64,000 nucleotides of DNA from Moniliella sp. 'wahieum'. Lineage: Eukaryota > Basidiomycota > Moniliellomycetes > Moniliellales > Moniliellaceae. The stretch lies in NCBI GenBank assembly GCA_003971905.1, contig RSEE01000067.1, positions 124,001 through 188,000 of the forward strand. Reading direction: 5' to 3'. The notes under the pieces are model-generated. The model had not been told where the DNA came from and did not search any database. It saw nothing but the letters and a program-made list of their open reading frames with translations. This document shows positions 1-64,000 of the stretch, piece by piece. The stretch's first letter is position 1. Each line of letters begins with the position of its first letter. The position numbers were made by a program, and so were the translations under genes.

Positions 1-2858
1 TGTTCAAATCGCATATTCATCTAGGTGTCTTGCATTTACCCCAGTTTGTAGAAGCTCAGTGTGTTGAGCGAGGAGAATTGGCAAAACCCAGGGGCGCAAT
101 AATAAGAAACAGGAGAAACGTCTTGGCCGGCAGGCACGCCCATCCGACGTTTGCCACAACTTGAGCCCATCTAATTAGAAGGCAAAAGCCATCGCCAGCA
201 GGCCAGATAAGCGCAAGAAAAAAAACTCTATACTGCAACCATATCATTGACAGAGCTTAAGGCTGTGTGAGCCAAAGAAACGCTGCGCCTAAATCAACCC
301 GTTCATCCTGCGTGTGCTCCTTGTTAGCGCCAGCCCCGGAACCAGGAGAATTGCCAGGAGGTAAGTAACCTCTGGTGCCCGCCATCCGTTTACCAGAGGA
401 AGCATGTATGTGTGGGCACGGCTGAACGTGATAAAAACATCCGAGCGAGGGGCCATATCTCCGTTGAGAGTCAGTAGTCAACTCCTTCCAGTGCCCTAGC
501 ATCTTGCCCGCTGTCTTGGTGTGCTGTAGTTTACTGGCATGTCAAAACCAGGGGGAAAAACGGCTCTTGATGGGTGCGTCCCTGGTACTTGGCGTTCTTG
601 TCGCATTCTGCTTGCTCCAGCAGCCACAAGTAGCTCCTTCTCCGGCGTTCCAAAGGCGTCGCGGTGTGCTCTCATGTACCGCCTTACTACAACAGGACAT
701 GGAGAGGAGGAAAGGATGAGGATCATATTCATCGAGTGGAAAGAAAGAGAGGTATATATGCCTCGGAGAAGAAGAGACATGCGAGCTGATAAGTCACACG
801 GAGGGGAAGAGGGAACACAATCCAAAGGGAAAAAAAACAGGGTATAGAACAAATCAAGGGGGCCAGACAACTTGGTGACAAAACGAGATCTTATCCCGAC
901 ACTTATGGTAGGCGATCGGCGCCTGCTGCGTTCCTGAGTCGCGCAGCGGGTGGTCCACCTCCATTCCTGTGGTCCTCCGATTGCTCTAGGCCCCATCACG
1001 CGGTAGCAAGTACGTATGCAAATACTATACGAATTCGTTTTTGTTTGCATCTCCGGCATGTCACAAACAAAATGGGGCAAACAAGTAATTGTAATAAGGG
1101 TCCGAAGCGACAATGCATGGTGAAGGACGAAAGAGTGAAGAGCAAACAAACTATAGTAGTACAGCGGTAGATTGCATGTTATACTGCGAGGTTAACGTTT
1201 AACCGGGGCTTTTATAATAGCTGTTGACCTTTTAATGTGTGATGTGGCTGCAGTCAACCGTAAGAGTTTGTTGGGGGGGGGTCTCTAACTCTATAAGAGA
1301 GTTACTAAGATTATGAGAGAGGATGTATGCGTTTTGTAAGCCTATGTGGGGATTAGTCGGAGAGTGGGTTCAAAGTCGTGAAGCTTGAAGTGCGGGTATA
1401 TGCGATGTTGCTAAAACCCTAACCCGAGTAGCCGAGAGCAAAAAATGTCCGGAATCGAGAGAGTTCGTCTTTCTTTAACCGGGGTATTGACAACCCCTTC
1501 ATAAGAGACGGCCATTGGGGGGTTGTTGGCCCAGCAGGCCACGGGAACGTAGGTGCTGAGATGATTCTGTGTGGGAGCATGCCTTAATAGTGGGCTAAAT
1601 ACGTATGGAACAAGGGGGGGGGGCAGAAAAGAAAAGGGGCAGGATGCTAATAACAGCTTCAGTCCTCAACAAGCCTTTGTGGGAAAACTACTAACATATG
1701 TTTCGTCTCTCCACACCCATAGTCATTGGATTAAAACCGTCTCGCCACAGCCGGTGTTGAATATTGCGCACGTACAGTTGCAAAAGAGAAAGCTGCAAGG
1801 CATGAGGTGAAAGCAGCGTTGTGCCGTAGTATCTGTGCCCGGAAATACCGTCCATCCGTTCAGAGAGCAAAAGGGGGGAAGAGCGAGCTTAGCGCTTAGG
1901 ATTGATGTTGCTGATGGTGACGGTAGGTGAAAAGGATGAGAGATATACTCCATAGATACATCTCGGGCCGTCTCGGCGACAGGCCTCCTCTGATATCATA
2001 GTGTGGCACCTTCATGTCACCGGCTTCCTCGGCCCCTACTGGACCTAATCACTATTACTTACTATAGTCACTTGAAGCTTGAGACTAGTAGTCACTAGTC
2101 ACAATATGAATATTGACATGTGTGGGAGCAGCTGCATCTCAGTGTGCGTTACCTAACTGTGAACTTGAACGTGTGTGAACCTATGTGAACTCCGCAGTCT
2201 CGCAACCCGGCCAAACACTCAGTCATCGGTCATCAATCTCACCCCCAGTATGGCGCGGCTACTCTATAGCTCTATCATACTGTACTAGACCTTTTGTGCT
2301 ATGATATGCCACTCACATCTCATTATCTCAACTTCTCAAGCTTCAAGCTTCAAGGCCCGCCTACCACTCGCTGTACTCACTGCTCAAGACCCTATATCGT
2401 GTAGGCGTGCAGAGTAGGCACGGTGGTGCTCTCACCGGCTCACCGGCCGTCCCTAGCGTCACTATACAATCACATTAATCCCCGATACAAACAGTCGGCG
2501 CTTCGGGGGTGATCTTGGCGCGTGATATGTGCTCTTCGATGGTGGACCCTCCCTTGTAATCGCACACATCGCGTCAGCGCTCAGCCTGCCGGCAGAGAGC
2601 TTTCCTTACAAACGCAGCGCATCAATGCCATTCCACATGGTTCTCTTCTCCCTACGTCCTCCAAATACTTCAAAACTTCCTCAACCGCTTTGACATTTGA
2701 CACACCGTTGGTGAGAAGCATTCTGTTCTAGTTTTTTCCTCCTCTCACCGTCCTCCTTTTCTTCACAGCTACTCTTTTCCTCAACACCCGTTTATGTGTA
2801 TGTTCATCCAGCCAAGCAGGCCTAGCCTTAATCGCTGAGAGGAACAGCAGGTTAGCAT
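1..2858. other. gene-free flank
   Basis: I see no convincing gene here. The open frames are short, overlap on both strands and have no recognisable domain. The stretch holds a degenerate dispersed repeat (545-690), G-runs near 1273 and 1614, and short palindromic words such as GAAGCTTGAAG and ACTAGTCACTAG between about 1380 and 2355. The CT-rich DNA from about 2730 to 2858 probably belongs to the promoter and leader of the kinase gene that follows. Confidence 0.6.
545..690 (+). repeat. degenerate dispersed repeat, copy A
   Basis: This stretch aligns by eye with 32640-32785 in the same orientation. Both share TGGGTGCGTCC, then ACTTGG, then GTTCTTGTCGCATTCTGCTT, GCTCCTTCT, a CCGG-centred stretch, ATTCCAAA or TTCCAAA, and TGTACCGC in the same order, with small indels between. 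The similarity is clear at DNA level but no shared reading frame is preserved, so it is probably an old non-coding or dead element. The class is unknown. The second copy lies about 240 bp from a tRNA gene. Confidence 0.6.
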
Positions 2859-4304
2859 ATGGCTGCTATTCACTTGCCCACTGATGGCCCCAGCGAGAGC
2901 CTGGCGTCGAAGTTTGAGCCGGTGCGACCTTTGGGCGATGGATCATTTGGAACTGTTTTCCTGGCACGCCGGCTTCCCTCCAATGATCAAGCCGCCGAAC
3001 CCATGGTGGCAATCAAAAGAATGAAGCGCACCTACGAAACGTGGGAAGACTGCCTACGGCTGCGGGAGCTACGAGCGCTGCTCGCAATTCCGAGGCACCA
3101 GAATCTCGTTGCTCTTTTCGACGCTTTCCTTTCTTCTTCTCACCAACTCCACCTGGTATTCGAGTTGCTCGAAGGAACCCTGCTTCAATTTACCAAATCT
3201 CGCCGTGGACGTCCTATCGCACTGGGATTGATTCGAGAGATGTTTCGCCAAAGCCTGAGTGGACTGGGGCATCTCCACACCCATGGCTTTTTCCATCGCG
3301 ACATCAAGCCCGAAAATTTACTTATCACTACGACGGGACTGGAAGAGTACGATGGGGTCAATGGCACCGAGATGGATGTTAAGTTGGTGATCAAAATCGC
3401 TGACTTGGGGCTGGCACGCGAAGTGTTTTCCCCCCACCCTATTCGACCTATGTGTCCACCCGGTGGTACCGCGGGCCTGAGATGCTATTACACTCGACAA
3501 GGTATTCCCCTGCTGTCGACATCTGGGCATTAGCTGTAGTGATGGCTGAGGTGGTGAACCTCGCCCCTCTTCCCAGGAGCCAACGAGGCAGCGCAAATGG
3601 TGTTGATTTGCGAGACGCTTGGATCGCCTCTTGTCGATTGGGGAACGGACGATATGGGGAGGGTTCGCGGGGGAGGGCTCTGGTCCGATGCTGCTATTTT
3701 AGCGCAACAAATTCGCTTTTCCTTCCCCGCATTGCCTCCAATCGAGTTTGCCAGTTTGTTCGGGGCAAAAATCCCACGTGCCTTGGTGGGTTTGCTGCAG
3801 GATATGCTACGATACGACCCGCAGCGGAGACCATCAACACAAACGTGTCTTCTGTATCCGTTCTTCTGGAGCAGTGTTGGCGGCCCCAACTGGCTCTTTG
3901 AACCGAGGAAAGAGACGGCGTCTGAGAAAGCAGCCCTTCCCGGTCCACCCTCTTCCTTCGTCCCCTGCTGCGTATCTACCCCTTCGACACCGCTCCCGCC
4001 TCTCCCTGCCAACACCCATTCGACAGCCTCGCTCCCCCTTCAGCTTCACTTCCCACACTCTGACCTTGTTTCATCACAACCCCATTCCACCGCCTTGCTC
4101 CCTCAACCCGCTCCAAAGTTGCCAAGCACAGGTTCCAACACATCCCTCCCTGCCTACCCATCGACCGTAAGGGAGATCCTCAAACCTCGTTACCCTTCTA
4201 AGAACCCTTCTGTGCCGTACCACCTTTCCGAAGGGGGTGAGAAGGCCTCGCTCCCTTCTCCACAAGCGAGAAGAGGACCTGCGCCAATCCGCCTCGTCCA
4301 GTAG
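2859..4304 (+). CDS. RCK/IME2-type serine/threonine protein kinase
   Basis: A CMGC-family protein kinase. The start ATG at 2859 follows a CT-rich leader. The glycine loop reads [12 protein letters not shown], the ATP lysine lies in VAIKRMKR, the catalytic loop is [11 protein letters not shown], and the metal site is IADLGLAR, with DLG in place of the usual DFG. The activation segment contains [15 protein letters not shown]. The tyrosine followed by V(S/A)TRWYR is typical of the IME2/MAK/ICK branch, which governs meiosis and cilia or hyphal growth in other organisms. Later kinase parts are seen near 3500-3870 ([28 protein letters not shown]). A Ser/Pro-rich tail follows. The frame must shift near 3433 (C-run) and near 3570, both probable one-base indels. 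The tail may continue in another frame to about 4698, so the end is uncertain. The substrate cannot be inferred. Confidence 0.8.
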
Positions 4305-5689
4305 CCACTCTCCCCGCGGTCTGCCGTACCGCCGCGTAAGAGCGACGACCCTTGCTTCAGACTGGGTGGAACGAAGCCCGTTTCTTAAAGCTCCCTCTTC
4401 TTCCGCAGCAACCCTTCCCTGGCTATGTAACGTGTCCGTTCCCCCCTCGTCATCTACAGTGCCCAGCCCCGTTGGGCACGGAACGGCTTCTCAACGCGGC
4501 TCGAGTGACACGCCTCCTCTTCTTGACCCCTTGTTGGCGAGGATCGATCCCAACATGCTGATATCCCCTTTCAGCAATCTTTTCTTCCCGTGGATGAGGA
4601 ACGGCAGAAGCCAAGGGAGTGAGCGATACGAAATGATACCATCAGACGATTACCATTCATATTCAGCATGCTCCCTCAGCGCATCTACCAGTAGGTAGGT
4701 CGTGATATGGCGCGTGTGGGATAAAAGATAATAGTAGAGCGCGAGAAGAGTATTGCCAAATGTCATGGTCCTCTTAGAAAGCCAGGTAAATCTTCTCACT
4801 GCTCTTCGCCGATCCTGTTCTCCTTTCCCCCACCGGTGCGCCATCCTTTGCTTAATTCCCTTAGTGGTACTTGGTGGTCTCACTCGTATTGCCCGACTCT
4901 TACACGAAATTCGGTAATTACTTCTTCAGTGTACAACATTCTAGTCTCTCTGTCATTTCTGTCCATCTGTGGCACCTGTGGGGAATGGGCGTGTGCACGC
5001 AACTTGTATGGTCAGTCATTTTATCATAAGAGCGAGTCATGATAGTCCCTTTAGAGAGTCCTTTCTTTTGCAGTGAATACATTAATGGCAAAAACAAAAC
5101 TCGTTATATGATGTGCGCAGAGTCTTCTCTGAGTACGTTGAGTGATGCTCATCTTGCAATGGACTGAAGCTACTAGTACTGAAGGGGGAGGATCATGACG
5201 CAGGGGAGGGGAGGAGAGGCAAGAGCGTGAGCGCCGGAACACATGCCCAGCTCTCAAAAGCGTCAGATATCGGATCTCAGATGATCGAGATCGATGATCA
5301 ATGATGCATGATGCATGATGCATGATGTGCTTGATGTGATGGGCACGTGATGCCCGGCCGAACCAGTCTTCGCGGGCTGACTAGTGACTAGGACTGCCGT
5401 ACAGTGCTGAGCCAGGCTCGGGGGCTGTGTACGTGTAGTTCAGCTGGCATGTGGCCAGTGGTTGAGAAGCGTACGAGACAGCGCGCAGTCTGCCTTTCTT
5501 CGCCCACCTTTCGTATTGCCCAAGGCCCAAGTCTACCAACAGACTTCTCTCCCTCCCCCCCCCGGTCGGCCCCTAACCCCTACTGTGGCCTTGCCTCTTC
5601 TCCCAAAGTTACTCTCCTCATTGTCTTCTCGCCGACTCCTTATGTTCTTAGTCGACCCCACAACACGATACGACAAAGGTCAACCGACG
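4305..5689. other. intergenic region or uncertain kinase 3' end
   Basis: Positions 4305-4698 may still be coding for the Ser/Pro-rich tail of the upstream kinase. After that I see no gene. Repeated ATGCATG units lie at about 5300-5326, and a TGACTAGTGACTAG word near 5378, both belonging to the short palindromic words found in most gaps of this window. Confidence 0.5.
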
Positions 5690-7265
5690 ATGTCTCATAC
5701 CCCGCCTCCTTCATGTGCCCATACGCCCGTACCCGTCCCGATCTCTCGGCCTCTCATGAAGAGTGGGATCGCTACTTCCGTGATCAAGAGATTTACCGTT
5801 GGCAACAAGAACAACTGGCCGCTCAGGCGGAGAACCAGCGTGACGCTCGCTTGGCCGAATACGAGATCGTGACAGAGGCACCGAAGCATGTCGCCGCTCT
5901 GATCTTCTACTTCTCTGGCGCAGATCCGTGGAAGTGTGCTCAGTGGATCGAGGGTCGAGACCTCGGTGACTGAACACTTGGCAGTTCTCGCTCCGGATGC
6001 TGAGAACGAGAGTTTCGTTCACCCGTCGCACGGCAAGGTGTGCACACGTGTGGCCATTGAGCGCTTGAGTGGCGATGCCTTGGCCGCTGTTGAGACGGCG
6101 GTGGCATTTCCACGCGGCTGGCAGTGCAGTGAAGGAAGTGCTTGAGACTTACTACCCCCCCAGCGTGGGTCTCGCCGAGCTGCGGGCGGCGATGAAGGAT
6201 AGCGCACACCGGTATGGTGGGCACCCACTTCTTGGTGCCGTTGGTCTCGCCATGCAGGATCTGGACCAGCTGGGCGCTTATCACGCCAACGATCTCACCC
6301 TCGAACTCGCTATCGTTCGGTCCATTGCCGATCGTTTCCCCAAGGATGGACAGTGGGCGGGGATGTTCGAACGCGCCATGGAGGACCGCACTGCCCAGGA
6401 AGCCCTGCTCTTCCTCCGGAATGAAGTGGTGCGGGCTCGCAAGAGCGTGGACGGTGCCCGTGGTGGACTGAATATTTGCCCTGGGTTACCACCACGGTCT
6501 TGACGTCGGATCCTGCTCAAGGCAAAAAGGGAAAGGGTAAGAACAGCGCGGCCCGCTCACCTGCAAGCAAGCTTCCTGAGGCCGCAATCACTTGGACACA
6601 GGTACGCCTCCCCGGTGGGGCGGTGGTGGTTGCTGTGGTCGATCCTTCAGCGGCGCAGGGGTCCATTTTGCGCGATATGCGCACCCGTCATGGACTCGTG
6701 ATTGACGTGTCGCATACCGAGCCCTTTGAGACTGCTTCGGCCCGGCATCAACTCCCTGCCCGCAGACGACACCGAAGGAAGGGGGACAGAAACAGGATCA
6801 ACCGAAGGCAGAGGCGGACAGGTCAAAGAGGGGAAGACGCAACGGAGACCGCGTCAACGTCCACATCCCCCCCAAGGCCAGCACCAGTCTCAGGAAGATC
6901 GCCCCCGGCAGCTGGACGGGGAACAGACCGCGGCAACGAGATCTGACCCGAACGGGGAGGCAAGTCGATGGGCGCGTGGGCGACGTAAGTCCCCAGGAAA
7001 TGGCAGTGAACGACCCCAGGCACTCAAACGTCCTGCAGCGTTTCCAGGACGTACGACGACTCAAGGTTCTCGCCTCGCAATGCGGTAGGGCCCCTTGACC
7101 GCCATCCGATCCCCCTTGGGCGACCCCGGCGCCACCATCGTAACGAGCATGTGGTCAGGGAACCTGGTACCGACTGACCGAGTCAAAGTATGGTTGAAGT
7201 TCCGTGTCGGGAGCGTCAGGCTCCGAGCCGTGGTGACCAGATATAGAGTAGGTACGATAACAACG
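5690..7265 (+). mobile_element. probable LTR-type Gag/retropepsin-like fossil
   Basis: The stretch has the layout of a retrotransposon Gag. A basic to neutral helical start contains YRWQQEQLAAQ, then comes the Gag-like entry FYFSGADPWKCAQWIEG, then helices including IERLSGDALAAVE and a Gln/Leu-rich segment to about 6460. A Lys/Arg-rich stretch follows near 6520 and 6770-6950. A retropepsin-like strand pattern (VVVAVVDPSAAQGSIL) lies near 6630, and a second (GDPGATIVTS) near 7125. I see no reverse transcriptase, integrase or LTRs. It is broken, with roughly four or five breaks, and looks like an old remnant. It could instead be a domesticated gag-derived gene damaged by consensus errors, since neighbouring host genes show similar breaks. 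Confidence 0.42.
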
Positions 7266-7547
7266 TAGAGCACCTTATCGTTAACTGATCTCATCGACAT
7301 CGAGCATCCCATGTGGTGGCCTGGGCCCTCTGCCCTTGAGGCCTGAGGATAGACACAGGCGCCAGGCCCGATATCTCCAGCATCACACATCACCCGTCAC
7401 CGGCACGCAGGCCTTTCAGATAGGCGGCGTTAAACGAGAAACGCTTGCAACCCAAAGCCTAATACAGGTTGCAGGTGCTTGTAACAGCTTGTTGGCGTGC
7501 GGGTATCGAGGGCCACACCCCTCCCCTTCTTTCTCCTCCCACCAACG

Positions 7548-9269
7548 ATGGCGCCCTGCAAACAGTGCTGCTTGCTGCTGCCGTGCCAGGGCTGCCGCTG
7601 GACCTGCCACACGCCCCTCCCAGGCTCGCTGCCGTGCACCCCACCCCCCCGGCCCACCATGGGCTTCAATAACTGGGCTCGCTTCCAATGCGACTGTCCC
7701 AGTCGCTGTTTGAGCAGACAATGAGAGCTGGTAGGCACCGGCCTGCGCGACCACGGCTACACCCATGTCAACATCGACGACTGCTGGATGGAGCGGCAGC
7801 GTGACCCTCGTTCCAACGAGCTGCGGTGGAACACCACCTCTTCCCTCAGGGCTTGCCACATCTGGTCCACTATGCAAAGGAGCGAGGACTCACTCTCGGG
7901 ATTTATGAGGACGCAGGCACCCAGACGTGCGGGGGGTACCCTGGGTCGTTGGGATATGAAAGCCTGGATGCCAGCACGTTTGCCTCGTGTGTATTCTTCC
8001 AATCCTTTGCCGTTACCTGCCCGGTGTGAGTCGAGCAGCAGGCTGACCTACATGCAGAGGGGTGTGGATTTTGTCAAGCTGGACGGATGTCATGTCCCCA
8101 CCAGACAAGCCACGTCGGAAGCAAGTTACCACCAGCTGTATGCCCAGTGGCACAGTCTCTTAGCTTCCCCCCACTCGTTGGGGATGATCTTCTCCGAGTC
8201 AGCCCGCCTACTTTTGCTGTCGCGCCAACTTGACCGATTGGTTTAGTGTGATGGATTGGGTCCCGTATCACGGCCAGACGGCACGCCATTCGGACGACAT
8301 CAAAAATTTCGGGGTCAAGAAGGACTGGATACCTGGACGAGCGTGATGGACAATTATGAGAATCAGCTGCGGGTCGCTGTCTATGCCAACGCCCACCCCA
8401 CCTTTATCAACGACCCAGACTTCTCATCCCCGGCTGGGGGATGACATTGGAAGAGGAGAAAGCACAGTTTGCACTCTGGTGCCTGACCAAGAGCCCGCTT
8501 CTGCTCTCGGCCGACCTGGGGCGCTGACACCAGACCAAGTGGCCTATCTCAGTAATGATCGACTCATCTCTGTGGACCAAGATGCAGCGGGGAACAAGCC
8601 ACGCCAGTGCTGCGCAGCCCAGACTGGGATGTGCTGAGCAAGAGTCTGCAGAATGGCGATCGGGTTTTGCTCGTGCTCAACAAACGCCCACATCCCGCTA
8701 CCCTTCATCTCCCTGGGCGTACACTGGCGCCGAACGGGCACGTATCGCCTCACAGACCTGGACTGGCCACCAAGCTGATCACCATGGACCTTTGCACCTC
8801 CACCTCCCGCTCACGGCACCCACGTCCAGTTCGCCCCTGGGCTCGTCACGCCCACGGGGGCACTTCTGAATAGCAATTCCCTTACATGCTTGGCCAATGC
8901 GGCCGAGCTGTCCATGCGACCCTGCACTGGCACCCCTGAAGAAGTTGGACCTTTGCCCACGGTACCATTGCCCTCCTGGGTACGGACCAGTGTCTTACGA
9001 CAGCGGGGACGTCAGCCATACTGCGCACATGCGACGGGAGTGCACAGCAAAAGTGGACGTACACATCACAGGGCAGGGTGGTACACAATTCGGGCCAATG
9101 TCTGGTTGCTCCTGACCGCGGGGCCGGGCAGGTGAAGGTACAGCCGTGCGGAGGCGTGAGGGACGACGAGACGTTTAGCCTGCCAGTGGGCGTGAAAATC
9201 CAGGTGTGTGAAGTACCAAGGCATGAATCAGAAGGTGCAACAAATGTAACGTCGTCGATGCCACGCTGA
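7548..9269 (+). CDS. GH27 alpha-galactosidase with C-terminal ricin-B-like lectin region
   Basis: A secreted glycoside hydrolase of family 27 that removes terminal alpha-galactose. A probable signal peptide ([15 protein letters not shown], one frame off the ATG) precedes [13 protein letters not shown]. Family hallmarks follow in order: [34 protein letters not shown], the nucleophile Asp in [10 protein letters not shown] (about 8065-8095), and the acid/base Asp in ARHSDDI (about 8285). Further on are [20 protein letters not shown] and [11 protein letters not shown], then a beta-sandwich-like end. An intron of about 67 nt (7991-8057, GTATTC...GACCTACATGCAG) fits just before the nucleophile. After about 8870, [20 protein letters not shown] and NSGQCLVAP, with a QKW, match beta-trefoil QxW lectin repeats. 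Several one-base frame shifts are needed, probably sequence errors. Confidence 0.85.
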
Positions 9270-9515
9270 GCAGATCTGAGTGGGGGGAGGTAGGCTACGT
9301 TGTGGGGGTCCCAAGTGCGCTGCTGCGTTCCAGGGCATGGCCGGGAGGGGCACTGGTGGCTGTCTGTCCAGAGAGGGTCAGATGTATTTGCCCCAGTCGG
9401 ACGATAGGAGGATGACATAATGCCCGCCAGGGAGGCTCGATACGGCTGACGTCATCTTGTCGCCGCCATAACGGTGCTGGGGCGGCTGGATGCTGCCGCG
9501 CCAGCTGGCCACCAC

Positions 9516-10748
9516 ATGCCCTCCTCCCCCTCCGCCCTCGCCGCCCCGGCCAGCGCCGCCCCGTCCCGGCATCCGCACTCGCGCTGGATGCGACCGAGTC
9601 AGACAAGCGCGTGCGCGAGTCGTACGCCAAGCTGGCCAAGATTGGCGAGGGTGCCTATGCCGCCGTCTTTCTCGGGCGGCATGAGCCGACGGGCGAGGCG
9701 GTGGCGATCAAGAAGATCAAGGTGGTCTCTGGTCATGACGGGCTGGACGTGACGGCGTTGCGGGAGATCAAGTTTCTTCGCGATCTGATCCATCCCAACA
9801 TTGTGCTGTTGCGCGATGTGTTCTCTTCTCCCGCGGCTGGCACGCCGGCGTTCAACATGGTCCTCGAGTTCCTCGGCGCCAGCTTGGAAGACATTATCCG
9901 TGACACCCAGACTACCATCACCCCGCCCGATACCAAGTCCTGGCTCGGCATGACATTACGTGGTGTCGCTTATTTGCACAGCCGCGGCGTGCTGCACCGC
10001 GACTTGAAACCCAACAACCTCCTCCTCTCGGCCCAGGGCGTGCTGAAAATTGCCGACTTTGGCTTGGCACGCGACGTGCCTGCCCCGTCCCCGGGAGCAC
10101 GGCCGATGAGTACCGAGGTGATCACACTCTGGTACCGCCCACCCGAGCTGTTGCTCGGGCGGGGTGGTACGGCGACCGGGTCGACATGTGGTCGGTGGGG
10201 TGCATCTTTGCCGAGCTACTCCTGCGCAAACCCTACTTGCCCGGCATGTCCGACATGCATCAATTCGAGCTCATCTGTCGCGCGCGCGGCATGCCGCGCG
10301 AAGCCACCTGGCCTGGACTCGGCAGTCTGCGCGGCTGGAAGGCCACTCGGCCGCGGTAGTGCAAGCGCTGGGCGAGAGCATTGCCCAGACCCCGCCCCCG
10401 CCTTTAGCTGGCACCTTTCTCGCGGCACGGGAAGAGGACTTATCGCTACTGGCGGGGTTGCTGGCGGTGAACCCGGCAGACCGCATCTCGGCGCAGGCGG
10501 CACTGGAGCATGCGTACTTTTCTGCCTGGCCCGCACCTACTCATCCATCCTTGTTGCCAGGCAAGCCGGGCGCGCCGGCAGTGCGCACCGGCGCCACAGC
10601 CCGGACACCGCAAATCGTAGGGCGCAAACGGTCCCAGGCTCCAGCTTCGCCTCGAACCCAACTGCCATCCCGCAAGCACGGTACTCTCTCCGCCCGGGAC
10701 CTGGCCGAACGACGACGAATCGCACGCAAGCTCGCGTTTGGGAATTGA
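9516..10748 (+). CDS. KIN28: CDK7/Kin28-type cyclin-dependent kinase
   Basis: Catalytic kinase of the TFIIH CTD-kinase module, which phosphorylates the RNA polymerase II tail and activates other CDKs in animals. The ATG at 9516 gives a short Ala/Pro leader that joins, after a probable indel near 9570, to YAKLAKIGEGAYAAVFLG. Supporting motifs are VAIKKIKV, the CDK7-like TALREIKFLRDLIHPNI, LEDIIRDTQT, LHRDLKPNNLLL (the PNN is a CDK7 mark), KIADFGLARDV and ELLLRKPYLPGMSD. The T-loop reads STEVITLWYRPPELLLG. LWYRPPELLLG is closer to CDK12-like kinases than the TRWYRAPELL usual in CDK7. The frame shifts near 10170 and 10345. It ends 99 bp from the convergent gene on the minus strand. Confidence 0.82.
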
Positions 10749-10847
10749 TTCTTAACAGAAGAACACAAAAGAGGGGAAGGGGATCAGAAAGTCCGGTAGT
10801 AGCAGAGAGGAATGAATCGACAGGCAAGGGTGGGAAGCAGAAGCGAG

Positions 10848-13800
10848 TTAGGTAGGCAGGGATTCGGAAGAGACATAACGAATGTGGCCCCGTGCGGACC
10901 GGGGGTGCGGGGAGGGAATGTAGTGGGGCGAAACAGGTGGTCGGCGGTCGCTGGAAACGAGCGAAAGACGTTTGAGGCCCGAAGCACGGCGGGTGGCGAG
11001 ACCAGCGCCCCCGCCGGCGGTCGAGCCAGGACTAAGACTATCGACACTGCCTGCCGCGCTCAAGTTGGCAGGAGAGGGTGGGCTCGGGTCCAAGTGGGGC
11101 GTGGAGGCGCTGCGGTCGCGCAGCCGGAGTGGCGGTAAGGGGTCCCGTTCCTTACTGTACACGGTCTGCAGCTTGCGCAGCTCGTCTTTGACTTGTTTGT
11201 AGGCAGAGAGGATATGAGCTTCCTTGGTTCGGTGTTCCGTCTCCTTGGTCTGTTGCGTCAGAGGGGGTTGGGTTAGGTTCAGAGGCCGAGCCGCGCAACA
11301 CACAGACAGAGAGGGAAGAGAAGACGAAACGTACCATATTGGATTCGGCGGGCACCAGTGCTCGCAACCGTTCAATCTCGCGCCGCATCTCCTCCTTTTC
11401 CACGTTCATCTGGTGCAACGCCTTTTCTTGCCCGCGCGTCTTTTCTCGTTCTTGCACCAGCAGCGCTTGCAGATCCGCTTCCTTGCCCCGACGAGTGGGG
11501 GGGAGGTAGCTCTCCTCCAATTCGGCTTCGAGTTGCGTCACCTCGGTCTGCCACAGCTCCAGCTCCTCTTCATGCGTCGAGGCCATGAGCAACATGGTCT
11601 CGCTCTGCTGGTCCAGGAGGGATAGCAACTGTGCTCGTTCAGCCTCCTGCGCTTCCTTTCGCATACGGCGCAGGTGCAGGTACCGTGTCGGCAGTTCGCC
11701 CAGCTCGGGCGCCGAGCCAGGCTCGGGCAAACTGCCATCGTCCAGCTCAAACAGGTACGCCAACAATTTCTGTTCATGCAACGTCTTTTTGAATGCTTGT
11801 GCCACCCCTGTCATATGGGTTCGTTAGTCATCCTAGTCTACCTCTCGACCCCCACACACCAAGGAAAAACGGACAGACACGTACCTTGAAAGGCGCCGGA
11901 CAAGTTGGGAGGGTCACCACTGGCGAGCGGAGTCCAGCGTGGCCCAGCGGGCGGAGACGCTTCGCTGGAAGGAAGGGTGAGTCCATGCTTGGTCGGAGTT
12001 CGGTCGCCCACGAGGGAGGGCGAACTACTGGGGAAGGGGGGGCTGCAGAGCGAGCTACGGCGTGCCGGGCTGTCGTCATGCTGATGTACCGGCGACGAGG
12101 GGGGCGAGAGAATGCGTACGGGCGGCAGAGGCGTGAGCGTAGTGCGAACAAAAGGCGAAGGCAAAAAGGAGGGTTGACCGAGTCGAGTTGGATCGTTTTC
12201 ATCATACTCCTCTTGCTCTTCTTGTTGCTCTTGTTGCTCGCCTTGTTGTCGCTCATCTTGGTATTCAAAGTCGTCTTCATTCTCATTTCCATTTTCATCT
12301 TCGTTTTCGTTTTCGTCTTCCTCCTCCGGCTCGTCCTCCTCGTCCTCAGGGTCCGACAGGGGGCTGTCACGATCGGTATCGTGGCTGGCATGGCTGCCAT
12401 AGATTGGCAGGCTGGTGTCGGCCGCGGCGGGGCTGGGCAAGAGCCAGGAACGACGGTGGGGGCTGAGATCGTTTGGCTTGCGACCGGGGAAGGCGCCAAA
12501 GGTGCTGGTATGAATTTCTTGTGGCAACCCGTGGTGCACCGACAGGCCCGGGGAAGCAGCGAGCCGATTCGAAGGCGCAAGGGCGGCGAGCCGACGGCCA
12601 AGGTTAGACCCAAACTACGATGCGGAGAAGTGGTCGTGGCCCGGTTCGGGGGGGAGGCGAAGCAGGCTGATGGGGGTCTGGGTCGAGCAGCGCGGCGGGC
12701 GACGGCAGCGCATCGGATGAGAGACTTCGTTTGTGCGGAGCAGGCACCGGCGAGTGCGGGGGCAGGCTGTGTCGCGCATACGGCTTGACACCCGACGGTA
12801 AAGGCGGGAGCGGAATGGTGGGCGGTGGGGTGAGCGGAGGGGGGCTGCGGTTCGGCTGGCAGGGGGAGAGCAGGCCCGGGGATACCGATTGGGGCAAGGG
12901 GCTGAGACGAGGCGCGAGCGGCGAGCGATTGGGGGGGCGGTGCTCGCCTGACCACCGCTGAGGACCAGCGAAGAACGAGTGAGGCGCTCAAATGCCGAGG
13001 CGCGCCCGAGCTGGAGCGGAGGGACTTGTTTCCGCGGGGCTCCGGGATAGCGCGTGGGAGGCCGGCCGGGCTCGCCCAAAGAAGGAGACAAGGTGGAAGG
13101 CAGGAACGAGAGCGGCGACGCGGGCGAGACCTGCTGTTGCTGCTTCTGTTGCGGCGGCGGCGGCGGTGGCGGTTGAGGCAGCTGAGGCAGCTGCAGCGCA
13201 CGGTCTGCCTCGAGCTCCATCTCCATTTCGAGGCGAATCAGGTCTTGCGCCTGCTGCTCCTCCGAGTCGGGGCTGGGCGGGCCAGTGACGCGGGATAGGC
13301 CGGAGAGGGAGGAGAGGCGGAGCGCTCCGCCCGGGAGTAAGTGCCAGGGCGGACGGCTGGGCGGTGGGGACGGCGAAAAGGGGACACTGGCGGGAGAGGT
13401 GACCGAGTCCGGCACAATGCGTGGGTCGGGCGAGGGGCGCGGAGACACGGCACTGTTGCGCTCCGACTGGGGCACGTCGGGCGGGGAGCCAGCCGAAGGC
13501 GGAAGTAGCCGGACCTCTTTGGGGCCTGGGATGGCACGGGAGTGGAAGTGAATGTGGTCACCACTGCCTTCTTGGTCGTTGTCGTCATCGTCAACATCAA
13601 CGTCGTCGTCGTCGTCGTCGTCGTCGTCCTCTTGGTCATCTCCTGACCCGTTATAGTAATAGTCGGCGTAGTCGTCGCCCTCGTCGTCGTCATCCTCATT
13701 GTCAGGGCCGAGGGGATGGTGGCTTTGAGGACGAGGGGAACGGCCGGTGGAGATGTAGCTGCGACGGGCCACCTGGATGCCAGCCAGGATGGCGTTGGCC

Positions 13801-13988
13801 GAGTCGATCTGGTTCTCCCAGCGGTGCATGAGCAGCTGGGGTGAGGAAGGGCGACTAGTGAGTGGAGGGAAGGACCGCTGCCGACGGCGGGTGGTGTTGG
13901 TGTTGGTTGGTGCCTGGTGGCCGCCCGAGTGCAAGCCCAGGTGTGGCTTGCTAGCGCGGCGGCGCCACCAAGTAAGCGCTATGTTCAT
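10848..13988 (-). CDS. unknown protein with acidic tracts and a C-terminal coiled coil
   Basis: I do not recognise this protein. It starts at ATG 13988, or more likely after a splice acceptor at 13835/13836 with MHRWENQIDSANAILAGIQ. A poly-Asp tract encoded by GTC/GAC repeats (about 13565-13700) follows, then long Pro/Ser/Gln-rich low complexity and a second acidic Glu/Asn/Asp tract (about 12240-12360). The C-terminal part is highly helical, including ELELWQTEVTQLEAELEE and MNVEKEEMRREIERLRAL, a clear coiled coil. Introns fit at 11808-11884 (GTACGT, CTAAC branch point) and 11250-11334 (GTACGT). The Ser/Arg-rich tail ends at 10848. The composition suggests a cytoskeletal or scaffold role, but that is only inference. 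Several frame shifts occur in the low-complexity part. Confidence 0.65.
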
Positions 13989-14056
13989 GCATCATGCATC
14001 ACCATCAGCCACCAATGTATACTACGTACTCGATCGTTTCTATCCATTTTACCGCC

Positions 14057-14146
14057 TCCTCGATGGTCCAACGGCTATGATGTGACGCTCTCAACTGCCC
14101 AATGGGGAGGACCGTCAAGACCCGGGTTCGACTCCCGGTCGGGGAA
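14057..14146 (+). tRNA. tRNA-Glu (CTC) with an intron
   Basis: Acceptor stem TCCTCGA pairs with TCGGGGA (one T-G pair), with discriminator A. The anticodon stem is TGACG/CGTCA and the loop starts CTCTCA, giving anticodon CTC. About 18 nt of intron follow A37. The T arm is CCGGG-TTCGACT-CCCGG and carries an intact B box. Without the intron the tRNA is 72 nt. Confidence 0.9.
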
Positions 14147-15167
14147 TTTCCTTTTGCTGGGAACAGGATGGGTGGTGATATCCACTGGACTATATCGAGT
14201 AGGCATGCACAACTGCAGACGATAATGGATTGGAGGATTAGATCAGGGTCATGCGTCATGCATCATGTAAGGGTTGTGTATGGATGGGATGGATCTTGAG
14301 CAAAATGGAAGATTAGGCGACGGCTACACAGTCGACACAGTCGTCACTCGTTCGCCACGGGATGATTCAGCCACGTATACCCCACCTGATGCCTGAAAAG
14401 GTTATTGAAGCTTGAAGCTTGAAGACGGACGGAGAGCAATTAGCAACAAGGGAGTAGGGATTAAGTCTGTAACACTCCTGATGGCGTCAACGGGGGGGGG
14501 GCAATAAGCAATAGCGCCCACTGCGCAACGGCCACAGGGGTTGTGGAGCAGGCTACATAGCAAAAAGGCTGTTCGGCAACATAGAGGGTTGGGTGGGAGA
14601 GGGTATCTGGGCGGAATGGGCCGGATGTGCAAGAGAATGGGGTGTCTGGAGGCGTGGTGGGTGGTGGGTGGAGGCGGAGGCGGCATGGAGCAGCACACAG
14701 CGCATGCCAGGAGGGCGGCAAGAAGCTTTGCCGAGCGGTGCGTACAGGCTAATGCGACCCGCCCTATGCACGGAGGTGGGGGGGACCACGCGCACCTGCG
14801 CTTTCTGGCTCTGCTTTTTGCCTGCCAGTCCAGCCAGCCGAGGCGAAGAGCCGCCCCATCGTCAGGGGTGTTGGGCGGGGGGCACGGGGCGAGTGGGCTG
14901 GTGCTCCTCCAGCGGTGCGTTCTCCGCAGCGCCGGTGGGCGCACGTCCATCCTCCAGCCTGCCTGAACACCGCCCGTCGGATGGCGCCCGGCTGTCTCAG
15001 GCGGCAGGACACCGCTGTCATACTCCAATGTCATGGCAGCTCCGCTGATATATATCCCCTGCCTCTCCCCTTTGCCCGCCGGCCGCACCCCACCCCCACC
15101 ATCCCCCTTTCCCTAGCCTTTTCCCAGCCCCCCAGCCCCCCAGCCCCCCCAGCCCCCACCATCAGCA
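14147..15167. other. intergenic region and promoter of the LC8-repeat gene
   Basis: No gene is supported. The direct repeat GAAGCTTGAAGCTTGAAG lies at about 14407-14424. The minus-strand open frame from 15088 to 14402 has Pro/Cys-rich composition without any domain and overlaps the promoter, so I reject it. From 15057 to 15167 the DNA is strongly pyrimidine-rich, as in many fungal core promoters. Confidence 0.55.
15048..15055 (+). promoter_or_regulatory. TATA box of the LC8-repeat gene
   Basis: ATATATAT lies 113 bp before the ATG at 15168 and is followed by about 100 bp of C/T-rich DNA. The position and context suit a TATA element, but this rests on sequence only. Confidence 0.5.
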
Positions 15168-18100
15168 TGTCCACTCCCAACGCAGCTGGCCAAGCCACGC
15201 TGGACGCCGGCGTGCAGCAAGTCGTTGACGCCACGCTGTCCAACGGCGCAGCCGCCACCGCCAAGGCCCTCGACCACGCCTACGGCCCTCACTGGTCGGT
15301 CCTCTCTGCCTCCGGCACACGCATCGTCCACGCCGACGCCGGCACCCTCCTCACCCTCCCCACCGCCTTTGGCGAGGTGACAGTGTGGAAGACGGCCGTG
15401 CTAGCCCAGGACGCAGACCACTTTGCTGCCACGCCCGCCACGCCGGGAATCCATACCGACGTTGCCGCCTCGCTGGAGCAAGTGTCGCTGGCAATGAGAA
15501 CCGAAGTGTATGCCCTGGCTGGCTCGGCCCTGGCGCTTTATGGAAGCTCCGCCATCCAAGTCGCCAATTACATCCAGGACAAGATCGCCCTCTCTCCGCT
15601 CTTTGCCGAGGGTTGGCACATCCACACTGGAACGTCATTTTCCCTCCTCCCCTTTAGCACCGCCAACAAGGTGGTTGACTTTGTTGTGGCCGGGCAGTGT
15701 TTTACCCTCTACTTTGGCCATGTTGCTGCGCCTGCTTTGCCTGACACTGCGGGCTCCAAGGAAGCGGCGACGACCATTGGCACCGCCATTGTGGAGGAGG
15801 AAGGCTTCGGAATCCAAGGCAGCGCACAACTCAACACCCCTATTACTCCCGTCTTGGCCGCAGGCCAGACCGTTGTCCAGACCTCCAACCAGGTCGACGT
15901 CAACGAAATCAGCACTGCCGAGGGCAGCACCATCGAGGTTGCCCCGCAAGTTGCTGATGAGAAGAAGAGCATCACGAACATTACCACCACTGAACAAAGC
16001 CGTACGCTGCCTGCCCACAGCACCACAGCGGCCATCGTGGAAGAGACCTCGGGCAGCGCCGCGGCCGTCGGCCCGGTCGTTGGGTCGACGACAACAACAA
16101 CAACCAAGGAGTAGTAACCAGCGTTCCTGCCTCCGAGACCGTCGTGGTACAGCTTCCATCGAAAGAAGTGGTGGAAACAGTGCAAGTTCAGCACCAAGCC
16201 CAGCCCACGGTGACAGAGACGCAGGAGGCGCATGTGGTCGAGGTCGGTGGCGCTGGCGCTGCGCTCCCAATCACCACGCGTGAAGTCCGCGACGTCACCA
16301 CAGGCTCCACCGCCACGTCATCTACCAACACCACCGTTCATACCACCACCAGTCCTACGGCCCAGCCTGGAAAGTCGGTGTTCACAACGGTGACCACCGT
16401 CACAGAGGAAACTACCTATGTGATCGGACCCAATGGGGAGCTAATCCCTCAGTCAACGTCGCAAGTGACAGAAGTAACTCCCAGCGAAACGTACCAGGTG
16501 GAAGGTACAGCGTCGGCTGGGCCGTCTGGCAAACCGAGCAGTACGTCGTCTCAACCACGACTGTGGGGGAAGACACCACGTCTCCCCGTGGACAGCCCAG
16601 CACGGAAACCAAGCGGGCCGAGAGCCAAATGCGTTCGCTGGCCCAAGACTGGCTTGGCCTGGGCGTTGTGGCTGGCACGGTTGGGCTAGTGCATTCGCTT
16701 CGGCCCGAGGTTCGGAGTGCCTCACGCGAACAATTGTTGTCCACCAGTGAGGTGACCCGCACCTCGCTCACTTCCCTGCCGGAGGCGGAGGTGCAGACAA
16801 TTTTGGTAGACGCCATCCACACCTCCACTTCCACCGCCGAGCTGGCTCAGTTGGTCCAAGATTCGCTCACGACCAAAACGGGCAAAAGGGATGGTACCTA
16901 TTGGTCGGTGAGGTGGAACTGGGTCCCAAGGTGCTCGAGGTTTACCGTATCAAGTTGGCTTCCGAGACGTTCACTGTCGTTCGGATCGATCGGGAGCAAA
17001 GCACGGTCAAGAAGCAGATCCCTATCCCCCAACCTCCCGTGAATAAAGAGACTATTATTAGCCTGCCTCATCAAGAGACGGGAACCAAACAAAGTACGTA
17101 TTTCATCCTTCTTGTTCTTTTTGCATGCACGTGTACAGAACTAACACTATTCCGCGACCTCTTGTCAAGTTGAAGAGGAGGCCAAGGCGAGGCACAGAAG
17201 TGGTTGTAGCTTTGCCCACCCTTTCCGGTCCTCCGACAACGAATACTACATCGATCCAAGACCTGGTTGAGGAAACGCGTGGTGTGACTCTGACGACCGA
17301 GACGTCAAACACATCGGATGTCCAGACCAAGGAACAACAGATCGTGGCCCTGCCTTCGGTCGAACAGACCGTTGTCCAGGTGCAACCAGAAGAGAAACTA
17401 AGGAGCAGAAGAGTGGATTGTCAATCGAACATGAGACCGAGGTCTACCAGAAACCTGCTACGGAAACTGCGATTGAGGTCGTGAATACTGAGGCTTCAGA
17501 CACCGCCACAAAGACCGAGGTGGATGTCCAAGAGAAGCAGTCAAATCAACCTCAAGTCGAAGTTGAAAAAACTGTGCAATCGTCTGCGGATCAGATTAAC
17601 GAGTCTGTTGATGTGACCGAGACAACGCAGACGACGCAAGTCCGAGAAATCCAGTCGATCCAACCTGAATCCGAGACTCAAAAGTCTGTGGCCTCTGTGG
17701 TTCAAGTGGTGGACACGGAGGCAGAAACGACCCCGGATACGAAGACGGAAGCCATGTGGATCCAGCCCAAAGAGGAGGTGAAAACGCCGGCGCTGGAGTC
17801 TGCAATTGAGAATGTTGAGGAGGCGGAGGCAGTGGAAACTGCCAAGGTGGAAACGTCCACGGTTGTCCAAACCACTACTGAAGCCAAGGAGACTACGGCC
17901 GTGGCGCAAGAGACGAAGCCCGAGGAGACTATCATCGTCGAGAAAGAGATCCCGGTCGTCGAAGAGGCCAAGGTGGAGGAAGATGCGAAAACAACGGAAA
18001 CAACGGATGTTGGCGCAGTGACCAATCTCGAAAGCACATCCGAGGCCAAGGTGAAGGAGCAGACCAGGGAGGTGGAGGCAGCGGCGGTTGTTGCGGCTGG

Positions 18101-21100
18101 CGTGGTCGCGGCGCATGAGACTGCTGAAGAGGTCACCAGTACTTTGGCCGAGCGAAGTCTCCCAGCCGTCGAGCAGAGCAGCACAGTCGAGGAGCATGAG
18201 ACCAAGGCGGTTGAGGTGGAAGAGAGCGAGGTGGTTAACAATGAGACCACGAAGGAGGAGGTCAAGTCCGTCGAAGAGAAGGTTACACCTGATGTTCCCA
18301 TTGCCTCTGTGGTGGAGTCGAAGGAGACCGAGGTGGAGGTGGAAGTGCCTGCGCCCGTCAGCGCGCCGGCTCCTCGCGGGATTGAAAGCAGCACAATCCA
18401 GACCCAGGTTCAAGGGACTGAGAGTGTTACCACCCAAGAGATTCGCGAGACCAAGCAGGTGGAAACGACGGAGAGTACCGAGGAAAGTGTTGCCGTTGAC
18501 GTCGCTGCCCAACCGGAGGAGACCGGTCCCCTTCCAGCTCGGGAATTACCAGCTGAAGTCACGGAAGTGGTGACTGAGGTCGAAGTACCTGCCCCGCGTG
18601 AACTCCCAGCGAAAGAGACGGCGCCACAAGAGCTTCCGGCCGTGGTGTCAACTACGCGTGAGATTCCACAGCAGGGAGCACCAACCCGTGAGGTGGGCCA
18701 GACGAGTGCAGCGGAAGAAACCACGGTGCAAGAGACGACGGTCGAATCATCTCAGATTACCACCCAAGAGATTCGCCAGGAACAGCATGCCGTGCCGACC
18801 ACCCAAGTGACCGAGGTGGACGTGGTGGAATTGCCCACTCGCGAAACGAAAGATCTGACCAAAACCTTGACCGAAGTGGTGGGGGGAGAAACGGTCGTAC
18901 AAGCGCCGAAAGAAATCTCCACGGGCGAGGTGACCACCTCCCGGGAACTGCCCGCTCCACGGGAAGTGCAACCGGTGCAGCCGGCAACGACCAGCCGCTG
19001 GGGATTCCGGCAGTGGCTGCACGGCTTGGGCAGCAAGGCGGCAGAACACGGTGCGAGCGTAGCCACCGTCGCGGGCGGCGCGGTTGCGACGGCGATCGCG
19101 GGCGTGGCGGTGGCCAAGACGGTGTCTGCGGCGGCTAAAGACAAGACGGCAGAGCAGCTGCGCTCGATGGCCCAGCTCGGTGCGTCCAAGGGTGCGTCGG
19201 AGCACGAGTCGCAGCTGGTGCTCGACTCGGTCACGCAGGCCATCACGACCACGACGTCGACCGACGAAGTGGCTGACGCGGTGGCCCAGACGCTGGAGGA
19301 CCAGACGGGCCAGACGGGATGGCACGTGGTGGTGGCCGAGGACAAGTATGCGGACGTGGGGGCGGCAGAGGATGTGGCGGCGTACCAGACGCTCGAGGGG
19401 GCGGACAGTACTACACGGTGTACCGGACGGTGACGACGATCACGCCGGAGACGCGCACGCAGCTGGTGCAGTCGCTGCAGTCGCCGACGGCGGTGAGTGG
19501 GACGACGCTGTCGGAGGCGGAGACGAAGACGGTGCTGGGCGCGGTTGTTAGCTCGGTGGAGACGGCCACGTCGGCGGAGGACATTGGGACGGTTGCTGTT
19601 CAGAAGCTCGAGGCCGAGACGGGCAAGGTGGGTTGGCACGTTGCGCCAGCCTCTAGCGTCGAGGTGGGCACGCTCACTCAGTACACGATCCTCAGTACGT
19701 CTCACCGGTTCCCCCCCTGATTTTGCATGTGAAAACTAACAGCTTCTTTGTTTTGTTCCACCGCCAGCGCTGGGAGGTCAGCCGACCGTGGTGTACTATG
19801 AGGGTATCGAATCAGCTGCCGAGCAGGTGGCGGAGACCCAAGAGACCCAAGAGACCCAAGAGACACAAGAGACAGTCGAAACGCGCTCTGTGCATGAACA
19901 CCGGGACCAGCTCAAGGAGAAGGTTGATGATGTGAAGGAGAAGGTGGACGAGGCGAAGGAGCACGCGAAGGACAAGGCGAAGGACGCGCTGGGCCTGGGC
20001 GCGGTGCTGGCCGGCGTGGTGGTGCTGCACGAGATTGAGAAGCACACGCGCGAAAAGACGGAGGCGGAGCTGGTCAAGGACGCCCAGGTCGACTCCCACA
20101 CGCAGTCAGTGTCGGACGAGGTGGTGGTGGACACGATTGCCAAAGCCATCCGCGCGCACGGCGAGTCGTCCGAGGAGGTGGCGCAGTATGTGACGTCGGC
20201 GCTGGAGAAGCAAACGGGCCAGACGGGCTGGCAGCTGGTGGTGGGCGACCGGCGGCTGCTGTGAGCGAGGCGGGCGCGGCCGAGTATTCGACAGTGACGA
20301 TTGACAAGCACGTCTTTACTGTGTACCGCATCGTCACCACCACCACTACGACCGTCACTACCACGACCACTGCCGAGACGGGCGCGGAGGCGACGACGAC
20401 GGAATCGGTCGCCCGCACGCAGGAGACGGAGGTGGTTGCGCCCAAGCGCCGCGGGGGGTGGGGTCTTGGCAAGCTGATCCGGTCGCTGGGGGCGAGTGCA
20501 GCCGAGCATGGCGCAGCGGTTGCGGGCGGCGCAGTTGCGACGGCGATCGCGGGCGTGGCGGTGGCCAAGACGGTGTCTGCGGCGGCTAAAGACAAGACGG
20601 CAGAGCAGCTGCGCTCGATGGCCCAGCTCGGTGCGTCCAAGGGTGCGTCGGAGCACGAGTCGCAGCTGGTGCTCGACTCGGTCACGCAGGCCATCACGAC
20701 CACGACGTCGACCGACGAAGTGGCTGACGCGGTGGCCCAGACGCTGGAGGACCAGACGGGCCAGACGGGATGGCACGTGGTGGTGGCCGAGGACAAGTAT
20801 GCGGACGTGGGGGCGGCAGAGGATGTGGCGGCGTACCAGACGCTCGAGGTGGGCGGACAGTACTACACGGTGTACCGGACGGTGACGACGATCACGCCGG
20901 AGACGCGCACGCAGCTGGTGCAGTCGCTGCAGTCGCCGACGGCGGTGAGTGGGACGACGCTGTCGGAGGCGGAGACGAAGACGGTGCTGGGCGCGGTTGT
21001 TAGCTCGGTGGAGACGGCCACGTCGGCGGAGGACATTGGGACGGTTGCTGTTCAGAAGCTCGAGGCCGAGACGGGCAAGGTGGGTTGGCACGTTGCGCCA

Positions 21101-24100
21101 GCCTCTAGCGTCGAGGTGGGCACGCTCACTCAGTACACGATCCTCAGTACGTCTCACCGGTTCCCCCCTGATTTTGCATGTGAAAACTAACAGCTTCTTT
21201 GTTTTGTTCCACCGCCAGCGCTGGGAGGTCAGCCGACCGTGGTGTACTATGAGGGTATCGAATCAGCTGCCGAGCAGGTGGCGGAGACCCAAGAGACCCA
21301 AGAGACCCAAGAGACACAGAGACAGTCGAAACGCGCTCTGTGCATGAACACCGGGACCAGCTCAAGGAGAAGGTTGATGGTGAAGGAGAAGGTGGACGAG
21401 GCGAAGGAGCACGCGAAGGACAAGGCGAAGGACGCGCTGGGCCTGGGCGCGGTGCTGGCCGGCGTGGTGGTGCTGCACGAGATTGAGAAGCACACGCGCG
21501 AAAAGACGGAGGCGGAGCTGGTCAAGGACGCCCAGGTCGACTCCCACACGCAGTCAGTGTCGGACGAGGTGGTGGTGGACACGATTGCCAAAGCCATCCG
21601 CGCGCACGGCGAGTCGTCCGAGGAGGTGGCGCAGTATGTGACGTCGGCGCTGGAGAAGCAAACGGGCCAGACGGGCTGGCAGCTGGTGGTGGGCGACCGG
21701 GCGGCTGCTGTGAGCGAGGCGGGCGCGGCCGAGTATTCGACAGTGACGATTGACAAGCACGTCTTTACTGTGTACCGCATCGTCACCACCACCACTACGA
21801 CCGTCACTACCACGACCACTGCCGAGACGGGCGCGGAGGCGACGACGACGGAATCGGTCGCCCGCACGCAGGAGACGGAGGTGGTTGCGCCCAAGCGCCG
21901 GGGGGTGGGGTCTTGGCAAGCTGATCCGGTCGCTGGGGGCGAGTGCAGCCGAGCATGGCGCAGCGGTTGCGGGCGGCGCAGTTGCGACGGCGATCGCGGG
22001 CGTGGCGGTGGCCAAGACGGTGTCTGCGGCGGCTAAAGACAAGACGGCAGAGCAGCTGCGCTCGATGGCCCAGCTCGGTGCGTCCAAGGGTGCGTCGGAG
22101 CACGAGTCGCAGCTGGTGCTCGACTCGGTCACGCAGGCCATCACGACCACGACGTCGACCGACGAAGTGGCTGACGCGGTGGCCCAGACGCTGGAGGACC
22201 AGACGGGCCAGACGGGATGGCACGTGGTGGTGGCCGAGGACAAGTATGCGGACGTGGGGCGGCAGAGGATGTGGCGGCGTACCAGACGCTCGAGGTGGGC
22301 GGACAGTACTACACGGTGTACCGGACGGTGACGACGATCACGCCGGAGACGCGCACGCAGCTGGTGCAGTCGCTGCAGTCGCCGACGCGGCGGTGAGTGG
22401 GACGACGCTGTCGGAGGCGGAGAGAGACGGTGCTGGGCGCGGTTGTTAGCTCGGTGGAGACGGCCACGTCGGCGGAGGACATTGGGACGGTTGCTGTTCA
22501 GAAGCTCGAGGCCGAGACGGGCAAGGTGGGTTGGCACGTTGCGCCAGCCTCTAGCGTCGAGGTGGGCACGCTCACTCAGTACACGATCCTCAGTACGTCT
22601 CACCGGTTCCCCCCTGATTTTGCATGTGAAAACTAACAGCTTCTTTGTTTTGTTCCACCGCCAGCGCTGGGAGGTCAGCCGACCGTGGTGTACTATGAGG
22701 GTATCGAATCAGCTGCCGAGCAGGTGGCGGAGACCCAAGAGACCCAAGAGACCCAAGAGACACAAGAGACAGTCGAAACGCGCTCTGTGCATGAACACCG
22801 GGACCAGCTCAAGGAGAAGGTTGATGATGTGAAGGAGAAGGTGGACGAGGCGAAGGAGCACGCGAAGGACAAGGCGAAGGACGCGCTGGGCCTGGGCGCG
22901 GTGCTGGCCGGCGTGGTGGTGCTGCACGAGATTGAGAAGCACACGCGCGAAAAGACGGAGGCGGAGCTGGTCAAGGACGCCCAGGTCGACTCCCACACGC
23001 AGTCAGTGTCGGACGAGGTGGTGGTGGACACGATTGCCAAAGCCATCCGCGCGCACGGCGAGTCGTCCGAGGAGGTGGCGCAGTATGTGACGTCGGCGCT
23101 GGAGAAGCAAACGGGCCAGACGGGCTGGCAGCTGGTGGTGGGCGACCGGGCGGCTGCTGTGAGCGAGGCGGGCGCGGCCGAGTATTCGACAGTGACGATT
23201 GACAAGCACGTCTTTACTGTGTACCGCATCGTCACCACCACCACTACGACCGTCACTACCACGACCACTGCCGAGACGGGCGCGGAGGCGACGACGACGG
23301 AATCGGTCGCCCGCACGCAGGAGACGGAGGTGGTTGCGCCCAAGCGCCGCGGGGGGTGGGGTCTTGGCAAGCTGATCCGGTCGCTGGGGGCGAGTGCAGC
23401 CGAGCATGGCGCAGCGGTTGCGGGCGGCGCAGTTGCGACGGCGATCGCGGGCGTGGCGGTGGCCAAGACGGTGTCTGCGGCGGCTAAAGACAAGACGGCA
23501 GAGCAGCTGCGCTCGATGGCCCAGCTCGGTGCGTCCAAGGGTGCGTCGGAGCACGAGTCGCAGCTGGTGCTCGACTCGGTCACGCAGGCCATCACGACCA
23601 CGACGTCGACCGACGAAGTGGCTGACGCGGTGGCCCAGACGCTGGAGGACCAGACGGGCCAGACGGGATGGCACGTGGTGGTGGCCGAGGACAAGTATGC
23701 GGACGTGGGGGCGGCAGAGGATGTGGCGGCGTACCAGACGCTCGAGGTGGGCGGACAGTACTACACGGTGTACCGGACGGTGACGACGATCACGCCGGAG
23801 ACGCGCACGCAGCTGGTGCAGTCGCTGCAGTCGCCGACGGCGGTGAGTGGGACGACGCTGTCGGAGGCGGAGACGAAGACGGTGCTGGGCGCGGTTGTTA
23901 GCTCGGTGGAGACGGCCACGTCGCGGAGGACATTGGGACGGTTGCTGTTCAGAAGCTCGAGGCCGAGACGGGCAAGGTGGGTTGGCACGTTGCGCCAGCC
24001 TCTAGCGTCGAGGTGAGCAAGCTCACTCGGTACATCATCATTGGTTCGTCCATCCCCCTCCCCCCTCATTTGGCTTTGCTAACCTCCTATAACAGTGTTG

Positions 24101-25772
24101 GGCGGCCAACGTATGATTGTTTATTACCTGGGCGGGGGGTCCGAGACTACCGCTCGTCTCTCTGCTCCTGAACTTCATCACTCCGCATCATCTACTTCTG
24201 TATTGGGTGTTGGCTCTTCTGGCTGGTGTCTCTCTACTGCACACTCTTTCTGACCGCTGGTCTACTGCTTCGACTGTGGAGTTGTGGCAAGCAACGACCA
24301 TCGACTCGGATCAATCCAATGTCCCCAAGGCTGAGGCTAAGGAGATGGTCGAGATAACATTGTCGTCGATTCGCCAATACGGAACGGACACGACCAAGCT
24401 GAGCGAGGTGGTGGCGGCCAAAGCTGAACGAGAGTCATGGTGGGAGCGACGGTCACTGGATTGTGCTCGTGGCCAATGGGTTTGCCCAGCAGGTGGAGTC
24501 ACACGCCACACGTTGGCTCCTTTTCAATGTTGACACTGTTTACTTTACTCTGTTCTATACGGTGAACCACTCGTGGCGTGCGGGCTTCAGCCGATGGCTC
24601 TCCCGCCGGGTCAATGATGCGCATGACCGGATCGCTGCGGTTAGTGAGACGCTGACCGGGATGACGTCTGGCCTGACACTCTGGCACCAAATTGGGGACG
24701 ATACCCGCAGTTTGTCTGTCGAAGAACTTCGTAAGGCGACGACGTTCGAGGGAAGCACACTGGGCGGTGACGAAGCCGAGATGGTATACACGCTTACCTA
24801 CCAAGCCATCCGTGAACACGGCGAGTCGAAGCAAGCGCTAGACGGCTGGCTTATCGCTCAACTTAACCAGCACAGTGGCGGGTGGGAGGTGATTGTCGCG
24901 GACAAGTATGCCGATGCGGTGAAGCAAGCGGATACGGTGGCAGGCTACACATTTTTCCGGGTAGCGGCCTACTACTTCACCATCTATCGCCTAGTTTCGG
25001 TTCACCATGCCACGATCGCACCTGAGGCGGTGGGAGAGTTTGGCCTGGCCAACACAATAAGGTCCAAGACACTGCGCGAGTTGACGGCGCACTCAGAGTT
25101 TGTCGAGGTGGCATCTCCTTTGGACGAGGCGGACCGCACGTTGGCTCTCGATCTGGCTACCCGCAGCATTCATGCTCACGGCGAGTCCAACCTAGAGATG
25201 AGCAAGGCGATGGTGCGCAATCTGACCCAACGCACGGGGCGCGAAGGCTGGCTGGTCTGGGTGAGTCAGTCGAGCTTTGTGGCACCCCCAGCAGGAGCAC
25301 GCTATGTCTACTTTGTTATCTTTGGGTACTACTTTACCGTGTGTGTACTCTACGGAGCCGGCGCCGCCTCGGACGTTGCGCGCGGAAAGCTCGAACTCCT
25401 CCCTCTCCAGTCTGTCCCTCGCCGAGCTCCCTGCTTCCTTGCAGGGGGTGGGACTGCAAGAGTTGAAGACCTACATTGAATTGCACGAATCGACGCTGAG
25501 CACATCGTACCGCGACGCGGTGCTGGAGACGGTGGTCCAGGCGTTTGCACCAGCACCATGCATCTCCAACGAAGGTGCGCAGCTTCACTACAACCTATCT
25601 TGACAAGACCACCAAGCCCGGGTGGCACCTCCATATGGGCTCTACTTTCACGCCACATGAACAGCTCAGCGCCGAGCACGTTCTCTTCGTTCTACACGGC
25701 GTTCACTTCTCTGTTTGGCGCACTGACCCCAAGAAGCACCACCACAGAGGATGGCTTCACAAGTTTATCTGA
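15168..25772 (+). CDS. giant multidomain protein with about 18 dynein-light-chain (LC8)-like domains
   Basis: Predicted at about 3,400 residues. The start MSTPNAAGQ lies 113 bp after a TATA box. Each module ends in a strand pattern like that of LC8/DYNLL: a helix pair, then GWHxxxG, then two strands ending in VYR, VWRT or LYF. The clearest examples are GWHIHTGTSFSLLPF (about 15615) and PGWHLHMGSTFTPHE (about 25620), which match the WHCIVGRNFGSYVTHE of human LC8. Domains lie near 15.2, 15.5, 16.8, 19.2, 19.55, 20.1, 20.65, 21.0, 21.55, 22.1, 22.45, 23.0, 23.55, 23.9, 24.35, 24.8, 25.1 and 25.5 kb. An acidic Thr/Glu/Val-rich linker with many TQ motifs fills about 17.2-19.0 kb. Gly/Ala-rich hydrophobic segments precede many domains. 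Introns: 17094-17169, 19695-19767, 21147-21218, 22593-22664, 24044-24095. Some ten frame shifts look like consensus errors. Two adjacent genes cannot be excluded. Confidence 0.75.
19084..24013 (+). repeat. 1.45-kb in-gene tandem array, about 3.4 units, each with an intron
   Basis: Units run 19084-20534, 20535-21981, 21982-23432 and a partial 23433 to about 24013. Unit lengths are 1451, 1447 and 1451 bp. Each full unit encodes a Gly/Ala hydrophobic segment, three LC8-like domains, a short (ETQ)n stretch, a Lys/Glu-rich amphipathic segment and one 72-73-nt intron (GTACGT...ACTAAC...CAG). I find no base substitution between units, only about ten indels of 1-2 bases, mostly in G or C runs or short repeats. 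Intron and exon are equally identical, so the copies are recent or kept uniform by recombination. Confidence 0.92.
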
Positions 25773-26279
25773 TTTCCAAACCTGATTCATCTTTCCACTA
25801 CATCACCTAGGAAAAGCCGTGACCAATGGGATATATACTAGGGTACTTGTGGGCTTGCTACATGGCAGCGAATGTTGTGATACAAAGCTCCGAAAAGTGG
25901 GTGGGTTAGTGAGATGAGGAACGGGAGTGTGTACACATCGTGCTCTCAGGCCTCAGGGAACCTCAGGCTAATAGCTACGGGGTGGAGTGGGGTTCCTAGG
26001 GCTCGCTCACCTTAGTATAGATGGTAGGACGAAGCGCGCACTAATGGGACCCCGCTCCGAGGTCGCCACCGCACACAGGCTCAAAAGCTTGAGTTTACAC
26101 GCCACAACAATAACCCAAATACGGCAGCGTCCACCTGACTACTCTCGATCTATGTAGGTGTCATGTTCCTGCGACACACGAGGCCAGCCTTGCCACCACC
26201 TCACCATTCCTACACTGCGCCATATCTGATAGCTTCACGGTGACCCACCAACCACATTGACCACACATCTTCGACACAT
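25773..26279. other. intergenic region
   Basis: No gene is seen. A TATA-like GATATATACTAGGG lies near 25830. It is far from the next ATG at 26280, so its use is unclear. Confidence 0.5.
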
Positions 26280-27406
26280 ATGAACAGCATCACGTCGGCA
26301 GCGGAGGAACCCGCACCAAAGGGCGTCATTGTCCACCTTTCCTCTATCATCCCAACGAACTGTTCGTCTACATGATCAACGAGACCATGTATGGGGCCTC
26401 TGCGTTCGCTCTGCTTGCGTGGGAGTACGTGCACTTGTGATGACCCATATATTCTCGTGTGCTCGTTTTTGGGGTGGGAATTTCGTTGACTCGAGTGGGA
26501 CTGGACACAGTACGTTGGTCACCTGGCCTACTGAACTCAAGATGTACCACGAGCGAGGGTGGAAGTTTCCCGTCACCCCTCGTTCCTCGTCGCACGGTAC
26601 TCTTTTGGTGTGTTAATATCTCCTCTCTTCGTCTCTCCATATGACTCCTCTCATTTTTGTCTTTCGCTCTCTATTAACAGTTGGTGGTGTGGGTGTGCTT
26701 GGACGGCACAGTGGCCATCTCCTTGCACTTATACGTCGAAATCAACCCGAATTGGACCTCGAAGCGGTGCTTTTACTCGGGTCGCATAGGTGTCATCACC
26801 GGCGCGGTGGTCACCTCGGCGGCGTCGTTGATATTTGCCACCCGCACATGGGTTCTGTGGGACCGCAAGTGGTGGGCTCTAGGGGTGCTGGCTGCTCTCT
26901 GGTCAGCCCAACTGATCTTCAACATGGTGGTATCAAACTGGGTCTCGCCCGTCGTGAATGAGATGGGGCTGTGTCTGTTGTCCATGTCTCCGCCACACCA
27001 GACAACTTACTGGTGAGTCAAAACCCTTCATCAGTGTGTTTTCTTCATTTACGCGTATGTGCATTGTATGCCAGTACAGGACTAACGCGATCCCAGGTTC
27101 TACTATGCCTGTAACATCATTTACGATACCCTTATCACTATCGTAGCGCTAGCGGCTATGGTACGGGAAGGGCGGACAACAGGACACTGGATCAACATGT
27201 TCCAACACAGTCTCCTCTCGGACGGCATTATCTACTTTATCTTAGCCTTGGGCATCAACCTGATCAACACACTCTTTCTTGTCGTCCGTCCCGGGTGGTC
27301 GTACGGTGGAATGAACAGCGACATGGCTGTCGCCGTCACATCCATTGTGTCGTGCCGGTTGGTTATGCGCAAGCTGGGTGTCGGCCTCGAAGTGGGCCGT
27401 ACTTGA
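26280..27406 (+). CDS. DUF6533-like seven-helix membrane protein
   Basis: An integral membrane protein of a family common in Basidiomycota and of unknown function. The N-terminal DUF6533-like part reads MYGASAFALLAWD, then LVTWPTELKMYHERGWKFPV, then SFLVARYSFG. Hydrophobic helices follow: LVVWVCLDGTVAISLHLYV, GVITGAVVTSAASLIFAT, WWALGVLAALWSAQLIFNMV, IIYDTLITIVALAAMV and LSDGIIYFILALGINLINTL. The end, MAVAVTSIVSCRLVMRKL, is typical of the family. Introns fit at 26425-26510 (GTACGT), 26608-26680 (GTGTGT) and 27013-27096 (GTGAGT with an ACTAAC branch point). One-base shifts are needed near 26355 and 26575. The ATG at 26280 is the most upstream one that leads into the family motif. Ligand and role are unknown. 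Confidence 0.75.
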
Positions 27407-28314
27407 AGAAGACTATTAACAAGAAAGACGACACTATTAATGCTGCTATACTACCTACACATGCCGTCCTGCCCCCACCTTCATAACCTTCCCGGTGCAG
27501 CAATACGGAGCAGAGGACAGCACTGCTGCAACGACATCCTGGCCGTCGAGCGTCTCATTGATGCCGGACACAGGTGTGGCAGACACATCCAAGTGAGGGA
27601 CGTGTCTAGCAGGCCCCCTTCCCGTGGTTATACGTGTATGGCTCTTTTTCTCGTCGGTTCCGTTTCGCCCTCTTTTGTTTCGATTCTCGTTTCTCTTCCT
27701 ACCCCAACACTGGATGTTGCGAGGTATGGAGCCCTTAGAACAACTGATTTTATCAGGCTCAACTACAAACCATGTTGTCCGAAGCTAGCCCAAGGGAGGA
27801 CAAAATAAGGGGTACAAATATATATAGCGGCTGTGCCCGACACGCGTCGTCTGCTGAGTAGGAGGAGCGATACGTATGAGCCCACAACCCAGCAGCCTCG
27901 CAGGAGGGGGGCAGTGTTGGCGGATGCGCGTCCCAGCACTGGCCCGTGCCTGCCTGGCCCTGCGCCGTCCACAGCCGGTGGCTCCGCGCGGCGGGAGGCT
28001 GCCGGCCACGTGACCGCAGGGCACAGGCGCTGTGGGCAGATCGGCAGGCGGTGCCGTTAGGGTTGCCACGTGCCCGCGCGGCGCCAGTTGTTGCGGCCGC
28101 CCCCACTGCCCCCCGCCCGCCCGGTGCCGCTCGCGGGTGGGGGGAGGGGCGGCGCGCCAATCCTTCAATCCTTCTCGGGTCCGGCGTGTTCGCAGGAGCT
28201 CTCTGGACACGAGCGGTGGCGAACTCTGGCAGATCCCACCAGACCAGACCCAACCCAGCACCAAAAGGACGCCAGCCGCGTCGTCTTCCGTCCCCCCTCC
28301 CGCCTCTCCTCGCC
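27407..28314. other. intergenic region and promoter of the phosphatidylserine synthase gene
   Basis: No gene is seen. A TATA-like ATATATATAG lies near 27818, about 490 bp before the ATG. Two CACGTG boxes sit exactly 60 bp apart at 28007-28012 and 28067-28072. In budding yeast, inositol-responsive CHO1-type promoters use bHLH sites. CACGTG is frequent in this GC-rich window, so a role here is only a guess. Confidence 0.4.
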
Positions 28315-29412
28315 ATGGCCCGCAACTCGGCTGCCCTGCCCGCCCCCGCCCACGTCGGCCCCCGCGACGCCGTCCAAGTCCAAGTCCAAGTCCAAGTCCA
28401 AGGCGGCAAGAAAACCAGCAACAAGGCCCAGAAAGAGCCATCCCCATCCTGCGCTGCGCTGGTCCAGTTTGTCGAGCGCGAGGGCCACTTTAGCTTGGTC
28501 CGCAACTTCCATTGGCCGATGCGTTACTCTCATGAACGGCTTCTGTGGCGCCCAGAGCATTTTTGCCTCGGGCCGCTATTTGCTCACTCGGACCCCATCC
28601 ATGCCTGGCACGCCCTTTGGTTCCCACTCATGGGTGCCGTCTTCGATTTGCTTGACGGCCGTGTCGCGCGCTGGCGCCGCTCCTCCTCCCTTCTGGGCCA
28701 GGAGCTGGATTCGCTGGCGGACTCGGTGAGCTTTGGCATGGCACCCGCGTTTGCGGCGTATGCGTTGGGGATGCGCACCTACCTCGACTCGATGGTGCTC
28801 ATTATCTTTGTCTGCTGCGGCATTGCCCGCCTCGCTCGCTTCAACGTTACTGCCGCCTCCATTCCTCACGACAAGAGTGGCAAGGCCATACTTTGAAGGC
28901 TTGCCCATTCCCTCCTCGCTCATCCTCGTTGGCGGCATGGCCCTTTCGCTGCGCTATGGCGCCGTCGATGCTGGGCCAGTTGGACCAATTGAGAGCCACC
29001 ATACCCAGCTCTTTTCCGAGCAGCCTTCGCGTCTGCTCCGCTGGGCTACTCACACCTCATCGGCACCGACCCCAATCCCAATGCTGTAGGTTGGTGTGGC
29101 GCGCTGGCCTCCCCCGCGGCTCAGGCTGCTCGGGAAAGCAAGCGCGCCCTTGGCCTCTCCGTTGTGCCAGGGGGCACCGTGGAGCTTGATCCGGCTCCAG
29201 TGGTGGTCGCATTGTTTGGGGTACTAGAACAGGTCAAAGCATTGGTTGCGCTCAAGGTGCCGCAGGTGGCCCAATGGCCTGCCCTGCCCAGCCCGGACAG
29301 CGTCACATCCTGGACCCAGTCCCACCTTTACACCACCGTTCACGTCATGTCCTTCTTGTGGCTCGCATGGGCTATGGCCCTGGTGTCCAACGCTCAAGTG
29401 CCCAAGCCCTAA
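28315..29412 (+). CDS. CHO1: CDP-diacylglycerol-serine O-phosphatidyltransferase (phosphatidylserine synthase)
   Basis: Makes phosphatidylserine from CDP-diacylglycerol and serine in the ER membrane. The ATG at 28315 has a good context (CGCCATGG). A basic N-terminal tail with a (GTCCAA)n microsatellite encoding Val-Gln repeats leads to FSLVRNFH and TLMNGFCGAQSIFASGRYLL. The CDP-alcohol phosphatidyltransferase signature DG(x2)AR(x8)G(x3)D(x3)D is intact in DLLDGRVARWRRSSSLLGQ, followed by ELDSLADSVSFG. The next helices include LIIFVCCGIARLARFNV. The C terminus ending NAQVPKP agrees with fungal PS synthases. Single-base shifts are needed near 28520, 28590, 28890 and 29040. No intron is obvious. 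The protein would be about 365 residues, a little longer than the budding yeast enzyme because of the N-terminal tail. Confidence 0.88.
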
Positions 29413-29596
29413 TGGGCTGGATGCCGGTAACGGCGGACTGGAACCGCCATGGCGTCCACCCGTGGTAACCCAGTCTACTAGCTCCTGGTTATATTCGGTT
29501 GAATCTCATCAACCTTCCCTCGCCCCCCCCATCCTCGCTGCCGTATAGCTGGTTTCAGTGCTGCTCCTTAGGTACCCAGCGCCATAGATTTCCGTG

Positions 29597-31883
29597 CTAT
29601 AAATCATGTTCCAGTTCTAGCTCGAGATCGTCTGCAAACGCATCAAGATCCACGCTGTCCCCTGCTTCGCTCTGCGTCCGACTGGGACGCACACTTGAGC
29701 TCGACAGGCGACGTACAACCGGAGAGGCGGCCTGCGTGGAGCGACTTCGTGGCTCTTCCTCCTCCTCTTCTTCCGCCGCTACTGTCTCATCCAGGGTGAG
29801 CGAATGCTTCAGCCTGGACTGGCCCTTCCGTGCCTCAGCCATCTTACGCCGCTTGCTCAGGGGCGAGAGACTGGCCTCATCCGGATCAGGGGTGTATCTC
29901 CTTTTGGGCGAGAGTGGAGGCGCCGAGGGAGCTACCGACGATGCTCGACTCTCCTCCTCCTCATCCTCCTCTGACTCATCATCCTCATCCTCGAGAAATG
30001 CATCAATCTCATCTGCCGCCACGCCCCAGTCCATGTGGGAGATAGACAAGTCAGGATTGGGCGCGGGTGTGCTGGCACGGGAACGGGGCTCAAGCGGCAG
30101 ACTGTACGCCCGTTCGGGCAAGCGCGTCCAGTGGGCCACACTGGCATGCAACCAATCGGGATAGACAATGTGGGGAACACCGGCTCGTTGGGCTAGTCGG
30201 ATCTTCTCGGTGCCTGGGCGGGCGGCAACAAGGTGGGTGACAAGCGGCGTAACTTCACTCTGGACGTGGGCACCGAATTCTTGCGCGGCACGCACGAGCG
30301 GTTGAGCAAACGGGTCCGTGTCGAGAGGGACTCCGCTGAAAACGATGGTGCAGCCGTCCAAGACACGCGCTTTGATCCCGGCAATGATTTCCTCCACTTG
30401 GGGTTTGCCTTCCGTCCCGCCAGGGACGTGGTGGGTGGCATCCCATTGCGCATACCACGCAGCATGGATCGATCCTAGCACCTCAGCCACTCTCGGTAGC
30501 TCCTCATCGTCGTCCCTTAGCACACGGGGCCGAACCAAATCCGAATCCGAGTCATGTTCAGCCTCGGCATCTTGTTCTTGCAAATCCTCTGCCTCCACCA
30601 AGCCAAGACCAAGACCAAACTTATCCCCCTCTTGCAACGTCTGCCCACTCGGCGTCACCTCCATCTGGCTCAGCGACGCTGTCTCATGAGTTGGCTCGGT
30701 CCGATCTTGCTCGAGTGCATGCTGCATCTTAGCCAAGGGGCGGTCGTCCATCTGCGCCACAAGGGCCGCTTGCACCGCTTTCTCCGGCGCATTCTCGTCT
30801 ACCCCGTCACCTGCACCTTCCTCCTCAGGAGCAGGCACAGGTACAGGCACAGGCGCAGAATCAGGATTGGTCGTTGTCTCCGCGGTCTGCTCAGGATGCG
30901 GCTCAGTCTCTTCGTCCGTCACATCGTCGTCCTGTTGGTCCGCAGTGCCAGGGGCCGGGGGAAGGAAGGAGGCATTAATGTCGCCAATGCCAACAAAGAA
31001 TTCGTACGGGATCACCTTGACCAAGTTGGGACTCCACTTCCATACATCGGCTCGGTCGTCAATAACGACAACCATGCTCGTGTCCATAGGAAACAGGCGG
31101 GAAAGCGACTTTTGCAACATCGTTCCGTTTTCGTCACGGGAGAGGATGCGAGCCCCAAAGAGCGTGCCGGTGGGGTCGACTAGTTGGCACACGCAGTCGG
31201 CGTAGGAGCGCGTGCCCATCGTGTACACGTGTAGCTCGTACTTTTTCGCCATGGCGGAGAGAAAAGACTGGAGGCCCTTGCGAGGCTTTACATAGTACCA
31301 GCATCCCTCGGGGCCTTCGTCCCACTCGTCGTCGGTGCCCGAGTTGGAGTCAGAGGCATGGGTGTGCGGCGGAGTGTGGCCGGAGACGTGGCGCTGGGCC
31401 CGGGCGGCGAGAACGGAGTAGGGCTCGACGCGCAGGACAGTGTGGCCATCGCTGGCCAGCTTAAACCGACCCACGCCTTCGAGAGCGGGGTAGTTGGGGT
31501 TGGTCGGGTCGCCCATCCATTCGCCTACGGTAGGGTCGACAGTGGCGTGGATGACGGTCTGGTCGAGGTCGATGATGAGAGCCAGGCGGCGCTGGTCGAG
31601 CAGCTGCTGGGTGGCCTCGGTGTCGAGCCGTTTGGCCTCGGAGCGGCTGACTTTAGCCGGCGCTGCTGTGGGCCATGGCGATCGACGTCTGGCTCAGCCC
31701 GGCCGGGTCGAGCTCCTGGCCGCACACGGCCACAGGCCGGCGACCTGGACGGGGTGCGTGCACGCGTCGCCGCGGGCGCGCCAGAGGAGGGGCGGCGGCG
31801 CCGGGCGGGCGGAAGCCAGAGCGGGCGGCGTGTGCGCGCGGAGCCCCGGGACGGAAGGTGCGGGGAGGCGGCGGTGGTGGCAT
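29597..31883 (-). CDS. FCP1: FCP1 RNA polymerase II CTD phosphatase
   Basis: Removes phosphate from the RNA polymerase II CTD so that the polymerase can be recycled. The start near 31883 gives a Pro-rich leader. Then comes the FCP1-specific N-terminal pattern GDACTHPVQVAGL, CGQELDPAGLSQTSIAM, and the catalytic DxDxT as LALIIDLDQTVIHA (about 31550-31580). FCPH-domain motifs follow: KPRKGLQSFLSAMAKKYELH, YTMGTRSYADCV and VVVIDDRADVWKWSPNLVKV. After an acidic linker, a BRCT domain (about 30150-30370) contains GCTIVFSGVP and VTHLVAARPGTEKIRLAQ. The acidic tail ends DDLELELEHDL, like the TFIIF-binding tail of FCP1. From 31516 down it is one uninterrupted frame of 639 codons. Upstream, two one-base shifts are needed near 31655 and 31735. 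Confidence 0.92.
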
Positions 31884-32330
31884 GGCGGAGATGCGACGGG
31901 ATGGGTCTGGGCTGGACCGGGGGCGCCCAAGGGTGGTAGTGGTGTGGCAGACGAGCGATGGCACACGTGACCGGGTCCAGCCCTCGGATTTGCATTTTGC
32001 ATTTTGTTTTGTTTTGTTTTTTCTTTTTTCTTTGCGTGTCTCAGGCTGCGTCTGCGTTTCCTGATTGGCACAGCTATTCGGAAGAGGGTGCACGTGCCAG
32101 CCGCCCCCGTTGCGTCTGGGGCCCCACACGCTGTCCTCCTGTTACTAGGGTCTTCACGCTTCCAGCGTTCACCATCAAGCTCTAGCTTCCTTGTCGGCCC
32201 TACGAGTGTTAAATCGGCCTCGGAAAACTGAGTGACGGATCGATCGATCAAGTCAAGATCAAGGTTCAACACATTCAAGTACAAGCGAAGATGAAGTAAA
32301 AGAAAGGCCGCGGAGTAACTACAAAAAATT
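31884..32330. other. intergenic region between FCP1 and tRNA-Thr
   Basis: Probable FCP1 promoter. It has a TTTTGT-rich run at about 31995-32030 and several CACGTG-like words (for example near 31967 and 32091). No gene is supported. Confidence 0.45.
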
Positions 32331-32401
32331 GCCTCTTGGCCGAATCGAACGACCGATCTTCTCATTACTAGTGAGATGCTTTACCACTGAGCCAAAGAGG
32401 C
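32331..32401 (-). tRNA. tRNA-Thr (AGT)
   Basis: Read on the minus strand, acceptor GCCTCTT pairs perfectly with AAGAGGC. The D arm is GCT...AGC, the anticodon stem TCTCA/TGAGA, and the loop CTAGTAA gives anticodon AGT. The T arm GGTCG-TTCGATT-CGGCC has one T-G pair. There is no intron. A run of six T follows within a few bases on the minus strand and would stop RNA polymerase III. Confidence 0.93.
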
Positions 32402-32639
32402 TTGCTGTTTATGGGTTGTTTGCATGGTGTCCAAGCATGCACAATGAAAAGTGAGCCACGAGCAGGTTAGGAACCCCTGGCGCCCTCCCCCATCCAAACC
32501 GGATGTAGCGCACGTGGGTACGAATGAGCGTAGCAGACATCTGAGCGATGAACCGTCTCCACAATGTGACACAGACTCATCTCGACCGGTTAACTCTCAC
32601 AAGTGCCCAGCCATCTCCTTCATCGCCTTGGTAGCATAG

Positions 32640-32785
32640 TGTCCTCAGAGGAAGAAGGGTTCTTGGGTGCGTCCGTGGCACTTGGAAGTTCTTGTCGCAT
32701 TCTGCTTCTTGTCCCAATAGTAAAAGCAGCTCCTTCTTCCGGCATTCCAAAAGGCAATTCTGTGGTTCTTTGGCCTCTGTACCGC
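32640..32785 (+). repeat. degenerate dispersed repeat, copy B
   Basis: Partner of 545-690, in the same orientation, with roughly three quarters of positions matching by eye and several small indels. It begins about 240 bp downstream of the tRNA-Thr position. No ends, target-site duplications or frames are visible, so the type remains unknown. Confidence 0.6.
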
Positions 32786-34075
32786 GCTCCCATACGCGGA
32801 CATCGCCTCTATTGTGTCCGGACCCGCAACTACGTATAATGTCCTGAACTTTGTTGGGTTGCAGGGATGAGATCTCCCAAAAGGGAAATGAGGATAGAAG
32901 GAGAGCCTTTTGCGACGGCCCACTCAGGAGGTTTTGTACATAAAGATTCGAGTCTTATTAGGTAGTGCATAAAAAGGAGACATTTATAGGCCTCTGTAAG
33001 CCTGTGGTGATCGGTGAATGTTGAGCCACCGGGTGGCTCGAGTGTTTGACCAAGACCCCTTGAAGCTCTCCTCCGGCCTCTAAGGCCTAGGAGTTCCGTT
33101 GTTTTCTCCCTTCCTTTCCCTGTTCCGCAGCCGACACTTACATATAGCCCCTATGGTGGCGACTGATATTGGCTGCTTGTGATGTTCATTTGTTAGGTGT
33201 TGTTGGTTGGGTTCGACTATACCACCGCCGCCACTATAGTGTGCAACTGCATCCCCATCTCGACGACCACAATACTGGACACCGGACTCCAAGCTCCAAG
33301 TCTCAGATCTCATCATACATCAGTGAAGCCGTGACGGAACTGTGCGGCGGTTGTCCGATGATTTCGATAAGTAGACCGAGAGTGTGTTACGGGCTGGACC
33401 GGCCCCGTGGCAGGGTGAGATGACATGGAACGCCGCACAAGTGTTACAGGGACGCACCTGCGAGATCTCTGCTCTTGCCCTGTGTCCACACACATGATGT
33501 GCATGATGAGATGATGCGAGAGCGCTTCAGAGTCCTTCCCGCTATAGATCCGTTCTGTGAGAACAAAGAACGTCAATGGTGGAGAGAGTCTCTGAAGATC
33601 TGAAGCTTGAAGCTTGATGCATGCACTTGATGGTCGATGGTTCGCCTATCTCCATTCGGTGTGTTCTCAGGTCTCACTGGCTCACCACCACCCCTTTTTG
33701 TCGTCACATGTCACATGCATGTCACACATGCCATGCATGGAGGGGTTCTCTACGTTCTTGTGTGACATGTGAGATCGGAGATCCGCCCAATGTGACCTAG
33801 TGACGCCGTGACATGGGACGTGTGACCTGTGACCTGTGATGCCGAGCATGTGGTTGAGAAGCGAGAGCAGGGAAGCATGGATTGTAAACGCTGGGAACGT
33901 TGCATATGAGCTTGCCGGTTACCGGTTCCCAGGTTGAACACATCTCAACGTTTGTTTGTGGCCATAATGCAATCAATGGCCGATCATATGATCAAGCACA
34001 TCGTGCACAGCACGAGGCTGAAGGAAGCTTGAAGCGCTCAGGCTGAGCCTTCAGCCGCTGAATGAAGGAAGGCTG

Positions 34076-34345
34076 AAGCACACTGAAGTACTTTTGATTA
34101 TACTGATGTACTGATGGCACTGCGTTGATGATCGATGTCGATGAGTACTCAGTGAGTACTGAGATCGATGAGACCGAGTACTCAGTTACTCAGTACTCAG
34201 TCTGAGTACTGAGACTCAGTACTTAATCCTCACAGTACTCAGTATATTCAACACTCCCTCCCAACAGTAAAAAAACTCAACACTCAACACGTACTCAGTT
34301 ACTCAAAGTTCAACGTTCAACGTCCCCTAGTAACTAGTAACTAGT
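34076..34345. repeat. cluster of AGTACTCAGT-type palindromic words
   Basis: The words AGTACT, CAGTACTCAGT, TGAGTACTGAG and ACTCAGTTACTCA recur many times within 270 bp, then CTAGTAACTAGTAACTAGT and AACGTTCAACGTTC. Many are self-complementary or appear in both orientations, so the single strand could fold into several short hairpins. Confidence 0.75.
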
Positions 34346-35676
34346 AACGGAGTATTCTCAGAGACGCCAAGCGCTTCATCTTGAAGCGGGAGATCTGGGC
34401 TTGATCGATGATTGATGATTGAATATTGATGCCCAAGCGCTCACGCTTCCAGTCGACCTGGCTTTGACAGCCCAGCAGGAGCGCCTGAGCCCTTTTTGAG
34501 CGTAATAGAGCTCTGCTTTGCATTCATATCATTCATGGCAAAACGCACGTATAAGACAGAGGGACAAAAATATAGATGCTGTTGACAGGCTGATGCGCTG
34601 GCGCCCTCCAAGGGCGAGAGTAATCTTCAGACCTTGGTACTGTTGCAGTGTTTTAAACCAGTATGACCTTACGTGGCCCGTAGCGCGTGCATCCGTGGAG
34701 GGGGAGCGTCTGGGTGGGTAAGAGGGGTGCGGGCTGGTGATGCAGAGACCTACCACATATGATGTCACATGGCACACGGGATGGCTCGATGGCAGCATCG
34801 CCTCAAGCTTCAAGTTGAAGCTTCAAGCTCTTCAAGCCCAATCGCCCTGGGCCTGGGCCTGGAAAGGGAAGCGCCATCTGGGCTATTCAGGAAATAAGGA
34901 GACCAGTGCGCCAGAGCAGCCTGGACAGCCTGGGCGCGCCGCAGATGGGGGTGCAGCAGGGTGCAAGGCAGCGTAGCGCGCGAGGCCTAGGATGCGTGGT
35001 GAGAGGGCACGTGACATGGCTTCGGCTTTGCCCGGCGACGCGCCGGACAGAGCGCACTGAGTACTGAGCGCACTGAGCGCCTGAGCGCCTGAGCAGCACT
35101 GTGCGCGCGTCTGGACAGGCGGCACCTGCGCTGTGCTGCGGCTGCCCCCCGGCCCAGGTGGATACACCCATGGCATCCCGCATGGGGGCAGCGTTCGGGC
35201 GTGCCCTGGTGGGAGTCGGTGGGTGCGTGCTGGCCCGCGGCACTGGCGCCGTGCCTGCCCCCCGTGGGTCTGGCTGGTCTGAGATCGGGACGGTGTGAGA
35301 TCTGACCGGTGACGGTGCGCAGAGGAGTATGGCGTTGTTGTACATGCAAGCGCCACAGTGCCCGCCGGCTTCCCAGCAGCGAGCAGCTCTCATGCGCATG
35401 CGTCTCACCCAGTGTACAACACCCTGGCTGCAGCGCCTGCGACTGCCCCCTGCTGCGCCCGCGGCGAGCAGCGCACGCGCTGGGCTGGCCAGGGACCGAC
35501 TGTCTCCTTCCAGGGTGTCTTTCTTCTCGGTCACCTAGCCATCACTCTTCTTTCCGTTTCCACCGGCCCTCCATCTCCTGTTCTTGCTCTTCCTCCTGCT
35601 CCTTGCTCCTGCTGCTCCTGCTGCTCCTGCTGCTCCTCCTCCTCCTCCTCCGCCCTCCTATTCTCCCCCCATCGCC

Positions 35677-38442
<2,766 letters not shown>

Positions 38443-39155
38443 GCCCTGCGCCCTGCTCCTAGCGCCCTAAGCGCCTAAACCGGCTTCCTTCCTGCTGCTG
38501 CGCTGGCATGCTTGCCTGACCAACCTAACCCACTCTCGGGCGTGTTTCTCTCATTAGGCTGATTCTCACTGCCTATTCCGTGTCCCTTTTCAGTAACCTT
38601 GGCACCTCCCCCTCCTACCCCCGTGCCACTTGCCCGTTTTGTTCCGATACCATCTCATCCATACCGCACATTGCCTGGTCTCGCTTGTTAAAACGGCCAG
38701 AGCAAACAGCACCTTAGTTCTCACCTTTTCAGAAGCTGTAGAGGAAAACTGACCATGGTGCTATTAGGGCATTCAAATATGGGCATGCACGTCCATCCCG
38801 GCTGTGCATCATGACCTCACAGTGAGAGGGTTGTCTGTTGAGCGGAAGACTCTCTAAAATGATCGTATAGGATAGCTGGAAGAACGAAGAGAGAGAATGA
38901 TGGTACAGGGGTTACCCAATAACAGCGGTATAATCGCAGGGCAAAGAGTATGGGCGAAATCAACGCTGAGGCGTTGACCGTTACTTTGAAGTCTGGTACG
39001 AGACAGATGGGCTGCCAAGCCAGCTGGACTTGGCTCTGCTCTCAATGGACTGGCGTCTTCAATCGCCATGCTCTTCCATGGTGCAGGAGGAAAAGGGGAG
39101 GAAAGACGATACGCATCATTATTGGTGAAAAAATGTAAGGTCACCGTTTATATAA
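38443..39155. other. intergenic region
   Basis: This is the 3' flank of the kinase gene and the 5' flank of tRNA-Gly. I see no gene. A TATATAAG just before 39156 may help position RNA polymerase III. Confidence 0.5.
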
Positions 39156-39240
39156 GCTTCAATGGGTTAGTGGTATTCTATATCGTTGCCATCACGAAGT
39201 GTGCGTCGATATGACAGGGGTTCGATTCCCCTTTGAAGCA
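39156..39240 (+). tRNA. tRNA-Gly (GCC) with an intron
   Basis: Acceptor GCTTCAA pairs with TTGAAGC, with discriminator A. The anticodon stem is TATCG/CGATA and the loop TTGCCA gives anticodon GCC. A 14-nt intron follows position 37. The T arm is AGGGG-TTCGATT-CCCCT. Six T residues directly after the gene form the RNA polymerase III terminator. The mature length is 71 nt. Confidence 0.92.
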
Positions 39241-40438
39241 TTTTTTGGCTCATGAACATGCATTAAACGTGCGAGTGGACAGCCCGTATCCTCCCATTCG
39301 AAGAGGGTAAGCTCATGAGCATGTTAAAGTGATTTCCCTTCGTATAGGTATAACTTGGCAATAAAAACGTGCTTCTCGATCTCGGGGTTTTTGGAGTCAA
39401 CAGTATGTTATATGGCTCTGCCGCGTCACTTCTAGATTCCTTTTAGTACCACGGGGACCACATTGTTTTAATGGACCTATAATAGGGTGCCTGCTGGACA
39501 GAAAGATGAGAAGGTGAGGGATTGGAGCCCGAGTTGGGTCTGGGTGCAGAGGTATCTATATAGGAGGCCGGCCTAGACACAGGGCCAGTGGTGAGGCACA
39601 CAGGACAGAATCATGCCACAGAGGGAACAGGGGCAGTGTCTCACGCTGGCGCGATACCCGCAGCGTGATGGAAGCCGATGGAACCGAGGTGAACCTGGTC
39701 TACCGCCTGGGAGCCGGAAAGGACCGCAGTCTACATGCATAGATGATGGACAGGTATGCGCTTTGTTCTGTCACTTCCGTGGTTGAGGGGGTGCCGAGTG
39801 CGAAGTCGAGAGAGAAGAAATCCCGAGCTTCCGCAATCGCGGGTTATCGACGATTGTTGTCTCGATCCAAGCTTGGTGCGGGGCCCCACACACGTGACGT
39901 GCACATCACACACCAGAGAGAGGAGACGGCTACTGATTAATGATGGACGCGAGACACCCTTTCATCGGAAAGAATAGGAGGTTTGATTGGGTGGTTGCGT
40001 GTGTTCGCTGTCCCCAATGCTCTCTCAGAGGAGTCACTAGTCACTAGTCATGGGGCGGTGGTGGTGGTGCCCAAAGGAACTTGCAAACCAAAGCGCGGAG
40101 GCCCCGTAACTAGCGTGACTACATAGGAGTGACTATAAACAAAACGTACGCGGCGGCTGCGCCGCTTTTTTAATAGGAGTCACTGACTAGTACTGGCCGG
40201 CTGGCTGCCATGACAGGCTGACAGCTTTCAATTCCACGACATGCTCGCATCACCCTCCACCACCTCCGCCATCGGCATTGCTGCCTTTGCTTTTCTTGCC
40301 TCGTCCCTGTCGCAGCGCAGAGGCTTAGTCCGCACCAAGTCGACCTCCGCGTGCATCGTGTATCGCTCTGCTCTCTGTGGGTGTGCGCTGCGCGCCTATC
40401 GGTCTCCTTGCCGCGCCGGCTGTGGCGCATTCTCCGCC
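39241..40438. other. intergenic region
   Basis: No gene can be supported. A TATCTATATAGG element near 39550 is followed by a short frame from 39613 to about 39730 ending at GACAG|GTATGC, which could be a first exon, but no partner exon is visible. TCACTAGTCACTAGTCA words lie near 40036. The pyrimidine-rich DNA at 40235-40300 precedes the Gln-rich gene. Confidence 0.45.
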
Positions 40439-42264
40439 ATGGCGCCATTTCACACTGGACACAAGCGCAAGCACGTTCACAACCCCTCCTGCCCACCTCC
40501 TCCGCGCTTCGGTGTCCATTGCCAACCCACGCACTCTCCACAGCAGCAGCAGCAGCAGCCGCAACTGCAACCACAACCACAACCACAACTGCAACAGCCG
40601 CAGCAGCAACCACAGCAGCAGCAGCAGCAGCAACCCACGCAACAACAAACAACAACAACAACAGCAGCAGCAGCAGCCCCATTGCTGCCCACGCCTCACC
40701 CACACCAGACACTCCCGCAAAACACCTTGCCCCCATGGCGTACCCCACTCCAGGGGCAGGATATGGCACGCAACAGATTGTCTATGCCTCTCCCGCGCCA
40801 ATGTACCTTCGTTTTGTCCCTGGGACTGCCTACATGGCTCCTACCCTGGGTCCACACCCGCCCCCTATTACGCCTTCCACCCCCCAGCCCCCGGCTTCCC
40901 CTGCAGCCCCTTCCCACCCACTCTCAATCCCATCGTACCCCTCCCGGTGCCGGTGCCGGTGCCAGTGCCAGTGGCCATGCCTGCGCCCGCAGCCCCACTC
41001 GTACATGCTCAGCAGCCTATGACCACTGATGCTCCAGCCAGCTCCGCCCCGGTCTCGCACCGCAACCGGCTGCAGATCCTCAAGCGCCGCACGTCAAAGG
41101 GCACGCCTTGCCCAGCATCTGGAGTCTCATCAACACCAGCGGCTTCTTCCATGTCTCATCCTCGCCCCATCCCCTCCTCGCCAACCTGAACCGAGTTCGA
41201 CCCCGGCACTGCATCCTGCGCCGACCCTGGCATCTTCCCATGCTTCGGACACCTCCACGCCCCACGCAACCGTAACCCCCCTGCCTCGCGCCTCTGCTCC
41301 ATAGTATGCGAATGCGAGATCTGCAGCTTCCCTCCACTCATGCCACCCAGGGGTGACTCCACCGCCCCTGCAACCTCCACCCAAGCATCCGCAAGAGCCG
41401 GCGCCTCGGCTCTCCAGACCGAACCTGTGCGTTCCTCTCCCACAACTTCGGAGCCGGCTGCGGAGCTCCAAGGCGCCCCAACACCCTCGGCAATCCCAGC
41501 CTCAGAGCCCGAGCCCGCGCCGGGGGCCGGGGACCAGCCAACGCCGCAGCCCAGTTCTATACCCGAACTAGCCGGCTCGGTTGCAAATATGGATTTGACG
41601 CTGCGGCCGCCGCCTTGGCTCGAACCAGCGTCCTGGAATGCTCGAACTCCTTGGATGGGCCCGACGACGCGTGCCAGATGCCGCACCGGCCGTGGACCCC
41701 AGGGTCGTCGCCGAGCCTCCGCCTGAGCTCCAAGGCCGTTCCTTCTCGTGCGCCATTCTGGATGTAGCACCTGACATGGGGCCGTGCGAGATCCCCTCCG
41801 CCTTCGGACGATGCGGACCCCATCGGCCCTTGGGCAACCTTGTCTACCGCCTTCCTGACCCACCTCAGCCATTGGTCATTCCTTGCCCTCCGAGCCGCTT
41901 GATCCGCCACCCCCTCTCTCCTGTTTTGCCCACCCAACCTATATGGCATGTAGGCGTATGGCAAACCCCCGAGTACCAGCGATGGACAACCCGCCACTTG
42001 TACGTCACCCCCGCCCCTGTTTTCAAGAGTTAAGTATATAGCAGAACTGACGCAGTCTACTCTTTTCTTTTAGGTACCCACCCGAGCCCCCTGCGACTTG
42101 GACTTGTACCCCTCGGCGAATGCTAAGGAAGACGACGAGAATGCGTACAATGAAGGTTCAGCTGCTGCCAACATTCCTTTTTATCGCCGCGGCTTTGACC
42201 CTGAAACGGGAGAAAGCACTTCTCTGCTCCCCCCTCCTCCTCTAGAGGAGAGATGGCGACGCTG
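40439..42264 (+). CDS. unknown Gln/Pro-rich protein
   Basis: I do not recognise it. The start ATG at 40439 (CGCCATGG) gives MAPFHTGHKRKHVHNP. A Gln-rich tract encoded by CAG/CAA runs follows (about 40540-40650), then Thr/Ala. A Tyr/Pro-rich stretch comes next (GAGYGTQQIVYASPAPMYL) and a Val-Pro repeat near 40945-40975. The most protein-like part is the end, 41700-42030, with RSFSCAILDVAPDMGP, GRCGPHRPLGNLVYRLPDP and WHVGVWQTPEYQRWTTRHLY, which looks like a folded domain I cannot place. A short intron fits at 42029-42073 and the last exon is acidic, ending EERWRR. An upstream in-frame start at 40241 would add a 66-residue leader. Frame shifts occur after the Gln tract and near 41180-41640. The Gln-rich composition suggests an RNA-binding or transcription-related role, which is a guess. 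Confidence 0.5.
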
Positions 42265-43398
42265 AGCCCAGCACTCTCCGCGGACATGGCACGGGAAAAA
42301 ACGAAATGTGAGCAGCATGTCTTCCATCTTCGGGTGGCGGGCACCAAGCACATCGGCAACGCCATCATCTGGAGGCAAAATGTGGCTCTCAACCAGCAGC
42401 TTTTACTCTCTCCCTGTGCCGCCGTCTGTAGCGCCTGTACTGCGGTGGCATCGCGGGGGCGCCAACCGTTAGTCCGCTCCGTTTCGTTCCTACCGGGTCT
42501 TCCACGTCGCAGGCCCACCGTCTTCTCTCCGACTGGTGGAAACAGCGGCCTCGGACATTTCAGGCGCACCTGAGTCCATTGAATTCCCCCCGGCCCCCAT
42601 GACAGCTCCCCCGCATACTCTGGAATGCACACGGTCGGATACGGGGGGCGATCGGTTGAGTGAGGCTCTGACACTTCCATCGTGGCCCAAGTCGAGACGC
42701 GCCCCGTCACGGCGAGCGCTGTGCCGGGCCGAACCTTTAAGAGCGGTGTTGGCGTGAACCCATTGCGGATAAACGGGCACTAGCGCAATCAGGCCGCACC
42801 TTCGCATTAGGTTGACCAAATGCGCCCCCCCCCCTCCCCTCTGTTTCCTTGAATACGGGGTTCCCTTCCACGTACATACGCTTGTTTCTCCCTTTTGTTT
42901 TGGACTGTTCTCTTGGTTGTCCTTTTTTTGACCGACACCTCTCTGCATGCCCAGCCTAGCCTTGATTGGGCCTCGTGACTCTCGCACTCGCACGCCTTCC
43001 ATTCTGTCCCGTTCTGTCCCATTCTGTCCTCGCTTCCTGTGGGCTGATACCCCCACACGTTTTTCTTTCCCCGTGCGCATTGGCGTTCGTCTCGGTCGCC
43101 CCTACAAGCTTGGGGGTCTGTACTCCCTCTTCCATTGTTGATGCAGCGCTGCCATGAGTAGATGTGGGGGCTGTGGGAGGGGGGCAGGAGTGAGCTTCGC
43201 CTCGAATACCATTCTGGTAAACCGTAACTGTGAATGTCGCGCGTTTACTGGCATACTTCCACAGATCCCCCATATTAGAGTTGTCAGAGTTCCATAGCAA
43301 AGTGGAGATCGGACGAAACCAAACGCTTCTTCCTCTACAGCTGAGCTCCGAGTCCTTGCACCATGGCTGGCTGTGGCTCCAATGGCCGCACTGCTCAG
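42265..43398. other. intergenic region between convergent genes
   Basis: No gene is supported. Open frames on both strands are short and lack domains. A C-run lies near 42830 and direct TTCTGTCC repeats near 43003-43028. Confidence 0.45.
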
Positions 43399-46300
43399 CT
43401 AGGCAGCGGAGGGAGAGAGCGTACAAAGTGCCGGTGTGCTGCCGTCATGTGCTGTTGCGCCTATGCTGGCTTCCGCTCCCAAGTCCCCAAGCTGCCTTGC
43501 ACGCAGATGGGGCTGCTCTGGGGGATGCGAAACCCATGTGCATGATCTGGAAAAGAGGATGAATTGGGGATTCAATAGCCCACTACTGAACATACAGACC
43601 ATTCCCCTCGACTCGGCGGGAGACCGCTTCCTCCCCAGCCGCGTTAAGCCAGTGTTTCTCCACTTGGCGTACATATGCATCGACCCCACCTCAAGTACTT
43701 GATCCGGCCTTGGTGCCACATACACTCGGCCGCGTCGGTAGAGTGGGTCAGCAGCCTGCTCCGCCGTAGCGGTTCCACCATCAACACGCGCCAGTACGCG
43801 ACGAGCTTCGTCGATCGTATGGCGCGTAGCAGGGTCGGGGTCTTCCTCGTTTGCCCCCTCCAGGCCTAACCGATCGGCCAGAGCCACTTCAGGTTGCATC
43901 AACCGCTTGACAGCTGCCCGGTCATGGGAAACGAGCAGCACAGCACCCGGGAACGCACATAGCGCCTCGCCCAGCGCTCGCCGAATCCGAATCCAGATGC
44001 TGCGCGTCGCTTGTCAGCACGAGGAGGTGGGGACCGTACCACGTCACGGCCGCCAACCCCACACGCACTTTTTGACCTCCACTCAGCGACGCAAGTGGCT
44101 GTGCATCAACCGTGCGCCACGCAGACCAAAGCGAGCCAAGTGGCACGCAACTGGTGCGTCATGTCCTTGCCCGTCCCCGCCGCAGCTGCGGCCGAAGGGT
44201 CGTCCTGTACCTGCTGCGCTAGCCAGGAGAGGGCAGTGGGCGCGTCCCGACCCGTGCTGGCCAGACGCGACAGACTCTCAATCGTGTCTTGGTCGTACAC
44301 GGCAATCCGGGCACGTGCATGTCGCTCCACTCGCCCCGTATCCGCACTCACTGCCCCCATGATCAATTTGACCAACGTTGATTTCCCCTGCCCATTCTGC
44401 CCCACTAGCGCATCCGTTCCCCAGCCCCAATCGTCAGCGACACATCGCTCAGCGCGGCAAGTTTGGCGCCTGGATAGGTAAAGGTGGCATGGTCCACATG
44501 GACCATGGCGCCGGGGAACCGAAGGTCGTTCGGTTCGGGGAAGGCAAAACTAATTTCGTCGTCGGCCGTGTCCTGCTCAATCTCACCACGCGTGGTCAAG
44601 TGGAACCCGGCCAGATCGCGGTTCAGCTTGAAACGGGTGCCCTTGGCGCTCCGTTCCAGCCCCCAGCGGTCGTCCAGCTTGTGCTGCTTCATTTGATTTG
44701 TTTCATGCGCCTGTCATCGTGCGAAGCCTTGGCCCGCTTGTACCCCTCAGCAATCGATTTGGTCATGGCCTCCTTCTTCTTATCGAGCGAGGCCTGTTGT
44801 CGAGCCGAGGCAAGGCGGCGGCGAGCGAGATCACTTTCGTAGGCAGTCAAGTTGCCTTCGAAATAGGTCAACTTTTGGTGCCGTAGAATGATCACTTCCT
44901 CCGCCACACTGTCCACAAACGCACGGTCATGGCTCACCACCACCACTGTCGCCGTTGCTTCGGAGATGAAGCGTTCGAGCCACAGGACCGCAGGCAGATC
45001 CAGGTAATTCGTCGGCTCATCCAGCAACAGAATATCACTTGGTTTGAGCAGCGCGGATGCCAGCGCCGCACGAGCCTTCCAGCCTCCAGACAAGTTAGCG
45101 TACGGTCCAGTGATTTGGGTTTGGCTAAAGCCAAGACCATGAAGCAGTTCGGCTGCACGCGCTTCCGCACTGGCCACATCAAACGTTTCCTCCAAAAGCG
45201 TCACCAAGCTCGTGTACGTCGTCGCTGCGTCTTCCCGCCACGGCCGCTTTTTCAGCTGCTGCTCCAGTGTCCCACTGCCCGGTTGCAACGCGCTGACTTG
45301 GGCCATCGCCGCGTCCAACTCAGCTTCCGCCGCATTCAGCTCACGCCGAGCCTCACTCCCCCGTGCACCGGTACGTTGGAGTGCGTGCCGTTTAGCTTCG
45401 GCCAGCGCATGCCGAGCTTGTTGCACGTCATACTGGGCCTGCGCACGTGCTACTTGGCCTTCGTCCGTGCCATCCAGTGCGGCAGCCAAGGATGCAGCGG
45501 AAGCCTCGAGACGCACCCGTTCCGATCGGCCAGGAGCACGGTAGATAAAGTGGAGAGAGGGGCAGATGTGGCTGTGTCGCCGCTGTCGCTGGTGGAGGGT
45601 TGACCAACAGATCATGCTCTACCTGGGAAACAAGGAGGATTCGCAAAGTACGTGGTACGGCGGGGATTAAACGATCGGCAATGCTTTTGAGCAAGGTGGA
45701 TTTGCCCGTGCCATTGCGGCGTACATGACATAGTGCACGCCTTGCTTTAAACGCAAATGGGCACCCGCCAAGATTTCGTGCCCCGCAATAGCCAAGTTGA
45801 CGTCCTTCAAGTCAAGCTAGCGTTCTCATCCGTGTCAGTAGGCCGATTCCAATCGGTCTCGTTCCCCGCCCAAATTACAACCAAAGGAAACGGAGGACAC
45901 ACGCACCTCGCGCGACGCCGTGTCAGTGGCATCCAGGGCAAAACGAGATACTTGGCTCGTAGCGATAATCTTTGGTCCGCTCCCGAGCCAGGAAGAGCAC
46001 GACCAGCTCGGATAGGTCCAAGTCGACAGCAGCGGAGACTGGCGCCTGTCTCTTGTACAGCAGATGATACCGAGGCTGGAGGGGCGGGGGCCGAGGCGGC
46101 GGATGCCTTGGGCGGCTTGGGCTTGGTCGGAGGCGAAGGGCCGGGGCGAGGCGGCGAGGCAGGGGGCGGTGGAGAGGGGGGCTGTAGCACTGGCTGCAGG
46201 AGAGGCTAGTTGGTCCTTCCATGCGTCCAGGAGGTCGTTGGCAACCCGCTTCCCAGACCCAGCATCCGACAAGATGGGACGAGCCTTGGTGGTAAGCACG

Positions 46301-46798
46301 GCAAAGGCTTGGGTGGGGTCCGAAGCTGAGGCCTGGACGTAGGTGGCTAGGACGGTGCGGAGTGAGGCGTCGGTGCGCAAGGCGCGTAGGGTGCTCAGCA
46401 ATGTAGCGTCAATCCCACCCATCAGCGTCTCCACCTTGGCTGCAACCTGGTCGGGTGGCAAAGGCGGGGTTGGAGCGGCGGTCGCAGGCGTCAGGGGTAC
46501 GCCCGCGGGAGGGACATCGGGGCCCGAAGGTAGCCGCTCCGAGACGATCGTTTTCCACTTGGCCATCAGCTCCTCGCCGCACGCTTTCCTGCGCCGGCAT
46601 CGGCAAGGATAGGACGGGCAGCCTTGGTAAGCTGGTCAAAGGAGCGCCCTCGGCCGAGCCCGAGGTGGCTGCGGCGTGGGCGTAGGCAGCGAGCACCTTG
46701 CGCAGCGCGGGCTCGCGGCCGAGGGCAGTGAGGGTGGAGCGCAGCACAGCGTCGACGGCAGCCAGCAGAGCGTCGACGCGCGTATCCATCGTGTCCAT
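43399..46798 (-). CDS. ABCF-family ATPase with a duplicated N-terminal domain
   Basis: A soluble twin-cassette ABC ATPase of the ABCF type, which acts on ribosomes or translation factors and not as a membrane pump. The ATG at 46798 starts MDTMDTRVDALLAAVDAVL. Two related segments of about 80 residues follow: ALRKVLAAYAHAAATS...KAARPILADAGAGKRA and SLRTVLATYVQASASD...KARPILSDAGSGKRV. An intron fits at 45817-45906 (GTGCGT). Cassette 1 has NGTGKSTLLKSIADRL, signature NLSGGWKARAAL and Walker B ILLLDEPTNYLD. A charged linker follows (LDKKKEAMTKSIAEGYKRAK). Cassette 2 has VGQNGQGKSTLVKLIMG and SLSGGQKVRVGLAAVTWYG, but its Walker B reads LLVLTSDAQHLD and lacks the Asp-Glu pair. The H-loop SHDRA is present. 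Several one-base shifts are needed. The C terminus is uncertain after about 43690. Confidence 0.82.
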
Positions 46799-47885
46799 CG
46801 CAGCTCACACGGCCAGGAAGCGCGGACGAGGGCGGGCGCAGCAGGGCGGAGGAGGGCGGCATAAGTAGTGGTGCCTGTATGGTACAGCCTGGCCTTGGCA
46901 GCGGTGGCCCGTCCTGCTAGTTGCTAGCTACTATTACTGGCGACCAGTTCCCAGCCAGCGCCGCCTCATCGCATGGCTCCGCCCAGAACATTCAAAACGC
47001 AGCGACGTGGTCGAGTCACTCGCTAGTCCCTGAATATCTGAATGCAGCTGCATGACTCGATCGACGTCATATGCGTCACATCCGCCCCACCAGCGCTCCG
47101 CACCCATCGGCCAGCGAGCATTCAATGGCCGCCTCAACCACCCTCACCACGCCGCACTTGCTGCCCCAACCCAGACGGACTCTCCCGAGGCAGGCACGCT
47201 GCCTCCCGAGCACCAGCGTCCCGTCTCATCGCCATTGTTCACGGCCCCTCTCTGACATGCCATGTGAGCATGTGCGATGTGAGATGTGATATCTGAGATC
47301 GCATCGACAGATATAGGGCAAGGCCAGACGCATCCATCGTCATATCGTTACAGTACTGCCTGTGGAGGACTTTATACAAACCATCACTATGCTGAGCTAC
47401 GAAGGCTAGGGAACATTCTTGCTCTTTCAGGAAACGCAATACGGCCCTGGCTCTGCCTGCTCCAGCCCAAGTGCACTCTGCAAATGACCAGACGGAATGC
47501 CAAGGTATGTGGATGGATTGCATGCTGGTCCGCCTCTGGTGCTGGCTACATGAGGCGACAAGGGAGGAAACGAATGAACGAGAAAGATGCAGTGCACGCG
47601 CCCCTGTGCAACACCGCATCAGCAAGCGGTGCAAAAGGCGAAGAAGCGAATGGCGACTCCTGGTGTAGGTGTTGGGTGGATACAGAGGAGGTGATAATGG
47701 AGTGGATAATGGATAAATGGATAGCAGCAAAAAAATGTCCAGTGTCGTTTCCAGCGCTTGGAGACTTGGAGAGAAGATGGCCGAGAGCAGATAGGAGAGC
47801 AGAACGAATGCGAGTGGGCTGGGCACGGGAGACAGCGTTGCATTGGGGTTTCCTACCTGTCCACCGTCTTGGTCAGGAGTAGAGT
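46799..47885. other. intergenic region
   Basis: This is the upstream region of the ABCF gene and the 3' flank of the protease gene. A long minus-strand open frame runs through 47239-48393, but its composition (Pro, Ser, Leu, Cys) shows no domain, and its upper part overlaps the protease gene in another frame. I do not accept it as a gene. Confidence 0.45.
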
Positions 47886-49934
47886 TTAGAGTAGCAACCG
47901 GATTGCCATGCCAATGCCCGCCGCGGTGGCTGCCAGCTCCAAGCGCGGGCGGCGCGCCTCCGAAGCTGAATTCGGCTTGCCATGCAGGATCATCGACGCG
48001 CCGCTGCCCGGTCCGAGTTGGCAAACCCTTGCGGGGACGACAGACCTGATGGCCAGTACACTCGTGTCCCACTTGCCCCCGTCGCCTTGACCGAGACCGA
48101 GGTAAAGGGCGCAGTGGAGGAGGCGAACAGACTGCCATCTGAGGCGGTTGCCAGGATACTGCCACTACCAACAGAGAGAGAGGTAGAGAGGATAGGGAGG
48201 TGGCATCCTGGGCCAGTACGTACCCGCCGCCGCTACTGGTGTGGCAACACTTGTCGTTTGTGTCGTCGACTGGTAGCAAGCCCGTCGTGCGGGCGCACCG
48301 AGACAGCTCCCTCGGCCGCACCGGTAGACGTGGGAGTCGCGGTGGCCTGGCCCAGTCCTGGACCCGAAGGTTGATCGGAGGTAACGGTGGCAAACTGCGT
48401 CGTCAGCACACTCGACGTGGACGGGCGCAGACCAATGGACGAGCTGGACACGGGCCCCGTATGGGAAAGTGTGCTGGTGGTGGGCGTCATTGCCGTCGAG
48501 GCGGTGACGATGGTGGTATTGGGAACGTCGGTGGCCACTGCTTGGGCCTACCACCTTTGAGTCGGGCCAGCGCCACAGAAGGAGCCGACAGGTGCCGGCG
48601 AAAAACACATTTTCTTCAAAAAGGTCGCACCAATGATAAAGGAAGGAGCGTTGGACGGCGAAAGGAAAGACCACTGGAAGCAAAGAAGGCACCGAGCAAT
48701 CGGTGCCATTGTTGATCGTGCCCCCATTAAAGTCGGTTGCGTTGATAGGATATTCTACCCCACCAAAGGTCAGGTCAAGTTGACTTTCGTGTCACAGGGG
48801 AAGGAATACCGGCCTGGCGCAAATCGTCTTGCGTGCACTTCCGTCAATCTGAGCATAAAACCGCTCGACAAAGTCGGGGGGGCCGCAAGATAGGTGGTAC
48901 CAAAGGTCAAGACACGCGATCAAGTCGATCGTTTCAGCTGTCCCATTCAGTCGTATCTGCTGCAGCGGGACACTCATAGCCCATACTCGTCGTTCGAGCC
49001 GGAACGTCAATCCAGTTGAGCTGCCGTCATATTGGCTCGATCGAGGAACCAAGCGTAAAGATTCCGCCCAAGAGGTCCTCCTGCTGGGCCGTCCATCCGC
49101 CTGGGCGGAAGTAGAGAGGGAGGTATTGGCCCATTTCGTCGTGTCACCAGCCCGGCCGACCTGGATGCTGAACACGGCTCCACGCAGTACGTTTTCCTTG
49201 GCCAGAACCTGGGCAAAGGCGTTACTCGGCTGCTGAGCTGCTGTAGCCAGCCCCAGGCCAAAGATGCCCGATGTGGGGGCAGAAACGGTGCCAGAGAGCA
49301 ATTGATCGATCAGCGCAAGCCCTGATTTACCACGGTATATCCACCAACAGAGATCACGTCCGACGCCATCGTTCCCGTTGCTCCGCCCGAGCCATAGGTA
49401 ATGGAAAATGCTTGGGTGCTGTTTTGGAGCGACGACGACTGGGCCGGAAGAATTTGGTTAGGCCCGCACGGCAGCGGTGTGGGCAGGCTTCTGTGGCGAT
49501 GATGATGTCGGCGCTTGCAGTGTCGCACAAGAGGGAGACGGTCTGTGGAGGCGTGCCGACCTCAATGTCCATGACGTAAAAGCTTGATACGGTCCAGCAG
49601 GGGGATGGTCAGTGTTGCCCGGAACCAGACAGTAGGGAAAGCCAGGGCCTGCCCTCCTGGGGAGGGGGTGGAGGGGGGGGGGGCAAACGTACCTATCCCT
49701 GGAAAGATCGTAGAGCTGCGCTTGGGATCGCGGTGCCAGTCCAGACGCAGGGGGGGGGGGAGGATCCGAAGCGGGCCTGGTGCGATGGCCTCGCGCACCA
49801 GCGACCGCGCAGCTGCGGGTCAGCATTGGTATTGGCGTCGAGAAGGGGGGATTGGTGAGCCGGAGGGGGATGGTGGTGGTTGCTGCGGCGACGGCACCGC
49901 CAGCCAGGATGGCAGCGACGACCGGGGCACGCAT
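47886..49934 (-). CDS. secreted or GPI-anchored pepsin-family (A1) aspartic protease-like protein
   Basis: Reads like a fungal extracellular aspartic protease. The signal peptide is MRAPVVAAILAGGAVAAATT. An intron fits at 49583-49692 (GTACGT). Then come YVMDIEVGTPPQTVSLL with the first active-site region CDTASADIIIATEACP, the flap region FSITYGSGGATGTMASD, and SGIFGLGLATAAQQPSNAF. The second active-site region near 48895 ends FGTTYLAAPP. The C-terminal lobe motif SFIIGATFLKKM lies near 48620. A Ser/Thr-rich stretch (48480-48300) and a hydrophobic end (AATAAGIGMAIRLLL) suggest a GPI anchor. Both active-site motifs differ from the usual D[TS]G[TS]: the first is DTAS, and the second reads LTFGTT or, with one base removed, LDFGTT. 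It may be a weak or non-catalytic member. Frame shifts are needed near 49290, 48880 and 48700. Confidence 0.75.
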
Positions 49935-52660
49935 CCTGGCAGGGAGATGGTGGTGGGGAGGAGGAAGGAGAGAGCACGCGCTATGGACTGCGCAAACGAC
50001 AGGTGGGATGGGTGTGTGGCAGACACAGGGGCCGTGCGTTGCGCAACGGGAAACGGTACTAAATGATTAATGATGGCGCAAAGGTTGTGTCAGGTGGGTG
50101 GCCAATGTGTGTGCCTGCAAGTGCTGCCTCCGCGGCGGCCGGGGGATGGTATGGATGAGAACAGATGAGGGACGATCGGGATCGATGACCGTCCGATCAC
50201 CCCACGGACGCTCTCTACTTGTGCCGCGCGCAGGCGCTCAGGCCGTTGGCTGAGCTGCCCTTTTGAGTCGACGGCTCTTCGGGCGCACAGCGCCAAGGAA
50301 GGCAAACGCCTGCCTGCCGGTACGCAAGCCGCAGAGGAGCAACCGGAACAACCTGCCACAACTCACACCACTCACCACAACCCACCACAACCCACCACAT
50401 GCGCAGCACACAAAAAAGCCCCAGGGCCACCCAGCCACTAGTCACGAGTCACTAGTCACCGCCAGTCACCGCGCCCACCAAGGATGCCGCCTGCCGTGCA
50501 GCTGCAGCACACGGCAGGCTGCTGCGTACCGCGCTCAGCTTCGCTCTTCTTACTTGGGTGGGGGGGCTTTGCGTCGTCTTGAAGAGCTCCATTCGCTTCC
50601 CTCGCCGGCTCCTCGATCAGATCGATCATGAATCATCGATCATCGATCATCAATCATCCCCTGCCCGCGCCAGTGCCCCAAACACTGTCGGCGTGCTGGG
50701 TGGGCGTGCTGGCGAGCGAAACAGGCGCCGACACTGGCTTGGTGCGGTGTGCGCCACCCAGTGATCTGCTGTGGCGGCGGCGATCTCGGCTGGATTTTAT
50801 TTGGCAGCTTGAGTACTGCAGTACAGAGTCTCAGTACTGATTAATTACTGATGGCTTTGCTTTGCTCGCCTCGCCTTGTGCATGGCCCGCCGTGTCGGCC
50901 GCCTGGCAGACGCGGGCCTCAGGCTGAGGCCTGAGATCAGGCGACGGCTGCGTAGCCGCCGGGGCCGGTAAGAGTGGGAGGCACAGCAGATGCCGGGTAC
51001 CTAGTAGCTGGCAAGGCACCAATACTCGTGCTGATGCGTGATAGTATGATGCACTACCAATGGATGGCACATGCGCCCTGCGCACCGGCACAGCACTCTA
51101 GAAGGCGGCAGATCTCCACGGTGAGATGCGAGACAGGATGCATGAAGCACATAGGCTAGTAGTTCATCGTAGATGTTGGTCAAGTCGAAGATCAACAACG
51201 GTCACCCGGTCCCCTCCTTCATCTGCACCACCACCCCTACCCAGTACCAATCAAACACTCCGGCGGTTTGGGTGTAGCATGTAGTTGGCTGTCGAAACGC
51301 TGGCGCTGACCACCGTGGTGGCGGTTCGATGTTGGTTGGTGGGTGCATCTTCTGTGGGTGATTATGTGATTGGGAACATCAGCAAGCTGGACATTGCGAC
51401 AGAGAGCCTCTCACCGGCGTGTCTCTTTTGGTTGTCGTTTCTATATACATGGCCGTGACATAATGTGACACTGCTAGTTCATCACATGTCACATGCATGA
51501 TCTGCGTCATTGCTACTACTGGAACGGCCGATCTGGAGAATATGAGGATCAGGAATACTTTGCCGCTGTTGGCATCTCTGTCCTTGAAGGAGGACAGACA
51601 ACAAGACGAGGGTCCGGATTTACCTCGCGGCGGGGGATACACTATGTTGGTAGGCATCAAGCTTGTCCACCTTCTCCAAGCCTGCGTACCAGGTGGACAC
51701 GAGGCGGAATGGGGGGAAATTGGCAAGTAGCTCTCTCATGGACAAGCGGGCAGAACAAAGAGAAAGAGCTCATCATGCATCACTCCCCTCAAGGTCTCCA
51801 GGTACCTGCTACAGCCAGGTCACGCACTGACTGTTCAATATTCAGTACTCAGTCTCAATCCCAATCCCATCTGCACAGCCATGGTTCGGAGGAATGCAAC
51901 AGGCAAGGTGGTTCCACCAACCCCAGCTGTCCCCGGCCATTGCCACTCCAGCTGTCCCCGGCGGCCATCGGCAAGGGCATGCTTGCCTCGTCAGGCAAAA
52001 AGTCCCTCGAGTTCATATTATAAGCCAAAACGGTGAAGGGGGCACGCAAGGTCACGCACCACCGCAGGCCATGTGATCCCAAGAGAGCCCCCGCCATGCC
52101 AAGAGAAAGGTGGTGCAAGTATGTGGGCTGGCTGCAGCCGTTACATGCATGGTGTGCAGGAGGCAAGGCAAGACAGCAGGCCGCGAGCACTAGGCACGGC
52201 GGAATGACCCTGGAGTCACGGTTGACCGCTCCACAGTGACGCAATCGCGCTACTTGTGGTGGTGGTGATAGCAGTGGCGCGTGTGGTGGTGGTGTACGGC
52301 AGTGGACATCTGCGGGTCAGTAGGCCAGGCACTCTCCCTGAGTGCGTGTGCCTCTGCTCCACTCTCCGCCCTCCGTTCCGCTTGGTTCGGCCCCCTTCCG
52401 CCTCGTTCGCTCCATTCGGCATTTGAAACTTGGTGTGGCAGGTTGCTATGTCAAAGTTTTTTCTTTCAGCGGTCCGCAGCCTGTTACCTAATCACGACAA
52501 AACCTGCCATCCATCCGGCCACGTGGAATCGGGCCGCGTGGAGGATGCCCACAGTTAAATTGCTGGCGCGCCACGTGGCTTCCGGCGGCTTCGGGGATAA
52601 ATAGATTTTTGGCTAGCCCCGACATCCTACTCGCACCTGCCTCCGCCACCATCCAGCGCC
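49935..52660. other. 2.7-kb gene-free region
   Basis: No coding sequence is supported. It contains short palindromic words: CACTAGTCACGAGTCACTAG at about 50437, ATCGATCATCGATCAT at about 50634-50660, and AGTACTGCAGTAC at about 50813. The last 200 bp form the ERO1 promoter. Confidence 0.55.
52518..52604 (+). promoter_or_regulatory. ERO1 core promoter: two GCCACGTGG boxes and a TATA-like element
   Basis: GCCACGTGG occurs at 52518-52526 and again at 52570-52578, and a TATA-like GATAAATAG at 52596-52604, about 60 bp before the ATG at 52661. ERO1 is a classic unfolded-protein-response target, and bZIP factors of the Hac1/XBP1 type bind ACGT-core sites. Linking these boxes to that response is inference. 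Confidence 0.45.
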
Positions 52661-54517
52661 ATGGCATCCAGAGCACCAATGTTCCCCACGCGTAGGTCTT
52701 GGGCCGCGCTGGCGATGGGGATCGGGGGCTGTCGTCTTGTCTTTTCTTCTCTCGTTTGCTGTGGGCGGCGACGCACAGTCTCATCTGCCTTCAGTACTAT
52801 CGGACGCGTTGCTAGCTACGCCACCAGGCAACTTGCGGACCGCGGCAACCGAGGACCTGTTCGAGGGGCCCTTGTCCAACTGTACCTTGCGCGGGCCCAT
52901 CGAGAACGCTGAGTGCAATTACGAGCAGGTCGACCAAATCAACGACGACTTCTTCACCCAGCTCCAAGCCATTGTCGCCACTCCCTATTTCCGCTATTAC
53001 AAGACCGACCTGGACAAGGCCTGTCCCTTTTGGCCCGCCAACTCGTTCTGCACCAACGAAAACTGTGCTGTTCAGACCCTTGACGAGGTTCGTATCTACT
53101 TTCCTCGCTGGTCGCTTCTCCCTCTGACTCTTGCCCTTTTCCTTCTCCCCACCTCTCGTTTTCTCTGTCACCCACAGTCGGACGTACCAGAAAAATACCG
53201 GACCAGCACGCTTTCTGCTGTTTCTACCACCCCGGACGAAGTTGTTGCCCACCTAAGTGGGGGCACGGGAGCGTCTTCTTGTCAATGTGACGAGACCAAC
53301 TTTTGTCACTGGGACGACGTGAACTCCCCCGATGCTGTTTTTGTTGACCTGCAACAAAACCCCGAACGCTTCACGGGCTACAGTGGGCCTTCAGCGGCGC
53401 AAGTGTGGCACAGCATTTACGAGGAGAACTGTTTTGGGGTGCCAGGTAAGGCAGTAGGGGTGCCTGTTTTGGCGTCGCCCCCCTCGGGCACAGGCTTCAA
53501 CTCCGACATGTCCCTTAACCCAGCTGCTTCACAAGCATTTGCCTCCTTCCTCTCGGCCATGCAGCCTGACCCGGTTGAAGTCAGCCCCGAGACGGAGAGC
53601 GACACGTGTTTGGAAAAGCGCGTATTTTACCGGATCATCAGTGGTCTTCATGCCTCCATCTCGATCCACATTTGTGATGACTATCTGGACAAGGAGACGG
53701 GCCAATGGGGGCCCAACGAGCAATGCTTCCGGTCTCGGATCGCCAACTTTCCCGAGCGGTTGCAGAACCTGTACTTTGATTATGTCCTGTTTTTACGTGC
53801 GCTTGCACGGGTCGGCGAACAGGCTGCGCTCCAACCCAACTTTACCATCACCACCGCCGGAAACGAGATGGATGACGAGGCGAGCAAAACGGCGTTTGAC
53901 CAGCTCCTCCGTTCGGCGACCAAGCTCAAACCCACGTTTGATGAACGAACGATGTTTTCGGGACCGGATGCGGGGGGCTGCGGGAAGAATTCAAGCACCG
54001 CTTCCGCAACGTGACGGCGATCATGGACTGTGTCGGGTGCGACAAGTGCCGGTTGTGGGGCAAGGTGCAGACGAGCGGAGTGGCAACAGCGCTTAAGATC
54101 TTGTTTGCCTACGATGACCAGGAGACGGCACATGGTACCCATCGTTTCCTCCAGCGATCCGAATTGGTCGCCTTGGTAAATACGGCGAATCGACTTGCTG
54201 AAAGCCTCAAAGCGGTTGAACGTTTCCGTGCCATGTACCAACAAACGCTCAACGTTGAGCAGCCCATCCAGCCTCAGTCCAGTACTGCCCGGGACGTTCA
54301 CCATCCCTTGGCCAACCCACCTTTACCCCCAAAGGAGAAGGACTTCCAAAATGCCCAAACCTCTCCTCCTCCTCTTCTTCACCACCAGCGAGTGCAACTG
54401 AGTACTTGCAAGCACATGAAGACCTGTAATAACAATCCGTGTACTAATGGGAAACTACTTTACGGCCGAGAACGCGGCAATGACACTCCTTCTAACCACC
54501 CACATGCTAAGGTATAG
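52661..54517 (+). CDS. ERO1: ERO1 endoplasmic reticulum thiol oxidase
   Basis: A FAD-dependent oxidase that re-oxidises protein disulfide isomerase in the ER lumen. The ATG at 52661 leads into a signal anchor (VVLSFLLSFAVGGDAQSH, after a one-base shift near 52720). Then come LSNCTLRGPIENAECNYEQV, LQAIVATPYFRYYKTDLDK and CPFWPANSFCTNENC. The CQCDE motif is followed by NFCHWDDV, then TGYSGPSAAQVWHSIYEENC, the FAD/active-site helix region ISGLHASISIHI, and YFDYVLFLRALARV. The active-site CxxCxxC is CVGCDKCRLWGKVQTSGV (about 54030-54080), followed by GVATALKILF. An intron fits at 53088-53177 (GTTCGT...CCCACAG). It is exactly 90 nt and has no stop in frame. A shift is needed near 53985. The final 60 codons are less certain. 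Confidence 0.92.
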
Positions 54518-55136
54518 ATCCCCTGAGTTTCATGCCAACGTGTAAAGGCACGGTACATGGCTGTGGTTTGGTCGCACGAGGTAATGCGTTAGCCCTCGGC
54601 ACAGACTGTGAACAAATTGCACAGTCAACCGTGGCGCTTGGTTCAGGTAGTAATCCACACTGACAAGGCTGGAAAAGATAGGATTACCAGGCTTTCCTTC
54701 GCCGCTTTTTTGTGTGGGTACCAGGCTATACGAGGACAGTAGCCGTCATTTAAGAGGCAATTGGACGTTGCAGGTGCAGATCCACACGCTACGTTTCGAA
54801 TAAGGCGCCACATCCGGAGCTTTTGACTGAAAAAGTTGGCTGTACTAGAGGCTGTGCCCACGAGATAGCTGTTACGCTGTGTGGCAAAAGAAAAGCGCGG
54901 CGAACTGCCCAGAGCGTTAGCTCCATTTCGATGTGTGAAGTAACACCGTGTGGCGAGCACCAAGGAATAAATGACCAGCCATTGGCAGGGGCCCTCTATA
55001 TGGGGCCTTGGCTCGCAAAATTCGAACAGTTCATTTTTCGCTCTTACGTATGCACCTTTTTTGCTGCTAGGCCCGCCAAACAACCATCGCCAGAGTCGGT
55101 CGTCCTCGCGCCACCACCACCGCATCCTTCTTCCCC
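54518..55136. other. intergenic region and promoter of the eIF4A-III gene
   Basis: No gene is seen. A CTCTATATGG element near 54992 lies about 140 bp before the ATG at 55137. Confidence 0.4.
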
Positions 55137-56457
55137 ATGAGCGGCTCAACGCACACGACGACAAGCTCGTCTTTGAGTCGTCTCACGGTGTAAAAGTCGT
55201 CCCCACTTCGATCGCTTGGCCTCAAAGATGACCTGCTGCGCGGCATCTACGCCTACAACTTTGAACGGCCCTCTGCCATTCAGCAACGCGCCATTCTCCC
55301 TATCGTGCGGGGCCGCGATGTGATCGCCCAAGCACAAAGCGGGACGGGTAAAACGGCAACTTTTTCCATTGCCATGCTTCAGTCCATCGATACTTCCATC
55401 CGCGACCCCCAGGCGCTCATCCTCGCGCCCACTCGCGAACTGGCAACGCAGATCCAGTCTGTCATCCTCGCCCTCGGCGACTACATGAACGTGTCGTGCC
55501 ATGCTTGCATTGGTGGCACGTCAGTGGGTGAGGACATCCGTAAGCTTGAGGCGGGTGTGCAGGTCGTGACGGGTACCCTGGACGTGTATTTGACATGATC
55601 CGCCGCCGCTTCTCAAGACCAAAAACCTCAAGATGCTCATTATGGACGAGAGCGATACTCTGCTTGACTATGGGTTTAAGACCAGATTTACGACATTTAC
55701 CGCTACCTTCCTCCGGCTACCCAGGTGTATGTCACGCTCCCTTTCTTTGCTTCCACACTTGCTTACTAACCTTTCCCGTTTGGGGGCTGGGGTGTAGTGC
55801 TTCTGTCCGCCACGTTGCCGCACGACGTGCTGGAGATGACGAGCAAGTTCATGACCGACCCGATCCGCATCTTGGTCAAGCGCGATGAGTTGACACTTGA
55901 AGGCATCAAGCAGTTCTTTGTTGCGGTCGAAAAAGAAGAGTGGAAGTTTGACACGTTGTGTGACTTGTATGACACCTTGACCATCACGCAAGCTGTCATC
56001 TTTTGCAACACCCGCAACAAGGTCGATTGGCTTACCGAAAAAATGCGCGAGAACAACTTCCAAGTATCAGCCATGCATGGGGAGATGGCGCAAAAGGAGC
56101 GGGACGCCATCATGTCCGAGTTCCGCCAAGGCCAGACCCGGGTACTGATCACGACAGATGTATGGGCACGCGGTATTGACGTACAAAATGTGTCGCTGGT
56201 GATCAACTACGATCTGCCCAACAACCGTGAAACTACTTGCATCGCATTGGCCGTTCTGGTCGCTTTGGGCGAAAAGGTGTGGCGATCAATTTTGTCACGT
56301 TGGACGATGTCAAGATCTTGCGCGATATCGAGCAGTACTACTCGACGCAGATGTACGTGCCCCACGTCCTCTTGTTGGCTTGCTGCCTGATCAAACTGAC
56401 CCTCCCATTTTTCGTTGCAGCGACGAGATGCCTACGCGGGTTGAAGACTTGCTCTAA
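55137..56457 (+). CDS. FAL1: eIF4A-III (FAL1-type) DEAD-box RNA helicase
   Basis: Core component of the exon junction complex in many eukaryotes and an 18S rRNA processing helicase in yeast. The ATG at 55137 opens a Ser/Thr-rich start, then [32 protein letters not shown] (Q motif in [10 protein letters not shown]), [16 protein letters not shown] (motif I), [11 protein letters not shown] and [12 protein letters not shown]. Motif II reads [12 protein letters not shown], with DESD in place of [17 protein letters not shown] is motif III. Then come [71 protein letters not shown] and [20 protein letters not shown], all diagnostic of eIF4A-III. Introns: 55727-55797 (GTATGT, CTAAC) and 56353-56420 (GTACGT). 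It ends [11 protein letters not shown]. Shifts are needed near 55180, 55575, 55680 and 56230. Confidence 0.93.
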
Positions 56458-57384
56458 TCCGATCCTGATCCTGCTCCACGGGTGCGTCTTGTTGGATACG
56501 TAGGCACGGAATGCGGGTTACAGATGCAAGCGGTGGGGGAATGGAAAGCAAATGTGGAAGCAGACGTGGTAACAGAGCACATGTACTTATGAGAGGCCTC
56601 GCTGCCGGCTGGATTATGATTAGCTTCTCCGTCTTTGTGTCTGACCGAGAAGAGGCAGGACCCGGAGCGCATGATCCGAGCCACCTAGGCGGGCTTTAGG
56701 CCTGATGGCACCTCGTTTTCCTGTAGGCTCGCCTCCTTGACTCTGGGCGTGCCTGCCATGCTCCAGTTGACCACCGACCATTTGGCCGAGCCACAGGCAT
56801 TCGCCCTCCCCCGAAAACTGAAGAGGACCGACGCTGAAATGAGCTAGTGGATGAAACGTGGGGGATGTAGGAGCAAAGACTGTGCGCCCTGCCACGTTGC
56901 CAGTCCTTCACACGACGCCAAGGGATAGGTTTTGCTATCCCCACCAAGCCAACCATTGGCTCGCGAAGACTGTCGACGCAGCGCTTCACCAACCCATCGA
57001 ACTGTTGCTCCTGAGATGCAGGACGTAGTATATCCTTCTTTTCATGTGCTTGGGGGATATGCTGGCTTGGTGGTTTGATGGAGGCGGAGGTGGAGCTGGG
57101 GGAGCCGGCGGAGCGCTGGCATGGACATCGTCCCATTGTGCATCACGTGATGTGCCGTCGATGCGATCGATCCGCGCTCAGCCTGAGCGCATAGCCGGTG
57201 GCGTGTGTGGATTGCCGATTGCGCTTAAAGCTTAACGTGCTTGACGCTAAGTTGAAATTGGGCGCTGCGCCACAAGTATAGGTGTGTGTGCCCTGCGGAG
57301 CCACCGCACCCACCCCACCCGTCGTTGATAGGAGAGGGGCCAAAGGGAGGAAAAACAGCGGACGATTATCCCACCTCCACCACA
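56458..57384. other. intergenic region
   Basis: No gene is supported. A Gly/Gly-Ala codon-like GGAGGC run lies near 57078-57112. The stretch just before 57385 is probably the phospholipase D promoter and leader (CCACCTCCACCACA before the ATG). Confidence 0.45.
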
Positions 57385-60118
57385 ATGGGTCTCGTCGAAA
57401 GTACGACAAGCTCGGCCTTGTCAACCTCATCAAGAAGAACACCGACCCCGCCGAGCTGCGCGCCAACCTGGACCGCTGGACGGTCAGTGTGCAGTCCACC
57501 CTCAACCCCAACCACCGCCACGACGAGCCGTGGGAGAAGAGCTGGATGCCCAGCGCGAGGCCGTGTGTGAATCGCATCGGATGCGCAGCTTTGCCCCCGT
57601 GCGCTCTGGCAATCATGTCCACTGGTACTCGATGGATGCGACTACTTTTGGGCGCTGAGCGAGATGATCGAGCAGGCTACCAGCCACATCTTCATCCTCG
57701 ACTGGTGGCTTTCCCCCGAACTCTATCTTCGCCGTCCACCGCACCTGTTTGAGGGCTATCGCCTGGACCGTCTGCTCCAGCGAAAGGCCGAGCAGGGCGT
57801 CCGCATCTTCATTGTCGTCTACAAGGAGGTGCCACAGACCATGACCATGGCCTCTGTTTGGACCAAGCACTATCTCGAGGACCTCCACCCCAACATCCAA
57901 GTCTACCGTCACCCGGATCATCTGGGAGGCGAGGTTACCCTCATGTGGTCCCACCACGAAAAGGCATGTATCCATCTTCCTTTTCACATGCGTTTCAAGA
58001 CTGACATTGTCCGGGTCCACCAGCTCGTTGTCGTTGATACGACCGTCTGTGCCGTGGGGGGCTGGATATTTGTTATGGCCGCTGGGACACTCAGTCGCAC
58101 CCACTGGCAGATGTGCACCTGGCGATGCATCGCGCACCCTCTTTCCAGGCCAGGATACAACAATGCTCGTATCGAGGACTTCCACAACGTCAAGGACTAC
58201 CTCGGCAACCATCAAAGCCGCACGCTAATTGGTCGCATGCCGTGGCACGATGTGCATGTCACCATCTATGGAACCGCGGTGCTAGACGTGGCAGCGCACT
58301 TTATTCACCGCTGGAACTTTCTCAAGATGTTCAAGTACAAGAATGATCGAAGGATCAGCTACATTGCTCTGCCTTCCGGTCCAGACCCACATCTTCTCGA
58401 CCCGCACTTTGCCTTCCTCCAAGCCCATCCGCGTTTAGCCGCGATGGCCCAGACCGGCGAGGTAATTCGCCACCCGTTTCACTCGAATTACGGAGGCGGC
58501 TACAATGCACAGGGAGGAATGCCACCTCCACCGATTGTTGGGCCTGGCAGCTGCTCCGTTCAAGTCTCCGCTCCAGCGCCGATTGGAGCCTGGGATCCTC
58601 ACCGAGCATTCTATCCAGAACGCCTATCTCAGGCTCATTACCGAAGCTGAACACTACATCTATATTGAGAATCAGGTGTGTCTGTTTTCCCGTCTGTTTT
58701 TTTTTGACTGTGGAGGGTGATAATCGACTAACGTTGTTGCAATGGCCACTACAGTTTTTCATTACCTCCACTCAGACCACGGGCACGGTCAAGAACCGGA
58801 TCGGAATGGCGCTTGTCGCCCGCATTCTCCGCGCTCATCAAGAAGGCAAGAAATTCAAGGTGGTTGTCATCATGCCCACCATCCCATGTTTCGCCGGTGA
58901 ACTGGATAAGGCAGCGGGAATCCGTGCGATTATGGGGTACCAATTCCTCTCCATCAGTCGCGGGGAAAACAGTATCTTTGGCAGATTGCGACAGGCCGGA
59001 GTGATCCCAGAAGACTACATATCCTTTTACCATCTGCGTGGATTTGACCGCATCAACTTCCCCCTAGAGCAAGTGCGGGAGGTGGAACGGCGAAGCGGGG
59101 TGTCCTACCACCAAAGCCAACTCGCCCTCGCCCGCCTCTTCAACGGAGATGCGTATGTCGACATGGGCATTGACGCCCGAGGCCAAGCCCAGGGCCCACT
59201 CCATGGCACGAGCTTCAAGCTATACAATCCGGCTGCAGCGCCTCCGATCAAGGGTACCGTTCCCCCCTCGTTTTCGGGCACCGAAGAATCGATTCCGGCG
59301 AGCACGATGCCTCCCAGCGTAAGGGAGGCCGAATCATCTTGGCCCGTTCCAGGCTGCGGCACGCGAAGTGCTGGATCCCAAAGTGAAAGACACGGTGGAA
59401 AACATGCAGGATGCGCACTGGTCCGGCCATCCGGTGGAAGAAGTGTCGCTGTGGGTTACGGAGGAGATCTACGTACACTCCAAGCTGATGATCGTGGATG
59501 ATCGTCGGGTGCTGATAGGCTCAGCCAATTTGAACGACCGTAGCCAGCTGGGCGACCGCGACAGCGAGATTGCAGTCCTGATTGAAGATGGAGAAACGGT
59601 CGCGTCAACATGGATGGCCAACCGTACCAGGCAGCCAAATTTGCTGCCTCCTTCCGTCGCCATCTGTGGCAACAACACCTCGGCCTCCTTCCACCACAAC
59701 TTGTTACCCCGAAACGGCAGCTACCTTCCCCACACCAGCAATGAAGCCGCTCCCGCACCAAACCCTCCGCCCCTGGCTGCTGGAGCCGGGGAGAGTGAAA
59801 GCTTGGTGATTGACCCTTTGGGCGAGGTGGAAAGCTTGTGGAAGACCCGAGCGCGAACGAATACCCAAGCTTGGACGATGTCTTTCGCCCAGTCCCGTCG
59901 GACCGGGTGGCATCGTGGCAGGTACCATACTACTACCCTGCTAATGTCATTACGGGTCATGTGGCGACTTGCATGCAGACCCAGCTTGGGTGCGTGCGCG
60001 ACTGGGAGCGGTCCAAGGTTCCCTGGTCTGCTTTGCCCATCATTTTCTCCAGGAGGAGAACTTGGTCGCTGCGGATTCGGCCGAGGTCAACCAGTTGACA
60101 CTGGACATATACCTATGA
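57385..60118 (+). CDS. phospholipase D (fungal PLD1/Spo14 type)
   Basis: Hydrolyses phosphatidylcholine to phosphatidic acid and choline. It belongs to the fungal form without visible PX or PH domains. After the ATG at 57385 and a shift: [68 protein letters not shown] and [13 protein letters not shown] motif 1 is WSHHEK joined across an intron to [13 protein letters not shown]. Then come [31 protein letters not shown] and [16 protein letters not shown] motif 2 is [20 protein letters not shown] plus [18 protein letters not shown] (about 59460-59570). Introns fit at 57964-58023 (GC-AG type: AAG|GCATGT...CCAG) and 58676-58754 (GTGTGT, CTAAC). The end pattern NQLTLDIYL matches the family C terminus. 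Shifts are needed near 57535, 57650, 58080, 58115, 58570 and 59340 and in the tail. Confidence 0.9.
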
Positions 60119-61871
60119 CATCAATCCCTCTACTGTTCACTGTTTCTCGTTAGCGGTGCAGAGCAAGGCCGCCTCGACCCCCCCCCCAACGTTTGTCTCT
60201 GTTCCGGATGGTTCGCCCCCCATCTTTTCTTCTTTTGGCTCTCCCCATTTTTTTATTCTTTGCTTCTGGGGAGGCAGTCATGCAGTACGACCCTAATGAT
60301 CTCTCTCCAAGTTGTCTCTCTACGTCTGTATCCGTCGTAGCATTTGCAAAACTTGGGCAGGGACGTGCAAATCGCTTTGCCCCACCAGGCTCGCTCTCAC
60401 TTGGCGATGCATAGCATTTTCTCCCCTTGATTGTTTCTCACTCCACATTACTCTTCTTGACCAATTACATGGATTACAGGGCAAAGGCTAGGTTCAGGAT
60501 GAGAGAGAGACGGGGCCGCACACAGCTTCCTGTGGGAGGTGTGGGTTCGCGAAATGGAGACACCATGTAAAATCCACAAGCACTTGGAGGGATCCTTTCC
60601 ATCTCCGATTGGCCTATCCGGCCTCTCGAGATCTAAGCCATCTTTTACGTCAAACGCGTTAAACGCAGGACTAGTGACTTGCAGATCTCAGATCTCACTA
60701 GCTCCCTAGTCTCCCTAGCTCATAGCCCTGGCTTTGAGCGCTGCTGGTCACTTTAACCCCGCCGGTGCAACGTCGGTTGAAATCGCATCACGCGTCACGC
60801 GCCACGTGCCACGCACGTCAGTCGCCTATCTCGGGTTGGTCCGGGTTGCCAACCGCGCAACACGCGGCACAGCAGGGCACAGTGTGACGCGTTGAGGCAG
60901 TGGAGGCAGTGAGTTTTGAGCCCAAGAGAGGCCCTGTGCCTCAGGCTTCCTCGGCTAATAGTAGCGACGTTGGGGAGCGGAACCTTAGGGTTACACGGAT
61001 CACTAATCGATCGATGATCAACGATCCAGACATCCTGGTCCGGAATCTCCCGTCCCGCGTCCCGCCCGACGCGCCCACCGGCTGCTCCACAGCCTGCTCC
61101 AGCCTGTTGCTAACCCCGGCTTAGAACCTCTTGCTGGGGCACAGGGCAGACGTCGGGTCCGCCCGGAAGGCGCTGTTGTTGGAGGACAGACGTGGCTGCC
61201 GCGCGCATACGCTTGTCCGCCCCCCTGTTTCTTCGGAAAAGACGCAAGCAGGGCGGTGTTTGCAGGCTGGAGCTATTGGGCTGAACAAGTCCGTTGGCTG
61301 TCTTCTCCGCTCCTTCAGGGCACATCTCCGCTCGCCTCAGCGAATGATTAATGACTCCCAGCGCCCACACTTCCATGCCTGCTTGTCGAGGTGAGCTTGA
61401 CGACGTCGACAATGGCGACGACGAAAGCAACGATGAGATGGACGCGCCTCGACGGGCTGGTAGCACCCGAGTTGAAGGCGAAAGCACCGCAGAAGTGGCC
61501 AAATTAACCGCCGTGGCAAGTTTGTCACGAACCAAAAAACAGAGGAGTGGCCGAGTCGAGCTGCTCCACCTCCGCTTGTGCCCGACGAAAGTTTGGCGTT
61601 TGACGCGTGACGCATTGACGCCGCGCAACACTGCCGCCGTGCGGCGATTCTAGTCCGAACGGTTTATATCGATAGAGTCCGTTTTTTTATTAACGCCGCT
61701 GCCAGGTGGAAGATGGCTGCCTGTTTATAACCAACCGTGTTGGGTGAGCGGGGAGCTCCGTTTGTGTATATTCTTTCCTCCCATCTTTGCCTCTTCCTCC
61801 TGCCTTTACGCCGGTAGAAAGGCCGCGATCGACTCGACTCCCTCCCCACCACTTTCAACCGGGCCGACACC
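60119..61871. other. intergenic region
   Basis: No gene is supported. A small plus-strand frame at 60193-60414 has a hydrophobic start, but it sits in the 3' flank of the PLD gene and has no other support. Palindromic words (GACTAGTGAC, AGATCTCAGATCTCA, CTCCCTAG repeats) lie at about 60669-60722. TTTATAACC near 61725 may be the TATA element of the malic enzyme gene. Confidence 0.5.
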
Positions 61872-64000
61872 ATGCTCTTCCAACGTCTCGCCCCCCCATC
61901 GCGTGTCCTTCTCGGCTGTCGCTCACTAGCCACCGAGGCCTCGCCGGCTCACCCAAAACCGACTGTGCCCTTGACCCCCCCATCGCCCAGCCCCCAGCCC
62001 TATGGCCCGTCGCGCCGTGCACGGCCTACCCAACCACGCCGGGCACCGCGAGGGAACGTACAGTGCACCCGAGCAATCCCCCTGGCTCACCGCCGCTGCC
62101 GGTGCTGTACGTGCACAAGCGCGGAGGGGAGGTGCTGGAGGATCCAATCACCAATTACGGTGCAGCCCACAGCCAAAAGGAGCGTGACCTGTTGGGTCTC
62201 TCACCCTTTTTGCCTAGCAGCGTCCACTCCCTTGCTACCCAGGTGGAGCGTGCCTACACTCAATTTATGCTGCGGCAGCGGATTGCCGTCTCAAGCGACG
62301 AAGACGATGGCGAGCTGATGCAGTATACCTTTCTCCGCTCCCTCAAGGACCAAAATTCCGTCTTGTACTATGCTTTGTTGCAGCGCAACCTAAAGGAGAC
62401 GTTACGGATCATCTATACGCCTGTTGTGGGCACCGCGATCCAAAACTACTCGCGCATCTTCCGTCGGCCCGATGGTACTTTCCTCTCCTATCCTGCATAC
62501 AAGGCAGCCATCGATGCCGCTCGTGGTGATCGCCAGGCTGGGCGGCGATACATCCGTGACGCCATCAGCCACTACGGTCATTTGGATCAGGAAGATGTGG
62601 ACTTGCTCACATGTACTGATTCCGAAGGTATCCTCGGCATTGGTGACCAAGGTATGTCTTCCTTCCATCCCCCCCCCTTTTCTCCCTTACAAGCATTTTC
62701 TGACGCGCTTTCTTCAGGTGTGGGCGGGATCAACATTGCGATTGGCAAGAACACGATCTATGCGGTTGGGGGTGGGTTTGACCCACAGCGCGCCCTGAGC
62801 ATCGGATTAGATGTCGGAACCAACAATGCGTCGCTACTGGCCGACCCAATGTACCTTGGTTGGCGCCACCCGCGCCTGCGCGGGGAAGAGTACGACGCAT
62901 TTATGGACGACTATGTGAGTGTGGCCAGTCAAACGTTCCCCCCCCTTCTGCACTTTGAGGACTTTGGCACGCACAATGCCCATCGTCTCATGGAGCGGTA
63001 CCACCAGCAGGGCCGCCGTGCGTTTTGGGACGATGCTGAGGGCACCGCTGCCGTCACCCTGGCTGCGGTCCTTTCGGCCGTCAAGGTGACCCGCTCTACG
63101 CTGCTGGACCAACGGTACGTGATCTTTGGTGCAGGCACCGCCGGCGTTGGGATTGCCACCCAAATCCGGGACGCCATTGCCATTCGTCAAGGGGTCAGCC
63201 AGGAGGAGGCTAGCAAACGGCTCTACCTCATCGATCGTGAGGGTCTCCTGGTTGAGGGTGCACAGGAGCTGCGTGCGGCGCAAGAACCGTTTGCCCGCAC
63301 TCATGAGGAGGTAGCGTCGTGGGCACCAGCTAAGCGGGGCAAGGTTTCTCCCTCCTGGACGTTGTCCGGAACGTGAAGCCTACCGTACTCATTGGCGTAT
63401 CGGGGCAAGGTGCGCGTTTACTGAAGAGGTGGTGAAGGAGATGAGTCGTCATTGCTCAGCCAGCCATCTTCCCCCTGTCCAATCCATCCCGCCTTGCCGA
63501 AGCGCGACCGGACGACATCAATCGTTGGACTGAAGGCAAAGCACTGATCGCCACGGGATCCCCATTCCCGGCCGTACGTCTGCCCAACTCGGACGAGACT
63601 ACCCCATTGCCGAATCGAACAATGCGCTCGCTTTCCCCGGCTTGGCCGGCGGTGTGATCCTCCCCGTTCGCCTCGCTTGAGCAAGAAGATGATTGTGGCT
63701 GGTGTGGATGCGATTGCCTCGCTCTCGCCGGCGTTGGAGAACCCTCGGGCGGCACTCTTGCCTGACCTGGTGGCCGTACGAGACATCAGTATGAAGGTAT
63801 CTGCTGCGGTGGCCCTAGCAGCCAAACACGAAGGCTTGGCCACCGCTCCGCTTCCCGATACCTTGGAAGAAATGGAGAAACTGGCGAGGCATCGGGCATG
63901 GGAACCACTGTATCGCGAGCTCGCCCAGCCGAGGGGGCAGAGCAATGGTCGTGATTCAGGTCGGATGCCTAGTTCAGTCCCTGCAGTGGCCGCGCCTCCT
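61872..64000 (+). CDS. mitochondrial NAD-type malic enzyme (3' end beyond window)
   Basis: Oxidative decarboxylation of malate to pyruvate. The ATG at 61872 gives a typical mitochondrial presequence, [20 protein letters not shown]. Then come [88 protein letters not shown] joined to [17 protein letters not shown], and [20 protein letters not shown]. The divalent-metal region is [16 protein letters not shown] and the family signature variant [17 protein letters not shown]. The dinucleotide fold is [16 protein letters not shown]. Later come [31 protein letters not shown] and [16 protein letters not shown]. An intron fits at 62652-62717 (GTATGT...TTCAG), 66 nt and stop-free in frame. Shifts are needed near 62000, 63345, 63450 and 63670. 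The frame is still open at 64000. Confidence 0.92.

Follow-up and report, generated by a model that had tools for sequence, protein, structure and literature searches.

The 64,000-nucleotide stretch of DNA analysed here, called the window below, appears to hold a gene that is real and functional and encodes a giant structural protein. The protein has about 3,400 residues here, and would have arisen as an LC8 (DYNLL-type) domain was duplicated again and again within it. Read from the sequence, this account is given a probability of roughly 0.6. Within it, LC8 homology, tandem amplification and constraint on the protein sequence are established. Sequence comparison gives good support for the descent of the modules from LC8 and for their place in a single giant coding region.

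LC8 is normally a free-standing protein of about 90 residues. It is described as a single-domain dimeric hub (PMC12017986).

Between positions 15167 and 25772 of the window's plus strand there are 18 LC8-like modules, 11 from a tandem repeat and 7 unique. By motif and position they run M1, M2, M3, A1 B1 C1 A2 B2 C2 A3 B3 C3 A4 B4, D, E, F, G, which makes ten distinct kinds. The first-pass annotation had proposed about 18 LC8-like copies in one gene. The number was borne out, but there is no single open frame. Several open stretches are separated by frameshifts and five putative introns. From a second genomic copy and a related exon, P0001, we infer that the pieces form one gene, from the ATG at 15167 (earlier given as 15168) to the stop at 25770 to 25772. 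With the introns removed, the coding length comes by arithmetic to about 3,400 codons.

A nine-module HMM was built from five window modules, the G module of the second copy and three modules of a paralogue, C21. It was scanned against all window ORFs of at least 30 amino acids, in six frames. It matches 17 of the 18 sites at E<0.5, where M2, A, C, E, F and G match partly by construction, while B, D, M1 and M3 are outside the training set. All its matches in the window are on the plus strand and inside the gene region. B4, which is cut by a frameshift, has no match to this HMM and is placed by its motif and its near-identity to the earlier B copies.

At the N-terminal end, M1 (15167 to 15412) is the weakest module, with an HMM E value of 0.053, a leave-one-out score of 15.2 bits versus 14.5 for the best shuffle, and no Pfam match. 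M2 (15431 to 15742) follows, and then M3 (16545 to 16990), which has a hydrophobic pre-domain and a frameshift inside, and is recognised by motif, position, HMM and leave-one-out profile. A putative intron at 17094 to 17172, read from GT...CTAAC...AG and the flanking frames, leads to a linker that on reading is rich in Thr, Glu and Val (17173 to 18990).

Self-comparison then finds a tandem array at 19054 to 24034 (plus strand), with about 3.4 copies of an A-B-C unit of about 1,450 bp. A1 (19137 to 19440), A3 (22035 to 22336), A4 (23486 to 23785), C1 (20046 to 20340) and C3 (22943 to 23242) are placed by motif, position and HMM; A2 (20588 to 20887) and C2 (21494 to 21793) by the Pfam matches given below. 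Every B module has a putative intron, of phase 1 in B1, B2 and B4. HMM and splice signals support B1 (19451 to 19815, intron 19695 to 19767) and B2 (20903 to 21262, intron 21147 to 21218), and the HMM supports B3 (22350 to 22710, intron 22593 to 22664). B4 lies at 23801 to 24150, with splice signals for an intron at 24044 to 24095.

The C-terminal part starts with D (24252 to 24570), which has a frameshift inside; it is found by HMM and leave-one-out profile, and matches P0001. E (24676 to 25002) and F (25060 to 25347) are found by HMM, leave-one-out profile and PDB profile search. The last module is G (25403 to 25769), which matches Pfam on its second half.

The Pfam Dynein_light profile (PF01221) has a curated cut-off of 29.1 bits. 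In the module-by-module check that had been proposed, 4 of 10 single window stretches match: C (E 3.2e-4), A (2.1e-3), half of G (2.5e-3) and M2 (8.8e-3). They score 16.8 to 21.4 bits; in the window copy, every module taken singly stays below the cut-off. The last module of the second copy is just below it, at 27.8 bits. The suggestion that the outer domains are closest to LC8 fails for M2, whose E value is worse than those of C and A.

Profile searches of the PDB were also made. With five window modules, 31 of 38 matches are dynein light chains; the three top rows are not LC8 (T32-15-1, F4132-2 and a designed helical repeat protein), and none of their stretches passes alone. Adding the G module of the second copy gives 32 of 34. 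When three C21 modules are among the additions, the count is 42 of 51, where the C21 modules pass Pfam themselves. D-E-F alone gives 8 of 11. Single-module searches returned nothing relevant: one match for M2 (Serine-rich adhesin for platelets, E 0.19) and none for E.

In leave-one-out profiles, every module type scores above all 20,000 shuffles. A module-only profile picks up the LC8 of this genome with 28.6 bits, versus 14.5 for the best shuffle. Aligned with this LC8 by hhalign, D-E-F gets an E value of 9.4e-5, at a probability of only 59%.

Five ordinary LC8 genes (L001 to L005), B2, B4 and four X2 modules of the paralogue have a phase-1 intron between beta4 and beta5. Of the window's module kinds B alone carries this intron, and none of the modules showed the beta3/beta4 intron of LC8. 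LC8 ancestry is concluded because the module profiles pick dynein light chains, P0001 passes Pfam, and the B intron is at the intron site of LC8 genes.

Compared with LC8/DYNLL (PF01221, which includes yeast Dyn2), the alignment takes in the helix pair, the GW(H) strand and the terminal strands and so covers almost the full domain, and the B intron is common to this genome's LC8 genes. LC8 is however a single domain, whereas here up to 18 stand in series, and the groove strand is not conserved. A further difference is a short hydrophobic stretch with an EL motif ahead of five module kinds out of ten (M3, A, C, D and E). The hydropathy of these pre-domains is borderline, with best 19-residue means of 0.67 to 1.96.

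Relatives are few. A protein database search with the D-E-F ORF, in which 8,000 candidates were scored, gave one, P0001, with 63% identity over 86% of the query and the same C-terminus. P0001, which spans D-E-F-G, is open over 557 residues and passes the Dynein_light cut-off at 56.5 bits (E 3.7e-15); its best stretch is the module orthologous to G. The middle exon found no relative among the 7,999 candidates listed, and a search for long relatives found none among 2,693 candidates.

The same genome has a second poly-LC8 gene, at about 670.6 to 676 kb of C21, with another copy at about 68.6 to 72.3 kb of C36. There too several LC8-like modules follow one another, the X2 modules have a phase-1 intron at the equivalent position, and the C-terminal GWH module resembles A and G. 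It differs in that 3 of 4 modules tested (both X1 and X3) pass the Pfam cut-off, and in its Gln-rich linkers with Gly/Ala-rich hydrophobic stretches. Trematode tegumental-allergen-like or CaBP proteins, as presented in PMC5431922, PMC12347358 and PMC3317908, likewise have a dynein-light-chain-like domain inside a larger non-dynein protein. In those accounts the domain is joined to EF hands rather than arrayed, and the organisms are animals.

Other families were looked at as well. The Chitin_synth_2 profile has 87 exon-level matches in this genome (best E 1.2e-211), and also matches in 4 of 14 control genomes, which makes a fungal source likely. The flagellar families IFT46 and RSP3 have no profile match in this genome, nor in any control genome, so the negative result carries no weight.

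The first-pass annotation had suggested that the protein could be a scaffold, a structural matrix or a multivalent hub for motor or septum components. One could suppose that it is a multivalent LC8 hub. LC8-type dimers, formed either inside one chain or together with free LC8, would then clamp client peptides, for example clustering dynein or other LC8 clients. The LC8 ancestry of the modules is in line with this, and G and the genome's own LC8 have equal numbers of residues by letter count, starting at the Trp in the GW strand and ending at the Gly in the beta4/beta5 turn. But in the alignment not one of the 10 kinds of window module retains GSYVTH, the beta3 sequence of that LC8, which forms the client groove; B and M3 also have fewer residues in this part. 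This lack of conservation weakens the case for a client-binding hub. LC8-binding anchors are given as TQT, IQT and VQT in PMC12017986. In both linkers together TQT occurs once versus 2.0 expected and [TSIV]QT 6 times versus 4.8, which is no clear enrichment. The loosest pattern, [TSIV]Q[TV], occurs 13 times versus 8.8 (9% of shuffles are as high); in the 583-residue linker alone it is found 10 times versus 5.7 (4.8% of shuffles), a point in favour of a hub. With an unconserved groove strand and anchors that are not clearly enriched, a structural multivalent scaffold is favoured over a dynein adaptor, and a client-clamping hub is considered unlikely.

It is also rather improbable that the gene is real but the number of A-B-C units is an assembly artefact, with a true protein of about 12 modules, the number in the second copy. 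The second copy (C57) does have only one full A-B-C unit and an A-B part, or about 1.4 units, and the window's units are nearly identical (98.1 to 98.7%). Yet small changes are scattered over these units, as expected of copies that were sequenced separately: the longest self-match of the array has 18 mismatches and 22 gap openings. Taken as it stands, the copy number differs between the two genomic copies.

A pseudogene, its frame lost in both copies, would explain the many small frame-breaking indels, which are scattered in both copies and differ between them. The seven coding gaps between the copies in the C-terminal part, all of 1 or 2 bases, fit such decay. In the N-terminal part, however, 19 of 29 gaps are single-base, with either copy the shorter (the window in 6, C57 in 13), and six gaps are of 3 or 12 bases. 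Stops or frame changes likewise interrupt other genes of this assembly, those for chitin synthase and ordinary LC8. The substitutions keep the protein sequence: over ten segments pN/pS between the copies is 0.31, measured in frame segments chosen by hand, where lesions common to both copies are invisible. It is 0.10 in D2-F, and higher in the less constrained M3a (0.56), M1-M2 (0.41) and linker (0.39); segment G1 has 0 synonymous and 2 non-synonymous changes. Substitution identity in coding segments is about 96.5%, little above that of the 3' flank (379/396). Since the substitutions are under purifying selection and P0001 is open, the gene probably works and the assembly probably contains errors, and decay is quite unlikely.

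If the structural protein is real, its modules would have retained the helix pair of LC8 and, judged by alignment, its strands beta2, beta4 and beta5. The beta3 sequence, which binds clients and pairs partners, would be lost. Modules may then serve for packing, paired with their neighbours or with other chains, and not as free dimers gripping TQT-type peptides. The hydrophobic pre-domains, the EL motif and the long acidic linker would fit a long, multivalent, possibly membrane-associated scaffold, its length set by the number of A-B-C units.

A stronger but less probable reading is offered tentatively. The LC8 fold, in its soluble form a hub that clamps peptides, may have become the unit repeated in giant structural proteins of variable length, with at least two genes in this genome. 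Pre-domains would anchor these in or on a membrane. Modules would pair together, or with the [TPSA][RQ]E[LIV] motif of their own linkers, to form a self-assembling lattice. This recurring motif has 11 copies versus 1.1 expected, for a pattern chosen after reading the linkers.

The literature searches listed no paper on a poly-LC8 protein, in agreement with the earlier remark that no described fungal protein was known to have this architecture; their isolated matches dealt with a cestode transcriptome, axonemal structures and nuclear pores. A lineage in which LC8 is joined into giant proteins, with a number of units that differs between two copies in one genome, would be a natural test of which features of LC8 serve folding and which serve client binding. 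If true, a motor light chain would here have become a structural repeat.

The putative giant gene lies on the forward strand, from an ATG at 15167 to a stop at 25770-25772, and it encodes 18 modules resembling the dynein light chain LC8 (DYNLL), as counted by motif and position. An HMM recovers 17 of these 18 sites, the one missed being the frameshifted B4. The single region with about 18 module copies described in the first-pass annotation is thus found again. Eleven modules, A, B and C in turn, are products of a tandem repeat at 19054-24034 with a unit of 1,450 bp and copies that are 98.1-98.7% identical. Seven are unique: M1, M2 and M3 at the start of the gene, and D, E, F and G at its end. 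Linkers rich in Thr, Val and Glu are located between M2 and A1. As pieced together they measure 306 and 583 residues, and the first extends into the pre-domain of M3. From splice signals and flanking frames read by eye, putative introns were placed on the same strand at 17094-17172 and in B1 (19695-19767), B2 (21147-21218), B3 (22593-22664) and B4 (24044-24095).

The annotation had proposed Pfam Dynein_light (PF01221) as a check, with a divided outcome: taken singly, window modules all stay below the cut-off, but profiles of grouped modules do match dynein light chains. Of ten stretches scanned with Pfam, C, A, half of G and M2 match at E 3.2e-4 to 8.8e-3; the other six, which include E, F and half of D, lack a match to this family. 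A PDB search with five window modules and the G of the second genomic copy as profile yields 34 distinct sequences at E<=1, of which dynein light chains account for 32; with G left out they make up 31 of 38. The three best rows of the G-less search are T32-15-1, F4132-2 and a designed helical repeat protein, and no stretch of these passes alone. When the profile consists of window E and F with D, E and F of P0001, a related database protein, dynein light chains make up 8 of 11 matches at E<=10, including the four best. In leave-one-out profiles every module type outscores all 20,000 shuffles, with a slim margin for M1 (15.2 vs 14.5 bits). A profile built from the modules alone detects the genome's own LC8 at 28.6 bits, against 14.5 for shuffles, and hhalign aligns the D-E-F set with it at E 9.4e-5 and a probability of 59%.

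Gene structure agrees with an LC8 origin of the modules. The same genome also carries ordinary LC8 genes, and at five such loci (L001-L005) a phase-1 intron separates beta4 from beta5. One is found at the corresponding place in B2, B4 and four X2 modules of a paralogue, all splice sites being read by eye and module strands being named from the LC8 alignment. B is the sole window module kind with this intron. The beta3/beta4 intron of L002, L003 and L005 was not found in the modules.

The reading frame is interrupted often in the window copy. A second copy on contig C57 is collinear with the window, with a neighbouring ERO1 98% identical and the gene region about 94%; it would be either a haplotype or a recent duplicate. 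It holds one full A-B-C unit and an A-B part, for about twelve modules overall. The N-terminal parts of the two copies differ by 29 gaps. Single-base gaps number 19, the window copy being the shorter in 6 and C57 in 13; three gaps span 2 bases, six span 3 or 12, and one spans 56. Of all 29, two lie upstream of the ATG and one inside the intron. The C-terminal coding part has seven gaps, every one of 1 or 2 bases. Uncorrected pN/pS over ten hand-chosen frame segments is 0.31 (89 synonymous and 82 non-synonymous differences). It falls to 0.10 for D2-F (18 and 6) and is higher for M1-M2 (0.41), M3a (0.56) and the linker (0.39); G1 has 0 and 2. Constraint is argued from this pattern of changes and not from overall identity, since identity in the 3' flank (379/396) is near the coding average. 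P0001 matches the D-E-F query at 63% identity across 86% of its length, is open through 557 residues, and ends in a GWLHKFI identical to that of the window protein. It is above the Dynein_light cut-off, its best stretch being its G module. Elsewhere in the assembly, for instance on C212 and C12 and at L036 and L037, matches to chitin synthase and LC8 are also broken by stops or frame changes, which suggests that indel errors extend beyond the window. Given the constrained substitutions, the other split genes and the open P0001, the majority of the frameshifts are probably sequencing errors, though lesions common to both copies would escape this comparison.

The window covers bases 124001-188000 of contig C67, in an assembly that measures 69.5 Mb in 223 contigs. 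A Chitin_synth_2 profile gives 87 exon-level matches in this assembly (best E 1.2e-211), a sign of a probable fungus that falls short of proof, since the profile also matches 4 of 14 control genomes. Pfam families were assigned to 5 of 10 scanned neighbouring ORFs: two protein kinases, one NIF/BRCT phosphatase-like ORF, ERO1 and malic enzyme. Besides its 98% copy on C57, the ERO1-like ORF (52617-54011) has a 72% copy on C80 and another on C6; these are perhaps recent pairs inside an older duplication.

A second poly-LC8 gene is present on C21 at about 670.6-676 kb (L032) and on C36 at about 68.6-72.3 kb (L033). Its modules are of three kinds, X1 in two copies, X2 in several and X3 in one, with Gln-rich linkers and hydrophobic stretches rich in Gly and Ala. 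X3 and the two X1 modules score above the Dynein_light cut-off; the X2 tested does not. Weak LC8-like matches also occur at 357.5 kb on C18 (L034) and 369.4 kb on C67 (L035), perhaps further members of the family. The annotation's remark that no fungal protein of this architecture is known to be described agrees with searches of the open-access literature, which covers few subscription papers: among the papers listed, none deals with a protein of tandem or multiple LC8 domains. The nearest likeness among them is a trematode family with EF hands and a DLC-like domain.

Alignment with LC8 indicates that the helix pair, the GW strand and the two terminal strands are retained in the modules. In LC8 itself, beta3 is ordered through pairing with the partner's beta2, making grooves for TQT, IQT and VQT anchors (PMC12017986). 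In the alignment none of the ten distinct module types keeps the beta3 sequence of the genome's own LC8. Nor are anchors clearly enriched in the linkers, with TQT seen once against 2.0 expected and [TSIV]QT 6 times against 4.8. The loosest anchor pattern occurs 10 times in the long linker against 5.7 expected, a count reached in 4.8% of shuffles. M3, A, C, D and E have in common a pre-domain in which an EL motif follows a hydrophobic stretch; its leave-one-out scores are reached by 4, 30, 0, 0 and 2 of 20,000 shuffles respectively. B, F and G do not share it (958, 597 and 5,710 of 20,000). By hydropathy the pre-domain is a borderline candidate for a membrane helix. The motif [TPSA][RQ]E[LIV], chosen after reading the sequence, occurs 11 times in the window linkers (about 15.74-18.99 kb) against 1.1 expected, with a maximum of 7 in 5,000 shuffles. 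Because the beta3 sequence is not kept, anchors are not clearly enriched, and pre-domains and a linker motif are present, the favoured reading is that the giant protein would serve as a structural scaffold, one that may self-assemble and may contact a membrane.
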